Shown here piece by piece: positions 1 to 64,000 of a stretch of 64,000 bases of DNA (the first letter of the stretch is position 1; each line of letters opens with the position of its first letter). This DNA comes from an uncultured Opitutia bacterium. Lineage in GTDB: Bacteria > Verrucomicrobiota > Verrucomicrobiia > Opitutales > UBA953. The notes under the pieces were generated by a model. The model was not told the origin of the DNA and did not search any database. It was given only the letters and a program-made list of their open reading frames with translations. Position numbers and translations under genes: made by a program. Location: NCBI GenBank assembly GCA_945957395.1, contig CAMFKE010000009.1, forward strand, positions 62,001 through 126,000, given 5' to 3'.

Positions 1-258
1 GAAAAATTCGGCACCGACTACGGCCTGGCCACCACCGGCTTCGCCGGCCCCGACGGCGGCACTCCGGCCGACCCCGTGGGCACCGTCTACATCGGCTACC
101 ATTCACCCGGCGGCCTGTGGGCCTGCCGCGTTCACATCGACGGCGACCGCGCCGCGGTGCGCGAACGCGCCGTGCTCCACGCACTCGACTGGATGCGCCG
201 CAAACTCAAGAAATACGCCGTCGAGGACATCCGCATCGGCGACCTCCACTGCGACTGA
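1..258 (+). CDS. cinA: CinA / PncC-type C-terminal domain protein (5' end missing)
   Basis: The last 85 codons of a gene that begins upstream of the window. The segment TTGFAGPDGGTPADPVGTVY followed by an Ile-Gly strand is the signature of the CinA C-terminal (COG1546) domain. In PncC this domain deamidates nicotinamide mononucleotide to nicotinate mononucleotide in pyridine-nucleotide recycling. The tail, with its Arg-rich helix (RERAVLHALDWMRRKLKK), fits the final helix of the fold. Whether the N-terminal MoaB-like half of full CinA is present cannot be seen. The role as an NMN amidase is inferred from the family. Confidence 0.82.
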   Translation, partial: EKFGTDYGLATTGFAGPDGGTPADPVGTVYIGYHSPGGLWACRVHIDGDRAAVRERAVLHALDWMRRKLKKYAVEDIRIGDLHCD

Positions 259-264
259 GCGACC

Positions 265-406
265 AAAGTAAGAAAGAAAAACGATGAACTAAGAAGTGGC
301 CGAGCCGATGGCTCGGCGCGTGGGTAACCTTTTTCGAATCGATCAATATTCGGACCAACCTCAGGACGGCCTCACTTCGCACATCTTCGTTTTTCGTTCT
401 TACTTT
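265..406. repeat. Imperfect 22-bp inverted repeat in intergenic DNA
   Basis: The arm at 265-286 and the reverse complement of 385-406 agree at 20 of 22 bases, and both are A/T-rich in a GC-rich setting. The 98-base interior holds a further small hairpin at 300-316 (CCGAGCC, 3-base loop, GGCTCGG). The structure fills most of the gap between the cinA end and the acyltransferase gene. It could be a long-range stem in an untranslated RNA, a degenerate small mobile repeat, or chance. No target-site duplication was noticed. Confidence 0.45.
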
Positions 407-486
407 CATTCGGAGTCACTCCCTCCGAAACCCTGCAAAATAACTGACCAAGGAACCGCCGGCTCCGGCCGCGGTAATGATGCACC

Positions 487-1620
487 ATGGAAAACACCGC
501 CCCCGCGTCCCCCGAGCGAATACAGTGGCTGGACACCGTCCGCGTGCTCGCCTGCTTCCTCGTCATCCTCTGCCATTGCACCGACCCGGCCGTACCCGGC
601 GAAGGCGTGAACACCGGCGACACGGCGGGCATGCTCATCATCACCTTCGTGCGCGCCTGCGTGCCGCTGTTCGTGATGATTTCTGGAGCGCTGCTGCTGC
701 CGATGCGCGGCACGCCGGCGGAATTTTTCAAGAAAAGGTTCACCCGCATCCTGTGGCCCTTCGCGATCTGGGGCGTCCTGCTCGCCCTGCTCCCCCTGCC
801 CGGCCCCGCGCCGGCCTGGGCGCCCGGCAACGCGCTCAAGGATCTCGTCGCGTCGGGCGGCCTGCATCCGACGCTCTACAATGTGGTGATGCTGCCGTTC
901 AACTTCACCGACACGAACATCCACTTCTGGTTCCTCTACATCATCATCGGGCTGTACCTGTTCACGCCCGTCATTTCCCCCTGGATACGCCAGGCGTCCG
1001 ACAAGGCGCTCGCGGCGTTCCTCGGCGTGTGGGCGTTCACGCTGTTCCTGCCGTACATCAGCAACTGGCCCGGCCACGCGATTTTCCCGCAGCTTCACGG
1101 CCAGTGCGACTGGAACAAGCACGACATGACGCACTACTTCGGCGGCTACCTCGGCTACTTCGTGCTCGGCCACGCCATGACCCGCATGCGGGCCCTGCGC
1201 CCGTCTCTTGAGCTCGGCGCCGGCGTCGCGCTGTTCCTCGCCGGCTGGGCGCTCACCCACATCGGCTTCATCTCCACGGTGGTGCACCGCGGCGCGCAGA
1301 AGGAACTCGAGTTCTTCATCGAATTCCTCTCGCCCAATGTGGCGATGATGACGATCGGCACATTCATGGCCTGCCGTGCTATCACGCTGCCCGGCTGGCT
1401 CCAAAAGCCGATGGCGCGACTCTCGGCGCTGAGCTTCGGCATCTTCCTCGTGCACTACTGGGTGATCACCTGGGTGCGCGACGGGCTGCTCAAGGAGCAA
1501 CTGCACCAGATGCCCGTCGGCGCCGGCATCGCGCTCACGGCCGTCAGCACGGTCGTCATCAGCACGCTCATCGCCCTCGCCCTGTCCAAGCTGCCCGGGA
1601 AAAAGTGGCTGCTCGGGTAG
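487..1620 (+). CDS. Acyltransferase 3 family integral membrane protein
   Basis: A 377-residue polytopic membrane protein of the acyltransferase-3 (OafA/WecH/YiaH) family. These enzymes transfer acetyl or succinyl groups onto surface glycans or small molecules at the inner membrane. The N-terminus IQWLDTVRVLACFLVILCHC is the typical first helix with the conserved Arg and His (family R/H motif). It is followed by about ten hydrophobic segments and ends in a short cytoplasmic tail (KLPGKKWLLG). The ATG at 487 gives a start right at the family boundary. No sugar-biosynthesis genes flank it, so the acceptor is unknown. A link to the polysaccharide module 20 kb away is only a possibility. Confidence 0.8.
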   Translation: MENTAPASPERIQWLDTVRVLACFLVILCHCTDPAVPGEGVNTGDTAGMLIITFVRACVPLFVMISGALLLPMRGTPAEFFKKRFTRILWPFAIWGVLLALLPLPGPAPAWAPGNALKDLVASGGLHPTLYNVVMLPFNFTDTNIHFWFLYIIIGLYLFTPVISPWIRQASDKALAAFLGVWAFTLFLPYISNWPGHAIFPQLHGQCDWNKHDMTHYFGGYLGYFVLGHAMTRMRALRPSLELGAGVALFLAGWALTHIGFISTVVHRGAQKELEFFIEFLSPNVAMMTIGTFMACRAITLPGWLQKPMARLSALSFGIFLVHYWVITWVRDGLLKEQLHQMPVGAGIALTAVSTVVISTLIALALSKLPGKKWLLG

Positions 1621-1644
1621 CAGACCCGGACCAAGCCTGCCCCC

Positions 1645-1683
1645 AAAAAAGCCAAGGGCCCGCATCGAAAGACGCGGGCCCTT
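1645..1683 (-). terminator. Intrinsic terminator of the minus-strand rRNA methyltransferase gene
   Basis: A perfect 10-bp stem (AAGGGCCCGC / GCGGGCCCTT, 1654-1663 with 1674-1683) is followed, reading the minus strand, by GGC and six T residues. On the plus strand the hairpin has no T tract, so it serves the gene ending at 1723 better than the acyltransferase gene ending at 1620. Confidence 0.8.
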
Positions 1684-1722
1684 GCCGTATCCGGGAATGC
1701 GTGACGCATCACGCCACCGGAG

Positions 1723-2991
1723 TTACTTTTCCAGCACCGCGATGTTCTCGATGTGGCGAGTCTGCGGGAAGAGGTCGAACGGCTGCACCTTCACGAGGCG
1801 GTAGCCGGCGGCCAGCAGGTACTTCAAATCGCGCGCCTGGGTGTCCGGTCCGCACGACACATACACGAGGCGCTTCGGACCGAACGCCACGAGCTGGGCG
1901 AGGAACACCTCGTCGCAGCCCTTGCGGGGCGGGTCGATGATCACGGCGGTCTCCGCCGGCGCGAAGTCGGCCTTCGAGAAGATGTGCTCGGCGCTGTCGG
2001 CCACGAACGCGCAGTTGGCGAGCCCGTTCAGGCGCGCGTTCTCGGTGGCCTTCGCCACGGCGTCGGCGTTCACCTCGATGCCCAGCACCTTCTCGAACCG
2101 CTTCGCGGCGGACAGCGCGAAGAGTCCGGAGCCGCAGTAGGTGTCCACCAGGAACCGGATGCCGGGCGCGGCGGCGTGATCAACCGCGTAGCCCACGAAC
2201 TTTTCGAGAATGAACGGGTTGTTCTGGAAAAAGTCGCCGGCGAGGAAGCGTAGCGTGAGCGGCCCGACCTTCTCGGACACCACCTTCTTGTGGTCGGTCA
2301 CCACGCCCTCGACCGTGTGGCGCAGCAGCAGCGTCGCGCCGTTCTTATACCGCGCGCGCTCGGCCGAGGCCTTGGCGCGCACCCCGGGCAGCGCGGCGTT
2401 GATGGCGTCGGTGGCGATCGGGCAGTGCGGCACATCGACGATCTTGTGCGCGTTGTCCACCTGCAGGAAGCCGATGGGCATGGCGTCCTGCGGCCCGCGC
2501 GGGCGCTGGAAGTGCGGGGTGATCTTGCTGCGGTAGCCCCACTCGCGCGGCGAGCCGACGGCGAGGTCCACAGGGGCGTCCTGGATGCCGCCGATACGCG
2601 CGAGCAGGTCGCCGATTTGCGCGGTTTTGAGGCGAAGCTGCGCCGGGTAGTTGAGGTTCTGGTACTGGCAGCCGCCGCACTTGCCGAACAGCGGGCACTT
2701 GGGCTCCACGCGGTCGGGCGACGGGCGCACGATGCGCACCAGGTCGCCGCGCGAGAAATTGGCGGCGTTGTGCCAGATGCGCGCGACCACGCGCTCGCCC
2801 GGCAGGCAGTGCGGCACCATCACCACCCACCCGTCCACGCGGCCCAGGCCGTCGCCGAGGTTCGTGACCGTGGCGACCTCGACCTCCACCTCCTGGTGGT
2901 AGGCGAACGGCGTCGGGTTGAACTTCTTCGGCACGCGGCGCGCGCCGGCCTCCGGGTGGGCGGTCTCTTCTTGGGCGGTCATTTCCCGCAT
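1723..2991 (-). CDS. rlmD: 23S rRNA (uracil-C5)-methyltransferase, RlmD/TrmA family
   Basis: A SAM-dependent uridine C5-methyltransferase. In order it carries an N-terminal TRAM RNA-binding domain (VATVTNLGDGLGRVDGWVVM), a Cys cluster of the CPLFGKCGGCQYQ type that holds a [4Fe-4S] cluster in RlmD, a Rossmann domain (LVDTYCGSGLF), the motif DPPRKGC, and the catalytic-Cys motif YVSCGPDTQARD near the C-terminus. Homologues modify U1939/U747 of 23S rRNA or U54 of tRNA; which target applies here is not decidable. Possible starts are ATG at 2991 (chosen), 2982 and 3030; the 3030 form adds a short segment unlike the family. Divergent from the SpoU gene at 3132. Confidence 0.85.
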   Translation of the reverse strand: MREMTAQEETAHPEAGARRVPKKFNPTPFAYHQEVEVEVATVTNLGDGLGRVDGWVVMVPHCLPGERVVARIWHNAANFSRGDLVRIVRPSPDRVEPKCPLFGKCGGCQYQNLNYPAQLRLKTAQIGDLLARIGGIQDAPVDLAVGSPREWGYRSKITPHFQRPRGPQDAMPIGFLQVDNAHKIVDVPHCPIATDAINAALPGVRAKASAERARYKNGATLLLRHTVEGVVTDHKKVVSEKVGPLTLRFLAGDFFQNNPFILEKFVGYAVDHAAAPGIRFLVDTYCGSGLFALSAAKRFEKVLGIEVNADAVAKATENARLNGLANCAFVADSAEHIFSKADFAPAETAVIIDPPRKGCDEVFLAQLVAFGPKRLVYVSCGPDTQARDLKYLLAAGYRLVKVQPFDLFPQTRHIENIAVLEK

Positions 2992-3058
2992 GGGATGACG
3001 GGCGAAAAACGGTTTGTCCACGAAATGCACGAAACGGCGCGTACGGCGCCATGCTGCG

Positions 3059-3068
3059 CCCCCCCCCC
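3059..3068. repeat. Homopolymer of ten C residues
   Basis: A run of ten C bases lies in the divergent gap between the RlmD-like gene and the SpoU-like gene, upstream of both plausible start regions. Such tracts can slip in length. No start codon lies in a position where slippage would obviously switch a reading frame, unless the RlmD-like protein starts further upstream than annotated. Confidence 0.6.
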
Positions 3069-3131
3069 TGAAAGCGCCCGAGCAATTTCCGTGTTTTACG
3101 CGGGCGAAAACCTGCCTTTATCGCCGCTCAC

Positions 3132-3956
3132 ATGAAGCCCACCGAAGTCATCCGCAGCCGACAAAACCCGCGCGTGCAGGCGCTTGCGCGACTGCGCGAG
3201 CGCGGCGAACGCGACGCGACCGGCCGGTTCCTCATCGAGGGTACGCGCGAGCTGGAACGCGCGATGAAGGCGGGCGTGAAGCCCGACGCGGTGTATTTCT
3301 GCCCGGGCCTGTACAAGCGGCCCGAGGGCGCGAAAGCCGTGCTGGCCGAAGCCGCCAAGGGCGGAACGGAACTGGTGGAACTGGGCGAGGAGGCCTTTGA
3401 CAAGATCGGCTACCGCGAGGGCGCCGACGGACTCGTGGGCGTGGCGAAAACCTGGACGCCCACCCTGGACAAGCTGCCGGCCGCCAAGGGCGCGCCACTG
3501 TACCTCGTGGTCGAGGCGGTGGAAAAGCCCGGCAACCTCGGCGCGCTCCTGCGCACCGCCGACGCAGCCGGCTGCACGGCCGTGCTGGTGTGCGACCCGG
3601 TCACCGACCTGTTCAACCCCAATGTCATCCGCAGCTCGCAGGGAGCGGCGTTCTCCATGCCCGTGGCCGTGGCCGACAGCGCGACGACCGCAAAGTGGCT
3701 GCGCGAACGCGGCGTGGCCGTGCTCGCCACGACGCCGGCGGGCAAGGACATGCACTGGGCTCCGGATTACCGGAAACCCTCGGCGCTGCTGCTGGGCAGC
3801 GAAAAGGACGGCCTGAGCGACTTCTGGCTCAAGAACGCCGACCGGCTCATCGGCATCCCCCAACTGGGCCAGGCCGATTCGCTCAATGTCGGCATGGCCG
3901 CGGCCATCTGCCTGTTCGAGGCCGTCCGGCAACGGCTGGCCTCCCCGCAAGGGTAG
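3132..3956 (+). CDS. SpoU/TrmH-family RNA 2'-O-methyltransferase
   Basis: A 274-residue SPOUT-class methyltransferase that transfers a methyl group from SAM to a ribose 2'-hydroxyl of rRNA or tRNA. An N-terminal substrate-binding domain (VIRSRQNPRVQALARLRERG, then FLIEGTRELERA) precedes the knotted catalytic domain. The three SpoU motifs are visible: EAVEKPGNLGALLRTADAAG (motif 1), LLLGSEKDGLS (motif 2) and IPQLGQADSLNVGMAAAICL (motif 3). The start at 3132 matches the family N-terminus. The exact target (RlmB-like, TrmH-like or other) is not determined. Confidence 0.88.
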   Translation: MKPTEVIRSRQNPRVQALARLRERGERDATGRFLIEGTRELERAMKAGVKPDAVYFCPGLYKRPEGAKAVLAEAAKGGTELVELGEEAFDKIGYREGADGLVGVAKTWTPTLDKLPAAKGAPLYLVVEAVEKPGNLGALLRTADAAGCTAVLVCDPVTDLFNPNVIRSSQGAAFSMPVAVADSATTAKWLRERGVAVLATTPAGKDMHWAPDYRKPSALLLGSEKDGLSDFWLKNADRLIGIPQLGQADSLNVGMAAAICLFEAVRQRLASPQG

Positions 3957-4097
3957 CCCCGGTGCGCTTTTTGACCAAAGCCGTCCCTTGCTCCCTCCAA
4001 GAACACGCGGACGATTCCTCAAAAAAAATGCGCCGCCCATAAACGGACGGAGGCCGCCCTCTACGCTATAGGCATATCACGCACAACTCCCACACCG

Positions 4098-5597
4098 ATG
4101 AAACTCCCGCCCGCCCTGACCGCCCTCGTCCTCGCCTGCGCCCTCGCCCCCTTCGCCGCCGCCGACACCGACGGCGCCAAGAAGGAGACGACCGTGGAGT
4201 TCCCCTTCGACGCCAAGCCGCTTGAGCGGGTCAACACCGGCGGACGCGTCGTCAGCTACGCCGACATGCTCGACAAGGTCACACCGGCCGTGGTCAGCAT
4301 CAACACCGCCCAAGTCGTCCAGCAGATGCCTCGCGGACGCAACGACATGGACGAACTGCTCCGCCGATTCTGGGGACTCCCCTCCGCAGGAAACGGCGAC
4401 GACGACGACACGCCCCAGTCGCGCAACGGGCGCCCCGTCGAGCGCAAGATCCCGCTCGGCCTGGGTTCCGGCACCATCGTGCACGCCGACGGCTACATCC
4501 TCACCAACCGCCATGTGATCAGCAAACCCGACGGCTCCGTCGCCGACGAGATCACCGTGAAACTCCAGGACAAGCGCGAGTTCACCGCCAAGGTCGTCGG
4601 GGCCGACCCCAAGACCGACATCGCCGTCATCAAGATCGAGGGCAAAAACCTGCCCGTGGCCCGCATGACCGGCAGCGATTCGCTGCGCGTGGGCGACGTG
4701 GTCTTCGCCGTGGGCAACCCCATGGGCGTGGGCATGACCGTCACCTCCGGCATCGTCTCCGCCGTGGGCCGCAGCGACCTGGGCATCCTCGGACGCCAGG
4801 GCGGCATTGAAAACTTCATCCAGACCGACGCCTCCATCAACCCGGGCAACTCCGGCGGCCCCCTGGTGGACGCCGAGGGTCGCCTCGTGGGGGTCAACAC
4901 CGCCATCGTCTCGCGCACCGGCGGCAACATCGGCATCGGTTTCGCCGTGCCCTCCGTCATCGCCCGCGATGTCATCGCCTCGCTGGCCAACACCGGCAAG
5001 GTCTCCCGCGGCTACTTCGGCCTGTCCGCCCAGGACATCGACCGCGACACGGCCGAGGCGCTCAACCTGAGCAACCAAAAGGGAGCCCTCGTGAACAACG
5101 TGGCCGAGGACTCGCCCGCCGCCAAGGCCGGCCTGCGCGACGGCGACATCATCACGCGCATCGACGGACGCGAAGTCGACTCCTGGAACGCCCTGCGTCC
5201 GGCCATCGCCCAGCTCAAGCCCGGGGCCGAAGCCAAGGTCGAGGTGCTGCGTGACGGGAAGAAGGAAACGATCGTCGTGAAGGTGGGCGACCGCGAATCG
5301 GCCGAGCTGGTGGCCGTCGAAAACATGCCGCTTCCCGGCGTGCAGGCGACCGCGCTCAAGCAGGAACACCGCCGCCGCTTCGGCATCCCCGACAACATCT
5401 CCGGCGTGCTCGTCACCGAGGTCCAGCCCGACTCGCCGCTGGCGGGACGGCTCGCCGCCGGCGTGGTCATCCTGAATGTCAACCGCGAGCCGATCAAGGA
5501 ACCGAAGGACATCCAAAGGAAGCTCAAGAAGGGCCGGCCGAACGCCATGCAGCTGTACTACAACGGCGGATACAGCTACCTCGTCGTACGCCCCTGA
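4098..5597 (+). CDS. HtrA/DegP-type periplasmic serine protease
   Basis: A 499-residue Do-like protease, secreted by an N-terminal signal peptide (about residues 1-21, cleavage near AAA). The trypsin-fold domain carries the triad His139 (TNRHV), Asp174 (KTDIAVI) and Ser252 (NPGNSGGPLV). Two PDZ domains follow, with GALVNNVAEDSPAAKAGLRD in PDZ1 and GVLVTEVQPDSPLAG in PDZ2. Homologues degrade or refold damaged envelope proteins. An acidic linker (GDDDDT, about residues 100-104) before the protease domain occupies the place of the LA loop. A short A-rich stretch and a TATAGG hexamer (4067-4072) upstream may mark the promoter. It stands alone and is followed by a terminator. Confidence 0.93.
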   Translation: MKLPPALTALVLACALAPFAAADTDGAKKETTVEFPFDAKPLERVNTGGRVVSYADMLDKVTPAVVSINTAQVVQQMPRGRNDMDELLRRFWGLPSAGNGDDDDTPQSRNGRPVERKIPLGLGSGTIVHADGYILTNRHVISKPDGSVADEITVKLQDKREFTAKVVGADPKTDIAVIKIEGKNLPVARMTGSDSLRVGDVVFAVGNPMGVGMTVTSGIVSAVGRSDLGILGRQGGIENFIQTDASINPGNSGGPLVDAEGRLVGVNTAIVSRTGGNIGIGFAVPSVIARDVIASLANTGKVSRGYFGLSAQDIDRDTAEALNLSNQKGALVNNVAEDSPAAKAGLRDGDIITRIDGREVDSWNALRPAIAQLKPGAEAKVEVLRDGKKETIVVKVGDRESAELVAVENMPLPGVQATALKQEHRRRFGIPDNISGVLVTEVQPDSPLAGRLAAGVVILNVNREPIKEPKDIQRKLKKGRPNAMQLYYNGGYSYLVVRP

Positions 5598-5642
5598 ACC
5601 GACGCCTCCGGCGCACGAATCTCCGCGTTCACAACGGGCCGC

Positions 5643-5681
5643 GCGCCCCGCATCGGGAAACCGGGCGGGGCGCAGCCTTTT
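5643..5681 (+). terminator. Probable terminator after the HtrA gene
   Basis: A 9-bp stem GCGCCCCGC / GCGGGGCGC (5643-5651 with 5665-5673) is followed by AGCCTTTTAAAA. The T tract is short, so this is a moderate call. Confidence 0.55.
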
Positions 5682-5740
5682 AAAACAGCCTTCTCACCCC
5701 GCCTGAAACCTGAAACCTGCGGACCGACACCTTTCCGCCC

Positions 5741-6496
5741 ATGGCCGCCTTCGTCCTCATCCGCCTGCTGCGCCGAGGCCCCTTCACCCCGGGCCTGGCC
5801 GCCGCGCTCGCCACAGGCGTGGCGCTACATGTGGCCGGAATGGCGCTGATAGGATTCACTTGGCGGCTCCCCGCACCGCCGCCCGAGCCCGGCATCTTCG
5901 TGCGCGCCGAACGCGGAGACTCGGTCATGAACGAGCAGGCCGCCCTGCTGGACCAAAGCCCGTACTTCCTGCCCACCGCACTGAATTACGCCTCCGAGAT
6001 CACTCACCCGGACCTCTCCGCCGGCGACGCTCCGCCGCTCCCCGAGCCCGCCCGCCCCAGAGATGAACTTCCCGGCGCCCAGCTTCTTCGCACGCCGCGA
6101 CACGCCTCGCTTCGCACCCCGGCCTCCGCCACGCCCGAGCAGCGACTGCCGACCTCCGCCGGCGACACCTTCCTCGCCTTCGGAAGATCCCCCGCCGACA
6201 CAGGAGCGCTGAAGCCCTCCGCTCCTCGCGCCGTGCTGCGCGACGAGGCCACCGGCAAAATACTTGCGGAAGCGCCCCTCACCGCGCCCCCGGCGAAGGA
6301 GCTCCCCGCCCCCGCCACCCTGCTCCGCCCCGCCGTATTTTTCGTCGCCAGCGACGACTACGGCGTGACCGCACCGGTGCTGCGTGAAAGCTGCGGCGAC
6401 GACGCTCACGACACGCGCCTGGCGAAGTCGCTGGTTGAACTGATGGCCCAAAACCCGCCTCCCGCGGGGCGGCTTATCGTCACCGTCTCCCCTTAA
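5741..6496 (+). CDS. Proline-rich single-pass membrane protein, function unknown
   Basis: A 251-residue protein I do not recognise. A short basic N-terminus (LIRLLRRG) leads into one transmembrane helix (about residues 17-40). A long Pro/Ala-rich, probably extended region follows (about 42-190). The C-terminal part contains FFVASDDYGVTAPVLRESCG and a helix LAKSLVELMAQN. Topology is probably N-in with the bulk in the periplasm, as in TonB- or TolA-like spanners, but no TonB C-terminal domain is recognisable. It ends just before the tRNA-Thr/tuf promoter and follows the HtrA gene at 144 bases. Codon use is ordinary for the genome. Confidence 0.7.
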   Translation: MAAFVLIRLLRRGPFTPGLAAALATGVALHVAGMALIGFTWRLPAPPPEPGIFVRAERGDSVMNEQAALLDQSPYFLPTALNYASEITHPDLSAGDAPPLPEPARPRDELPGAQLLRTPRHASLRTPASATPEQRLPTSAGDTFLAFGRSPADTGALKPSAPRAVLRDEATGKILAEAPLTAPPAKELPAPATLLRPAVFFVASDDYGVTAPVLRESCGDDAHDTRLAKSLVELMAQNPPPAGRLIVTVSP

Positions 6497-6528
6497 GCCT
6501 CATCGGCGAAAAAATTTCAAAATCTCGC

Positions 6529-6557
6529 TTGACGACGGGACCGCGATTTCCAGTTTG
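6529..6557 (+). promoter_or_regulatory. Predicted promoter of tRNA-Thr / tuf
   Basis: TTGACG (6529-6534), a 17-base spacer, then AGTTTG (6552-6557), preceded by an A/T-rich tract (AAAAAATTTCAAAATC) suited to an UP element and followed by a GC-rich discriminator (CGGGCC) of the type seen at stringently controlled promoters. Predicted start is near 6564, about 47 bases before the tRNA. The -10 is far from the E. coli consensus, but the block recurs almost unchanged at 9489-9517. Confidence 0.55.
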
Positions 6558-6610
6558 CGGGCCTCTCTTCGGAAACGATTCAAAACTTCCGAAGTTCTTG
6601 ATGGTTCTTC

Positions 6611-6686
<76 letters not shown>

Positions 6687-6731
6687 TCAAAAAACTTTCC
6701 AAAACAAACAAAAACAAAACCACCCCCAACC

Positions 6732-7922
6732 ATGGCCAAGGAACAGTTCGTTCGTACCAAGCCGCACGTGAACGTCGGCACCATCGGTCACATCGACCAC
6801 GGCAAAACCACCACCACCGCCTCGATCCTCGCCGTCCAGGCCTCCAAGGGTCTCGCCGTGGTGAAGTCGTACAAGGACATCGCCAAGGGTGGTACCGTCC
6901 GTGACGAAACCAAGACCGTCACCATCGCCGCCTCGCACGTGGAATACGAGTCCGACAAGCGTCACTACGCCCACGTCGACTGCCCCGGCCACGCCGACTT
7001 CGTCAAGAACATGATCACCGGTGCCGCTCAGATGGACGGCGCCATCCTCGTGGTCTCCGCCGCTGACGGACCCATGCCCCAGACCAAGGAGCACATCCTC
7101 CTCGCCAAGCAGGTCGGCGTGCCGAAGGTTCTCGTGTGGCTCAACAAGGTCGACCTCCTCGACGACCCGGATCTCCTCGAGCTCGTGGAAATGGAAATCC
7201 GCGACCTCCTCAACAAGTACGGCTACGATGGCGACAACGCTCCCATCATCCGTGGCTCCGCCACCGCCGCCATGGCGCTCAAGCCCGAAGGTATCGAAGC
7301 CATCACCAAGCTGATGGAAGCCCTCGACACCTACATCCCCGAGCCCGTCCGCGAGCTCGACAAGCCCTTCATGATGTCCGTTGAAGACGTCTTCACCATC
7401 ACCGGCCGCGGCACCGTGGCTACCGGCCGTATCGAACGCGGCATGGTGAAGGTCGGCGAAGAAGTCGAAGTCGTCGGCCTCGGCGACACCATCAAGACCA
7501 CCGTGACTGGCGTCGAAATGTTCCGCAAGGAAATGACCCAGGGCCAGGCCGGTGACAACGTCGGTCTCCTCCTCCGCGGCGTCGACAAGAACCAGATCCA
7601 GCGCGGCCACGTGCTCGCCAAGACCGGTTCCATCAAGCCCCACACCAAGGGCGAAGCCGAAATCTACGTCCTCACCAAGGAAGAAGGCGGCCGTCACACT
7701 CCGTTCTTCACCAACTACCGTCCCCAGTTCTTCTTCGGCACCGCCGACGTGACCGGCGTCTGCTTCCTGCCCGCCGGCCGCGAAATGGTGATGCCCGGTG
7801 ACAACCTCACCATCACCATCGAACTCGGCAAGCCCATCGCCATGGAAGCCGGCCAGAAGTTCGCCATCCGTGAAGGCGGTCGCACCATCGGTGCCGGCCG
7901 TATCACGAAGGTGATCGCCTAA
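6732..7922 (+). CDS. tuf: Elongation factor Tu
   Basis: A 396-residue GTPase that delivers aminoacyl-tRNA to the ribosome. The start at 6732 gives [21 protein letters not shown]-domain motifs are GHIDHGKTT (P-loop), DCPGHADFV (G3), NKVD (G4) and GSA (G5); domains 2 and 3 follow in the usual order ([13 protein letters not shown], then [14 protein letters not shown]-type strands). Codon use is strongly biased, as for a highly expressed gene. The leader is A/C-rich with no Shine-Dalgarno. This is the only tuf in the window, because the str operon lacks one. Confidence 0.98.
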
Positions 7923-7961
7923 GCACGGACGCCTCGAGGCCAACCCTCGCGCGTTCCGATA

Positions 7962-7999
7962 ATGCCGGGGGCCGTACCATTCGGCTCCCGGCATTTTCA
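7962..7999 (+). terminator. Terminator or attenuator after tuf
   Basis: A 14-bp stem (7962-7975 with 7983-7996, one G·T pair) with a 7-base loop is followed by TTTTC. Because tRNA-Trp, secE and nusG follow at once with no clear promoter, partial read-through is likely. Confidence 0.65.
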
Positions 8000-8026
8000 A
8001 TCTCCCCGTCGCAAGACACCTTTTAC

Positions 8027-8101
8027 AGGGGTGTAGTTTCAATGGTAAAACAGCGGTCTCCAAAACCGCCTTTACAGGTTCGAATCCTGTCGCCCCTGCC
8101 A
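8027..8101 (+). tRNA. tRNA-Trp (anticodon CCA)
   Basis: Acceptor AGGGGTG pairs with CGCCCCT. The anticodon arm GCGGT-CTCCAAA-ACCGC gives CCA. The T-arm contains GGTTCGAATCC, the discriminator is G8098, and CCA is encoded (8099-8101). It lies between tuf and secE, as in many bacteria. Confidence 0.97.
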
Positions 8102-8108
8102 TTCTTTC

Positions 8109-8321
8109 ATGACCAACCTTCCCGGAAAAGTCCGACAGCTTTGGAACGAAACCGTTTCTGAAGTCTGGACGAAGTCCACCTGGCCCACCCCCAAGGAATT
8201 GGCCGAATCCACGCTCGTCGTGATCGTCGCCATCGCTCTCCTTGGGGCCTTCGTCTTTGTCGCCGACTTTTCCCTGCACGGTCTGGTCCAGTTCTGCTCC
8301 GACCTCGTCGCCCGTCTCTAA
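8109..8321 (+). CDS. secE: Preprotein translocase subunit SecE
   Basis: A 70-residue single-helix form of SecE, the clamp subunit of the SecYEG channel. The amphipathic segment with EVWTKSTWPTPKEL matches the conserved family motif (W-P-T/S-x-x-E), and one transmembrane helix follows (about residues 36-58). It starts 7 bases after tRNA-Trp and is followed by nusG at 17 bases. Its partner SecY is encoded at 47634. Confidence 0.95.
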   Translation: MTNLPGKVRQLWNETVSEVWTKSTWPTPKELAESTLVVIVAIALLGAFVFVADFSLHGLVQFCSDLVARL

Positions 8322-8338
8322 GAACGGGCCTTTTCGCC

Positions 8339-8914
8339 ATGTCCGACTCCCTCTCCGATTACCGCTGGTACGCCGTCCAGACCCTCTCCAACATGGAGAA
8401 CAAGGTCACCAAGTACCTGACCAAATTCATCGAAGTGGAAGAGATGGGCGAATTCATCGACCAGGTCCTCATGCCCACCGAGAAAGTCTCGGAGGTCAAA
8501 GGCGGAAAAAAGAAGGAAATCGTTCGCAAACTGTACCCCAACTACCTCTTCCTCCGGATGAAGATGTACGACGCCGACGGCAAGGTGCTGCAAAAGCCTT
8601 GGTACTTCGTGCGTAATGTGCAGGGCGTCATCGGCTTCATCGGCGGTGACAACCCGGTCCCCCTCAAGCAGGTGGAGATCGAGCGCATCCTGGAACAGGT
8701 GAAGGCCGCCGAAGGCAAGGCGGTGCCTAAGGTGCAGTTCAATGTGAACGAAGAGGTGAAGATCAACGACGGCCCGTTCATGAATCTCACGGGACGCATC
8801 GACTCGGTTGACATCGAGCGCGGCAAACTCCAAGTCTCCGTCTCCATCTTCGGCCGCTTCACGCCTGTGGAACTCGAGTTCTGGCAGGTGGAACGCACGG
8901 CCCCCTCCAACTGA
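8339..8914 (+). CDS. nusG: Transcription termination/antitermination factor NusG
   Basis: A 191-residue NusG. The NGN domain begins RWYAVQTLSNMENKVTKYL and contains KLYPNYLFLRM and a VRNVQGVIGFIGG segment that contact the RNA polymerase clamp. The C-terminal KOW domain (VKINDGPFMNLTGRIDSVD) binds Rho or S10. Compared with E. coli NusG it has a slightly longer lysine-rich loop (KGGKKKE) in the NGN domain. It sits in the secE-nusG-rplK order. Confidence 0.96.
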   Translation: MSDSLSDYRWYAVQTLSNMENKVTKYLTKFIEVEEMGEFIDQVLMPTEKVSEVKGGKKKEIVRKLYPNYLFLRMKMYDADGKVLQKPWYFVRNVQGVIGFIGGDNPVPLKQVEIERILEQVKAAEGKAVPKVQFNVNEEVKINDGPFMNLTGRIDSVDIERGKLQVSVSIFGRFTPVELEFWQVERTAPSN

Positions 8915-8938
8915 CACCTTTAAAACAAAACAAAAACA

Positions 8939-9364
8939 ATGGCCAAGAAAGTCGTCGGCGAAATCCGCCTCCAGCTCCCCGCAGGTGCTGCCAATCCCGC
9001 CCCCCCCGTCGGCCCCGCGCTCGGCGCCAAGGGTGTGAACATCATGGCGTTCTGTAAGGAGTTCAACGCCCGCACCAAGGACCAGGCCGGTCTCATCCTG
9101 CCCGTGATCATCACGGTCTATCAGGACAAGTCCTTCACCTTCATCCTCAAGTCCCCGCCCGCCGCCGTCCTCCTCAAGAAGGCGGCCAAGATCGAATCCG
9201 GCTCGGGCGTTCCCAACAAGACCAAGGTCGGCAAGGTCACCCAGAAGCAGCTCCTCGAAATCGTGGAGATGAAGAAGAAGGACCTCAACGCCGCCAACCC
9301 CGAGCAGGCCGCCAAGATGATTGCCGGCACCGCTCGCTCGATGGGCATCGAAGTCGTCGGCTAA
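8939..9364 (+). CDS. rplK: 50S ribosomal protein L11
   Basis: A 141-residue uL11 of normal length. The proline-rich N-terminal hinge ([16 protein letters not shown]) is the thiostrepton/GTPase-centre region. The C-terminal domain binds the 1070 region of 23S rRNA ([17 protein letters not shown] end). It starts after an A-rich leader without a Shine-Dalgarno. It is followed by a strong terminator rather than by rplA, which is unusual. Confidence 0.97.
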
Positions 9365-9393
9365 GGCCGGAGATTTCTCCCCTTCGAAAAACG

Positions 9394-9424
9394 AAAAGCC
9401 GCCCGGAAAACCGGGCGGCTTTTT
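9394..9424 (+). terminator. Strong intrinsic terminator after rplK
   Basis: A perfect 13-bp stem AAAAGCCGCCCGG / CCGGGCGGCTTTT with a 4-base AAAA loop; the T tract is the end of the stem. It separates rplK from the inserted Wzz-like gene and from rplA. Confidence 0.85.
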
Positions 9425-9488
9425 CGCGCTCCCATCCCTCGATGCGCAGCCGATAGCAGGGTTTTCGGTCCGAGCTCGACGCAAGCGA

Positions 9489-9517
9489 TTGACGAACGGG
9501 AGCGCCACCACAGTTTG
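9489..9517 (+). promoter_or_regulatory. Predicted promoter of the inserted Wzz-like gene
   Basis: TTGACG (9489-9494), 17-base spacer, AGTTTG (9512-9517). The -10, its flanking C and the GC discriminator (CAGTTTGCCGGGCC) match the tuf promoter (CAGTTTGCGGGCC) apart from one inserted C, and the first spacer bases are also alike. The predicted start falls about 3 bases before the ATG at 9527, so the mRNA may be leaderless. Confidence 0.5.
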
Positions 9518-9526
9518 CCGGGCCGA

Positions 9527-10450
9527 ATGAATTCTCCCGGATTTTCAGGCGAGGCGCGCTCAACGAGCTTTGAGCGCAAGGTAATCATCGGCGCTCTCAT
9601 CGCCATCGCCGCGACTTATCTCATCCTCTTCGCGTCCGCGATCCTCTACGACGCATGCGTCGAGCCCGAGTACAGGGCAGTTGCACGGTTCCAATTGCTC
9701 AGATTTCGCCTGGGGACATCAGGATTAAATGCGGGGGTGAATTCGAGCAATCCACCTGTGGATGCTCAGGACTTCGACATAAAGATCACCGAAATGAGCA
9801 GCAGCACAATCATCCGCCGCGTGATTCATCGGCTCACACCGGCAGAACGATGTGAAGCACTCACTCCATACTGGGAGGGAAACATCTTTACCGGCCCTCT
9901 CTCGGAGGAGGAGGTGCTTGGGAATTGCCGCCGCATTGTCCCTGATTGCGTATCGTTCACCGCCGCCGTCGAATTCAACCACCCAAACAAAGCACTCGCC
10001 CACAGAATCGCGGGCTACTTTGTCGAAGAAATCCAACGCTCCCACGACGAGTCGGTCGCAGAAGCCATTAATCCGCAGATTGAGCGCATAAAAATTCACA
10101 TCGACCAACTCCTCATGGAAATCAAGGTACTCCAGAAGCAAATGGCATTCACGCCAGACGCTGCTGCGATCGAAATTGAAAAGGCAATCCGCGGCAAGGA
10201 GGCGGCTTATGACCAGATACTCGCCACATACATACTTAAGGCCAAACAGACCGCGCTCGTCAGCCCAGCCATTAGGCTCCTTGACGCCCCAAGCGTCAGC
10301 GACCGCCCGGTGAACAAGAATCTGCCGCTTGTGCTGGTGATCGCGACCGGGGCGGCCACCGCCATATCCGCCCTCATCACTCTCGTCGCAGGAATCGCTC
10401 TGTTTCTGCGTCGGGCGGCGAATCCACCGACCGGGAACGGGCGCCCTTAA
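9527..10450 (+). CDS. Short Wzz-like polysaccharide co-polymerase lacking a kinase domain, inserted between rplK and rplA
   Basis: A 307-residue inner-membrane protein with transmembrane helices near residues 19-41 and near the C-terminus (after SVSDRPVNKN). It is clearly a relative of the Wzc-like protein at 22542. Shared stretches include VEPEYRAVARFQ against IEPEYKATARFQ, GNIFTGPLSEEEVLGNCR against GNIFSGPLSPEEVIGKCR, NHPNKALAHRIAGYFVEEIQR against a near-identical block, and SVSDRPVNKN against SVADRPVNKN. The long central coiled coil is shortened and the cytoplasmic tyrosine kinase is absent. Wzz proteins set polysaccharide chain length. The ATG at 9527 is preferred over an in-frame TTG at 9515 that lies inside the predicted -10. 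Codon use is less biased than in the flanking ribosomal genes. Confidence 0.85.
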   Translation: MNSPGFSGEARSTSFERKVIIGALIAIAATYLILFASAILYDACVEPEYRAVARFQLLRFRLGTSGLNAGVNSSNPPVDAQDFDIKITEMSSSTIIRRVIHRLTPAERCEALTPYWEGNIFTGPLSEEEVLGNCRRIVPDCVSFTAAVEFNHPNKALAHRIAGYFVEEIQRSHDESVAEAINPQIERIKIHIDQLLMEIKVLQKQMAFTPDAAAIEIEKAIRGKEAAYDQILATYILKAKQTALVSPAIRLLDAPSVSDRPVNKNLPLVLVIATGAATAISALITLVAGIALFLRRAANPPTGNGRP

Positions 10451-10470
10451 GGTTTTTTGAAAAATCCCGC

Positions 10471-10499
10471 TTGCCATCTGGTGCGCAGACTTCTTCTTC
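10471..10499 (+). promoter_or_regulatory. Weak candidate promoter for rplA
   Basis: After the Wzz-like stop codon comes an A/T-rich tract (TTTTTTGAAAAATCCCGC) leading into TTGCCA (10471-10476), a 17-base spacer and TTCTTC. The tract and -35 resemble the tuf promoter upstream region; the -10 is poor. The rest of the 113-base leader contains a small CTCC/GGAG hairpin before the rplA start. Confidence 0.3.
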
Positions 10500-10563
10500 C
10501 GCCCTCCCTTACCGCAGCACTCCGCAGCGGGAGACTAATCCAACCCTAGTCGTTACCAACACC

Positions 10564-11262
10564 ATGGCTGTCAAGCCCAGCAAGCGCTACCGCGCCGCCG
10601 CCGCCGTTGCCGACCTCACCAAGGCCTATTCCGTCAAGGAAGCCGCCGAAGTGGTCGCCAAGTTCCCGGCCGCCAAGTTCAACGAGACCGTCGAGGTCTA
10701 CGCCCGCCTGAACGTCGACCCGAAGCAGTCCGACCAGATGGTTCGCGGCACCGTTTCCCTCCCCAACGGCTCCGGCAAGACCATCCGCGTGATTGTCTTC
10801 ACCGAGAACCCCGCCGCCGCCCTTGAAGCCGGCGCCGATGCCGCCGGCCTCAACGACCTTATCGACAAGGTCTCCGGCGGCTGGATGGACTTCGATGTGG
10901 CCATCTCCACCGTCTCCGCCATGAAGGACGTCCGCAAGGTCGCCCGCGTGCTCGGTCCCCGCGGCCTCATGCCCAACCCGAAGTCGGGTACCGTCACCGA
11001 CGACGTGGCCAAGACCATCAAGGAAGTGAAGGCCGGTCGCGTCGAGTTCAAGATGGATAAGACCGCCAACATCGCGATCATCGTCGGCAAGAAGTCCTTC
11101 ACCGCCGAGCAGCTCCAGCAGAACGCCGAAGCCGCCATCGCCGCCCTCGTGAAGGCCAAGCCCGACGCCCTCCGCGGCGTGCAGTTCATCAAGTCGCTGA
11201 CCCTGGCCTCCACCATGAGCCCCGGCGTCAAGGTCGACATCAAGCCCTACGCCGCCCTCTAA
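10564..11262 (+). CDS. rplA: 50S ribosomal protein L1
   Basis: A 232-residue uL1, the mobile L1-stalk protein of the large subunit and commonly a translational repressor of its own operon. The hallmark VLGPRGLMPNPKSGTVT is present near the middle. The start at 10564 (MAVKPSKRYRAA) is chosen because upstream in-frame codons are not family-like. Normally it follows rplK directly; here 1.2 kb and a foreign gene lie between them. Confidence 0.97.
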   Translation: MAVKPSKRYRAAAAVADLTKAYSVKEAAEVVAKFPAAKFNETVEVYARLNVDPKQSDQMVRGTVSLPNGSGKTIRVIVFTENPAAALEAGADAAGLNDLIDKVSGGWMDFDVAISTVSAMKDVRKVARVLGPRGLMPNPKSGTVTDDVAKTIKEVKAGRVEFKMDKTANIAIIVGKKSFTAEQLQQNAEAAIAALVKAKPDALRGVQFIKSLTLASTMSPGVKVDIKPYAAL

Positions 11263-11299
11263 GCGGCAGCGCATCCACAAAGCCCTTACGCACACCACC

Positions 11300-11791
11300 A
11301 TGCGCGAAGAAAAGAAATTCCTCGTCGAAGAAGTCGCCGGCCACCTGGCCAAGTCGAGCTACATCATGCTCGCCGACTTCACCAAGGTGACCGTCGAAGA
11401 CGCCGCCATCATCCGTAACGAACTCCGCCCCCTCGGCGCCGAGTATCACGTGGTGAAGAACAGCATCTTCAACATCGCCGCCAAGCAGGCCAACCTGCCC
11501 GACTTCACCAAGCACCTCACCGGCCACACCGCCATCATCACCGGCGGCGACGACGCCCCCGGCGTCGCCAAGGTCCTCGTGAAGTTCTTCAAGGACAAGC
11601 AGAAGCTCGACGTCAAGGTCGGCGCCATGGACGGCAAGGTCCTCACTCGCGAAGAGATCGAGACCCTGTCCAAGCTGCCCAACCTCGCCGGCATCCGCGC
11701 CCAGCTGCTCTCGCTCCTGCAGACCCCCGCGTCGCAGTTCGCCCGCCTCCTCGTCGCCAAGAACGAGAAGGAAGAAGGCAAGGCCGCCTAA
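11300..11791 (+). CDS. rplJ: 50S ribosomal protein L10
   Basis: A 163-residue uL10, base of the L7/L12 stalk. The N-terminal rRNA-binding domain begins MREEKKFLVEEVAGHLAKSS, and VVKNSIFNIAAKQ is the conserved core helix. The C-terminal helix that anchors L12 dimers is Lys/Glu-rich (RLLVAKNEKEEGKAA). Only 37 bases separate it from rplA, so there is no room for the long L10-binding leader known from enterobacteria. Confidence 0.96.
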   Translation: MREEKKFLVEEVAGHLAKSSYIMLADFTKVTVEDAAIIRNELRPLGAEYHVVKNSIFNIAAKQANLPDFTKHLTGHTAIITGGDDAPGVAKVLVKFFKDKQKLDVKVGAMDGKVLTREEIETLSKLPNLAGIRAQLLSLLQTPASQFARLLVAKNEKEEGKAA

Positions 11792-11799
11792 CCCATTTC

Positions 11800-11820
11800 C
11801 CGGCCGCGCGTCGCGGCCGG
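11800..11820 (+). promoter_or_regulatory. Hairpin between rplJ and rplL
   Basis: A 9-bp GC stem CCGGCCGCG / CGCGGCCGG with a 3-base loop, no T tract. The 121-base rplJ-rplL gap also has a weaker GAGGC/GCCTC pairing near 11850. It may be an attenuator, an RNase III-type processing site, or a 3'-end stabiliser that lets rplL be expressed above rplJ. Confidence 0.45.
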
Positions 11821-11912
11821 GGATACACACAACCAACGAACCCCGTTGGGAGGCCCTGGCGCCTCTTAAATGACGCGCGTCGCGTCGCCAACACTTCAAG
11901 GAAACAAATACC

Positions 11913-12287
<375 letters not shown>

Positions 12288-12319
12288 GACGACTTTCGCA
12301 CAAGCGAATCAGCCTTTTG

Positions 12320-12354
12320 CCGACGACCCCGAAACGGGTCGTCGGTTCTTTTTT
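12320..12354 (+). terminator. Intrinsic terminator after rplL
   Basis: A 10-bp stem CCGACGACCC / GGGTCGTCGG (12320-12329 with 12336-12345) is followed by TTCTTTTTT. It separates rplJL from rpoBC, at least in part. Confidence 0.85.
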
Positions 12355-12439
12355 GTCCTATCGCCACATGCCGGCCAGCCCTCCCTATTCGATGCGCCTT
12401 CCAAAACCGAGCCCTCTCGGCCAAGCAAAGCCAGGCTAA

Positions 12440-12575
12440 TGACGTTCGCGAAATAAGAGATGATGTTTTTTACAATTCAGACAACCAAAACACTCATTTA
12501 CAAAACATTTACTTTGATTTTCGCCTTTACCGGCCTCCGGAAAGGGGGCTTTCTCCGCCCTCTTTTTCCACACTT
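12440..12575 (+). promoter_or_regulatory. A/T-rich promoter and leader region of rpoB
   Basis: After the rplL terminator the sequence turns sharply A/T-rich (about 12450-12520), unlike anything else nearby. Two TTTACA hexamers (12469-12474 and 12497-12502) could be -35 elements, but no convincing -10 lies 17 bases downstream of either. The last 40 bases hold a GGAAAG / CTTTCTCC pairing just ahead of the start codon. The exact promoter cannot be fixed by eye. Confidence 0.35.
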
Positions 12576-16376
<3,801 letters not shown>

Positions 16377-16403
16377 TCTTCAACCGCCATAGCATCCCTT
16401 CCG

Positions 16404-20570
<4,167 letters not shown>

Positions 20571-20585
20571 TTACCGGTCAAGCTC

Positions 20586-20615
20586 AAGCCCCTCGGAGAA
20601 ATCCGGGGGGCTTTA
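20586..20615 (+). terminator. Intrinsic terminator after rpoC
   Basis: An 11-bp stem (20586-20596 with 20603-20613, one G·T pair) ends in CTTTAT. It closes the rpoBC operon before the polysaccharide module. Confidence 0.7.
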
Positions 20616-20673
20616 TGCTTGCCCATCACTCCAAAAGAGATTCCCCCATAACCGACCTACCCCCGCAACTCTC

Positions 20674-21840
20674 ATGCTTAACAAAACCATTCTCGTTGCC
20701 GCACTCTCCGCACTGCCCTTCGGTGCATCCACGTTCGCCGGCTCCCCTCTCATCTCCCTCACTGAAGATGGCTCTGCGGCGATTTTCTTCGTCGCCGACG
20801 CTTCAGCCACGTACAGCGACAACATCTACTACCAGAAGAACAAGACGGATGATGTCATCTTCACCGTGGCGCCCGGCTTCGAGCTCGTCGCCGGCGGTGA
20901 CGGCAACACCAAGTTCAGCGTCGTCTTCAAGGAGGCGTTCAACGCCTACCTGGACAACGACCAGCTCAACACCCAGCTGGCCAACGTCGACGCCAAGCTC
21001 ACCTACGACACGGGTTCGCCCCTGAAGGCCACCCTCACCGGCGGATTCCACCAGACGGCTCAGCCCAACAACCAGGTCGCGGGCATCATTCAGAACGACA
21101 TCGTCACCACGGACACGTTCTATGCCGGACTGAACGCCGAGCTCCAGGCGACCGAAAAGTCCACCCTCGTCACCGGCGCCAGGTATAACGGCGTGCGCTA
21201 CACCAATTACGGCGACCTGTTCAACGACACGGACTCTTTCTCCATCCCGGTCTCCTGGTACTACTCCGTCACCGAGAAGCTTCAGGCTGGTTTCACTTAC
21301 CAGTACACCTACACTGACATCGCCGGCAGCGCGTTCAGCCCCAGCGGAGACCAGCAGATTCACTTCGGCGGTCTTACCGCGCGCGGCGAAGTGACGGACA
21401 AACTCAAGCTCGAAGCCAACGCCGGCATCGGCTACTCCGAGCTTAGCCGAGACAACGGCTTCGGTGGCCAGGACGACACGACCTTCAACTTCTCGCTGAC
21501 CTCCACCTACGCCGCCACGGAAAAAGTGACCCTCTCGCTGACCGGAGCCCGCGAATTCTCCGTCGGCGCACTTGGCCAGCAGCTCACCACCACGCGCGGC
21601 GTGTTTGGCGTGAACTACGCCTTCGCCGAAGACTGGTCCGCCAACGCCAACACCGGCTACGCCGTTCAGGAATTCAATCCGGGCAAGGATAACATCTTCT
21701 CCGCCGGCGCCGGCTTGGCGTACACGCCGAACAAGTACTGGAAGATTTCCGCCAACTACTCCTACATGTACGATGATTCGACCCGCGTCGCGAACTTCGA
21801 CAACCACATGTTCAGCCTCTCCGCGTCCCTGAAGTATTGA
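20674..21840 (+). CDS. Outer-membrane β-barrel protein of the polysaccharide module
   Basis: A 388-residue secreted protein with signal peptide residues 1-22 (cleavage after STFA). The mature part is a series of amphipathic β-strands with alternating Tyr/Phe/Val. It ends in the aromatic C-terminal β-signal SLSASLKY, as in outer-membrane barrels inserted by BamA. It resembles BBP2/EpsL-like barrels found next to Wza/Wzc genes, so a role as a polysaccharide outer-membrane partner is inferred. A porin role cannot be excluded. It is followed by a terminator, so it may be transcribed apart from wza. Confidence 0.8.
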   Translation: MLNKTILVAALSALPFGASTFAGSPLISLTEDGSAAIFFVADASATYSDNIYYQKNKTDDVIFTVAPGFELVAGGDGNTKFSVVFKEAFNAYLDNDQLNTQLANVDAKLTYDTGSPLKATLTGGFHQTAQPNNQVAGIIQNDIVTTDTFYAGLNAELQATEKSTLVTGARYNGVRYTNYGDLFNDTDSFSIPVSWYYSVTEKLQAGFTYQYTYTDIAGSAFSPSGDQQIHFGGLTARGEVTDKLKLEANAGIGYSELSRDNGFGGQDDTTFNFSLTSTYAATEKVTLSLTGAREFSVGALGQQLTTTRGVFGVNYAFAEDWSANANTGYAVQEFNPGKDNIFSAGAGLAYTPNKYWKISANYSYMYDDSTRVANFDNHMFSLSASLKY

Positions 21841-21869
21841 TTTTTCATCACTCGCGCGATTGCACTCTT

Positions 21870-21903
21870 GAGGAAGGTGACACACTCACCTTCCTCTTTT
21901 TTT
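21870..21903 (+). terminator. Terminator ending 2 bases before the wza start codon
   Basis: A perfect 11-bp stem GAGGAAGGTGA / TCACCTTCCTC with a 5-base loop is followed by seven T residues (21897-21903). The Wza-like ATG is at 21906. The only Shine-Dalgarno-like sequence (GGAAGG) lies in the 5' arm of the stem. Confidence 0.85.
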
Positions 21904-21905
21904 CC

Positions 21906-22538
21906 ATGAAAATCCCCCTTCCACTCATCCTCCTGAGCGGATTCTGTCTGCTCTCCTCCGGATGCACCGACACCGGTGACACGATGATGCCGACGCACGA
22001 TGCGGCAGCCGTGCAGGCTGGCCCCAAAACAGGCCAGCCCTCGGACAATTACACCCTAAGGCCGACCGACCTTCTCAGGGTTTCGCTTTACCAAGAGCCT
22101 GACTTCAATGCGGACGCCCAAGTCGACCAAGACGGCGATGTGATTCTCCCCTTGATCGGCAAAGTCCATGTCGCAGGCAAGACCCTCACCGAAACGCAGG
22201 TGCTCATCACCGAGAAGCTCAAGCGATTCTTCAAGGAACCCAGCCTTACGCTCCTCATCCTCAAGTATGCGGAACGCAAGGTCTACATCGACGGTATGGT
22301 TGGTCGTGCGGGCCCGGTGCTCTTCCCCCCTGAGGAGAAGCTGACACTCAGCAAGGCGATTTCCATTGCCGGCGGCATCCTGCCGCGCGGCGAGCGCTCC
22401 GACGTGAAGCTCACCAGGATGATCGACGGAAAGGAAAAGACCATAACCGTCGACATGTCTGAGATCAATGCGGGCCGCTCGCCTGACATCGAACTCCAGG
22501 AAAACGACCGCATCTACGTCCGCGACAGCCGCATCTGA
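21906..22538 (+). CDS. Wza-like polysaccharide export lipoprotein
   Basis: A 210-residue lipoprotein: signal peptide with lipobox LLSSGC (Cys20), then a Poly_export domain (YTLRPTDLLRVSLYQEPDFN, then QVDQDGDVILPLIGKV) and one SLBB domain (VYIDGMVGRAGPVLFP, then SIAGGILPRGERSDVKLTR). Wza forms the periplasm and outer-membrane conduit for capsule or exopolysaccharide. This version is about half the E. coli length and lacks the second SLBB repeat and the C-terminal pore helix. The β-barrel encoded upstream may therefore supply the outer-membrane pore (inference). It is followed at 3 bases by the Wzc-like gene. Confidence 0.9.
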   Translation: MKIPLPLILLSGFCLLSSGCTDTGDTMMPTHDAAAVQAGPKTGQPSDNYTLRPTDLLRVSLYQEPDFNADAQVDQDGDVILPLIGKVHVAGKTLTETQVLITEKLKRFFKEPSLTLLILKYAERKVYIDGMVGRAGPVLFPPEEKLTLSKAISIAGGILPRGERSDVKLTRMIDGKEKTITVDMSEINAGRSPDIELQENDRIYVRDSRI

Positions 22539-22541
22539 TCC

Positions 22542-24851
22542 ATGTCCAACGAAACACCCCCAGAATCGGCGCATCCCCAGCCTGCGCTGCCGCCGCGAGC
22601 CGCGGCCCCCGCTCCTGAACCGCAACCGGGGCAGCCCGGGCCGGGCTACGGCCCGCAGGGTTATCACGCATACTACGGGCTGCACCCCAACCCGTATTAT
22701 CAATACGGATACGATGGCGAGCAGCCCTCCATCGGCCAGCGAACACTGCGCGACTACATCATGATTGTTCGCGAGCGCGTCTGGTATTTGGTGCTCGCCA
22801 TATTCATCTTCACCACGGGCGCGCTCCTCTACACGAGCAGCATCGAGCCGGAATACAAGGCCACGGCACGCTTCCAAGTCTACCGCAGCCGCGCCAACGT
22901 GACCGGCAACATCGGCGGAACCAACACCGATGAAAAGGACCGGCTGCTAGACGATCGCGACTTCAACACGAAGCTCGCCTCAATGCGAAGCACCGCGATC
23001 ATTCAGCGCGTCGCCAAGCGACTCACCCAGGAGCAACGCAACGAGGCGCTCGCCCCATATCAGAAGGGCAACATCTTCTCGGGACCTCTCAGCCCCGAGG
23101 AGGTCATCGGCAAGTGCCGCAACATCCAGCCCGAACGACAGTCCTTCATGGCCGTCGTCGAATACACCCACCCCAACAAGGATTTGGCCAAGAAAATGGC
23201 TGAATACTTCGTGGAGGAGATTCAGCGCGCAACGGACGAGGAAACCTCGCAGATCGTCGACCCGCTGGTCGAACGACTTAAGATTCAAAACGATCAGATT
23301 CAGAACGAGATTCAGGACCTTAAAAAACGCCGCACCAACTTCATCGAACGCGAGAAGCTCCTCACGCTCACCCGAGACATGTCCACGGGACAGAGCGAGC
23401 TGAGCCAGCTTTCGGCTGCCCGTGAGTCGGACAAGCGTGCCTTCGAGGAGATTCGCGCGAATCGCGACCAGTTGCTGGCGGCGAAAGCCGCGGGCCAGTC
23501 CACGGCATCCATCCCCTTCATCGCCAAAGACGAGCGCGTGCTGGGAATGAGCCAGGAAATCGCCAGACTCGAAATTTCCCTGAGCGCAGCCCTCAAGGTT
23601 TACACCGACGAGCACCCGAAAGTCATACAGATTCGCAGCCAGATCGCCCAGGCGCGCATCGAGCTGGCTAAGGCGGCGACCGAGGCCGAGGCAAAGCTTG
23701 AATCGACCTTCAAGACCGCTGCGGTGAATTTCGAGAACAGCGTGAAACGCTTCGAAGCCAAGGAGTCTGAAATCACCTCCCAGGGCAAGGCTCGCAGCGA
23801 GCTGGACTCTCTCGACAAGGAGATCTCCGGCAAGGAGGCCATGTTCGACAGGATGAACACCAACTACGAGTTCGAGAAAGCCAAGCAGTCCGGCCTCGCC
23901 AGCAATCCGATCCGTCTTGTCGACCCTGCGTCCGTCGCCGACCGACCAGTCAATAAAAACGCCTATCTGGCGCTGGCCCTCGGAGTCTTCAGCGGTTCCG
24001 CCATCGGCCTCGCCATCGTGTTCCTCCTTGCCTCGCTTGACGACCGCGTCAAATCGGCAGCCGATATCGAACAATTCGTGGGAATCCCCCTCATGGGCGT
24101 GATTCCCAAAATCACCAAGCTGGACAACTTCAAGCGCGCCCGAACCGTCGCCACAAACGCCGACCGGGCCACCACCGAGGCCTTCCACGCCATCTACTCG
24201 GCGCTGAAGATTCATGACCAGGCGCGCAAGGCTCGCGCCATGCTCGTCACCTCCACCACCCCCTCCGAAGGCAAGTCGTTCTTCACGACAAACCTCGCCA
24301 TGACCTACGCCATGCACGGCGAGAAGGTCATCGTGGTGGACGCCGACCTTCGCCTGCCCAATGTCGGCAAGTCGCTTCAGCTTCAGGGCGATGCGGGCAT
24401 CACCCAATACCAGGCGGGCATGATCGACCTCGACGAGGCCATTCGCCGTGACATCGTCCCCAACATGGACGTGCTCCCGGTCGGCACCTCCTGCAAGAAC
24501 CCCACCCAGGTGCTCAACAGCAAGAAATTCGCCGCAATGATCGAGGAGCTCAAGGGACGCTACGACCGCGTCTTCATCGACTCCCCTCCCGTTGGCGCCG
24601 TTTCCGACGCGCTTAACCTCATGCCGCAGGTGGACGGAGCCCTCTATGTGGTGAAGTTCAACACAGTGAAGCGCAAGAGCATCAAAGGCAACCTGCGCCG
24701 TCTCAAGGAATCCAAGGTGCCCGTGTTCGGAGCCGTGCTAAACCAAATCGGCCTGCACGTGGCGAACTACTACACCTCCACCTACGACAAGGCGTACAAC
24801 AAGTACTACCACGACACCGACCCCAACGCCGTCGAGGTCAAGGTCTCCTAG
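22542..24851 (+). CDS. Wzc-like polysaccharide co-polymerase / tyrosine autokinase
   Basis: A 769-residue inner-membrane protein. Residues 1-70 are Pro/Tyr-rich cytoplasmic sequence. Transmembrane helix 1 is near 81-98, a Wzz periplasmic domain with a long coiled coil spans about 100-470, and helix 2 is near 474-499. A BY-kinase domain follows: Walker A TPSEGKS with Lys578, Walker A' VIVVDADLR with Asp600 and Asp602, Walker B VFIDSPPVG. The C-terminus carries a cluster of six tyrosines (YYTSTYDKAYNKYY), the usual autophosphorylation site. Such proteins control polymer length and export by cyclic phosphorylation. The Tyr-rich N-terminal tail is an uncommon extra. It forms an operon with the Wza-like gene. 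Confidence 0.95.
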   Translation: MSNETPPESAHPQPALPPRAAAPAPEPQPGQPGPGYGPQGYHAYYGLHPNPYYQYGYDGEQPSIGQRTLRDYIMIVRERVWYLVLAIFIFTTGALLYTSSIEPEYKATARFQVYRSRANVTGNIGGTNTDEKDRLLDDRDFNTKLASMRSTAIIQRVAKRLTQEQRNEALAPYQKGNIFSGPLSPEEVIGKCRNIQPERQSFMAVVEYTHPNKDLAKKMAEYFVEEIQRATDEETSQIVDPLVERLKIQNDQIQNEIQDLKKRRTNFIEREKLLTLTRDMSTGQSELSQLSAARESDKRAFEEIRANRDQLLAAKAAGQSTASIPFIAKDERVLGMSQEIARLEISLSAALKVYTDEHPKVIQIRSQIAQARIELAKAATEAEAKLESTFKTAAVNFENSVKRFEAKESEITSQGKARSELDSLDKEISGKEAMFDRMNTNYEFEKAKQSGLASNPIRLVDPASVADRPVNKNAYLALALGVFSGSAIGLAIVFLLASLDDRVKSAADIEQFVGIPLMGVIPKITKLDNFKRARTVATNADRATTEAFHAIYSALKIHDQARKARAMLVTSTTPSEGKSFFTTNLAMTYAMHGEKVIVVDADLRLPNVGKSLQLQGDAGITQYQAGMIDLDEAIRRDIVPNMDVLPVGTSCKNPTQVLNSKKFAAMIEELKGRYDRVFIDSPPVGAVSDALNLMPQVDGALYVVKFNTVKRKSIKGNLRRLKESKVPVFGAVLNQIGLHVANYYTSTYDKAYNKYYHDTDPNAVEVKVS

Positions 24852-24858
24852 CACCCCC

Positions 24859-24893
24859 AAGCCTTCGCCTCACGGCGAAGGCTTGTTGCTTCT
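24859..24893 (+). terminator. Terminator after the Wzc-like gene, abutting tilS
   Basis: A perfect 11-bp stem AAGCCTTCGCC / GGCGAAGGCTT (24859-24869 with 24874-24884) is followed by a weak T tract (GTTGCTTCT). The next start codon, GTG, is at 24897. Confidence 0.65.
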
Positions 24894-24896
24894 ATC

Positions 24897-26324
24897 GTGT
24901 ACGAAGCGCTTCTATCAAAGCTGCGAAAGCTGCCGCCGCCGGACAGCGAATCTCGACGACTCAGCGTGTCGCTGCGTGAATCGGAAAACCCCGTGGCCGT
25001 CGCGCTATCGGCGGGCGCCGACTCCACCGCAGCGCTACTCTGGGCACTGGGCAATTTCGCGACGGAAAGAATCATCGCCCTGCACTACCACCACAACCTG
25101 CGCGGGCCGGACGCCGACGCAGACTGCGAACACGCCCGCAGACTGGCCGAGTCACTCGGCGTCGGATTCCTGACGGAAAAGCGACCCGCAGGTCGCCCTG
25201 CCAACGAGTCCTCGCTTCGCGACGACCGCATCCGATTCCTAATGGCAGCGGCAAGGGCCGCCGGGGCGGCGGCCGTCATTCAAGGGCATCATGCGGACGA
25301 TGTGGCGGAATCACTCCTCATGCGATTGGGACGCGGCTCGGGCACAGCCGGGCTCTCTGCACCTCGTCCCGTATCGGCGCTTCCCGACGGGACTCCGATC
25401 CTACGCCCGCTTCTCGCGCTGAAAAAAGCCGAACTGGAGAACCTCGTGCGCTCTGCGCGCATCGCATGGCGGCACGACGCCTCGAACGACGACCCGTCGG
25501 CCGCCACGCGAAACCGAATCCGTCACGGCGTCACCAAGCCATGGGCGGAAGCCATCCCCGGCGACGCCATCGCCGGCGCTGCGCGCACACGCATGCTGCT
25601 TCAAGAGGATGACGATGCGCTGAACGCATGGGCGGAAACCCTCCTGACAAACACTCCGGGCGCGGGCACCAACGCCGAGGGCACCATCCGACTACCCCGC
25701 CCCACCCCGCCCCGGGCGGTAATGCGCAGGGTGATACACATGATCTCCATTCGCCCTGCCACCGGAACGCGCATAGCCGCACCTGCAATGGATGCCATGC
25801 TTGATGCGATTGAAGAGGATCGCCCGCACAGAACAACGCTCTCACCCGAATTCGCGCTGCGATACCGGCACGGCATCCTGACCCTCTCCCGAAACCGGAC
25901 GGAAAGCCTGCCGCGAGCCGAGGCGTCCTTACCTGTTCCCGGCGCTGCATTCTGGCCCGACGGCGCGTCGCTCACAGCGGACTACCCCATAGGCGCCGAA
26001 CACACGGTCGCCGACAATTCGCTGTGCGTGCTGATTCGCCCATCGGAACAAGCCACGCTCCGCTGCACGCCCAGGCTGAGCGGCGACAGGTACCGCCCGC
26101 TCGGCGCTCCGGGCACGCAAAAATTGCATGACGCCATGATCAACCGAAAGATCCCCTCAGCCGCGCGAAACTCGCTTCCCGTCGTTCGCGACGACCATGG
26201 CATACTCTGGTGTCCGGGCCTGCTCCCTTCCGAACTCGCGCGCCTTTCGGAATCCGATTTGCGGCCTCTTCGGTTGACTTGGAATCCCCCCGCCGCAGCT
26301 TATGCGGCTTTGCCCGTCACATGA
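24897..26324 (+). CDS. tilS: tRNA(Ile)-lysidine synthase TilS with an altered PP-loop
   Basis: A 475-residue ATP-dependent ligase that adds lysine to C34 of tRNA-Ile(CAU), so that it reads AUA. The N-type ATP pyrophosphatase domain has the PP-loop at residues 38-43 as SAGADS instead of the usual SGGxDS. HHNLRGPDADAD and GHHADDVAES are the next conserved motifs. A substrate domain and a C-terminal TilS domain (LSGDRYRPLGAPGTQKL) follow. The GTG at 24897 is the only start that keeps the N-terminal helix. It overlaps ftsH by 4 bases (ATGA), which suggests translational coupling. Confidence 0.9.
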   Translation: MYEALLSKLRKLPPPDSESRRLSVSLRESENPVAVALSAGADSTAALLWALGNFATERIIALHYHHNLRGPDADADCEHARRLAESLGVGFLTEKRPAGRPANESSLRDDRIRFLMAAARAAGAAAVIQGHHADDVAESLLMRLGRGSGTAGLSAPRPVSALPDGTPILRPLLALKKAELENLVRSARIAWRHDASNDDPSAATRNRIRHGVTKPWAEAIPGDAIAGAARTRMLLQEDDDALNAWAETLLTNTPGAGTNAEGTIRLPRPTPPRAVMRRVIHMISIRPATGTRIAAPAMDAMLDAIEEDRPHRTTLSPEFALRYRHGILTLSRNRTESLPRAEASLPVPGAAFWPDGASLTADYPIGAEHTVADNSLCVLIRPSEQATLRCTPRLSGDRYRPLGAPGTQKLHDAMINRKIPSAARNSLPVVRDDHGILWCPGLLPSELARLSESDLRPLRLTWNPPAAAYAALPVT

Positions 26325-28345
26325 GCCGCGCTCCCGACAAAAAGCCTTCCAAGCCTGACCGCCCGAACACCCCGGAACGATTCAATGTCAAATTGCTCCT
26401 GATATGGTTGGCGATTGTGGCCGTCATCGGCGCGCTGCTCACCTTCTCGCCTCCGCCCAAGAGCCACATCCAATCCAAGGAGATTGGACAGGTCATGCGC
26501 GACATCGATGCCGGAAAAGTCAGCCGCATCACCATCATCCCCGATACGGCGTCCGGAAGCGACCGCATGTACATCGTCAGGGGCGAACTCCTGGACGACC
26601 CAAAATCCGCAGCCGCAGACGGCAAAAAGCCCGAACCCATCAGGTTTGAATCCTCGGGCGTGCTTAGCGACGCCGCCATCGACAAGATTCAGCAGAAACT
26701 GCCCGATACGGCATTCCGCAGGGCGAACACGAATTTCGAGCTCATCCTCCTTCAACTCCTCCCGACCATCATCATCGGAGGACTCGTCATCTTCTTCATC
26801 TACCGGCTGATGAAGTCGGCGAATAAGAACGCCCTGTCTTTCGCCAAAAGCCGCGCCAAGCTCCTGGGCAAAGACAAGGAGCGCGCCACCTTCAACGACG
26901 TCGCGGGCTGCGATGAGGCGAAAGAGGATGTTCGGGAAATCATCGAATACCTCCGCGACCCGAAAAAATTCCAGGAAATCGGCGGGCGCATCCCCAAGGG
27001 AGTGCTGCTGGTCGGACCTCCGGGCACCGGCAAGACCCTCCTCGCTCGCGCTGTCGCAGGCGAGGCCGAAGTCCCCTTCTTCTCCATCTCGGGCTCCGAC
27101 TTCGTCGAAATGTTCGTAGGCGTGGGCGCCGCCCGCGTGCGCGACATGTTCGAACAGGCCCGCAAAAGCGCTCCCGCCATCCTCTTCATCGACGAAATCG
27201 ACGCCGTCGGCCGCCAACGCGGCGCGGGCCTCGGCGGTGGCCACGATGAGCGCGAGCAGACCCTGAACTCACTCCTCGTCGAGATGGACGGCATCGAGGG
27301 CCACGAGGGCATCATCGTGGTGGCCGCAACCAACAGAGCCGATGTCCTCGACGCCGCCCTGCTGCGCCCGGGTCGCTTCGACCGCCATGTCTATGTCGAC
27401 TTGCCCGACATCCACGGCCGCGAAGAGATTCTCCAGGTTCACGCCAAGAAGGTGAAGCTCGCCCCCTCCGTCGACCTCAAGCACATCGCGCGTGTCACCT
27501 CGGGCTGCTCCGGCGCCCAGCTGGCCAATCTCCTCAACGAAGCCGCGCTTCTCGCCGCCCGGCAGAACAAGAAGGCCATCGACACCGTCGACATCGAGCA
27601 GGCCAACGACAAGATTTCCTTCGGTGCCGAACGCAGGCGCCTCATGGACGATGAAGACCGCCGGACCACCGCCTTCCACGAGGCCGGCCACGCCATCGTG
27701 CAGGCGCTTCTCGACGACGCGCAACTCAAGCTGCACAAGGTGACCATCATCCCCCGCGGACGAGCCCTGGGCATGGCCATGTTCAAGCCCGGCAAGGACA
27801 TTCTCGGTCAAACCCGCAAGCAGCTGATCAACCGCATTTGCACGGCGATGGCCGGACGCATCGGCGAGGAGGTCATCACCGGCGACTTCTCCAACGGCGC
27901 CGCCTCGGACATCAAGCAGGCGACGGCCATCGCCCGTCACATGGTTTGCGATTGGGGCATGAGCTCCCTTGGCCCGGTCGCCCTGGGCGAAAGCCAGGAA
28001 CACATCTTCCTCGCCCGCGAAATCAGCCGGTCACAAGGCTACAGCGAGGAAACCGCGCGCCGGGTGGACTCCGAAATCCACAGGATCATAGACGAGCAAT
28101 ACAAGCGCGCCGCTGAGATCCTTTCGGCCAACGCCTCGGCCCATCGCAAGGTGGCCGAAGCCCTCCTGGAATACGAGACGCTCGACGCCGTGCATGTGCA
28201 TGAGCTGCTGCAGTTCGGCGAAATCAGAACGCCCGTGGAGTACCGGCCGCTGACCAAGCGCGAACGGGACGAGGATAAACTCGCCGCAACCGCCACGGAA
28301 GTCACAGCCGAATCTGCATCGATCGCCCCCGCCTCGGCCTCCTGA
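26321..28345 (+). CDS. ftsH: ATP-dependent zinc metalloprotease FtsH
   Basis: A 674-residue membrane AAA+ protease that degrades misassembled membrane proteins and short-lived regulators. Two transmembrane helices flank a periplasmic domain (about residues 27-145). Walker A is GPPGTGKT (Lys238), Walker [15 protein letters not shown], and the second region of homology [18 protein letters not shown]. The zinc motif HEAGH is at 453-457 with a distant acidic ligand ([11 protein letters not shown] region). The tail is acidic and Ala-rich. The start at 26321 overlaps the tilS stop; upstream in-frame codons lie inside tilS. Confidence 0.97.
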
Positions 28346-28351
28346 GACGTA

Positions 28352-28400
28352 CTGAAAACCAAGAAAGCCGCCCGTTCAGGGCGGCTTTCTTGGTTTTCAG
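28352..28400. terminator. Bidirectional terminator between ftsH and the YciH gene
   Basis: A perfect 22-bp inverted repeat (28352-28373 with 28379-28400) around a 5-base loop, with T-rich arms on both strands (TTTCTTGGTTTT). It serves two convergent genes. Confidence 0.9.
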
Positions 28401-28422
28401 CGCAGCGCGAGATCCGGCCCCA

Positions 28423-28791
28423 TCAGCCGACAGGCCAGCCGAGTTCCTTCATCCGCGCCGACACGCGAGCGCGGACATCGCCCTGCAGCTCGAGCGTAGC
28501 CCCCTCGGCTGCCCCGCCGCAACCGAGCGAGCCCTTGAGCGCCTTGAGCAACTCCTCGCGCGCGGGCTCGTTGATACGCTCGACTCCCGGACCGAACAGG
28601 ACCGTGACCGTCTTGCCCGAACGGCCCGACTTCTCGATGCGCAGATGCACCTTGCCGTGCTTTGCAGGCCTCGCCGGCGCTCCGCCGCCGGCATCAGGCC
28701 TAGGAGGCGCATCGGGCAAGCCCGACATGTTCAGCGCACCGAAGGCGCTCTGTGAAAGGTTTTGTCCCCCGGAAGTGTCCCGTTTCGTCAT
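28423..28791 (-). CDS. YciH/SUI1-family translation initiation factor
   Basis: A 122-residue protein with a C-terminal SUI1 (eIF1-like) fold: KVHLRIEKSGRSGKTVTVLF, then a helix REELLKALKGSLGCGG, then ATLELQGD and a terminal KELGWPV. The N-terminal 45 residues are Ser/Pro/Gly-rich and probably disordered. Bacterial YciH can affect start-codon fidelity in vitro and represses translation under stress in E. coli; the role here is inferred. Start ATG at 28791 is chosen because the upstream extension is low-complexity and unlike the family. Confidence 0.85.
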   Translation of the reverse strand: MTKRDTSGGQNLSQSAFGALNMSGLPDAPPRPDAGGGAPARPAKHGKVHLRIEKSGRSGKTVTVLFGPGVERINEPAREELLKALKGSLGCGGAAEGATLELQGDVRARVSARMKELGWPVG

Positions 28792-28942
28792 GGAATGAAA
28801 GGTCGCTGCGTATCCGAAAAGCCATTGCACCATGCGAAGGGCGCCCGGTGGGGCGCCCGATGGCGGACGGACGGCGGGCATGCACCATGAGCTCCATGGA
28901 CGGGGGGGGCAAGCGCAGCGTGCGATGCACCGATAAATGCGC

Positions 28943-28971
28943 TTGCTCAGGAGAAATGGCGCGGCACAAAT
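28943..28971 (+). promoter_or_regulatory. Predicted promoter of tRNA-Val
   Basis: TTGCTC (28943-28948), a 17-base spacer and ACAAAT (28966-28971), followed by the GC-rich CCCGGGCC. The predicted start lies about 5 bases before the mature tRNA. Spacing and discriminator agree with the tuf promoter. A run of eight G lies just upstream (28912-28919). Confidence 0.45.
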
Positions 28972-28982
28972 CCCGGGCCGCT

Positions 28983-29059
28983 GGACGGATAGCTCAGTTG
29001 GTCAGAGCATCTCGCTTACACCGAGAGGGTCGTGGGTTCGAGCCCCTCTCCGTCCACCA
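28983..29059 (+). tRNA. tRNA-Val (anticodon TAC)
   Basis: Acceptor GGACGGA pairs with TCCGTCC, and the D-arm is GCTC/GAGC. The anticodon arm TCTCG-CTTACAC-CGAGA gives TAC. The T-arm contains GGTTCGAGCC, the discriminator is A29056, and CCA is encoded (29057-29059). Confidence 0.97.
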
Positions 29060-29093
29060 GTGACTTTCACTCCACCCTCAACCGCGCACAGCC

Positions 29094-29588
29094 ATGAAAC
29101 GACACACCCTCTCCGCCCTCGTCGAAAACAAGTTCGGCGTACTGGCTCGCGTGGCCGGCATGCTCAGCGGACGCGGATTCAACATCGAGACGCTCAATGT
29201 CGGCCCCACGCACGACCCCAAGTTCTCCCGCATCACCGCCACCGTCGTGGCCGATGGCGAGGCGCTGGAACGCTGTGTGCGGCAGCTCGACAAGCTCATC
29301 AATGTCATCTCCGTCGAGGACTTCTCCAAGGCCGACCAGTTCGTCGCGCGCGAGCTCCTTGTCCTGAAGGTGAAGGCCGACAAGAACACCCGCTCCGAGA
29401 TCATCGAAATAGCGGACATCTTCCGCGCCAAGATCATCGATGTGGCGCACGACTCGCTCATCATCGAGTTCACCGGCAACGAAACCAAGGCCACCGCGTT
29501 CCTCGACCTGCTGGCCCCCTTCGGCATCCTCGAGTCCGCCCGAACCGGCCAGGTCGCGCTGCGACGCGGAGCCCGCGTTGCCAAGTAA
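29094..29588 (+). CDS. ilvN: Acetolactate synthase regulatory (small) subunit
   Basis: A 164-residue IlvN/IlvH. The N-terminal ACT domain (LSALVENKFGVLARVAGMLS, RGFNIETLNVGPT) binds valine for feedback inhibition. The C-terminal domain (RELLVLKVKADKNTRSEI) completes the ALS-small fold. It activates the catalytic IlvB subunit, which is not in the window, in branched-chain amino acid synthesis. ilvC follows at 45 bases, consistent with an operon. Confidence 0.96.
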   Translation: MKRHTLSALVENKFGVLARVAGMLSGRGFNIETLNVGPTHDPKFSRITATVVADGEALERCVRQLDKLINVISVEDFSKADQFVARELLVLKVKADKNTRSEIIEIADIFRAKIIDVAHDSLIIEFTGNETKATAFLDLLAPFGILESARTGQVALRRGARVAK

Positions 29589-29633
29589 GAGCGCGCGCCC
29601 ACCCATTTCTTAACCACACAAGAAACCACACCC

Positions 29634-30674
<1,041 letters not shown>

Positions 30675-30701
30675 ACGGAGAACGGATACTCATCCGTGTC
30701 C

Positions 30702-30733
30702 AAAGGCGCGCCCCGGCAAAGGGCGCGCCTTTT
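30702..30733 (+). terminator. Intrinsic terminator after ilvC
   Basis: A 12-bp stem AAAGGCGCGCCC / GGGCGCGCCTTT with a 7-base loop and a final T tract. Confidence 0.85.
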
Positions 30734-30823
30734 ACTTCCACGCCCCTCCCGATTCGCAAAAAAATCCGCGCCACGCGCGAGCTCCCGTGTTCCACTCGGA
30801 GCACGCCCAACTAGAACCGCCCC

Positions 30824-31678
30824 ATGCCCTCCCGCATCACCGTCGTCACCCGAGGAAGCCCCCTGGCCCGCCGCCAGACCGAACTGACGATCGAACGGCT
30901 CGCCGCGCTCATGCCCGGCACCGAGTTCGTCACCGAGATCATCGTGACGACCGGAGATCGGCGCTCGGAGTGGTCGCTGGAAAAACAGGGGGGCAAGGGG
31001 CTCTTCACCTCGGAACTCGAGGCCGCGCTGCGCGAGGGGCGCGGCGACATCGCCGTGCACAGCGCGAAGGACCTCCCGACGGACATGCCCGAGGGGCTGG
31101 CCATCGCCGGCTACCTCGCGCGCGAAGACGCCGCCGACATGCTCGTCCGCCGGGCGGACGCGCCGACGCCACGCGTCATCGCCACTGGAAGCCCGCGCCG
31201 CAGGGCGCAGGCTCGCATCCACTTTCCGGATGCAGAGTTCACCGAACTTCGCGGCAATGTGGACACCCGGTTGAAAAAAATCGCCGCCGGCGACGCCGAC
31301 GCGTCATTCCTCGCGGCCGCCGGACTCAACCGTCTCGGCATCCGCGGCTGGCCGGGCCTCGTCTTCGAAAGGTTCGGGCTCGACCGCATGGTGCCGGCCG
31401 CCGGCCAGGCGGCCGTCGCGATCCAGACGCGCGCCGCCGACGCCGCGATGTTCGCGCCGATGCTCGACGCCGAATGCGCCCGGGCGGCGACCATCGAGCG
31501 CCGATTCCTCGCCCGACTGGGCGAAGGCTGCCATACCGCATTCGCCGCCCACTGGGAGAACGGGCGCATCCACCTCTTCCGCGACGACTTCGGCCGGCAC
31601 ACCCTGAGCTTCCCCCCATGCCTCAGCGAAGCCGAGCTCGACGGCGCCGTGGACGCGGCGCTGCGCCGGATTCTTTAA
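30824..31678 (+). CDS. hemC: Porphobilinogen deaminase (hydroxymethylbilane synthase)
   Basis: A 284-residue HemC that polymerises four porphobilinogens in haem and sirohaem synthesis. Motifs: TRGSPLARRQTEL at the N-terminus, HSAKDLPTDMP around the catalytic Asp, GSPRRRAQ and ELRGNVDTRL for substrate binding, and LGEGCHTAFAAHW, whose Cys carries the dipyrromethane cofactor. It is about 25 residues shorter than E. coli HemC, the loss being in the C-terminal domain. The next pathway genes are not adjacent. Confidence 0.94.
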   Translation: MPSRITVVTRGSPLARRQTELTIERLAALMPGTEFVTEIIVTTGDRRSEWSLEKQGGKGLFTSELEAALREGRGDIAVHSAKDLPTDMPEGLAIAGYLAREDAADMLVRRADAPTPRVIATGSPRRRAQARIHFPDAEFTELRGNVDTRLKKIAAGDADASFLAAAGLNRLGIRGWPGLVFERFGLDRMVPAAGQAAVAIQTRAADAAMFAPMLDAECARAATIERRFLARLGEGCHTAFAAHWENGRIHLFRDDFGRHTLSFPPCLSEAELDGAVDAALRRIL

Positions 31679-31852
31679 ACCGAAAAAGGCGTGCATTAAG
31701 CGGCCTTACGGTCGCCCTGCCCCGGCGAGTGCAGGCGCTCGGAGACCGGGGCGTGAAGCAAACGAAAGCCTGTGGCGGCTGCGTCGATTTCTTATGACCT
31801 CGCGCAAATGCCGCCTTGCATTCGCATAAGGCAGGTTAATCGTCGCCGTCGC

Positions 31853-32779
31853 ATGCACATCGAGAACTTCAAAATCTTCTCGGACCTGGTGGACAGCCAG
31901 AGCTTCTCCAAAGCGGCGAAGATGAACGGCATCACGCAGTCCGCCGTGAGCCAGCAACTTCGAGCCATGGAGCGTCATTTCAACACGCTTATCCTGGATC
32001 GCAGCCAGAAGCAGTTCCGGCTGACGCGCGAAGGCGAGAAGCTGCATGAATCGGCCAAGGAAATCCTGCATCTGTATCAGAAGATGCAAAGCGAGCTGCA
32101 GGAGCTGAAGAAGGTCATTAGCGGAACGATTCACATCTCGACCATCTACTCCATCGGCCTTCACGAGCTCCCCCCGTTCGTGAAGCGATTCCTTAAGGAG
32201 TACCCCACGGTGAATGTCCGCGTCGAGTACCGCCGTTCCAATCTCGTCGTGGAGGATGTGCTGCACAACGCCGTCGACCTGGGAATCGTCGCCTACCCCA
32301 CGAAGACGCGCCAGCTGGAGGTCATTCCCTTTGGCGAGGACCAGCTCGTCATCATCGTGAGCCCGCGCCACCCGCTGGCGACGAAGTCCGAGCTCGAGAC
32401 CTCGGACCTGTTCGGGCATCGCTTCATCGCCTTCGATCAGGACATCCCCACGCGCCGGGCGACCGACCAAGTCTTCCGCGACCTGAAGCTGGACATGGAG
32501 CCGGCCATGGAATTCGACAATGTCGAGACCGTGAAGCGCGCGGTGGAAGTCGACGCGGGATTCGCCCTCGTTCCGGAAGCCACGGTTCAGCAGGAAATCA
32601 AGCTTGGCTCGCTCATCGCGCTCCGCCTGAAGGGACGCAGGATAAGCCGCCCGCTGGCCATCGTGCACCGCAAGGGGCGCGTCTCCACGCCTGCCATGAA
32701 AAAGTTCATCCAAATGCTCACGGACGGAGCTCCCGGTTCGGGCAAGGCGGCCCAGGCGGTCGACTCCCCCGAAATCTGA
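31853..32779 (+). CDS. LysR-family transcriptional regulator
   Basis: A 308-residue regulator. The N-terminal winged helix-turn-helix spans residues 1-60, with SFSKAAKMNGITQSAVSQQL as the HTH; a linker helix and a LysR substrate-binding domain follow (VISGTIHISTIYSIGLHELP onward). The general layout resembles CysB/CbbR-type activators. The ATG at 31853 places the HTH at the usual position. No divergently transcribed partner is adjacent (hemC lies upstream on the same strand), so the regulon and effector are unknown. Confidence 0.92.
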   Translation: MHIENFKIFSDLVDSQSFSKAAKMNGITQSAVSQQLRAMERHFNTLILDRSQKQFRLTREGEKLHESAKEILHLYQKMQSELQELKKVISGTIHISTIYSIGLHELPPFVKRFLKEYPTVNVRVEYRRSNLVVEDVLHNAVDLGIVAYPTKTRQLEVIPFGEDQLVIIVSPRHPLATKSELETSDLFGHRFIAFDQDIPTRRATDQVFRDLKLDMEPAMEFDNVETVKRAVEVDAGFALVPEATVQQEIKLGSLIALRLKGRRISRPLAIVHRKGRVSTPAMKKFIQMLTDGAPGSGKAAQAVDSPEI

Positions 32780-32808
32780 AATCAATCCGCCCGGACACGG
32801 GAGGAAAA

Positions 32809-32850
32809 CAAAGAGCGAAGAAGCGGCACAGCCCTTCTTCGCTCTTTGCT
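32809..32850. terminator. Bidirectional terminator between the LysR gene and the next convergent gene
   Basis: A perfect 15-bp stem CAAAGAGCGAAGAAG / CTTCTTCGCTCTTTG (32809-32823 with 32834-32848). Confidence 0.8.
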
Positions 32851-32868
32851 ATTAATTAAAGCCTTCGA

Positions 32869-34377
32869 TCAGGGCGCGCCCACGCCATGACCTCCCCACG
32901 GCCTCTTGGCCCGGATGAGTTCGGCGACCGCCTCCGGCACCTCGTGCTCCCAGCCGGGTTCGTCGTCATGGATTCGAGCGAGCAGCGTGCGCGGGCGGCA
33001 ATTGAGCGCCGCGGGATCGTATTCGCAAAGCGAACGCACGAGGCCGTTTTCCAAAAGGTGCGCATACAGGTGCCTCACGGCCGCCCGCATGGGCACATTC
33101 TCCGCCGTGACCACCGACTCGGCGTCGCCTTCGGCGCTGTCCTCAAAGAGAGAACGCCCGCCCTCGAGCGAAGCGGCGAGGCGGCGCAGCTGCACGCGAC
33201 GCATCGGATAGACATACATGCGCACCTTGTCTTTGAAGAGGCGCCCGCAGGCCTCCAACACGCCGCCATCGAGGTGCGTGTAGTAACCGTCGGAGAAGAT
33301 GTCCACCAGGTTGTTGATGCCGGCGACAATCGCCACGGGCTCCTTCGTGTACCGTCGGAAGTAGGCGGGGATGCGATAGAACTCGCGGTAATTGGAGACC
33401 AGCGCCGGGAATCCTGCGGCGGCGATAAGATCGATGCGCGCCAGAAGATCGGCGTAATCCAGACGGGACGCCTGCGCGCCCGTAGGTATGGAAATCTCAA
33501 ACAGCTTGAGCAGGGAGGCGGAGGCCGACTCGTCGTCGGCCACGAATCGGGCGGCGGCCCGCTCCATCATGTCGACGCTCACCGTGGTGACGGGCCGGAA
33601 CAGACCGCGCTCCACGAGCACGGACTTCTTGTAGAACATCTCACCGGGCACCTGCACGGAACCGTCGGAGCCGAAGGCCGTGGCGTTGGTCAGCCCGGAT
33701 TCCACCAGTTTCAGCGAGCATACGCGGTTGTCGTACCCGGAGAACTCGGGGCCCGAAACATGCAGGAAGTCCACCTCCACGCGCGCCGCCCCCACATTGT
33801 CCACCAGGGCGCGGATGAACGCATCCTGGGAATCGCGCTGGAAGTATGCGGCGTAGATGAGGTTCACCCCGACGATGCCCACGGCGTCCTGCTGCAGCCC
33901 GGCCTCCTTGTCCCACAGGCGCACATGAATGTGAATCTCGTTGGGCGCGCTGCGCGGGCCCGCTTGGAATCGCAGACCCATCCAGGCATGGCCGTCTCCG
34001 CCCGACTTGAAGCTCGTGGTCGCCACGGTGTTCGCAAAGACAAAGAAAGCCGAGCTGTCACCGCGATCGGCGCCAAGCCGCTTCACCAAAAGATCGTACT
34101 CGAAGGCGAGCATCTGCGACAGGCGCTCGCGAGACACATAACGGGACGCCTTTCCGTACACGTCGTCGGAAATCTTCATGTCGTAGGCCGACATGGACTT
34201 GGCCACCGTCCCCGACGCACCTCCGGCCTTGAAGAAGTTGCGCACCACCTCCTGCCCTGCGCCGATCTCGGCGAATGTGCCGTAGATACCCTGGCGAAGG
34301 TTGAGCGTAAGCGCCTTGCGGTTCGTCGTCAGCAGCGCGGAACCGGCGTCCTGGGGCGTGTCGGGAGATGTCGTCAT
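32869..34377 (-). CDS. Conserved 502-residue protein of unknown function
   Basis: A soluble protein beginning with a striking conserved block: LTTNRKALTLNLRQGIYGTF, then AEIGAGQEVVRNFFKAGGAS and YVSRERLSQMLAFEYDLL. I associate this family with proteins labelled nicotinamide-nucleotide adenylyltransferase in some genomes, but I see neither the HxGH nor the ISSTxxR motif of those enzymes, so the label is not supported. Later segments include HIHVRLWDKEAGLQQDAVGI and GVNLIYAAYF. There is no signal peptide and no membrane helix. Start at 34377 follows the family N-terminus; the 14 preceding codons are unlikely. It is divergent from sppA. Confidence 0.8.
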   Translation of the reverse strand: MTTSPDTPQDAGSALLTTNRKALTLNLRQGIYGTFAEIGAGQEVVRNFFKAGGASGTVAKSMSAYDMKISDDVYGKASRYVSRERLSQMLAFEYDLLVKRLGADRGDSSAFFVFANTVATTSFKSGGDGHAWMGLRFQAGPRSAPNEIHIHVRLWDKEAGLQQDAVGIVGVNLIYAAYFQRDSQDAFIRALVDNVGAARVEVDFLHVSGPEFSGYDNRVCSLKLVESGLTNATAFGSDGSVQVPGEMFYKKSVLVERGLFRPVTTVSVDMMERAAARFVADDESASASLLKLFEISIPTGAQASRLDYADLLARIDLIAAAGFPALVSNYREFYRIPAYFRRYTKEPVAIVAGINNLVDIFSDGYYTHLDGGVLEACGRLFKDKVRMYVYPMRRVQLRRLAASLEGGRSLFEDSAEGDAESVVTAENVPMRAAVRHLYAHLLENGLVRSLCEYDPAALNCRPRTLLARIHDDEPGWEHEVPEAVAELIRAKRPWGGHGVGAP

Positions 34378-34577
34378 TGCCGTCTGATTATGCCCGTCGC
34401 CGACGGCGGCAAGGCGCAACCCGTGCGCCTACGGCGGGTATCAGAACCGACGCGCCAAACACTCCGTCGGACTTCTCCCAAACCCGGTCGCCCGCAGCAC
34501 GGGGCTCGCAAAGTGGCGTTTGCCCATTGCGTGCCGGCGCAACCCGCATTCCCTGCGCTCGTCCAACTTTCCGCATC

Positions 34578-36419
34578 ATGCTCAAGTTCCTCAAGGCCGT
34601 AGGCGCCGTGGTCGTCGGCAATCTGGTGACCGCCGCCATCGCGCTCGCCCTGCTTCTCTTCTGCCTCATCGCGATCGTCGCTGCGTTCAAACCGGAGAGC
34701 GCCGAGACGCGCGCCGCACGGCACGGAGTGCCGAACAAGGCGGTGCTCGTCGTCGACCTGAACCTCAACATCACCGACACCCCGTCATCTCGCTCCGCCG
34801 CCGAAATCATCGGCGACGCCCTCTCCGGCGAAGCGCAGCCTTCGATCGGCTTGCTCGACCTCACGCAAGCCATCGACCGCGCAGCCAGGGACAAGCGGGT
34901 GTCCACCCTCCTCCTTCGCGGCTCACTTTCGCCGTCGGGCTACGGTTCCGGGTACCCGGCGCTCGCCGAGATTCGCCGAGCCCTCGCCCGCTTCCGCGCC
35001 TCCGGCAAGCCGGTCATCGCCCACCTGGAGTCGCCCACCCTGCGCGACTACTACCTCGCCTCGGCGGCCAACACAGTGGCCGTTCACCCCTTCTCGGAAC
35101 TCGGCGTCCAGGGCCTCTCGGCGAACAACGCCTACCTCGGCGCCGCACTTAAAAAATACGGCGTCGGCGTCCAGACCACCAAAGTCGGCACCTACAAGTC
35201 GGCCGTCGAGCCCTTCACCTCCGACCGCATGAGCGACGCCGACCGCGCGCAAACCGCGACCCTTCTGAACAGCCTTTGGTCAGCCCTCACCGACGACATC
35301 GCGGCGGCCCGCAAGCTCGACCCGAGCGAGCTCCGCAAGCTCGCCGATTCACGCGGCATCCTGCCCGCCGACGAGGCGGTGGAACTCAAGCTCGCCGACA
35401 AAACCGCCTACCTCGACGAGATCATCGACGAGCTGCGCGAGACCGGCGCCGCGGACGACGACACCGGCAGTTTCGCCCAGATTAACGCCATCGATTACAT
35501 CAAGCTGCTCCCCAAGGCGCCCACGCTTGAAAACACGGACGACAAAATCGTCGTGCTCTACGCCGAGGGCGAGATTGTGGACGGCCCCGGCAAGTCCGCC
35601 GACTCCTTCGGCGGCGAGTGGCTGGCGAGCGAGCTGCGCCAACTGCGTCGCGACGGGACGATCAAGGCTCTCGTCCTGCGCGTAAACAGCCCCGGAGGCT
35701 CCGCCTTCGCTTCGGAAGTCGCGCGCCGCGAAATTTCCCTGCTGAGAGAATCCGGCTGCCCCGTGGTGGTTTCCATGGGTTCCCTGGCCGCCAGCGGGGG
35801 CTACTGGATTTCGGCCGGAGCCGACCGCATTTTCGCCGAGAAGACCACCATCACCGGATCCATAGGCGTCTTCGGACTCATGTTTGATGTGCGCGACCTC
35901 GCCGCCGGATTCGGCGTCAAATTCGACGGCGTTCGCACCTCCCGCTACGCCGACATCGAAACCCTCTCTCGCCCGAAAACCGAGGAGGAGCTCGCCCTGC
36001 TTCAGAAATTCACCGACCGCATCTACGGAGAATTCATCGGCCTTGTGGCCGACGGGCGCAAGCTTCCCGAAGCCGAAGTGGAGCGCATCGCCCAAGGTCG
36101 CGTCTGGTCAGGCTCCGACGCCCTCAAGCTGCGCCTCGTCGACGAGCTCGGCGGGCTCGACGCCGCCATCGCTCACGCCCGCAGCGTCGCAAAACTCGAC
36201 GCCGGCGCCCCGGTCGTCCAAGTCCCCGGGCATCGCGAACCCGCCGAGGCCCTTGCCGACCTTTTCTCCGGCGACGGGCGGCGCGCCCCCGTTGCCTTCT
36301 CGCGCGCGCCTTCCGCGCGCCTGATGAAGGCGACGCAGGAGGGGCTTCGCCGCCTTTCGACCTTCAACGATCGCCGGCATGTGTATGCAAGAATTCCCTA
36401 CCTTCTTGAGGTGAACTGA
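34578..36419 (+). CDS. sppA: Signal peptide peptidase SppA, long (67-kDa) form
   Basis: A 613-residue membrane serine protease that degrades cleaved signal peptides. One N-terminal transmembrane helix (about residues 10-36) is followed by two tandem ClpP-like domains. The catalytic Lys207 sits in GTYKSAVEPFT of the first domain and Ser402 in SMGSLAASGGYW of the second, so both halves of the split Ser-Lys dyad are kept, as in E. coli SppA (618 residues). The start at 34578 is chosen because upstream codons encode an Arg/Pro-rich stretch and lie in the divergent promoter gap (200 bases). Confidence 0.95.
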   Translation: MLKFLKAVGAVVVGNLVTAAIALALLLFCLIAIVAAFKPESAETRAARHGVPNKAVLVVDLNLNITDTPSSRSAAEIIGDALSGEAQPSIGLLDLTQAIDRAARDKRVSTLLLRGSLSPSGYGSGYPALAEIRRALARFRASGKPVIAHLESPTLRDYYLASAANTVAVHPFSELGVQGLSANNAYLGAALKKYGVGVQTTKVGTYKSAVEPFTSDRMSDADRAQTATLLNSLWSALTDDIAAARKLDPSELRKLADSRGILPADEAVELKLADKTAYLDEIIDELRETGAADDDTGSFAQINAIDYIKLLPKAPTLENTDDKIVVLYAEGEIVDGPGKSADSFGGEWLASELRQLRRDGTIKALVLRVNSPGGSAFASEVARREISLLRESGCPVVVSMGSLAASGGYWISAGADRIFAEKTTITGSIGVFGLMFDVRDLAAGFGVKFDGVRTSRYADIETLSRPKTEEELALLQKFTDRIYGEFIGLVADGRKLPEAEVERIAQGRVWSGSDALKLRLVDELGGLDAAIAHARSVAKLDAGAPVVQVPGHREPAEALADLFSGDGRRAPVAFSRAPSARLMKATQEGLRRLSTFNDRRHVYARIPYLLEVN

Positions 36420-36434
36420 CATCGGCCCTGAAAA

Positions 36435-36468
36435 CGAAACACCCCGCCGGAAACGGCGGGGTGTTTCG
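36435..36468. terminator. Bidirectional terminator between sppA and the M48 gene
   Basis: A perfect 14-bp stem CGAAACACCCCGCC / GGCGGGGTGTTTCG with a 6-base loop. Confidence 0.85.
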
Positions 36469-36479
36469 CATTCACGGAC

Positions 36480-37346
36480 TCACTTCGTCTTCACCGAAGG
36501 AAAATTCAATTTCTCTCCCGCAGACGCGCCCGCCTCGCGGGCCTTGAGGTAATCGGCGACGGCGGCGGGCATCGCCTTGTTCAAATCCTTGATGCGTGTC
36601 GCACCGGACGGGTGAGTGGACAGAAACTCGTAGGGCTGTGCGCCGCCGGCGCTCATTTTTTCCCAAAAATGAACCGCGCCGCGAGGATCGTAACCCGCAC
36701 GAGAGGAAAGACTGAGCCCGAGCAAGTCCGCCTCGCTCTCATGCGAGCGGCTGTAGGGCAGAATCGCCCCGTACTGGGCGGTCACCCCGTAGCCGGTCAT
36801 GATGGCGGCGCGGTAGGCCTCGTTCTTCACATACTTGTTGGAGAGGGACCCGGTCACCGCCGCGCCGCCCTGAACAAGCAGCTCCTGCGACACACGCTCA
36901 TTGCCGTGGCGGCAAATCACATGCGACACCTCGTGCCCCATGACCACCGCCACATCATCGTCGCTGCTCATCAACGGGAAAATACCCGTGTTGAACGCCA
37001 CCTTGCCGCCGGGCATCGCGAAGGCGTTGGCGGCGCCGTCCTGTATGACGATAAACTCCCACTGCTCGTAGGGCGGGAGCGAACCGTCCACCTTGCGCGC
37101 CTCGGCCACGATGCGTTTGCCGACGCGCTTCAGACAGGCGTTCATCGCGGCGTCATTCGACACCTTCTGCTTCTTGATTTCAGCGAACTGCTGGGCCGCA
37201 GCGGCATCGAGTTCCGATTCATTCACGAGATTGAGCTGGCTTCGGCCGGTGCCGGGCACGGTGCGACACCCGCCCAGAAAACCGATTCCACCGAGCAAGA
37301 CCGAAAAAGAAAGGAAGGAAGAGAGGAGACGGTGAGTCTTCGTCAT
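36480..37346 (-). CDS. M48-family metalloprotease, lipoprotein
   Basis: A 288-residue lipoprotein (signal peptide with lipobox LGGC, Cys27) carrying an M48 zinc protease domain. The active site is HEVSH (His138, Glu139, His142) within MGHEVSHVICRHG, and the third ligand Glu is in SHESEADLLGL. The resemblance is to LoiP/YcaL-type periplasmic proteases that help outer-membrane quality control. The final residues are basic. Start ATG at 37346; the SAM methyltransferase gene lies on the other strand just beyond. Confidence 0.92.
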   Translation of the reverse strand: MTKTHRLLSSFLSFSVLLGGIGFLGGCRTVPGTGRSQLNLVNESELDAAAAQQFAEIKKQKVSNDAAMNACLKRVGKRIVAEARKVDGSLPPYEQWEFIVIQDGAANAFAMPGGKVAFNTGIFPLMSSDDDVAVVMGHEVSHVICRHGNERVSQELLVQGGAAVTGSLSNKYVKNEAYRAAIMTGYGVTAQYGAILPYSRSHESEADLLGLSLSSRAGYDPRGAVHFWEKMSAGGAQPYEFLSTHPSGATRIKDLNKAMPAAVADYLKAREAGASAGEKLNFPSVKTK

Positions 37347-37491
37347 GGGTGAGGTGATAGCTTGGCGCGCACAGTGCCCCGCGCGCACCGCCGCGCCAGC
37401 CGAAAACCGCCCCGTCTCGGGCTCCCGCATTTCCACACGGACCGCCGAAAATTCCCTTTCCGGAACACGCTCCGGCGCCAAGCTGCGCGGC

Positions 37492-38373
37492 GTGAAAATC
37501 GAAGTCCTCGTCAACTCCTGGCCCGGCTACCGCCTCCTCGACTCCGGCAACCGCCGCAAGCTCGAGCGCTTCGGCGAAGTCACCATCATCCGCAGCGAAC
37601 CCAAGGCGTGGTGGAAACCCGCCCTGCCCGATAGCGAATGGAAAAAGGCCGCGGCCGTCCACGAGGACGAAGGTCGCGAGGGCAAATGGCGATTCAAGGG
37701 CGCCAAGCCGGCCGACTGGGAACTCAAGTTCGCCGACCGCATGAAGTTCCGGATCAAGTTCATGGACAACTCCAAGCAGATCGGCCTGTTCCCTGAGCAG
37801 TCTCCGCACTGGAAGTACCTGCTTGAGAATCCGCCCGCGCCCGTGAACGGCGAGAAGCCCCGTGCGCTCAACCTTTTTGGATACACCGGCGCCGCCTCCC
37901 TCGCGCTCGCCGCAGCCGGATGGCAGGTCGCCCATGTCGACGCCTCCAAGCCCGCGGTGGCCTGGGGCAGAATGAACCAGGAACTCTCCGGCGCCAAGGA
38001 CGCGCCCATCCGCTGGATTCTCGAGGACGCCGTGAAGTTCGTGCAGCGCGAGATCCGTCGGGGCGCCAAATATGAGGCCATCCTTCTCGACCCGCCCGCC
38101 TTCGGACGCGGGCCCGACGGCGAACTTTGGAAAATCGAACGCGACCTGCCCCCGCTGCTCGACGCCTGCCGCCAACTCCTCTCCGACAAGGCGTCCCTCG
38201 TCATCCTCACCGTCTACACCATCGACGCCTCCTCTATCCTCTGCCAGAACCTGCTGGCGGAAATGACCCGAGGACTCGGCGGCAAGGTGAGCATCGGGGA
38301 GCTCGCGATGAAGGACGAGGCCGGCGACCGGCTCCTCCCTCTCTCCCTCTGGGGCCGCTGGACCCGCGGCTAA
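37492..38373 (+). CDS. Class I SAM-dependent methyltransferase, RlmI-like
   Basis: A 293-residue methyltransferase with a short N-terminal domain (GYRLLDSGNRRKLERFGEV) and a Rossmann domain: LNLFGYTGAASLALAAAG (motif I), VAHVDASKPAVAW (motif II) and ILLDPPAFGRG (motif IV, the DPP of RNA/DNA base methyltransferases). The class resembles RlmI/RlmK rRNA cytosine or guanine methyltransferases; the target is unknown. An ATG at 37345 in frame exists, but the added 49 residues are Arg/Ser-rich and would overlap the M48 gene start, so GTG at 37492 is preferred. It heads a cluster with tmk and holB. Confidence 0.82.
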   Translation: MKIEVLVNSWPGYRLLDSGNRRKLERFGEVTIIRSEPKAWWKPALPDSEWKKAAAVHEDEGREGKWRFKGAKPADWELKFADRMKFRIKFMDNSKQIGLFPEQSPHWKYLLENPPAPVNGEKPRALNLFGYTGAASLALAAAGWQVAHVDASKPAVAWGRMNQELSGAKDAPIRWILEDAVKFVQREIRRGAKYEAILLDPPAFGRGPDGELWKIERDLPPLLDACRQLLSDKASLVILTVYTIDASSILCQNLLAEMTRGLGGKVSIGELAMKDEAGDRLLPLSLWGRWTRG

Positions 38374-38412
38374 GCGCAGGCGACCGCAGCGAAGACGAGG
38401 ACGGCACAAACC

Positions 38413-39033
38413 ATGCTCATCACCTTTGAGGGCTCCGAGGGAGCCGGAAAATCGACTCAGATCCGGTTGCTGGCCGACACGCTGCGCGCCCGCGGGCGCA
38501 CCGTCGTCCTCACGCGGGAACCGGGCGGCACCGACTTCGGCGAAGAGGTCCGCAACATCCTCAAGCACGCCCCGTACGGGGACAGACTCACCGACGAGGC
38601 CGAACTGCTGCTCTTTATCGCCGCGCGCGCCCAGATCGTCCGAGAAGTAATCCGCCCCGCCTTGAAACGCGGAGACGTGGTGCTGTGCGACCGGTTCACC
38701 GACTCCACGGTGGCATACCAGGGAGCCGGCCGAGGGATGCCTGAAGATTTCATCCGCTCGCTCAACACCTTCGCCACGGGCGGAATTTCCCCCGACAGGA
38801 CCTACCTTCTCGACCTGCCGGCGGAAGTGGGCCTCGCTCGCGCCCGACGCCGCGCCGAAGCCGGCGCCCCTGCCGACCGCATGGAGGGCATGCAGCGCGA
38901 GTTCTACGACCGGGTTGCAGACTGCTACCGCAGACTCGCCGCCGAAGCCCCCGAGCGTATCCGGACTTTGGACGCAACACTCCCGCCAGAAGCCGTCTTC
39001 AGCCACATCATCGCCGACAGCATCTTTCGCTGA
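38413..39033 (+). CDS. tmk: Thymidylate kinase
   Basis: A 206-residue dTMP kinase that makes dTDP for DNA synthesis. The P-loop is FEGSEGAGKST, the DR motif CDRFTDST, and the LID region RARRRAEAGAPADRME carries the Arg residues that place it with the LID-Arg (E. coli-like) type. A GTREPGG-like strand (LTREPGGTDFGEEVR) precedes the DR motif. It lies 8 bases before holB, a common bacterial pairing. Confidence 0.96.
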   Translation: MLITFEGSEGAGKSTQIRLLADTLRARGRTVVLTREPGGTDFGEEVRNILKHAPYGDRLTDEAELLLFIAARAQIVREVIRPALKRGDVVLCDRFTDSTVAYQGAGRGMPEDFIRSLNTFATGGISPDRTYLLDLPAEVGLARARRRAEAGAPADRMEGMQREFYDRVADCYRRLAAEAPERIRTLDATLPPEAVFSHIIADSIFR

Positions 39034-39041
39034 ACAACACC

Positions 39042-39977
39042 ATGCCCGAACTACCCGAGGCCCTTGCGCAAAGCCCCGCCGTCACCGCGCTCAGCCGCGC
39101 GCTCGACGCCGGACGCCTGCCGCATGGCATCCTGCTGGCCGGCGAAGATCTCGCGTCGCTGCGCACCGTGGCCGTCGCCCTCGCCTCGCGTCTTCTCGAG
39201 AGCGATGCGCCCGAGGCGCATCCTGATTTCCACGAACTGCGCCCCTCGAACAAGATGCGCCGTATCGGCATTGACGATACGCGCGACCTGATTCGCGAGA
39301 TTCAGATTTCCTCCTTCGCAGGCCGCAAGGTGGGCGTGATCACCGAGGCCGACCGCATGGCCGCAGAGGCGACCAACGCCTTCCTCAAGACGCTGGAGGA
39401 GCCGCCGGCCGGCACCACGCTGCTGCTGTTGACGACCAAGCCCAACGCCATCCTCGACACCATCCGGAGCCGCTGCCTGCTCTTCAAGGTCCCCTCGGCC
39501 GGAGTCGGCGAAGACCCCGCGCTAAGTGCGATCGAAGGCTGGCTGGACGGGTTCGCAGAGTGGCATGCCGGACTGAAACTCGCCGCAGGGGAAAAGCCCG
39601 ACGCCACACGCGTGTCACACTGGTTCCTCGGCGTCTACGGACTCGTCGCCACTTTCGAAACCACGCTCGAGGCCATCGCCGAAGCGGCTTGGAAAAAGGT
39701 CAAGGGCACGCTCCCTGAGTCCATCGAGGAGGAGCAGCTCGTGGCGCTGGAGACCAGTGTGCAAAAAAATCTGCGCGGCAGGTTCTTCGCCGGACTCGCC
39801 GAGCGACTCAGGCTCGCCGCGCGAGCAAAACCCGGCGACGACGCCTCCCGGCGACTCGCCACGGCGCTCGCCGAGGTCGAGCGATACGCCGGTCTGCTGG
39901 AGGTTAACCTCAGCGACGCGGCCGCCATGGAATCGCTGATGCTGAGGCTTCTCGTCATCGAGACGGCCCGCGAATGA
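39042..39977 (+). CDS. holB: DNA polymerase III δ' subunit
   Basis: A 311-residue clamp-loader subunit. The AAA+ fold is visible in LPHGILLAGED (degenerate P-loop, as expected for δ', which does not bind ATP), GIDDTRDLIREIQISSF, VGVITEADRMAAEATNAFLK, TLEEPPAGTTLLLLT and IRSRCLLFKVPS (the SRC motif contacts neighbouring subunits). The zinc-binding Cys of E. coli δ' are not evident. It is cotranscribed with tmk. Confidence 0.92.
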   Translation: MPELPEALAQSPAVTALSRALDAGRLPHGILLAGEDLASLRTVAVALASRLLESDAPEAHPDFHELRPSNKMRRIGIDDTRDLIREIQISSFAGRKVGVITEADRMAAEATNAFLKTLEEPPAGTTLLLLTTKPNAILDTIRSRCLLFKVPSAGVGEDPALSAIEGWLDGFAEWHAGLKLAAGEKPDATRVSHWFLGVYGLVATFETTLEAIAEAAWKKVKGTLPESIEEEQLVALETSVQKNLRGRFFAGLAERLRLAARAKPGDDASRRLATALAEVERYAGLLEVNLSDAAAMESLMLRLLVIETARE

Positions 39978-39984
39978 GCAAAAC

Positions 39985-40017
39985 AAAGGCGCGCCCCGCA
40001 GAGGGACGCGCCTTTTT
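39985..40017 (+). terminator. Terminator after holB
   Basis: A 9-bp stem AAAGGCGCG / CGCGCCTTT (39985-39993 with 40007-40015) with possible inner CCC/GGG pairing and a TTTTT end. It lies between convergent genes and may act on both strands. Confidence 0.8.
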
Positions 40018-40034
40018 CATCGGAACCGGCGACT

Positions 40035-41291
40035 TCAGGCCGAAGTCGAGTCGAGCCGGGCGACCAGCGCCTTGATTCGGGAGAAGCCGGAGTCTGCGAC
40101 CTTGCGCACAACGCCACCCGCGCCCCCCGTCAGGAGAAGCCCGTCCGCCTCGGCCTCGACGCGGGCCACGCCCGAATCGAGCGCGGGCGAACCGATTTTC
40201 GCGACCAGTGTGCCCTGATAAAGCGTCTTCTCCTCGCCGGGAGCCAGCGGGAGAATCGTGGGATTACCCATAAGCAACGGATGCTTGTCGCAGTAATCCA
40301 GCCCGTAGCCCCACGCGCTCACCGCGCTCTCGACGCCGACGGCGAGCTCATGATCCGCGCCGCCTTCATAGCGGGCGAACGGTGGGAAGTTACGACCGCC
40401 ATACTGGAGCCAGAGGTGGTTGAAGTGGAAGGTGAACTCGTCCTTCGGCGTGACGGCCGGGCCGCGGAAGAAGGTCAGGTAGACGGCGTTCTGACGCGGA
40501 TTGACCACCGACATCCAGCCGAGTTTGGCCGACGGGGGGATGCGCCCGGTGATGAAGTCGGTGGTGCCCACAGGCCCGGGAACGAGGGAGAGGTCCACCG
40601 TCGAGCCGTCTCGAGCCGGCGCGGCTTTCAGCGAATCGAACTCGCGACCGAGCGCCAGACGCTCGGTCTGGGCCGGGTCGTGGGAGACGGGAGGCGTGGC
40701 CCAGCGGTCTGCGCAGGCGGAGATGCGGCAGCCCTGCTCGATGAAGGGCTGGCCGGTCGTGTTGTGCCAGGCGCCACCGAACATGAACGTATCCGAACGA
40801 TGGTTACGGATTTTCATGACCTGGTAATGCGTGTCGTCACCGGCGAGAATGATGTCGTACTTGCGGTAGGTCAGTCCCGCGGTGGCATCGCCCTTGGCGC
40901 CACCCATCTCGCTCAACAGCCAGGCCGAGGATTCATCGGCGCCATGCGCCACGACCTTCCACTCGCCCTGGGCGGTGTGGCCGCAACCCGGAATCTCGTA
41001 GCCACGATCCTTGGAAGCCCACCCGAAGGTGGGGAAACAGGGGAAATTGCCCGCGAGATCGTGAGCGAGGCGACCGCCCCAGACCTTGGCGTGCTTCGTC
41101 TCGTCATAGCCGCAGGAGGAGCCTCGGAATTTGGGCACGAAGTGGGTGTTGATGCGGCCGGCCTCGTGCGAGAAGCTCAGTTCGGGCGTCATCCCGGCGA
41201 AGTCTTCGACTACGACGCGGATGCGTCCGTTGTCGAGGACGGTGGCGGCGCGGCCTGCGATGTCCGTAATGCGGCGGGAAAGTGGGGGCAT
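40035..41291 (-). CDS. Galactose-mutarotase-fold protein, function unknown
   Basis: A 418-residue protein with the look of the aldose-1-epimerase / carbohydrate-binding β-supersandwich: many strands rich in aromatic and Gly residues, paired His/Glu (HFNHLWLQYGG, GHTAQGEWKVV), and ENGRIRVVVEDFAG-type opening strands (here DNGRIRVVVEDFAG). There is no signal peptide. It could act on or sense a sugar, but the catalytic His/Glu pair of true mutarotases cannot be assigned by eye. Start ATG at 41291. It is separated from guaA by a terminator, so it is probably transcribed alone. Confidence 0.72.
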   Translation of the reverse strand: MPPLSRRITDIAGRAATVLDNGRIRVVVEDFAGMTPELSFSHEAGRINTHFVPKFRGSSCGYDETKHAKVWGGRLAHDLAGNFPCFPTFGWASKDRGYEIPGCGHTAQGEWKVVAHGADESSAWLLSEMGGAKGDATAGLTYRKYDIILAGDDTHYQVMKIRNHRSDTFMFGGAWHNTTGQPFIEQGCRISACADRWATPPVSHDPAQTERLALGREFDSLKAAPARDGSTVDLSLVPGPVGTTDFITGRIPPSAKLGWMSVVNPRQNAVYLTFFRGPAVTPKDEFTFHFNHLWLQYGGRNFPPFARYEGGADHELAVGVESAVSAWGYGLDYCDKHPLLMGNPTILPLAPGEEKTLYQGTLVAKIGSPALDSGVARVEAEADGLLLTGGAGGVVRKVADSGFSRIKALVARLDSTSA

Positions 41292-41391
41292 GGTGATTCG
41301 GGTCTCGTGATGGTTGAAAAAGGCGAATGCGCTGTCGGGCGAGGCGGCGGGCGTGGTGAAGTTTTCTCTCCCGGACACGCGGCATGCCCTT

Positions 41392-41432
41392 AAAAACAAG
41401 ACGCCCATCACGCATTCGGCGTGAAGGGCGTC
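41392..41432 (-). terminator. Intrinsic terminator after guaA
   Basis: On the minus strand a stem of GACGCCC plus TTCACGC pairs with GCGTGAT plus GGGCGTC (41400-41432, one mismatch), followed by TTGTTTTT. Confidence 0.85.
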
Positions 41433-41453
41433 TCAGTCAGGAACAAAGAGGGT

Positions 41454-43004
41454 TTATTCCCACTCGATGGTCGCGGGGGGCTTGGAGGACACGTCGTAAA
41501 CCACGCGATTGGCGCCCTTCACCTCGTTGATGATGCGAGAGGAGGCGCGCTGAAGCAGGTCGTAAGGCAGCTTGGCCCAATCGGCGGTCATGGCGTCCGT
41601 GGACTCCACGGCGCGCATGGCGATGACATGGTCGTAGGTGCGCTCGTCACCCATGACGCCCACGGTGCGAACGGGAAGGAACACGCAGAAGGCCTGCCAG
41701 ACCTTGTCGTACCAGCCGGACTTGCGCAGCTCGTCGATGAAGATGGCGTCCGCTTCGCGCAGCACACGGAGGTGGTCGCGGGTGATTTCGCCGCAGCAAC
41801 GCACCGCGAGGCCGGGCCCGGGGAAGGGATGACGCCAGAGCACGTCGTGAGGAAGGCCGATTTCCTTTCCGAGAGCACGCACCTCGTCCTTGAACAGCTC
41901 GCGAAGCGGCTCAAGCAGCTTGAGCTTCATGTGCTCGGGCAGACCGCCGACATTGTGGTGGGTCTTGATGGTCGCGGCGGGCGAGCCGTCGATGGAGACG
42001 GACTCGATGACGTCCGGGTACAGGGTGCCCTGGGCGAGGAACTCGACCTTGGCGTCACCGGTACGCACGGACTTGAGGGCCTCCTCGAAGACGGCGACGA
42101 ACTCGCGGCCGATGATCTTGCGCTTGCGCTCGGGGTCGGTGACGCCGGCGAGGTGATGCAGGAACTGCTCCGAAGCGTCGACCACGCGCAGGTCCATGTG
42201 GAAGTTGTCGCGGAAGAGCTTTTCGACGTCGCCGCGCTCGTTCTTGCGCAGCAGGCCGTTGTCCACGAACACGCAGGTGAGCTGGTCGCCGATGGCCTTG
42301 TGAATGAGGGCTGCGGCCACGGAGCTATCCACGCCGCCGGAGAGGCCGAGGATGACATGCGCGTCGCCGACGGTCTCGCGAATCTTGGCGATGCACTCCT
42401 TGGCGTAATCGCCCATGTTCCAGTCGCCCTTGCAGCCGCAGACGCCGTAGAGGAAGTTCTTAAGAATCTCCACGCCGCGCTCGGAGTGGTTCACTTCCGG
42501 GTGGAACTGAATGCCGTAAAAGTTCCTGGAGACATTCTCGACGATCGCGTTGTCGGCGTTGTCGGAGGAGGCGACGGAGACGAAGCCGGCGGGAAGCTTG
42601 GTGACCTTGTCGCCATGGGAGTTCCAAATCCGCAGGGAATCGGGAAGACCCTTGAGAAGCTTCGACTCGGAGGTGCGGTTGAGCGTGCCCAGGCCGTACT
42701 CGCGCTTGTCTGAGCCGGAAACCTCGCCGCCGAGCATGGCGCCCATGAGCTGAACGCCGTAGCAGATGCCCAGCACGGGCACGCCGAGCTCGAAGATGGC
42801 GGGATCCGGACGCGGGGAATTGGGAGCCTTCACGGAGGCGGGACCGCCCGAAAGGATGATTCCCGTGACGCCCATGGCCTTAAGGTCCGCGGCGGAGGTG
42901 CGGTAGGGGAAGATCTTGGAGTGCACCTTGCACTCGCGAATACGGCGGGCGATGACCTGCGTGTACTGCGAGCCGAAGTCGAGGATGGCGACGATTTGGG
43001 ACAT
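41454..43004 (-). CDS. guaA: GMP synthase (glutamine-hydrolysing)
   Basis: A 516-residue enzyme that converts XMP to GMP. The class I glutamine amidotransferase domain (about residues 1-200) has the Cys nucleophile in [10 protein letters not shown] and His/Glu in [14 protein letters not shown]. The ATP-pyrophosphatase domain has the PP-loop LSGGVDSSV. The C-terminal dimerisation domain ends in the conserved KPPATIEWE. The start at 43004 gives [16 protein letters not shown]. It lies downstream of the α operon, separated from it by a terminator and a small gene. Confidence 0.97.
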
Positions 43005-43107
43005 GCGGTGAAGCTTGGGAAAGAGGGTGAAGGAGAGGGATGCCCGGCCCGGACACAATCGGGAATCACGGGGGACCTGGAACTTTTTTCAAAAGGGAAA
43101 GCGGGCC

Positions 43108-43344
43108 TCAGAAGCGCAGGCGCAGATTGGAGTGCCCGCACTTGGGGCAAACGCCGGTCTCGCGGCGGCGGGGGCGCGTGTAGAGCGTCCCGCACTTGAC
43201 GCAGTGGAACACCGTGCGATGCCGCCGGCTGTCGTGCAGCAGCGCGTCCACGCGATCATACAGTATCCAGACTGCAAATACAAGGCCGAGTCCGACAGTT
43301 AATATGACGGCGGCGACTACGTCGGGGGTCGGCATGGCCGGCAA
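43108..43344 (-). CDS. Small membrane protein with a C-terminal zinc ribbon
   Basis: A 78-residue protein, unrecognised beyond its architecture. One transmembrane helix (about residues 9-29, VVAAVILTVGLGLVFAVWIL) is followed by a short acidic/basic linker, then a four-Cys zinc ribbon: Cys48 and Cys51 (FHCVKCGTLY), Cys66 and Cys69 (GVCPKCGHSN). With the N-terminus outside, the ribbon would face the cytoplasm. A second ATG at 43335 is possible. It lies between the α operon terminator and guaA. Confidence 0.75.
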   Translation of the reverse strand: MPAMPTPDVVAAVILTVGLGLVFAVWILYDRVDALLHDSRRHRTVFHCVKCGTLYTRPRRRETGVCPKCGHSNLRLRF

Positions 43345-43426
43345 GGTGAAGGGAGGGGTGGAACGGGTGGCGCCTTCGCAGGATGCCGCAGAAGGCCGCG
43401 AACGAAAGGCGAAACGCCCCGGTGGG

Positions 43427-43463
43427 AAAAAGAGAAGACGCGCCGCCCGGAGGGCGGCGCGTC
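43427..43463 (-). terminator. Terminator at the end of the ribosomal superoperon
   Basis: A perfect 12-bp stem GACGCGCCGCCC / GGGCGGCGCGTC with a 3-base loop (43437-43463), followed on the minus strand by TTCTCTTTTT. It closes the unit that begins at rpsL. Confidence 0.9.
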
Positions 43464-43485
43464 GTACAGGGTCGCAGCCTTGCGC

Positions 43486-43944
43486 TTACGCGGCGGCTTC
43501 GGCCTTGGGAGCCTTGGCCTTCTTGGCGGCGGGCTTCTTGGCGGTCTTCTTGTAGCCTTCGTCGTTGCCGGCAACCAGCTCGATGAGCGCGGTTTCGGCG
43601 GCGTCACCGACGCGCTGACCGAGCTTGTAGATGCGGGTGTAACCGCCGTTGCGCTTGAGGAACTCGGTGGCGCGCTCGTTGAAGAGCGTCTTCACGGCGT
43701 CCTCGTCACGCACGCGGGCGACGGCGAGACGGCGGAAGTGCACCTTGGCGGCCTTATCCTCGGTGAGGGCGGCCTTCTTGGCGAGGGTGATGACCTTCTC
43801 GGCGAAGGGGCGCAGGGCGCGGGCCTTGGAGAGGGTGGTGCGGATGCGGCCGTGGGTGAAGAGGGCCGTGGCGAGCGCGGCCACGAGGGCGGCGCGGTGC
43901 TCCTTCTTCACACCCAGGGTGTGGCGATGGTTAAGGTGACGCAT
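43486..43944 (-). CDS. rplQ: 50S ribosomal protein L17
   Basis: A 152-residue bL17. The N-terminus MRHLNHRHTLGVKKEHRAAL is the family signature. The conserved core runs to about residue 115; an extra Lys/Ala-rich tail of about 25 residues (KKTAKKPAAKKAKAPKAEAA) follows. It is the last gene of the superoperon, after rpoA. Confidence 0.96.
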   Translation of the reverse strand: MRHLNHRHTLGVKKEHRAALVAALATALFTHGRIRTTLSKARALRPFAEKVITLAKKAALTEDKAAKVHFRRLAVARVRDEDAVKTLFNERATEFLKRNGGYTRIYKLGQRVGDAAETALIELVAGNDEGYKKTAKKPAAKKAKAPKAEAAA

Positions 43945-43983
43945 GTCTTTACTTTATGTGATGGGTTTACGGATACCCGGACT

Positions 43984-44982
43984 TCAGGCGGCGCGGCCGT
44001 CGAGCAGGCGCTCGTCGATCTTCATTCCCAGGGAGAGGCCGAGCTGCTCGAGCTTGGCCTTGATCTCGTTCAGCGACTTCTTGCCGAAGTTGCGGTACTT
44101 GAGCATCTCCTGCTCGGACTTCATCGCGAGTTCGCCGACGGTGGTGATGTTCGCGTTGTTCAGGCAGTTCGCGGCGCGCACGGAGAGCTCGATCTCGTTG
44201 ACGCTCATGTTGAGCAGCTTGCGGAGACGGTTCTGCTCTTCGCTGACCTCGCGGCCCTCGGTCTCGAACTCGACCTTTTCGTCGGAGACGGCGTCGAAGA
44301 CATCGAGGTGATGGCGGAGGATGGCGGCCGATTCCTTGAGGGCTTCGTCGGGCGTGATGCGGCCGTCGGTGAAGATCTCGAGGATGAGCTTGTCGTAGTC
44401 GGTCATCTGGCCGACGCGGGTGTTTTCAACCGCGTACTTGACGAGCGTGACGGGCGAGAAGAGCGAGTCGATGGCGATGACGCCGATCGGCTGGTCTTCA
44501 CGCTTGTTGTCGTCGGCGGGGCACCAGGAACGGCCGACCTTGACCTCGAGCTCGGCGAAGAAGCGGCGCTTCTTGTCGAGCGTGCAGATCACCTGATCGG
44601 GATTGACCAGGGAGAGATCGGGGGCGAGCTGGATGTCCTTGGCGGTGACGACGCCATCGCGGTCCACATCGATGGAGACCTTGAAGGTGTCGCGCTTGCC
44701 GGCCTTGAAGAGGACCTTCTTAAGGTTGAGGACGATGTCGGTGACATCCTCCACCACGCCGTCGACGGACTGGAACTCGTGCTGCACGCCGTCGATGCGG
44801 ACGGAGCTGATGGCCGCTCCTTCGATGGAACCGAGGAGAACACGGCGAAGGGCGTTACCAATGGTGTACCCGTAGCCGGTCTCGAAGGGCTCGGCCACGA
44901 ACTTGGCGTAAGTGGCGGTGGAGACGGCTTCGTCCTTCTTGAGGTGCTTGGGCAGTTCGAATTTTCCGAGGCGTTTCGGCAT
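43984..44982 (-). CDS. rpoA: DNA-directed RNA polymerase subunit α
   Basis: A 332-residue α subunit. The N-terminal dimerisation domain has GYTIGNALRRVLLGSIEGAA, the segment that nucleates αα/β assembly. After a linker the C-terminal domain (helix-hairpin-helix: ELSVRAANCLNNANITTVGE, KYRNFGKKSLNEIKAKL) retains the Arg-Ala-Asn-Cys-Leu determinants that bind UP elements and activators. This supports reading the A/T-rich tracts upstream of the tuf-type promoters as UP elements. Confidence 0.97.
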   Translation of the reverse strand: MPKRLGKFELPKHLKKDEAVSTATYAKFVAEPFETGYGYTIGNALRRVLLGSIEGAAISSVRIDGVQHEFQSVDGVVEDVTDIVLNLKKVLFKAGKRDTFKVSIDVDRDGVVTAKDIQLAPDLSLVNPDQVICTLDKKRRFFAELEVKVGRSWCPADDNKREDQPIGVIAIDSLFSPVTLVKYAVENTRVGQMTDYDKLILEIFTDGRITPDEALKESAAILRHHLDVFDAVSDEKVEFETEGREVSEEQNRLRKLLNMSVNEIELSVRAANCLNNANITTVGELAMKSEQEMLKYRNFGKKSLNEIKAKLEQLGLSLGMKIDERLLDGRAA

Positions 44983-45033
44983 GGTGATCGGCTGAAGTCG
45001 TGGGTTGGGGGTCCGCTGTATCCGTCAGAGGGA

Positions 45034-45642
45034 TTAGCGGCTGTAGAACTCGACGATGAGCTGGACGTTGATGTCCGCGGGCATCTCCTCCTTGGCGGGC
45101 TGACGGGTAACGGCGCCCTTGAGGGAGTCGTTGGCCATCGAGAGCCAGGCGGGGACGGAACGGTACTGGTTTTCCTCCACGCCGCGGGTGGCGAGCTGCT
45201 TGGAGGAGGTGCGTTCGCGCACTTCGATTTCGTCGCCGGGCTTGACGGTGTAAGAGGCGATGTTGACGCACTTGCCGTTCACCTTGACGTGGCCGTGGCC
45301 GACGAACTGGCGGGCGGCGGCGCGGGAACGGGCGAGGCCGAGGCGGTAGACGGTGTTGTCGAGGCGGGTCTCGAGGAGGCGGAGGAAGTTCTCGCCGGCG
45401 ATGCCGCCGAGGGCCTTGGCGCGCTCGAAGGTGATGCGGAACTGACGCTCGTTGAGGCCGTACATGAAGCGGAGCTTCTGCTTTTCGATGAGGCCGGTGC
45501 CGTACTCGGAGAGCTTGCGGCGGCTCGTCGGGCCGTGCTGGCCGGGGATGTAGGGCTTGCGCTCCTCGGCCTTGCAGGTCGGGAGGATGTTCTGGCCGAA
45601 GCGTCGGTTGATCTTGGCCGTGGGTCCGGTATAGCGGGACAT
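45034..45642 (-). CDS. rpsD: 30S ribosomal protein S4
   Basis: A 202-residue uS4, a primary 16S binder for the small-subunit body. The N-terminus is of the zinc-free type (a single Cys, in NILPTCKAEE). The S4 RNA-binding domain (TRLDNTVYRLGLARSRAAAR, then VGHGHVKVNGKCVNI) is complete. It lies in the usual place between rpsK and rpoA. Confidence 0.97.
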   Translation of the reverse strand: MSRYTGPTAKINRRFGQNILPTCKAEERKPYIPGQHGPTSRRKLSEYGTGLIEKQKLRFMYGLNERQFRITFERAKALGGIAGENFLRLLETRLDNTVYRLGLARSRAAARQFVGHGHVKVNGKCVNIASYTVKPGDEIEVRERTSSKQLATRGVEENQYRSVPAWLSMANDSLKGAVTRQPAKEEMPADINVQLIVEFYSR

Positions 45643-45734
45643 GTGTCTTTGCTTGCGTTTGGCGTTGGGTTGAAAACCGCCCGGAGTGCCATACCCGGGC
45701 GGCTAAAGTGTATCCGTAAAGAAACTACCGACGC

Positions 45735-46298
45735 TTAGACGCGGCGGCGCTTCGGGGGACGGCAGCCGTTGTGGGGCACCGGGGTGGCGTCAACGATGTT
45801 GGACACGTTGAGGCCGAGGTTCTGGAGGGCGCGGATCGCGGAGTCGCGACCCATGCCGGGGCCCTTGACGCGGACGGAGACGTCCTTGAGGCCGTGCGAG
45901 AGGGCGACCTTGCCGGCTTCGGTGCAGACGACCTGGGCGGCGTAGGCGGTGGACTTGCGGGAGCCCTTGAAGGCGTGCTTGCCGGCGGAACCCCAGGAAA
46001 TCACGTTACCGTTAAGATCGGTGAAGGTGACCTTGGTGTTATTGAAGGTGGCGAGGATGTGGCAGACGCCGGAAGTGATGTTCTTGGCGCCCTTGGCCTT
46101 GCGGACCTTGATTTCGCCAACTTCTTCGCCGAGGAGGTCCTTGGCGGTGATCTCCTTCTTGACGGGAGCCTCGGGGGCGGCGGGAGCCGCAGCGTCGGCG
46201 ACGGCGGCGGCGGGGGCGGCGGCGAGAACCTTCTCGTCGGCGGCCTTGGCCTTCTTGGGGGCGGCGGCCTTGGGGGCCGGGGTCTTCTGTTCGCTCAT
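45735..46298 (-). CDS. rpsK: 30S ribosomal protein S11 with a long N-terminal extension
   Basis: A 187-residue uS11; typical bacterial length is about 129. The core begins near residue 65 ([20 protein letters not shown]) and runs through [20 protein letters not shown] to the invariant tail [15 protein letters not shown]. The first 60 residues are Ala/Pro/Lys-rich low-complexity sequence with a helix-like stretch [16 protein letters not shown] just before the core. The extension is in frame and has the same codon bias as the core. No internal ATG near the core offers the standard N-terminus. Confidence 0.96.
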
Positions 46299-46330
46299 CT
46301 TAAGCTAAAAGGCTAAGTGGTTGTGGAGAC

Positions 46331-46708
46331 TTAGGCGCCCTTCTTGGCGGCGCCGATGGTCTTACGCACGCCCTTGCGGGTGCGAGCGTTGGTGCGGGTG
46401 CGCTGGCCGCGGACTGGCAGTCCGCGGAAGTGGCGAAGACCACGGTAGCACTTGATGGCCTGGAGGCGCTTGAGGTTGGAGCCGATTTCGCGACGAAGGT
46501 CGCCTTCGCACTTGTAACCACGCTCAACGATGTAGTTAACGATCTTGTTGAGCTGCTCTTCGTTCAGCTTGTCCGAACGCATGGCGGGATCGAGGCCGAG
46601 GGCCTTCACGATCTCGGTGGCGCGGGTCGGACCGATGCCGTAGATGTAGCGCAGCGCGTATTCGACGCGCTTGTTGTTCGGGATATCAACGCCGAGTAGA
46701 CGAGGCAT
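46331..46708 (-). CDS. rpsM: 30S ribosomal protein S13
   Basis: A 125-residue uS13 of the small-subunit head. It starts MPRLLGVDIPNNKRVEYALR; GIGPTRATEIVKALG is the helix-hairpin segment, and the C-terminal basic tail GLPVRGQRTRTNARTRKG contacts P- and A-site tRNA. The gap to map (115 bases) holds no rpmJ or infA. Confidence 0.97.
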   Translation of the reverse strand: MPRLLGVDIPNNKRVEYALRYIYGIGPTRATEIVKALGLDPAMRSDKLNEEQLNKIVNYIVERGYKCEGDLRREIGSNLKRLQAIKCYRGLRHFRGLPVRGQRTRTNARTRKGVRKTIGAAKKGA

Positions 46709-46823
46709 GGGCGGGTTTCTCTTTAGGACTAGGTTTTAGGAAAGTGTGGAAAAGCGGCGCACTGTGGGCCGTCCGGACGAAAAGAAAAGATTTTTTTATA
46801 GCTGTGAACAAGTCGCGGCTGGA

Positions 46824-47585
46824 TCAGCCGGCCTTGGTAAGGATCTCAGGGTCTCCGTCGGTGATGAGCACGGTGTGCTCATAGTGGGCGGAGGCCCTTC
46901 GGTCGCGGGTGACATAGGTCCATCCGTCTCCGGAATCGACCACGTCGTGGGTGCCAAGATTGATCATGGGCTCGATGGCGAGCGTCATGCCCGGCTTGAG
47001 AAGGTTTTTGACCTCCTTGCCGTAGTTGGGAATCTGAGGCTCCTCGTGAAGGCCGCGGCCTACGCCGTGACCGACGAACTTGCGCACGATGCCAAAACGG
47101 TGCTTCGACACATGCTTTTCGACGGCCTGCGAAATATCGCACACGCGGTTTCCCGCGCGCGCCTTTTCGATGGCGAGGTAGAGCGATTCCTCCGTGACCT
47201 CGCAGAGCTTGCGAATCTCGGCGGCGACGGGCTCGACCAGGACGGTGCGGGCGTTGTCGCCGACGAAGCCATCGACACGCACGGTGACATCGACGGAGAC
47301 GATGTCTCCGGGACGAATCACGCGCTTGAGGGAGGGGATGCCATGGACAACCTCCTCGTTCACGGAGATGCAGGTGTACCCGGGGAAGCGAAGTCGACCG
47401 ACCTGGTAGTTGTAACAGGCGGAGACTGCGCCAAGCTCGTCCATGAAACCTTTGGCAGCCTGGTCGAGCTCGTAGGTGGAGACACCGGGAGCGACCAGAG
47501 CGCAGACGCGATCGAGAATCACGGCGGCCACGCGACATGCTTTGCGCATGGCGAGTATCTCGTCGGGAGTCTTGATGGGGATCAT
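46824..47585 (-). CDS. map: Methionine aminopeptidase, type I
   Basis: A 253-residue enzyme that removes the initiator Met. The five metal ligands are visible: two Asp in VSVDVTVRVDGFVGDNART, His in GHGVGRGLHEEPQ, Glu in MTLAIEPMI, and the last Glu in YEHTVLI. The short N-terminus without SH3 or zinc finger defines type Ia. It sits between secY and rpsM, as in many bacteria, but adk, usually beside it, is absent. Confidence 0.97.
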   Translation of the reverse strand: MIPIKTPDEILAMRKACRVAAVILDRVCALVAPGVSTYELDQAAKGFMDELGAVSACYNYQVGRLRFPGYTCISVNEEVVHGIPSLKRVIRPGDIVSVDVTVRVDGFVGDNARTVLVEPVAAEIRKLCEVTEESLYLAIEKARAGNRVCDISQAVEKHVSKHRFGIVRKFVGHGVGRGLHEEPQIPNYGKEVKNLLKPGMTLAIEPMINLGTHDVVDSGDGWTYVTRDRRASAHYEHTVLITDGDPEILTKAG

Positions 47586-47633
47586 GGGAAGCCTTTTGGG
47601 CGTTCAAAGAACGGAAAGTTCGGGAACAGCACC

Positions 47634-49205
47634 TCAGTTGGAGGCGTGCGGCATCATGTTGTAGATGCCTGCGGCGGACCCGAGCAGGAAGATGACGATG
47701 CAGGCGTAACCGACGGCGCCGATGGCGGGAGCGTCGCCGAAATCGACGACCTTGCGGGCGGGGGCCGCCAGCATGGCGATTCCACCGATACGGCCCTTCT
47801 TGAGGAAGCCCTCGTAGTGGCGCTGAAGAAGCATGGTTTCCACCTGGCGCATGGTGTCGAGCACCACGCCGACGGTGATCAGACCGCCGGTACCGCCAAG
47901 GAAGGAGGCCAGTCGGGGATAGAAACCGAGCTTGACGATGAAGAAGTCAGGCATGAGCGCGATGACCAGCAGCGCCACTGCGCCGACGAAGGTGAGACGC
48001 GACATCACGAAGTCGAGGAACTTGGCGGTCTGCTCGCCGGGGCGGATGCCGGGGATGTAGCCGTTGGCCTTCTTGAGCTCATCGGCGATCTGGACCGGCT
48101 TGAACATCATGGACACCCAGAAGTAGGAGAATCCGAAGATGAGCATGCCGTAGAGGGTGTAGAAAACGGTGCCGGCAAGGCCTCCGTTCTGCATGGCGTA
48201 GCCGTGGTCGAGGAAGCGCTCAACCTCCAGGAGCGGGCTCAGCGACGGGTGCTGGGCGCCAAGGAACTTCAGCACCATCGGCGGGAACATGGTGATCGCG
48301 CCGGCGAAAATCACGGGCATGACGCCCGCATAGGTGAGCTTGATGGGGAAATAGGAAGCCTGACCGCCGTAAATTTTGCGACCGATGATTCGCTTGGCGT
48401 ACTGGATAGGAATCTTGCGAACAGCCTGGGTGATGGCGACCATGGCGGAGGTCACGAGGGCGAACAGCACGAACATGCCCAAGGCGTGCTCCCAGCCGTA
48501 ACGCTCACCGGCTTCGCCAACCTTGCCTGAGCCCATCATGCTGGCGAATCCGCGCAGAGCGGCGGGGATGTCGGCGAGAATGCCGATGGTGATGAGCATC
48601 GAGGTGCCGTTACCGATTCCGCGGGCGGTGATCTGCTCACCGAGCCACAGGACGATCATGGAACCGCAAACGAGAAGCAGAGTGCCGAGGCCGATGAAGA
48701 GGGCCTTGCTCTCCATGACAACCAGGGCGCCAAGCTCCTGAGCGGCGGCCTGGTCGAGGCCGAACACCGAGGCGGCCTTCTCGGGGACGCACATGGCCGA
48801 AAGCATGAGCGCGCCCTGGATGACAGCGATGGCGATGGTCAGGTAGCGCGAGTACTGGGCGACCTTCTGGCGGCCGACTTCGCCCTCCTGCTGCAGCTTG
48901 GCGATGGAAGGCACGACGGCCCCCATGAGCTGCATGATGATGGACGCACTGATGTAGGGCATGACGCCCAGTGCGAAGACGGCGCCCTTCAGCATGGCGC
49001 CGCCGGTGAACAGGTTATACATCGCGACAGCGCCGCCGCCGTTGCTGGAGCTCAGCTTCTCGAAGTAGGCCTGCAGCACGGAAGTGTCCAATCCCGGCAG
49101 GGGAATGTTGGCACCGACACGGGCTATGAAGAGCAGACCGATGGAGACGATGATACGGTTCCGGAGTTCCGGAACTTTCCAGCAATTGGCGAAAGCCTTG
49201 AGCAT
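47634..49205 (-). CDS. secY: Protein translocase subunit SecY
   Basis: A 523-residue SecY, the pore of the general secretion channel; about 80 residues longer than in E. coli. Ten hydrophobic helices are present, with the plug-region N-terminus (NRIIVSIGLLFIARVGANIP), GVMPYISASIIMQLM, and the cytoplasmic loops used by SecA (KIPIQYAKRI). Extra length lies in the periplasmic and cytoplasmic loops. The start at 49205 (MLKAFANCWKVPELRN) is preferred over an upstream in-frame Met. The gap to rplO is unusually long (140 bases) and structured. Confidence 0.96.
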   Translation of the reverse strand: MLKAFANCWKVPELRNRIIVSIGLLFIARVGANIPLPGLDTSVLQAYFEKLSSSNGGGAVAMYNLFTGGAMLKGAVFALGVMPYISASIIMQLMGAVVPSIAKLQQEGEVGRQKVAQYSRYLTIAIAVIQGALMLSAMCVPEKAASVFGLDQAAAQELGALVVMESKALFIGLGTLLLVCGSMIVLWLGEQITARGIGNGTSMLITIGILADIPAALRGFASMMGSGKVGEAGERYGWEHALGMFVLFALVTSAMVAITQAVRKIPIQYAKRIIGRKIYGGQASYFPIKLTYAGVMPVIFAGAITMFPPMVLKFLGAQHPSLSPLLEVERFLDHGYAMQNGGLAGTVFYTLYGMLIFGFSYFWVSMMFKPVQIADELKKANGYIPGIRPGEQTAKFLDFVMSRLTFVGAVALLVIALMPDFFIVKLGFYPRLASFLGGTGGLITVGVVLDTMRQVETMLLQRHYEGFLKKGRIGGIAMLAAPARKVVDFGDAPAIGAVGYACIVIFLLGSAAGIYNMMPHASN

Positions 49206-49349
49206 CGCGAAGTAGTTCAAAAAAAGGGGAAAGACCAACCGGCGCCGCGCGGTCCCTCAGGGAGGAGGAGGATTTTAACCCTCCCCTTCCCTGCGGGAAT
49301 CCGGCGCGAACGCCAGTCGGTCAATGGAAGCGGTAAGCGTTACGCTTAC
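49206..49349 (-). promoter_or_regulatory. Structured secY leader
   Basis: On the minus strand the rplO-secY gap holds a hairpin overlapping the rplO stop codon (GTAAGCG / CGCTTAC, 49333-49349), a GGAGGG / TCCTCC pairing near 49263-49284, and a stem GGGACC / GGTC-TTT-CCC that runs straight into seven T residues (49219-49225), 13 bases before the secY ATG. The last looks like an attenuator of moderate strength. Confidence 0.4.
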
Positions 49350-49813
49350 TTGGCTTCGCAGGAGCCGGCCGAGCAGGAGAGCTCGACGGCCTTGCCGCCG
49401 GCGGCCTCGATCTTGGCCTTGGCGGTGGCGGAGAACTTGTGGGCCTTGACGGTGACGGCGCGCTTGATTTCGCCGACGCCGAGGACCTTCACGAGCAGGT
49501 CGGAAGCGCGCACGAGACCAGCCTTCACGAGGCAGTCGCGGCACACTTCGTTGCCCTGGATGGCGTCGAAGTCGCCAACGTTGACCACGGCGAACTCGAC
49601 GCGGTTGACGTTGTTGAAGCCGCGGTGGGGCAGCTTGCGGTAGAGAGGCATCTGACCGCCTTCGAAGCCGGGACGAACGCCGCCGCCGGAGCGGGCCTTC
49701 ATACCCTTGTGGCCGCGACCGGAGGTCTTGCCGTGGCCGGATCCGCGGCCGCAGCCGAGGCGCTTGTGGCGGTGCGTGGAGCCCGCGATTTCAGGAAGAG
49801 TGTGGAGCTTCAT
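49346..49813 (-). CDS. rplO: 50S ribosomal protein L15
   Basis: A 155-residue uL15. The Gly/Arg-rich N-terminal extension that threads into 23S rRNA is clear (GCGRGSGHGKTSGRGHKGMK), followed by GGQMPLYRKLPHRGF. The short C-terminal domain ends in ELSCSAGSCEAK, with two extra Cys. rpmD (L30), normally between rpsE and rplO, is missing: the gap is 36 bases. Confidence 0.96.
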   Translation of the reverse strand: MKLHTLPEIAGSTHRHKRLGCGRGSGHGKTSGRGHKGMKARSGGGVRPGFEGGQMPLYRKLPHRGFNNVNRVEFAVVNVGDFDAIQGNEVCRDCLVKAGLVRASDLLVKVLGVGEIKRAVTVKAHKFSATAKAKIEAAGGKAVELSCSAGSCEAK

Positions 49814-49849
49814 GGTGTGTTACCCTTTGCTATTCTGCCAGGGATGATC

Positions 49850-50467
49850 TTAGGCGCGAACGGCCTTGATCTGTTCGAGGGTGCGCAGCTTGGACAGACC
49901 GTCCAGGGTGGCCTTGACCACCGCGGCATGGTTGTTCGAGCCGAGCGACTTGGTGAGCACGTCCTTGACGCCGGCCGCCTCGAGGACGGCGCGCACACCA
50001 CCGCCGGCGATGAGGCCGGTACCGGGGGAAGCGGGCTTGAGGAGCACCTTGCCGCCGTCGAATTCGCCGAGGACTTCGTGCGGGATGGTGTTGTTGCGCA
50101 GGTTGACCGGCTTGAGAGCGCGGCGGGAGCGGTCGGTGCCCTTCTTGATGGCATCCGGCACTTCCTTGGCCTTGCCGTAGCCGAGGCCGACGCGGCCCTT
50201 GCCGTCACCGACCACCACGAGGGCGGCGAAGGTGAAGCGACGGCCGCCCTTGACGGTCTTGGCGCAGCGGTTCACGTGCACGACCTTCTCGATAAACTCG
50301 GAAGGAGCCTCCTCCTGCTTGCGACGGTTGTCGCGGCGGGGGCCGCGGTTGCCACCGGGGCCGCTGTCACGGCCGCGACGGGGACGCTCGTTGCCCTGGG
50401 GGGCGGCGCCGGTGTTGGCGCCGGCTTCGGGAGCGGCGGGGGCGGAAGAATTGGTTTCGTTGGACAT
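49850..50467 (-). CDS. rpsE: 30S ribosomal protein S5 with a Gly/Arg-rich N-terminal extension
   Basis: A 205-residue uS5; E. coli S5 has 167. The first 50 or so residues are low-complexity ([20 protein letters not shown]), like an RGG-type RNA-binding tail. The double-stranded-RNA-binding-like domain starts near [20 protein letters not shown], with [15 protein letters not shown] and [16 protein letters not shown] following. A clear Shine-Dalgarno (AAGGAG) precedes the ATG, so the extended start is the used one. Confidence 0.96.
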
Positions 50468-50479
50468 TGCCTGAACTCC

Positions 50480-50854
50480 TTAGAACGAGAGACCGGATTG
50501 ACGGGCGGCTTCGGCGAAAGCCTTGACGGTGCCGTGGAAGCGGCGACCACCGCGGTCGAAGACGACGGCGGAGATGCCGGCGGCCTTGGCGCGGTCGGCG
50601 AAGAGCTTGCCCAGGGCGGTGGCGCCGGCGACGTTGGGACGGACGCCCTTTTCGCGGACTTCCTTCTGGGTGGTGGCGGCGGCGGCGAGAGTCTTGCCGG
50701 AAGCGTCGTCGATGGCCTGCGCGTAGATGTGCAGGTTGGTGAACTTGACGCTCAGGCGGGGACGCTCGGCGGTGCCGATGACCAGCTTGCGGATGCGCAT
50801 GCGGCGCTTGGCGAGCAGGGTCTGCTTCTTGTGAAGCTTGGTGGCGGGTTTCAT
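50480..50854 (-). CDS. rplR: 50S ribosomal protein L18
   Basis: A 124-residue uL18, which binds 5S rRNA. The basic N-terminus (TLLAKRRMRIRKLVIGTAER) is followed by PRLSVKFTNLHIYAQAIDD and VVFDRGGRRFHGTVKAFAEA near the end. Length is normal, in the rplF-rplR-rpsE order. Confidence 0.96.
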   Translation of the reverse strand: MKPATKLHKKQTLLAKRRMRIRKLVIGTAERPRLSVKFTNLHIYAQAIDDASGKTLAAAATTQKEVREKGVRPNVAGATALGKLFADRAKAAGISAVVFDRGGRRFHGTVKAFAEAARQSGLSF

Positions 50855-50902
50855 GAAACTGAAAGCCAGTTGAAGGTGAATGAGAGGAGCAGAAGAACGC
50901 GA

Positions 50903-51439
50903 TTACGCGGTCTTCTTGCCTTCCTTGCGGCGGACATACTGACCATCCAGACGCACGCCCTTGCCCTTGTAGGGCTCGACGGGGTAGAACTGGTAGATCT
51001 GGGCGGCCACCTGGCCGACGACCTGGGCGTCCGGACCGGACACTTCGATCTTCGTGCCTTCGTTGATCACGACCTTGATGCCGGCCGGAATCTTGACGAA
51101 GACGGGGTGCGAGTAGCCCAGAGCGAGGTCGATGATGTCGCCCTTGACGGCGGCCTTGAAGCCGACGCCTTCGATGGTGAGCTTCTTGGTGTAGCCTTCG
51201 GTCACGCCTTTAACCATCTTGTTGATGATGGCGCGGGCGGTGCCGTGCATGGCACCTGCGAAGCGGCTTTCAGCCTTGGGGGTGACGGTCACCGAGGCGC
51301 CGTCAACCTTCACTTCGACAACCGGGTCGAAGGCCTTGGACAGCTTGCCCTTGGGGCCTTCAACGTTGACGGTCTGACCGGAGGTCGAGACCTTGACGCC
51401 CGCGGGGATGGCCACGGGGAGTTTGCCGATACGAGACAT
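50903..51439 (-). CDS. rplF: 50S ribosomal protein L6
   Basis: A 178-residue uL6 with two repeated α/β domains. MSRIGKLPVAIPAGVKV opens the protein. The C-terminal motif PEPYKGKGVRLDGQ appears here as VEPYKGKGVRLDGQYVRRKE and contacts the sarcin-ricin loop region. Confidence 0.97.
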   Translation of the reverse strand: MSRIGKLPVAIPAGVKVSTSGQTVNVEGPKGKLSKAFDPVVEVKVDGASVTVTPKAESRFAGAMHGTARAIINKMVKGVTEGYTKKLTIEGVGFKAAVKGDIIDLALGYSHPVFVKIPAGIKVVINEGTKIEVSGPDAQVVGQVAAQIYQFYPVEPYKGKGVRLDGQYVRRKEGKKTA

Positions 51440-51481
51440 TGTGTAACTCTTTCGTGCTATGCTGTTAATGAAACAGCAGCG

Positions 51482-51877
51482 TTACCAGACCTGGGCGAGG
51501 AGCTCGCCGCCGATCTTCTCCTGACGGGCTTCGCGATCGCTCTTGATGCCCTTGGAGGTGGTGAGGATGGAGATGCCCATGCCGCCGATCACCTTGGGGA
51601 GATCGGTGTAGCCGGCGTACACGCGGCGGCCCGGGGAGGACACGCGCTTGATGCCGGAGATGGCGGAGGTGCGGTTGGTGTACTTGAGGGTCACTTCGAG
51701 AACGGGCAGGCCGTTCTTTTCACCCTTCTTGAAGTCGGCGATGTAGCCGTTCTTCTTGAGGATGGCGGCGACGCCTTCGCGGACGTTGGACCACTGGGTG
51801 GTCACGGTCGCCAGTTCGGCGCGGGCGCCGTTGCGAAGGATGGTGAGGAAGTCGCCCAGCGGGTCGTGGGAAGCCAT
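51482..51877 (-). CDS. rpsH: 30S ribosomal protein S8
   Basis: A 131-residue uS8. It starts MASHDPLGDFLTILRNGARA. The C-terminal half has RRVYAGYTDLPKVIGGMGIS and ILTTSKGIKSDREAR, the 16S helix-21 contact. In E. coli S8 also represses the spc operon by binding the mRNA near the L5 start, which makes the structured gap before rplE here of interest. Confidence 0.97.
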   Translation of the reverse strand: MASHDPLGDFLTILRNGARAELATVTTQWSNVREGVAAILKKNGYIADFKKGEKNGLPVLEVTLKYTNRTSAISGIKRVSSPGRRVYAGYTDLPKVIGGMGISILTTSKGIKSDREARQEKIGGELLAQVW

Positions 51878-51921
51878 GACTTAAAGTCTCTTTTGAGAGG
51901 TTTAGTATCGTGGGGCCCTGA

Positions 51922-52227
51922 TTACCAGGAGGCCTTCACGACGCCCGGGAGCTGGCCGTTGAGGGCGAGTTCGCGGAACTGGATACGGGAGACGCCGAAC
52001 TTGCCGATGAAGGCGCGCGGGCGGCCGGTGATGCTGCAGCGATTCTTGAGGCGAACCTTCGACGAGTTGCGGGGCATCTTGTCGAGTTTGCGCTGGGCGG
52101 CGTAGAACTCCTCGTCCGTGGTCTTCGGGGAGGAGAGGATGGCCTTGAGCTCGGCGCGCTTGGCGGCGAACTTCTGGACGGTGGCTTCGCGCTTCTTCTG
52201 GCGCACGACGACGGAAGTCTTGGACAT
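51922..52227 (-). CDS. rpsN: 30S ribosomal protein S14, zinc-free long form
   Basis: A 101-residue uS14. The C-terminal [20 protein letters not shown] keeps only one Cys, so this is the non-zinc long form rather than the CXXC short form. It sits in the canonical rplE-rpsN-rpsH place. A GGAG Shine-Dalgarno is visible upstream. Confidence 0.96.
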
Positions 52228-52245
52228 GTGTGTGTCGCTCCGAGG

Positions 52246-52827
52246 TTAGTTCTTGGCGGCGGCTTCGGCCTGCGCGGCGGCAGACTTGCGGAAGGGCATA
52301 CCCATGAGACGGATGAGCTCGCGAGCTTCATCGTCGGAGTGGGCGGTCGTCACAATCGTGATGTCCATGCCGATGTTGGCCTTCTGGGAACCGTCACCCT
52401 GGGTTTCAGGGAAGATGGTGTGGTCGGTGATGCCGAGGGAGTAGTTGCCCTGGCCGTCGAGCTTGTTGCCGACGCCGCGGAAGTCGCGGATCATGGGCAG
52501 AGCGATGGCGGTGAGGCGGTACAGGAACTCGTACATCTTGGCGCCGCGCAGGGTCGTCATGACGCCCAGGGGCATGCCTTCGCGGACCTTGAAGTTCGAA
52601 ATCGACTTCTTGGCCTTGGTCACGACGGGCTTTTGGCCGGTGATCTTGGTGATTTCCTTGAGGACTTCGGCCTGATGATTCTTGTCGGCGTCAGCCTTGA
52701 AGGCGGAGTTGATCACGATCTTGGTGATCACGGGGACCTGGTGGATGTTCTCGTAACCGCGGCTCTTCTTGAGCTCGGGGACGACATTCTCCAGGTAGTG
52801 CTGCTTGAGGACCGGCTTGTAGGGCAT
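52246..52827 (-). CDS. rplE: 50S ribosomal protein L5
   Basis: A 193-residue uL5 that binds 5S rRNA and bridges to S13. The N-terminus MPYKPVLKQHYLENVVPELK, then GQKPVVTKAKKSISNFKVRE and the C-terminal DITIVTTAHSDDEARELIRL are conserved. A short Ala-rich tail is added. The 100-base leader is structured. Confidence 0.97.
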   Translation of the reverse strand: MPYKPVLKQHYLENVVPELKKSRGYENIHQVPVITKIVINSAFKADADKNHQAEVLKEITKITGQKPVVTKAKKSISNFKVREGMPLGVMTTLRGAKMYEFLYRLTAIALPMIRDFRGVGNKLDGQGNYSLGITDHTIFPETQGDGSQKANIGMDITIVTTAHSDDEARELIRLMGMPFRKSAAAQAEAAAKN

Positions 52828-52927
52828 GTCTATGGTGGTGTGTGGCGATCCGGCTAGGCGTCTACTCTGACCCGATAATCGGGTATCGGAGCCGCCCCCC
52901 GGACCTTTTGTTTAAGGCGTCCGCCGC
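52828..52927 (-). promoter_or_regulatory. Structured leader between rplX and rplE (candidate S8 site)
   Basis: On the minus strand a hairpin ACCCGA-3-base loop-TCGGGT (52870-52884) sits inside a possible outer pairing of CGGCT with AGCCG (near 52850-52854 and 52891-52895). The gap is large for this operon. In E. coli the S8 repressor site of the spc operon lies at this rplX-rplE junction; identity of the site here is inference. Confidence 0.4.
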
Positions 52928-53185
52928 TTACTTGGCGGACTTCTTGGCGCGGGCGTCGAACTCGGTGGCGAGGACGACGTTGGAGCGATGGATGGGGGCT
53001 TCCTTCTCGATGATGCCGCCTTCGGAAGTCTGGGACTTCTTGGTGTGGCGCTTCACGAGATTGAGGCCTTCGACGACGACGCGGTCGGTTTCGCGCAGGA
53101 CGCGGACGATCTTGCCGCGCTTGCCCTTTTCGGAGCCTGCGATGACGACGACTTCGGCGTCCTTCTTGATGGAAGACTTGCTCAT
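52928..53185 (-). CDS. rplX: 50S ribosomal protein L24
   Basis: An 85-residue uL24, an assembly initiator. The KOW motif is [20 protein letters not shown]. The [15 protein letters not shown] segment is conserved. It is slightly shorter than in E. coli (104), the loss being at the C-terminus. Confidence 0.95.
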
Positions 53186-53195
53186 GGTTGAAATC

Positions 53196-53561
53196 TCAGA
53201 GGACCTCGGGGGCGAGGGAGATGATCTTCATGAAGGCCTTCGTGCGCAGTTCGCGAGCGATGGGGCCGAAGATGCGGGTGCCCTTGGGGTTGCCGTTGGC
53301 GTCGAGGATGACGACGGCGTTGGAGTCGAAGCGAAGACGGGAGCCGTCGGCGCGCAGGATCGGGTGCTTGGTGCGCACGATCACGGCCTTGACGACGGAG
53401 CCCTTCTTCACGGAGGCGTCGGGGGTGGAGTCCTTGACGGAGCAGACAATGATGTCGCCCACGCCGGCGGTGTCGGTCAGCTGACCGAGGCGGCGAATCA
53501 TCTGGACCTGCTTGGCGCCGGTATTGTCGGCGACATCAAGCTTGGAGAGCATCTGGACCAT
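53196..53561 (-). CDS. rplN: 50S ribosomal protein L14
   Basis: A 121-residue uL14 at the subunit interface. It starts [40 protein letters not shown] and [10 protein letters not shown] are conserved. A recognisable ribosome binding site (AAGGAT) lies upstream. In the rpsQ-rplN-rplX order. Confidence 0.97.
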
Positions 53562-53600
53562 GGTGTATGGTATCCTTTTTTGCGGTTAATGGATCGGAGC

Positions 53601-53888
53601 TCAGGCGTTGACCTGGCCCACGATCTTGGCGGCCTCGACGACGCGGACGACGCGCCAGCGCTTCAGCTTGGAAAGCGGGCGGGTTTCCGAAATCTCGACC
53701 TTGTCGCCGATCTTGGCTTCGTTCTTTTCGTCATGGGCGTGAAGCACGGTCTTGCGCTTCACTTCCTTGCCGTAGACCGGGTGGGGGGTCTTGTAGAAGT
53801 AGGTGACCTTGACGGACTTGTCGCCCATCTTGGAGGTGACTTCGCCAACGAGGCTCTTACGAGCGGTTTCGCGGGTAGCGGTGGACAT
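53601..53888 (-). CDS. rpsQ: 30S ribosomal protein S17
   Basis: A 95-residue uS17, a primary 16S binder with an OB fold. LVGEVTSKMGDKSVKVTYFY and HAHDEKNEAKIGDKVEISET are the signature strands, and RPLSKLKRWRVVRVVEAA follows. Length is typical. Confidence 0.96.
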   Translation of the reverse strand: MSTATRETARKSLVGEVTSKMGDKSVKVTYFYKTPHPVYGKEVKRKTVLHAHDEKNEAKIGDKVEISETRPLSKLKRWRVVRVVEAAKIVGQVNA

Positions 53889-53915
53889 GTTTTGGGGACT
53901 CCAGGTTGGCGGAGA

Positions 53916-54140
53916 TTAGGCCTTGGCGGCGCCGGCCTTTTCGGCGGCGACGGTGAGAAGGCGGGCGTTCTCGCGGCGCAGGGCGCGGATGCGAGCGGTG
54001 TTTTCCACCTGGCCGGCGACCTTCTTCAGGCGCAGCTGAAGGAGCTCCTCGCGGTTGGCGACGACCTTCTTGGCGATCTCGGCGGAGCCGAGGGAGCGCA
54101 CTTCGGAGGCGGCGGAAGCGGATTTCTTTTTAGCGTTCAT
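53916..54140 (-). CDS. rpmC: 50S ribosomal protein L29
   Basis: A 74-residue uL29, a two-helix protein near the exit tunnel. LQLRLKKVAGQVENTARIRA is the conserved helix with the Arg-Arg-Glu-Asn-Ala tail. The ATG at 54140 gives the normal N-terminus; an upstream in-frame start overlaps the rplP end and is unlikely. A Lys/Ala-rich first segment (NAKKKSASAAS) is lineage-specific. Confidence 0.94.
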   Translation of the reverse strand: MNAKKKSASAASEVRSLGSAEIAKKVVANREELLQLRLKKVAGQVENTARIRALRRENARLLTVAAEKAGAAKA

Positions 54141-54184
54141 TTTATGCGGACGCGTTGGGATGGTGCGGATTGCCGAAAAAGCAA

Positions 54185-54613
54185 TCAATAAGTTTCAAGA
54201 GCTTCACGGGACACGAAGCGGCAGCGGACGGGCAGCTTGGTGTCGGCGAGGCGCATGGCTTCCTTGGCGGCCGAGAGGGGCACGCCGGAAACTTCGAAGA
54301 GCATCGTGCCGGGCTTGATGACGGCGACGTAGAACTCGACGCCGCCCTTACCGGAACCCATGCGGACTTCCGCGGGCTTCTTGGTCACGGGCTTGTGGGG
54401 GAAGACGCGCATCCACATCTTGCCCTTGCGCTTGAGGGCGCGGGAGATGGCGACACGGGCGGCCTCGAGCTGGGCGGCGGTCATCGGGTAGCGGTCCAGG
54501 GACTGGATGCCGAAATCACCGAAGGCGAGGCTGTTGCAGGAGTTGGCGTTGCCGCGGATACGGCCCTTGTGGACCTTGCGGTACTTGGTGCGGGAAGGCT
54601 GGATATTGGCCAT
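54185..54613 (-). CDS. rplP: 50S ribosomal protein L16
   Basis: A 142-residue uL16 that organises the A-site tRNA region. [20 protein letters not shown] opens the protein; [20 protein letters not shown] and [19 protein letters not shown] carry the conserved Arg (hydroxylated in some bacteria). Normal length. Confidence 0.97.
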
Positions 54614-54663
54614 GACGGTATGGTCTGTTGGCGGTTATTCCGTAGTGTTAATCCGAATACGGA

Positions 54664-55293
54664 TTAGAACTCGGACTCCTTGGTGCAGATCCAGCACTTC
54701 ACGCCGAGCTTGCCGGCCATCGTCTTGGCTTCAGCGAAGCCGTAGTCGATGTTTTCGCGCAGGGTGTGCAGGGGCACGCGACCGACGCGAGCGGACTCGA
54801 CGCGGGCGATTTCGGCGCCGCCGAGACGGCCGCCAAGGCGGAGACGGATGCCATCGGCGCCGGCGCCCATGGTGACCTGGACGGCCTTCTTCATGGCGCG
54901 GCGGAACGAGACGCGGCGCTCCATCTGGAGGGCGATGTTCTCGGCGACGAGCTGGGCGACGAGGTCGGGGCGCTTGACTTCCTGGATGTCCAGGATGACT
55001 TCGCGGCCGACGAGCTTCTGGATGTCCTCGCGAAGCTTGTCGAGTTCGCCGCCCTTGCGGCCGATCACCACGCCGGGACGGGCGGTGAAGATCTTGATGC
55101 GGATGCGGTTGCCGGCGCGCTCGATGAAGATGCGGGGAACGGCGGCCTGGCGGAGCTTGTCCTTGAGGAACTCGCGGATCTTGAAGTCCTCGGCGACATA
55201 GGTCGGGAGGGTCTTGTCATCGGCGTACCAGCGCGATTCCCAATTACGGCGAACAGCGAGACGGAAGCCAATCGGATTAACTTTCTGGCCCAT
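54664..55293 (-). CDS. rpsC: 30S ribosomal protein S3
   Basis: A 209-residue uS3 at the mRNA entry. MGQKVNPIGFRLAVRRNWES, the KH domain (RPGVVIGRKGGELDKLREDI), and the C-terminal domain (SFRRAMKKAVQVTMGAGADG, ending in GVKCWICTKESEF) are in order. The C-terminus is shorter than in E. coli (233). It lies 6 bases after rplV. Confidence 0.97.
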   Translation of the reverse strand: MGQKVNPIGFRLAVRRNWESRWYADDKTLPTYVAEDFKIREFLKDKLRQAAVPRIFIERAGNRIRIKIFTARPGVVIGRKGGELDKLREDIQKLVGREVILDIQEVKRPDLVAQLVAENIALQMERRVSFRRAMKKAVQVTMGAGADGIRLRLGGRLGGAEIARVESARVGRVPLHTLRENIDYGFAEAKTMAGKLGVKCWICTKESEF

Positions 55294-55299
55294 GGCGCG

Positions 55300-55647
55300 T
55301 TACTTCTGAAGGTTGGTGGATTCGGCGAGCACGATCTTGATGTGGCTCGTGCCCTTGTGGATCGGGTGCGCGCTGCCGCGGGCGGCGGGCATGAAGCGCT
55401 TGATCACCATGCCCTGGTCGACCGTGGCGGAGGCCACGACGAGGGTCTTGGAGGAGAGGTTGTGGTTGTTCTCCGCGTTGGCGATGGCGCTGGCGAGGGT
55501 CTTGGCCACAAGACGCGCGGACTTGCGCGGGATGTAGCGAAGCAGGTCGAGCGCCTGAGTGGCGGGGAGACCCTGGATCTGGCGGGTGACTTCGCGCACC
55601 TTGGTGGGCGACATCCGCGCGGATCGGGTGAGAGCTTGGACTTGCAT
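55300..55647 (-). CDS. rplV: 50S ribosomal protein L22
   Basis: A 115-residue uL22. The globular part (ALTRSARMSPTKVREVTRQI, AENNHNLSSKTLVVASATVD) and the tunnel-lining β-hairpin (VIKRFMPAARGSAHPIHKG) are conserved. Normally it follows rpsS directly; here a lipoprotein gene intervenes. Confidence 0.97.
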   Translation of the reverse strand: MQVQALTRSARMSPTKVREVTRQIQGLPATQALDLLRYIPRKSARLVAKTLASAIANAENNHNLSSKTLVVASATVDQGMVIKRFMPAARGSAHPIHKGTSHIKIVLAESTNLQK

Positions 55648-55659
55648 GTCGGGAATCAG

Positions 55660-56019
55660 TTAAGGGACTACAGTTTTCACTTTGGCCGAGTCGCCGGCCT
55701 TGACGGTTTCGTCGGGTGTCAGGTCTAGGATGAGGGCAGCCGCACTGTCCTGTGTCGCCTCGGCGACGACCAAGGAGGCGATGGCCTTACCTTGGCGGCT
55801 GAGGATGAGATTCATCCCGGGTCTGACGCCCGCGGCGTAGCCGGCGTTGAGTATGACCAGGTCGGCGTGGGTGCCCGTCCGAACCCGGAGCACCTCCCCC
55901 GCCCCGCGCCCGTCGGTGACGGGCGCGAAGTCGGGGGAAGGGTTCCGGTCCTCCGCCGTCGTGCAACCTGCCGCGAGAGCGGCGAGAAGAAGCAGGGCGG
56001 CGGAAAGACGGGCGAACAC
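55660..56019 (-). CDS. Small lipoprotein inserted between rpsS and rplV
   Basis: A 119-residue predicted lipoprotein: signal peptide with lipobox LAAGC (Cys19), a Pro/Asp linker, then a compact β-domain (LRVRTGTHADLVILNAGYAA, GVRPGMNLILSRQGKAIASL, AGDSAKVKTVVP). The pattern hydrophobic strand - NAGYAAGV - RPGM - SRQGK - VVAEATQDSAAALIL resembles FlgT C-terminal/SH3-like domains, but the family is not identified. The start is GTG, 2 bases after the rpsS stop; its own stop lies 12 bases before rplV, so it must be cotranscribed with the ribosomal genes. Codon use is less biased than that of its neighbours. Confidence 0.85.
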   Translation of the reverse strand: MFARLSAALLLLAALAAGCTTAEDRNPSPDFAPVTDGRGAGEVLRVRTGTHADLVILNAGYAAGVRPGMNLILSRQGKAIASLVVAEATQDSAAALILDLTPDETVKAGDSAKVKTVVP

Positions 56020-56021
56020 GA

Positions 56022-56297
56022 TTACGCGGTCTTCTTGGTCGGCGTGGTGTGCTGCTTGAACGTGCGGGTGGGAGCGAACTCGCCCAGCTTGTGACCGACC
56101 ATGTTTTCGGTCACATAGACGGGGACGAAGGTCTTGCCGTTATGCACGTTGAGGTTGAGCCCGATGAAGTCGGGGGTGATGGTCGAACGGCGGGACCAGG
56201 TGTTGATGGGCTTGCGGCTGTTCGCCTTGGCGGCGACGACCACTTTGTCCATCAGCGAGCTGTCGACGTAGAAACCTTTTTTAACGGAACGGGCCAT
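56022..56297 (-). CDS. rpsS: 30S ribosomal protein S19
   Basis: A 91-residue uS19 of the small-subunit head. [40 protein letters not shown] and [20 protein letters not shown] are the conserved blocks. The stop codon lies 2 bases before the lipoprotein GTG. Confidence 0.97.
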
Positions 56298-56318
56298 GGT
56301 GGCGGGGTCTTTTTAAAG

Positions 56319-57179
56319 TTAGGCTTTCTTGGTCTTCTTGCCGTTACGACGAACGATGATCTGGTCGTTCGAAGCCTTGGCCTTCGCGCGGGTCGGGAAG
56401 CCCTTGGCGAGCTGACCCCACGGCGAACGCGGGTGCTGACGACCGCCGCCGCCCTTGGACTTGCCCTGACCACCGCCGTTGGGGTGGTCGACGGGGTTCA
56501 TCACCATACCGCGAACGCGGGGGCGCTTGCCGAGCCAGCGGTTGCGGCCGGCCTTGCCGAGGGACTGGTTGTGGTGGTCGAGGTTCGACACGATGCCGAC
56601 GGTGGCGCGGCACTCGGCGTTGAGGTAACGCTGCTCGCCGGAGGGCATCTTGATGATGGCGCGGTCGCCTTCGAGGCCCAGGAGCTGGGCGTAGATGCCG
56701 GCGGAGCGGGCGATCTGGGCGCCTGCGCCGGGGGCCATCTCGATGGCGTGGATGAAGGTCGCGGGGGCGATGTTCTTCAGCGGGAGGGACTGGCCGACAT
56801 CAAACTTGTCGACGGTCTTGTTGGTGGAGACGACGGTGTCGCCGACCTTGAGGCCGTCCGGAGCCAGAATGTAGCTCTTCTCGCCGTCCTGATACTGGAT
56901 CAGGGCGATGTGGGCGGAGCGATTCGGATCGTACTCGAGGGTGAGCACGGTGGCGGGGATGTCGATGCGGGCGCGACGGAAGTCGATCTGGCGATAGAGC
57001 TTCTTATGGCCTCCGCCGCGACGGCGGGAGGTGACGCGGCCGTTGTTGTTACGGCCCTTGGCGCAATGACGGAAGCCGGTCAGCGACTTCTCGGGGTTAT
57101 TCTCGGCGAGGTGCGTCTGCGAGTTGCGAACGAGCAGGCGCTGGCCGGGAGTGAGGGGACGGATGGACTTGAGAGCCAT
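56319..57179 (-). CDS. rplB: 50S ribosomal protein L2
   Basis: A 286-residue uL2 at the peptidyl-transferase centre. RVTSRRRGGGHKKLYRQIDF, the SH3-like and OB domains, and the universally conserved GMVMNPVDHPNGGGQGKSKG (with the key His) are present. The length is slightly above the usual 273-277 because of the N-terminus. Confidence 0.97.
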   Translation of the reverse strand: MALKSIRPLTPGQRLLVRNSQTHLAENNPEKSLTGFRHCAKGRNNNGRVTSRRRGGGHKKLYRQIDFRRARIDIPATVLTLEYDPNRSAHIALIQYQDGEKSYILAPDGLKVGDTVVSTNKTVDKFDVGQSLPLKNIAPATFIHAIEMAPGAGAQIARSAGIYAQLLGLEGDRAIIKMPSGEQRYLNAECRATVGIVSNLDHHNQSLGKAGRNRWLGKRPRVRGMVMNPVDHPNGGGQGKSKGGGGRQHPRSPWGQLAKGFPTRAKAKASNDQIIVRRNGKKTKKA

Positions 57180-57209
57180 GACGATGTTTCCTGTTCAGGG
57201 TGTGTCGTG

Positions 57210-57500
57210 TTAGGCGAGCTCGATCTTCTGGCCCTTCGCGAGGGTCACGATGGCCTTCTTGACATCCGAGCGGCGGTAGTGAAGGCCGCGCTGCATGCGC
57301 GAGGCCTTGATCTTGCCCTTGGTGTTGAGGACGTTGACCTTGGCGACGGTGACCTTGTACTGGGCCTCGATGGCGGCCTTGACATCCGTGCGCTCGACGC
57401 CGGGGAAGATTTCGAACACGTACTTGCCGGCTTCGGCGAGGAGGGCGTTCTTCTCGGTGAAGATGGGCTGCTTGATGACGCTGTATGCGGGTTTGCTCAT
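57210..57500 (-). CDS. rplW: 50S ribosomal protein L23
   Basis: A 96-residue uL23 at the tunnel exit, the docking site for trigger factor and SRP. SVIKQPIFTEKNALLAEAGK and the helix DVKAAIEAQYKVTVAKVNVL with the conserved Glu are visible. Normal length. Confidence 0.96.
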   Translation of the reverse strand: MSKPAYSVIKQPIFTEKNALLAEAGKYVFEIFPGVERTDVKAAIEAQYKVTVAKVNVLNTKGKIKASRMQRGLHYRRSDVKKAIVTLAKGQKIELA

Positions 57501-57517
57501 GTTATGGGGTCTCCCGA

Positions 57518-58141
57518 TTAGGCGTTGGCGCGGGCGACGACCTTGGCGAGAGCCTGCTCGGTGAAGAGCACGCTCTGGAACTTGACGAGGTCGAGGGCGT
57601 TGAGGGTGAGGGCGTCCGTGAGCGAGATGCGCTCGATGTTGCGAGCGGCCAGGACGGTGTTGTCGGCCCAGGCGGCGTCGACGAGGAGGATCTTGCCTTC
57701 GGGCTGGATCTTCTCGAGGACGGCGGCGACCTGCTTGGTCTTGGGAGCCGAAACGGTGAAGCTTTCGATCACCTTGACGCCGCCTTCGTTGGCGAGGTCG
57801 AAGAGAGCGCGGCCGAGGGCCAGCTTCTTGGCGGAGACGGTGATGGTCTTGGACCAGTCGCGGGGACGGGGGCCGAAGACGACGCCGCCCTTGTAGAGCT
57901 GGGGAGCGCGCTTGTCGCCGTGACGGGCGCCGCCGGAACCCTTCTGGGGGCCCTGCTTCTTGCCGGAGCCGGCGACTTCGCCGTAATCCTTGGTCTTGGA
58001 AGTACCCTGGCGCTTGTTGGCCTGGTACGCGATGACGGTCTGCTTGAGCAGCGCGACGCCCTTGTCACCTTCGAAGGTGGGGAGGGCGAATTCCTTCTCA
58101 ACGAAGGAGGTGCCGTCGGCCTTGTAAACCTTGAGTTTCAT
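57518..58141 (-). CDS. rplD: 50S ribosomal protein L4
   Basis: A 207-residue uL4. The tunnel loop contains YGEVAGSGKKQGPQKGSGGA and RHGDKRAPQLYKGGVVFGPR; the globular part ends with the strand/helix set before a basic end. In E. coli L4 also represses the S10 operon, which is relevant to the structured leader before rplC. A GAGGAG ribosome binding site precedes the start. Confidence 0.96.
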   Translation of the reverse strand: MKLKVYKADGTSFVEKEFALPTFEGDKGVALLKQTVIAYQANKRQGTSKTKDYGEVAGSGKKQGPQKGSGGARHGDKRAPQLYKGGVVFGPRPRDWSKTITVSAKKLALGRALFDLANEGGVKVIESFTVSAPKTKQVAAVLEKIQPEGKILLVDAAWADNTVLAARNIERISLTDALTLNALDLVKFQSVLFTEQALAKVVARANA

Positions 58142-58161
58142 GTGCTGTGTCTCCTCTCGGA

Positions 58162-58794
58162 TTACTTGGACTTCACGGCGTGACGCACGATGACGAGGTC
58201 ACCGGTGGCGCCAGGGAAGCTACCCTTGATGAGGATGAGATTCTGAGCCTCGTCGATCTTGACGACCTTGAGGTTCTGCATGGTGCGACGCACCTGGCCC
58301 ATGTGACCGGGCATACGCTTGCCCTTGAACACGTGACCGGGGGTCTGACGCATGCCGATCGAGCCGACGCGGCGGTGCATCATGTGACCGTGCGTCTCGG
58401 GCTGGCCGGACATGTTGTGGCGCTTCATGACGCCCTGGAAGCCACGGCCCTTGGTGGTGCCGATGACGTCGACGAACTGACCGGCGGCGAACTTGGCCAC
58501 GGTGAGCACATCGCCGACCTTCAGGGAGGGGGCGCTTTCAAAACGGATTTCTCCGAGTTCGGAGTGCGGGGCGACGCCGGCCTTCTTGAGGTGGCCGAGT
58601 TCGGGCGCGGTGAGGCGCTGCTCCTTCTGGGGAGCGAACGCGATCTGGACGGCGTTGTAGCCATCCGATTCGACGGTCTTAACCTGGGTGATGGGGCAGG
58701 GACCGGCCTGCACCACGGTGACGGGAACAAGGTTGTTGTTCTCGTCGTAGATCTGGGTCATCCCGATCTTTTTGCCGATGAGTTCGAGCTTCAT
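58162..58794 (-). CDS. rplC: 50S ribosomal protein L3
   Basis: A 210-residue uL3. The start at 58794 (MKLELIGKKIGMTQIYDENN) matches the family. GTTKGRGFQGVMKRHNMSGQ is the conserved segment with the methylatable Gln, and RRVGSIGMRQTPGHVFKGKR reaches the peptidyl-transferase centre. It is preceded by an unusual 141-base structured gap after rpsJ. Confidence 0.97.
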   Translation of the reverse strand: MKLELIGKKIGMTQIYDENNNLVPVTVVQAGPCPITQVKTVESDGYNAVQIAFAPQKEQRLTAPELGHLKKAGVAPHSELGEIRFESAPSLKVGDVLTVAKFAAGQFVDVIGTTKGRGFQGVMKRHNMSGQPETHGHMMHRRVGSIGMRQTPGHVFKGKRMPGHMGQVRRTMQNLKVVKIDEAQNLILIKGSFPGATGDLVIVRHAVKSK

Positions 58795-58809
58795 TTGTAC
58801 GATTAAGAG

Positions 58810-58907
58810 GCAGGTGTTTTCTCGTTGGGCGCAGCGGACCTGCTTTAGAGGGGTAAACAACGGCGTGACAACTTTGTCACAAATCATTTACCCTGAACTG
58901 CCGCTGC
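58810..58907 (-). promoter_or_regulatory. Multi-stem leader between rpsJ and rplC
   Basis: Three nested stems: inner GTGACA / TGTCAC (58865-58870 with 58875-58880), middle GGGTAAA / TTTACCC (58851-58857 with 58887-58893), outer GCAGCGG / CCGCTGC (58831-58837 with 58901-58907). An alternative stem GCAGGT / ACCTGC (58810-58815 with 58838-58843) would conflict with the outer one or form a pseudoknot. The element is flanked by direct repeats of AGGTGTTTT. Candidate autoregulatory RNA of the S10 operon; alternatively the GTGACAACTTTGTCAC palindrome is a protein operator at an internal promoter. Confidence 0.55.
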
Positions 58908-58935
58908 CGAGGTGTTTTGGTTGTTGGAGACTCCT

Positions 58936-59244
58936 TTAGACGTTGATGGAGATATCAACGCCGGCCGGGAGGTTGAGCTTCTTCAGCTCGTCGACGGTCT
59001 GAGCGGTGGGCTCGAGAATGTCGATGAGACGCTTGTGGGTGCGGATCTCAAACTGGTCCATGGACTTCTTGTCCACGTGCGGGGAGCGGTTCACGGTGAA
59101 GCGCTCGATGTCGGTGGGAAGGGGCACGGGACCGGAAACGCGGGCGCCGGAGCGCTTGGCGGTTTCGACGATTTCCGAGGCGGACTGGTCGACGATGCGG
59201 TAGTCGAAGCCCTTGAGTTTGATGCGGATCCGGGGACGGGACAT
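58936..59244 (-). CDS. rpsJ: 30S ribosomal protein S10
   Basis: A 102-residue uS10 (NusE). [20 protein letters not shown], then [20 protein letters not shown] and [20 protein letters not shown] are the family blocks. It also binds NusB/NusG in antitermination. It is separated from fusA by a strong hairpin and from rplC by a structured leader. Confidence 0.97.
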
Positions 59245-59288
59245 GGTGTGAAAGAACGGAAGTGAGTGGAGAAGAGTGGTGTGCTGAT

Positions 59289-59332
59289 GCGAAAGCCAAA
59301 CACGCCGTCAAGGCGCGTTTGGCTTTCGCGTC
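59289..59332. terminator. Long hairpin between fusA and rpsJ
   Basis: An 18-bp stem with one A·C mismatch (59289-59306 with 59312-59329, 5-base loop). On the minus strand no T tract follows; on the plus strand CAATTTTTC follows. It may act as a tailless terminator or RNase III-type processing site between the str and S10 parts, or as a block to antisense transcription. The loop side contains TTGACG, which could be the -35 of an S10 promoter (17 bases to ATCAGC). Confidence 0.5.
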
Positions 59333-59342
59333 AATTTTTCGT

Positions 59343-61493
59343 TTAGGTGCGGGCGGGAGCGCGGGAGGCGGTCTCGACCACTTCCTTGAGCACGGAGGCG
59401 GGAACCTGTTCGAAGTTGGAGGGCTCCATCGTGTAGGAGGCGCGGCCCTTGGAGAGCGAGCGCACGTCGGTGGCGTAGCCGAACATTTCCTTCAGCGGGA
59501 CGTTGGCGTTGATGAAGCACACGCCCTGCTTGGTTTCCATGTTCTGGATCTGGCCGCGACGACGGTTCAAGTCGCCCATGATGTCGCCCTGGTACTCTTC
59601 GGGAGTGACCACTTCGACCTTCATGATGGGCTCGAGCAGAATCGGACGGCACTCCTTCATGGCTTCCTTGAAGGCGAAGATACCCGCCATCTTGAAGGCC
59701 ATTTCGTTGGAGTCCACTTCGTGGAAGGAGCCGAAGACGATGCGCGCCTTGAAGTCGATCACCGGGTAGCCGGCCACCGTGCCGTTGTTACCGGCTTCGA
59801 CGATGCCCGCGATGGTGGGCTTGATGTACTCCTTGGGGATGACGCCGCCGACGATCTCGTCCACGACTTCCACGCCCTTGCCGGGGTTGGGTTCGAGGAT
59901 GATTTCGGCGTGGCCGTACTGGCCGCGGCCGCCGGACTGGCGGACGAACTTGCCGACGCCGCGAGCTTCCTTCGTGATGGACTCACGGTAGGAGATCTGG
60001 GGCTTGCCGGACTTGGCCTCCACCTTGAACTCGCGCTTGAGGCGGTCCACGATGATTTCCAGGTGAAGCTCGCCCATGCCCGAGATGAGGGTCTGGCCGG
60101 TCTCCTGGTTGGTGGAGAGGCGGAAGGTCGGGTCTTCGGCGGCGAGGCGCTGGAGACCAGTGGCCATGCGCTCCTGGTCGCCCTTCGAGGCGGGCTCGAT
60201 GGACATGGAGATCACGGGATCGGGGAAGGACGGCGGCTCGAGGGCGATGTCCTCGGACTCGTCGGTGAGGGTGTCACCGGTGACGATGTCCTTCGGGCCG
60301 ATGAGGGCGCAAATGTCGCCGGAGTAGGCGCACTCGATTTCCTCGCGGTCCATGGCGCGCAGAAGCACGATGCGCGAGATGCGCTCGGTGCGGCGGTTGC
60401 GGGGATTGTAGAGGGCGTCGCCCTTCTTGAGGGTGCCGCGGTACACGCGGTAGAAGACGAGCTGGCCGACATAGGGGTCGGACCACAGCTTGAAGCAAAG
60501 ACCGCAGGTCTTGCCATTGTCGTCAGCGGTGACTTCGGTGGGCTGGTCCTTCTCGCCGCCGATGTAGGCCTTCATGGCCGGCACGTCGATGGGGGAAGGC
60601 AGGAAGTTCACGACGGAGTCGAGAAGCATCTGCACGCCCTTGTTCTTGAAGGCGGAGCCGGGGATCACGCCGATGAAGTTCATCGACAGGGTGGCCTTGC
60701 GGATACCCACGCGGATTTCGTCCACGGAAATCTCTTCGCCACCGAGGTACTTCTCGGCGAGCATGTCATCGAAGTCGCAGAGGGCTTCGATGAGGTTGTC
60801 GCGCCACTTCTTGGCGTCGTCGGCGAGGTCGGCCGGGATGGCGATCTCGTCATACTTCATGCCCTTCGGATCCTTCTCGTCGTACATGTAGGCGACGTTC
60901 TTGATCAGGTCGATGAGGCCCTTGAAGGCTTCGCCCTGACCAATGGGGATGAAGAGCGGGTGCGCGTTGCCCTTCAGCTTGTTGCGGATGTCCGAAACGG
61001 CGTTGAAGAAATTGGCGCCCATGCGGTCCATCTTGTTCACGAAGGCAAGACGGGGCACATGGTACTTGTTCATCTGGCGCCAGACGGTTTCCGACTGGGG
61101 CTGGACGCCGGCGACGGCGCAGAACACGGCGACGGCGCCGTCGAGCACGCGAAGGGAGCGCTCCACCTCGACGGTGAAGTCCACGTGACCGGGCGTGTCG
61201 ATGATGTTGATGCGGTGGTCGATGTTGGCGAAGGGGCCTTCCTTCGTCTTCCAACCGGCGGAAACGGCGGCGGCGGTGATGGTGATGCCACGCTCACGCT
61301 CCTGTTCCATCCAGTCGGTGGTGGCGCCACCTTCGTGCACTTCACCCATCTTGTGCACCACGCCGGTGTAGAAGAGGATGCGTTCGGAAGTGGTGGTCTT
61401 GCCGGCGTCGATGTGCGCGGCGATGCCAATGTTTCGCGTGTACTCGAGGGGGAACTTGCGGTCCTTCGAATTTGCGGCGGAGAGCTGTGCCAT
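59343..61493 (-). CDS. fusA: Elongation factor G
   Basis: A 716-residue translocase GTPase. The P-loop is AHIDAGKTTTSERIL, G2/G3 IINIIDTPGHVDFTVEVERS-like (split here as NIIDTPGHVDFTVEV), G4 NKMDRMG. Domains II-V follow, with ISGMGELHLEIIVDRLKREF in domain III and GQYGHAEIILEP in domain IV. It is the standard single-copy elongation type, based on its place in the str operon. No tuf follows it. Confidence 0.98.
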   Translation of the reverse strand: MAQLSAANSKDRKFPLEYTRNIGIAAHIDAGKTTTSERILFYTGVVHKMGEVHEGGATTDWMEQERERGITITAAAVSAGWKTKEGPFANIDHRINIIDTPGHVDFTVEVERSLRVLDGAVAVFCAVAGVQPQSETVWRQMNKYHVPRLAFVNKMDRMGANFFNAVSDIRNKLKGNAHPLFIPIGQGEAFKGLIDLIKNVAYMYDEKDPKGMKYDEIAIPADLADDAKKWRDNLIEALCDFDDMLAEKYLGGEEISVDEIRVGIRKATLSMNFIGVIPGSAFKNKGVQMLLDSVVNFLPSPIDVPAMKAYIGGEKDQPTEVTADDNGKTCGLCFKLWSDPYVGQLVFYRVYRGTLKKGDALYNPRNRRTERISRIVLLRAMDREEIECAYSGDICALIGPKDIVTGDTLTDESEDIALEPPSFPDPVISMSIEPASKGDQERMATGLQRLAAEDPTFRLSTNQETGQTLISGMGELHLEIIVDRLKREFKVEAKSGKPQISYRESITKEARGVGKFVRQSGGRGQYGHAEIILEPNPGKGVEVVDEIVGGVIPKEYIKPTIAGIVEAGNNGTVAGYPVIDFKARIVFGSFHEVDSNEMAFKMAGIFAFKEAMKECRPILLEPIMKVEVVTPEEYQGDIMGDLNRRRGQIQNMETKQGVCFINANVPLKEMFGYATDVRSLSKGRASYTMEPSNFEQVPASVLKEVVETASRAPART

Positions 61494-61533
61494 GAGCGTG
61501 CTTCTGCTTTTGGGTTCTTACCTAGGGAGGGGC

Positions 61534-62013
61534 TTAGTTGCCCCAGCGCAGATGGGCGAAGGCGCGGTTGGCCTGAGCCATCTTGTGCGTCTCTTCGCGC
61601 TTCTTCACCACGTTGCCGGTGTTGTTGTAGGCGTCGATGATCTCGGAGGCGAGAGCCTCGGTCATCGGCTGACCCTTGCGACCGCGGGCGGAGGCGACGA
61701 GCCAGCGGAAGGCCATCGAGGTCTGACGCTCGTGGGACACTTCCATGGGAACCTGATAGGTGGCGCCACCGACGCGGCGGGACTTCACTTCAATCTTGGG
61801 GCGGCAGTTTTCCAGGGCGCCGAGGAGGAGCTCGACGGGATCGCCCTTTTCCAGCTTCTCGGAGACGCGCTCGATGGCGCCGTAAACGATCGACTCGGCC
61901 ACGGACTTCTTGCCGCGGTTCATGACGACGTTGATGAGCTGGGAAACCAGCGGGGTGCCGTAACGAGCATCCGGCTGGTGGGTGCGCTTGGTGGCGCGGC
62001 GACGACGGGACAT
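61534..62013 (-). CDS. rpsG: 30S ribosomal protein S7
   Basis: A 159-residue uS7, which nucleates assembly of the 30S head. [40 protein letters not shown] and [20 protein letters not shown] are conserved. In E. coli S7 represses the str operon. In the usual rpsL-rpsG-fusA order. Confidence 0.97.
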
Positions 62014-62040
62014 GTTTTAAAGAAAGAACGAGGTTAAAAC

Positions 62041-62439
62041 TTACTTCTTACCGGCGGGAGCCTTGCCGGCCTTCGGGCGCTTCACGCCGTACTTGGAGCG
62101 GGAACGACGGCGCTTTTCGACGCCGGCGCAGTCGAGGGGACCGCGGACGATGTGGTAACGCACACCGGGAAGGTCCTTCACACGGCCGCCGCGCACGAGC
62201 ACGACGGAGTGTTCCTGGAGCTTGTGGCCTTCGTCAGGGATGTAGGAGATGACTTCCTGGCCGTTGGTGAGGCGCACCTTGGCGCACTTACGCTGGGCGG
62301 AGTTGGGCTTCTTGGGGGTGCGGATCATCACCTGCGTGCAGACGCCACGCTTGAAAGGCGAGTTGTCGAGCGCGGGCGACTTGGACTTGGTCTTGGGCTG
62401 CACCCGGGGCTTCCGGACGAGTTGATTGATGGTGGGCAT
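62041..62439 (-). CDS. rpsL: 30S ribosomal protein S12
   Basis: A 132-residue uS12 at the decoding centre. The [20 protein letters not shown] opening and [20 protein letters not shown] segment are clear; the Lys residues in TPKKPNS are the streptomycin-sensitive type. The invariant [17 protein letters not shown] with the β-methylthiolated-Asp position is present. First gene of the superoperon. Confidence 0.97.
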
Positions 62440-62530
62440 GGGCCTTGAAAACTAGTTGAAGAGGGGGCGGAGTTACCGGCCGGCCCGGTACGCGCAAGTA
62501 AATTTCCCAAAATTTTTTCTCGCCAAAGTT
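62440..62530 (-). promoter_or_regulatory. Promoter region of the ribosomal superoperon
   Basis: Reading the minus strand, an A/T-rich tract (GAGAAAAAATTTTGGGAAATTTA) runs into TTGCGC, followed after 16 bases by TAACTC. This matches the layout of the tuf-type promoters (A/T tract, TTG-containing -35). The spacer includes the hairpin TACCGG-5-TACCGG complement (62474-62490). The -10 is tentative. Confidence 0.4.
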
Positions 62531-62622
62531 ATTCACACCCCGCTCTGGCGTCACTTCGGGCGCCCCGGGAGCGAAGTCCCGGCTCGCGTGCAGCCCTTGC
62601 CGGCGCTTGCCTGTCATGCCCC

Positions 62623-63177
62623 ATGAAGCACTCTCCCGCCAAGTCCGCGCTCGTCATTCTCACCCATGGATTCGAGGAGCTCGAAACCGTGGCGCCGGCG
62701 GACCTTCTGCGCAGAGCGGGGGCCGAAGTCGTCCTCGCCACGACCGATCCCCGGCCGGAGCCCGTTTGCGGTCGGTGCGGCATGAGCCTCCTCCCCGACT
62801 CCACACTGGACGCCGTGGCGGGACGGCATTTCGACATGCTTGTCATACCCGGCGGCCCGGGAGTGAAGCAGCTGCGCCGCGACCCGCGCATCGCCGCCCT
62901 CGCGAAGGAGTTTCTCGCGCGTGGAAAGCCCGTGGCCGCCATCTGCGCCGCACCGCTCGTCCTCGGCGATGCCGGGCTGCTCGCGGGCAGAACCTTCACC
63001 GCCCACTTCTCCGCCCGCGCCGAGCTCCCGGGGGCAGGCGACGAGCCGGTGGTTGTCGACGGCGACATCGTGACCTCCCGCGGCGCGGGAACCGCCCTGC
63101 CCTTCGGACTGGCCCTGGTGCGCATTCTCTTCGGCCCGGATTGCGAGCGGGAGATTCGCGAGCAGATCATGGCCTAG
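62623..63177 (+). CDS. DJ-1/PfpI-family protein
   Basis: A 184-residue protein of the DJ-1/YajL branch. The nucleophile elbow AAICAAPLVLGDAG has Cys108, with Glu18 (THGFEELE) placed as in human DJ-1 (Cys106, Glu18). The PGGPGVKQLR loop is also typical. Family members are implicated in oxidative-stress protection and, in some reports, glyoxalase or deglycase activity; the activity here is not predictable. It is divergent from rpsL and ends at a terminator. Confidence 0.92.
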   Translation: MKHSPAKSALVILTHGFEELETVAPADLLRRAGAEVVLATTDPRPEPVCGRCGMSLLPDSTLDAVAGRHFDMLVIPGGPGVKQLRRDPRIAALAKEFLARGKPVAAICAAPLVLGDAGLLAGRTFTAHFSARAELPGAGDEPVVVDGDIVTSRGAGTALPFGLALVRILFGPDCEREIREQIMA

Positions 63178-63197
63178 GGAACCGCTTAAACGAAAAC

Positions 63198-63232
63198 TGC
63201 GCATCCGGATTCCGGATGCGCAATTTTTCTTT
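63198..63232. terminator. Terminator after the DJ-1 gene
   Basis: A 12-bp near-perfect palindrome TGCGCATCCGGA-T-TCCGGATGCGCA followed on the plus strand by ATTTTTCTTT. It sits between convergent genes, so it may act both ways. Confidence 0.85.
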
Positions 63233-63258
63233 CCCCGACGGGCTTTGGCTTGAGACTC

Positions 63259-64000
63259 TCAGCGGGCCGAGCGGGTCGGCTTCGAATAGACCACCCCGGC
63301 CGCATCCACGAACAGCAGGTCGTTCGTGCGCGAATCACGCCCCACCCAGCGCAGCGAACCCTCGGCGTATACGGTGTCATTCAGGGAGTACACGCGGTCG
63401 TTCAGCGTCAGGCGCAGGGCGGCGATGGCCGTGACCGTGGCGGACTTAAGCCACGCCTCCGTCTCCGGCTTTCGCGACAACGCGACAACCGCCTCGGTGG
63501 CGCTCGGCGTCGCGGGCGCGGCGGCGGCAGAGGGCTCGACCGGCTTCACGGGCGCGGCAGCCTTGACCGGCGCCACGGGTGCCGAAACAACCGGGGCGAC
63601 AGGCTTCTTCGCCACGGGCTCGACCGGTTTGGCGGGCGCCGTGGCCACCGGCTTCGCAGGGGCGGGCGCACCGGTAGAGGATTCACCGAAAAGGAAATAG
63701 GCGACGACCCCGACAACCAGCGCGACCGCCACGCCGCCCACCAGAAGCAGCGGGCGCAGCGACGGCTTCGCCGCGGCGGCCTTGGGCTTCTCAACAGGCT
63801 CGCCCGATTCGGAGGCCGCAGCGGGCGCGGCCATTTTCAACTTCTGCACGGCGGGAACGGCGTCAGACGCGGCCGCCACTGATTCCGGCTGCCGAACCGG
63901 AAGCGAAGTGATCTGAGGAAGCGGCGGAATCGCCGCCGCAGCTGTCGCCACGGGGGAGGGAGACGACTCGTCAGAGGAAACGGCAGCGCCCTTTGCGGAC
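63259..64000 (-). CDS. Ala/Pro-rich single-pass membrane protein (5' end beyond window)
   Basis: The C-terminal 246 codons of a protein open to the window edge, so the true start lies outside or at an undetermined internal site (a GTG at 63951 is possible). A low-complexity Ala/Pro/Ser segment precedes one transmembrane helix (LLLVGGVAVALVVGVVAYFL). A KPV/AP-repeat linker follows, and then a small C-terminal domain (ALRLTLNDRVYSLNDTVYAE, then LRWVGRDSRTNDLLFVDAAG). The layout suggests a membrane-anchored protein with a periplasmic β-domain. Function not recognised. Confidence 0.7.
   Translation of the reverse strand, partial: SAKGAAVSSDESSPSPVATAAAAIPPLPQITSLPVRQPESVAAASDAVPAVQKLKMAAPAAASESGEPVEKPKAAAAKPSLRPLLLVGGVAVALVVGVVAYFLFGESSTGAPAPAKPVATAPAKPVEPVAKKPVAPVVSAPVAPVKAAAPVKPVEPSAAAAPATPSATEAVVALSRKPETEAWLKSATVTAIAALRLTLNDRVYSLNDTVYAEGSLRWVGRDSRTNDLLFVDAAGVVYSKPTRSAR

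Follow-up and report, generated by a model that had tools for sequence, protein, structure and literature searches.

An exported-protein gene between rpsS and rplV

The DNA analysed here (the window) is a 64,000-nucleotide stretch (G000:C9:62001-126000) belonging to a 2.79-Mb genome, and the named sequences closest to its rplV come mostly from metagenome-assembled genomes titled Opitutae, Opitutales or Verrucomicrobia. Positions 55648-56021 constitute the whole gap between rpsS and rplV in the window, and they hold an open reading frame of 119 codons that opens with GTG at 56019 and closes with a stop codon at 55660-55662. The encoded protein consists of a hydrophobic signal ending in LAAGC, a short linker and approximately 77 residues of beta structure. 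The corresponding spacing in E. coli K-12 is 14 nt, with no gene between. The features of the locus are as follows.

55660-56019, minus strand: gene for a predicted exported protein of 119 aa with a GTG start (open reading frame, family homologues, locus position, dN/dS)
55966-56019, minus strand: predicted N-terminal signal peptide, residues 1-18, ending LAAG (sequence; model helix; hydrophobic segment in homologues)
55963-55965, minus strand: Cys19, predicted to be lipidated; relatives do not conserve it (sequence)
55669-55899, minus strand: predicted C-terminal beta-barrel domain, residues 41-117 (AlphaFold, match to the FlgT C-terminal domain, alignments A1-A4)
56020-56021, minus strand: spacer of 2 nt between the gene and the rpsS stop codon (sequence)
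55648-55659, minus strand: spacer of 12 nt between the gene and the rplV start codon (sequence)
56022-56297, minus strand: rpsS (S19), upstream neighbour (Pfam PF00203, 5.9e-35)
55300-55647, minus strand: rplV (L22), downstream neighbour (Pfam PF00237, 3.7e-35)

The first-pass annotation had proposed this reading frame, and its GTG start, length of 119 aa, LAAGC at residues 15-19 and flanking gaps of 2 and 12 nt were all borne out. The gene lies in the S10 operon and, judging from the arrangement of the locus, is almost surely cotranscribed with its ribosomal neighbours; a scan from rpsC to rplB detected no promoter- or terminator-like sites, which adds only weak evidence. Elsewhere in the window, an rpmD (L30) reading frame is absent between rpsE and rplO (49346-50467), and a DJ-1/PfpI-like reading frame, recognized by inspection (62623-63177, plus strand), lies next to where the str cluster begins, on the strand opposite to it.

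Quantifying substitution rates over 30 independent close pairs, we obtained a median dN/dS of 0.19 for the gene and 0.03 for rplV, with no pair reaching 1; the protein is kept by purifying selection. We also considered a role mainly in cis, in which the stretch would serve for translational spacing or coupling and so fix the ratio of rplV to rpsS, the protein being a by-product. The tight gaps on both sides would suit such a role, but the constraint acts on the protein, the domain is conserved while the length of the extracted homologues varies from 77 to 558 aa, and paralogues of the domain occur outside the operon, leaving a cis role very improbable.

Codon usage sets the gene apart from its neighbours, as had been noticed at first reading: its codon adaptation index (CAI) is 0.29, compared with 0.55-0.82 for the other cluster genes; long reading frames elsewhere in the window have a median of 0.38. 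The expected output per message is thus below that of the neighbours. A fixed ratio to ribosomes would follow from cotranscription, and fewer protein copies per message would be expected from the weak codon bias.

Distribution and descent across the phylum

To find relatives, we relied on profile searches; a scan of genome contigs with the single protein returned none, because the family diverges fast. Given that the fetched loci were chosen from the matches, presence rates are given as genome counts from the profile searches and not as locus counts, and a profile match is not in itself proof of a location in the S10 cluster. Within the family, 68 of 79 genomes contained a homologue, including all 36 of good quality, and nine of the 11 genomes without a match also lacked rpsS in the assembly (the other two were left out). 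The same insertion between rpsS and rplV was present at all 30 family loci fetched, in agreement with the synteny that the first-pass annotation had asked of related genomes.

At the level of the order, the family profile A1 matched 128 of 273 genomes, or 100 of the 183 of good quality, and 53 of 60 fetched loci carried the gene within the S10 cluster. The other seven were second or weak matches elsewhere, on anchored coiled-coil proteins that share the C-terminal domain. An order-wide profile, A2, matched 192 of 236 good genomes of the class, and the domain ended just upstream of rplV in 63 of the 64 genomes for which both coordinates were available. Matches outside the order were longer proteins of roughly 230-390 aa; in most of the 44 class loci that we read, a signal, a coiled coil and a barrel filled a gap of ~720-960 nt between rpsS and rplV, and six of the 44 had no such gene. 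The class-wide profile A3 in turn reached other classes of the phylum, where every fetched locus with rpsS upstream (17/17) carried the gene between rpsS and rplV. Over 164 loci, the median gap was 9 nt on the upstream side and 18 nt on the downstream side. Across the phylum, the protein is 105-390 aa long, with an export signal at the N terminus and a single beta-barrel domain at the C terminus, often together with a coiled coil, and its gene is kept even in genomes of 1.3-1.5 Mb.

What the first-pass annotation had taken for a local oddity is instead a trait of the phylum, the one phylum to which the survey was confined, with E. coli as the outside reference. That annotation had also named outcomes that would count against the gene, namely a lack of purifying selection, absence from relatives and a sequencing chimera; none of these holds. 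A chimera or assembly artefact is ruled out by recurrence in independent genomes. Two public records titled Polynucleobacter and Akkermansia muciniphila (L214, L226) carry an rplV region of the Opitutae type with the short form of the gene, and their titles look wrong.

Distances between gene domains followed those between L22 proteins (Mantel r 0.50; none of 999 permutations was as high), as expected for mainly vertical descent, the gene being inherited along with rplV. Some parts of the order and class lack the gene, and there rpsS and rplV are separated by 0-180 nt. Lineages in which the two genes almost touch indicate that the gene is not indispensable everywhere: it is ancient, has been cleanly lost in several lineages and is dispensable in some backgrounds.

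In several families of other classes, the S10 cluster is broken exactly between rpsS and the gene (L313-L317, L319, L321-L329, L334, L341-L351). At 17 loci of other classes, the gene stands directly before rplV with no rpsS upstream. These split loci run from the gene into rplV-rpsC, and the DNA upstream is unrelated, for example tatC (by inspection) in L315. In all 11 split-cluster genomes examined, rpsS was found in a separate piece after rplB (L2), mostly with L23, and no rplV followed it. Breakage upstream of the gene, which stays joined to rplV, is accordingly the common pattern; genus g192 (L318, L320) is an exception, in which the gene is present and rplV was not detected within the fetched stretch. 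Paralogues of the domain also occur outside the operon on anchored coiled-coil proteins (L335:3878-5517 and L103, L104, L105, L107, L108), two of them, in L335, forming a tandem pair close to dnaX and rplM-rpsI (as judged by inspection).

These observations bear on the main rival of an envelope-coupling role, according to which an ordinary, useful periplasmic protein landed between rpsS and rplV in the phylum ancestor and has remained there as a passenger of a cluster that rearranges very slowly, its address having no regulatory meaning. The clean losses in several lineages and a codon bias resembling that of ordinary genes speak for it. Furthermore, genes have been found inserted at operon junctions in gammaproteobacteria and Bacilli, where small insertions can precede full operon separation (Brandis, PMC8046335), a course of events that fits the split clusters seen in this phylum. 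Against this, a passenger should land on either side when the cluster breaks, but in most of the families seen the gene has remained beside rplV. We consider this explanation possible, though somewhat unlikely.

Export signal, fold and candidate relatives

Signal types and lipoboxes were judged by eye, by pattern and by simple rules. An N-terminal hydrophobic segment was present in 160 of 183 distinct homologues and in none of 183 L22 controls. The window protein carries a lipobox, LAAGC (residues 15-19), preceded by a hydrophobic run without charges, so that the lipoprotein proposed at first reading stands, as a prediction, for the window species. As a general trait it does not stand: a lipobox-like motif occurred in three of 211 homologues, in one of which an ordinary cleavage site is the better reading, and the remaining homologues have ordinary Sec signals or membrane anchors. 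Lipid anchoring would therefore be a trait nearly unique to the window species, shared with few others, whereas the conserved property, well supported by these N-terminal signals, is that of a predicted exported envelope protein. The export signal argues against a cytoplasmic protein that binds ribosomes or acts in translation. At residue 71 (55807-55809), a Cys that is near-invariant in the family (GMVC) is replaced by Leu in the window species, which has the lipobox Cys.

AlphaFold, run with the window protein and 34 named relatives, returned a model with a mean pLDDT of 85, about 94-97 per ten-residue block over residues 41-110, and a helix at residues 2-17. A Foldseek search with this model yielded no match below 1e-3, FlgT chains being the best. 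In VIA-align, the top match was the C-terminal domain of FlgT (3w1e; Z 10.8, rmsd 2.0 over 74 residues), and the N-terminal barrels of F1-ATPase followed close behind, with Z up to 10.1. Since these barrels score near FlgT, the fold is a common small barrel that by itself says little on function, and the structural link to FlgT is suggestive only.

Family profiles gave a similar picture. No Pfam or NCBIfam family seen in our scans was matched above its cut-off; FlgT_C (PF16538) scored 14.9 bits against the window protein, under the gathering score of 27. Among 30 long forms, 14 weakly matched FlgT_C (best E 6.2e-5) and six weakly matched MreC (best 7.7e-6, far below the cut-offs), matches that point to the same class of periplasmic barrels. 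For the window protein itself, there was no match to PF04085 (MreC), and MreC did not appear among the 50 structural matches listed, which does not exclude an MreC fold. Sequence searches of the PDB returned mostly chance matches to coiled coils, together with marginal ones to TsaP (3jc8, 0.09) and a LysM protein (6ve2, 0.65). The matches listed for the window protein and the long forms included no LysM domain.

The likeness to FlgT thus lies in an exported small barrel (PF16538; 3w1e, 8z5n) that superimposes with rmsd 1.9-2.0 over 73-74 residues at 23% identity. FlgT, however, has three domains compared with one here, the 119-residue window protein lacking the N-terminal and middle domains, and its match is under the Pfam cut-off. 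A component of the flagellar ring akin to FlgT, as the best fold match might suggest, would moreover be expected to accompany the flagellar P-ring, yet 23 of the 24 carriers tested, including the window genome, yielded no flgI, and among good genomes of the order flgI was present in eight of 100 carriers as against 43 of 83 non-carriers. We give such a component next to no credence, and a general flagellar role is ruled out by these counts (flgI not found in 23/24 tested carriers or in 92/100 good carriers of the order). As an observation in its own right, flgI and the insert avoid each other in the order (Fisher p 2e-11); this avoidance is clean within family f21, absent within family f14 and probably due to shared ancestry.

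The profile matches to the FlgT-like C-terminal part of TsaP, although marginal, raise another candidate, an accessory of an outer-membrane secretin of type IV pili or type II secretion whose barrel binds the secretin ring. The FlgT C-terminal fold and the presence of secretins in most genomes tested agree with it. Nevertheless, no LysM domain such as that of TsaP was among the matches listed, secretins are about as frequent in genomes without the gene, and the gene also occurs in genomes where a secretin was not detected (G153, G037) or is broken (G140), bearing in mind that draft assemblies limit such absence calls. We regard a TsaP-like accessory as distinctly unlikely.

MreC (PF04085 / NF010520) resembles the long forms in its order of parts, an N-terminal membrane signal, a coiled coil and a small beta barrel; unlike MreC, the gene lies outside any mre cluster. 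The window genome encodes a separate, true MreC (G000:C2), and a substitute for MreC is ruled out on this ground.

Proposed role and significance

Non-ribosomal genes are familiar members of the S10, spc and alpha clusters, where secY, adk, map and infA act in translation, secretion or general metabolism. The present gene resembles them in being a non-ribosomal gene expressed from a ribosomal operon. It differs in that those genes sit in spc and alpha, whereas here a predicted envelope protein is encoded inside the rpsS-rplV pair.

Position, export and constraint are well supported; the molecular job is inferred. Our preferred reading, put forward tentatively at a probability of roughly 0.4, would make the protein a scaffold or assembly factor for the envelope, comparable in type to MreC/FlgT-C, with its supply tied to ribosome synthesis. 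An uncleaved anchor, a lipid or a partner would keep the protein at the membrane; long forms would oligomerise through the coiled coil, and the barrel would bind another envelope component. In the order to which the window belongs, the coiled coil may have been lost or never present, leaving a signal and a barrel only. It is the address of the gene that suggests coupling between envelope and ribosomes: carried on a ribosomal message, the protein would rise and fall in supply with ribosome synthesis, and envelope growth would thereby keep pace with growth rate.

We searched the literature on rpsS-rplV inserts, S10 operons of Verrucomicrobia and signature proteins of the PVC group, and no description of the gene was found; the small PVC signature protein described in PMC3444138 is not the one studied here. 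Nor did a term search through the main text of the essential-genome paper on V. spinosum (PMC12283558) turn up any passage about the gene. The full proposal, that an undescribed, phylum-wide envelope family has sat in the S10 operon since the phylum ancestor and hard-wires an envelope scaffold to ribosome synthesis, strikes us as rather unlikely.

The pair rpsS-rplV is among the most stable of gene pairs, and to find an exported protein kept there across a phylum is surprising and demands an explanation. The gene is a candidate lineage marker and represents an unannotated family. Its retention beside a ribosomal neighbour hints at a link of ribosome production with envelope building and, if this is true, translation capacity and the cell envelope would be linked through growth rate. 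The question of how bacteria match envelope growth to their ribosome content is open, and in cultivable Verrucomicrobia the gene offers a way to test one form of it.
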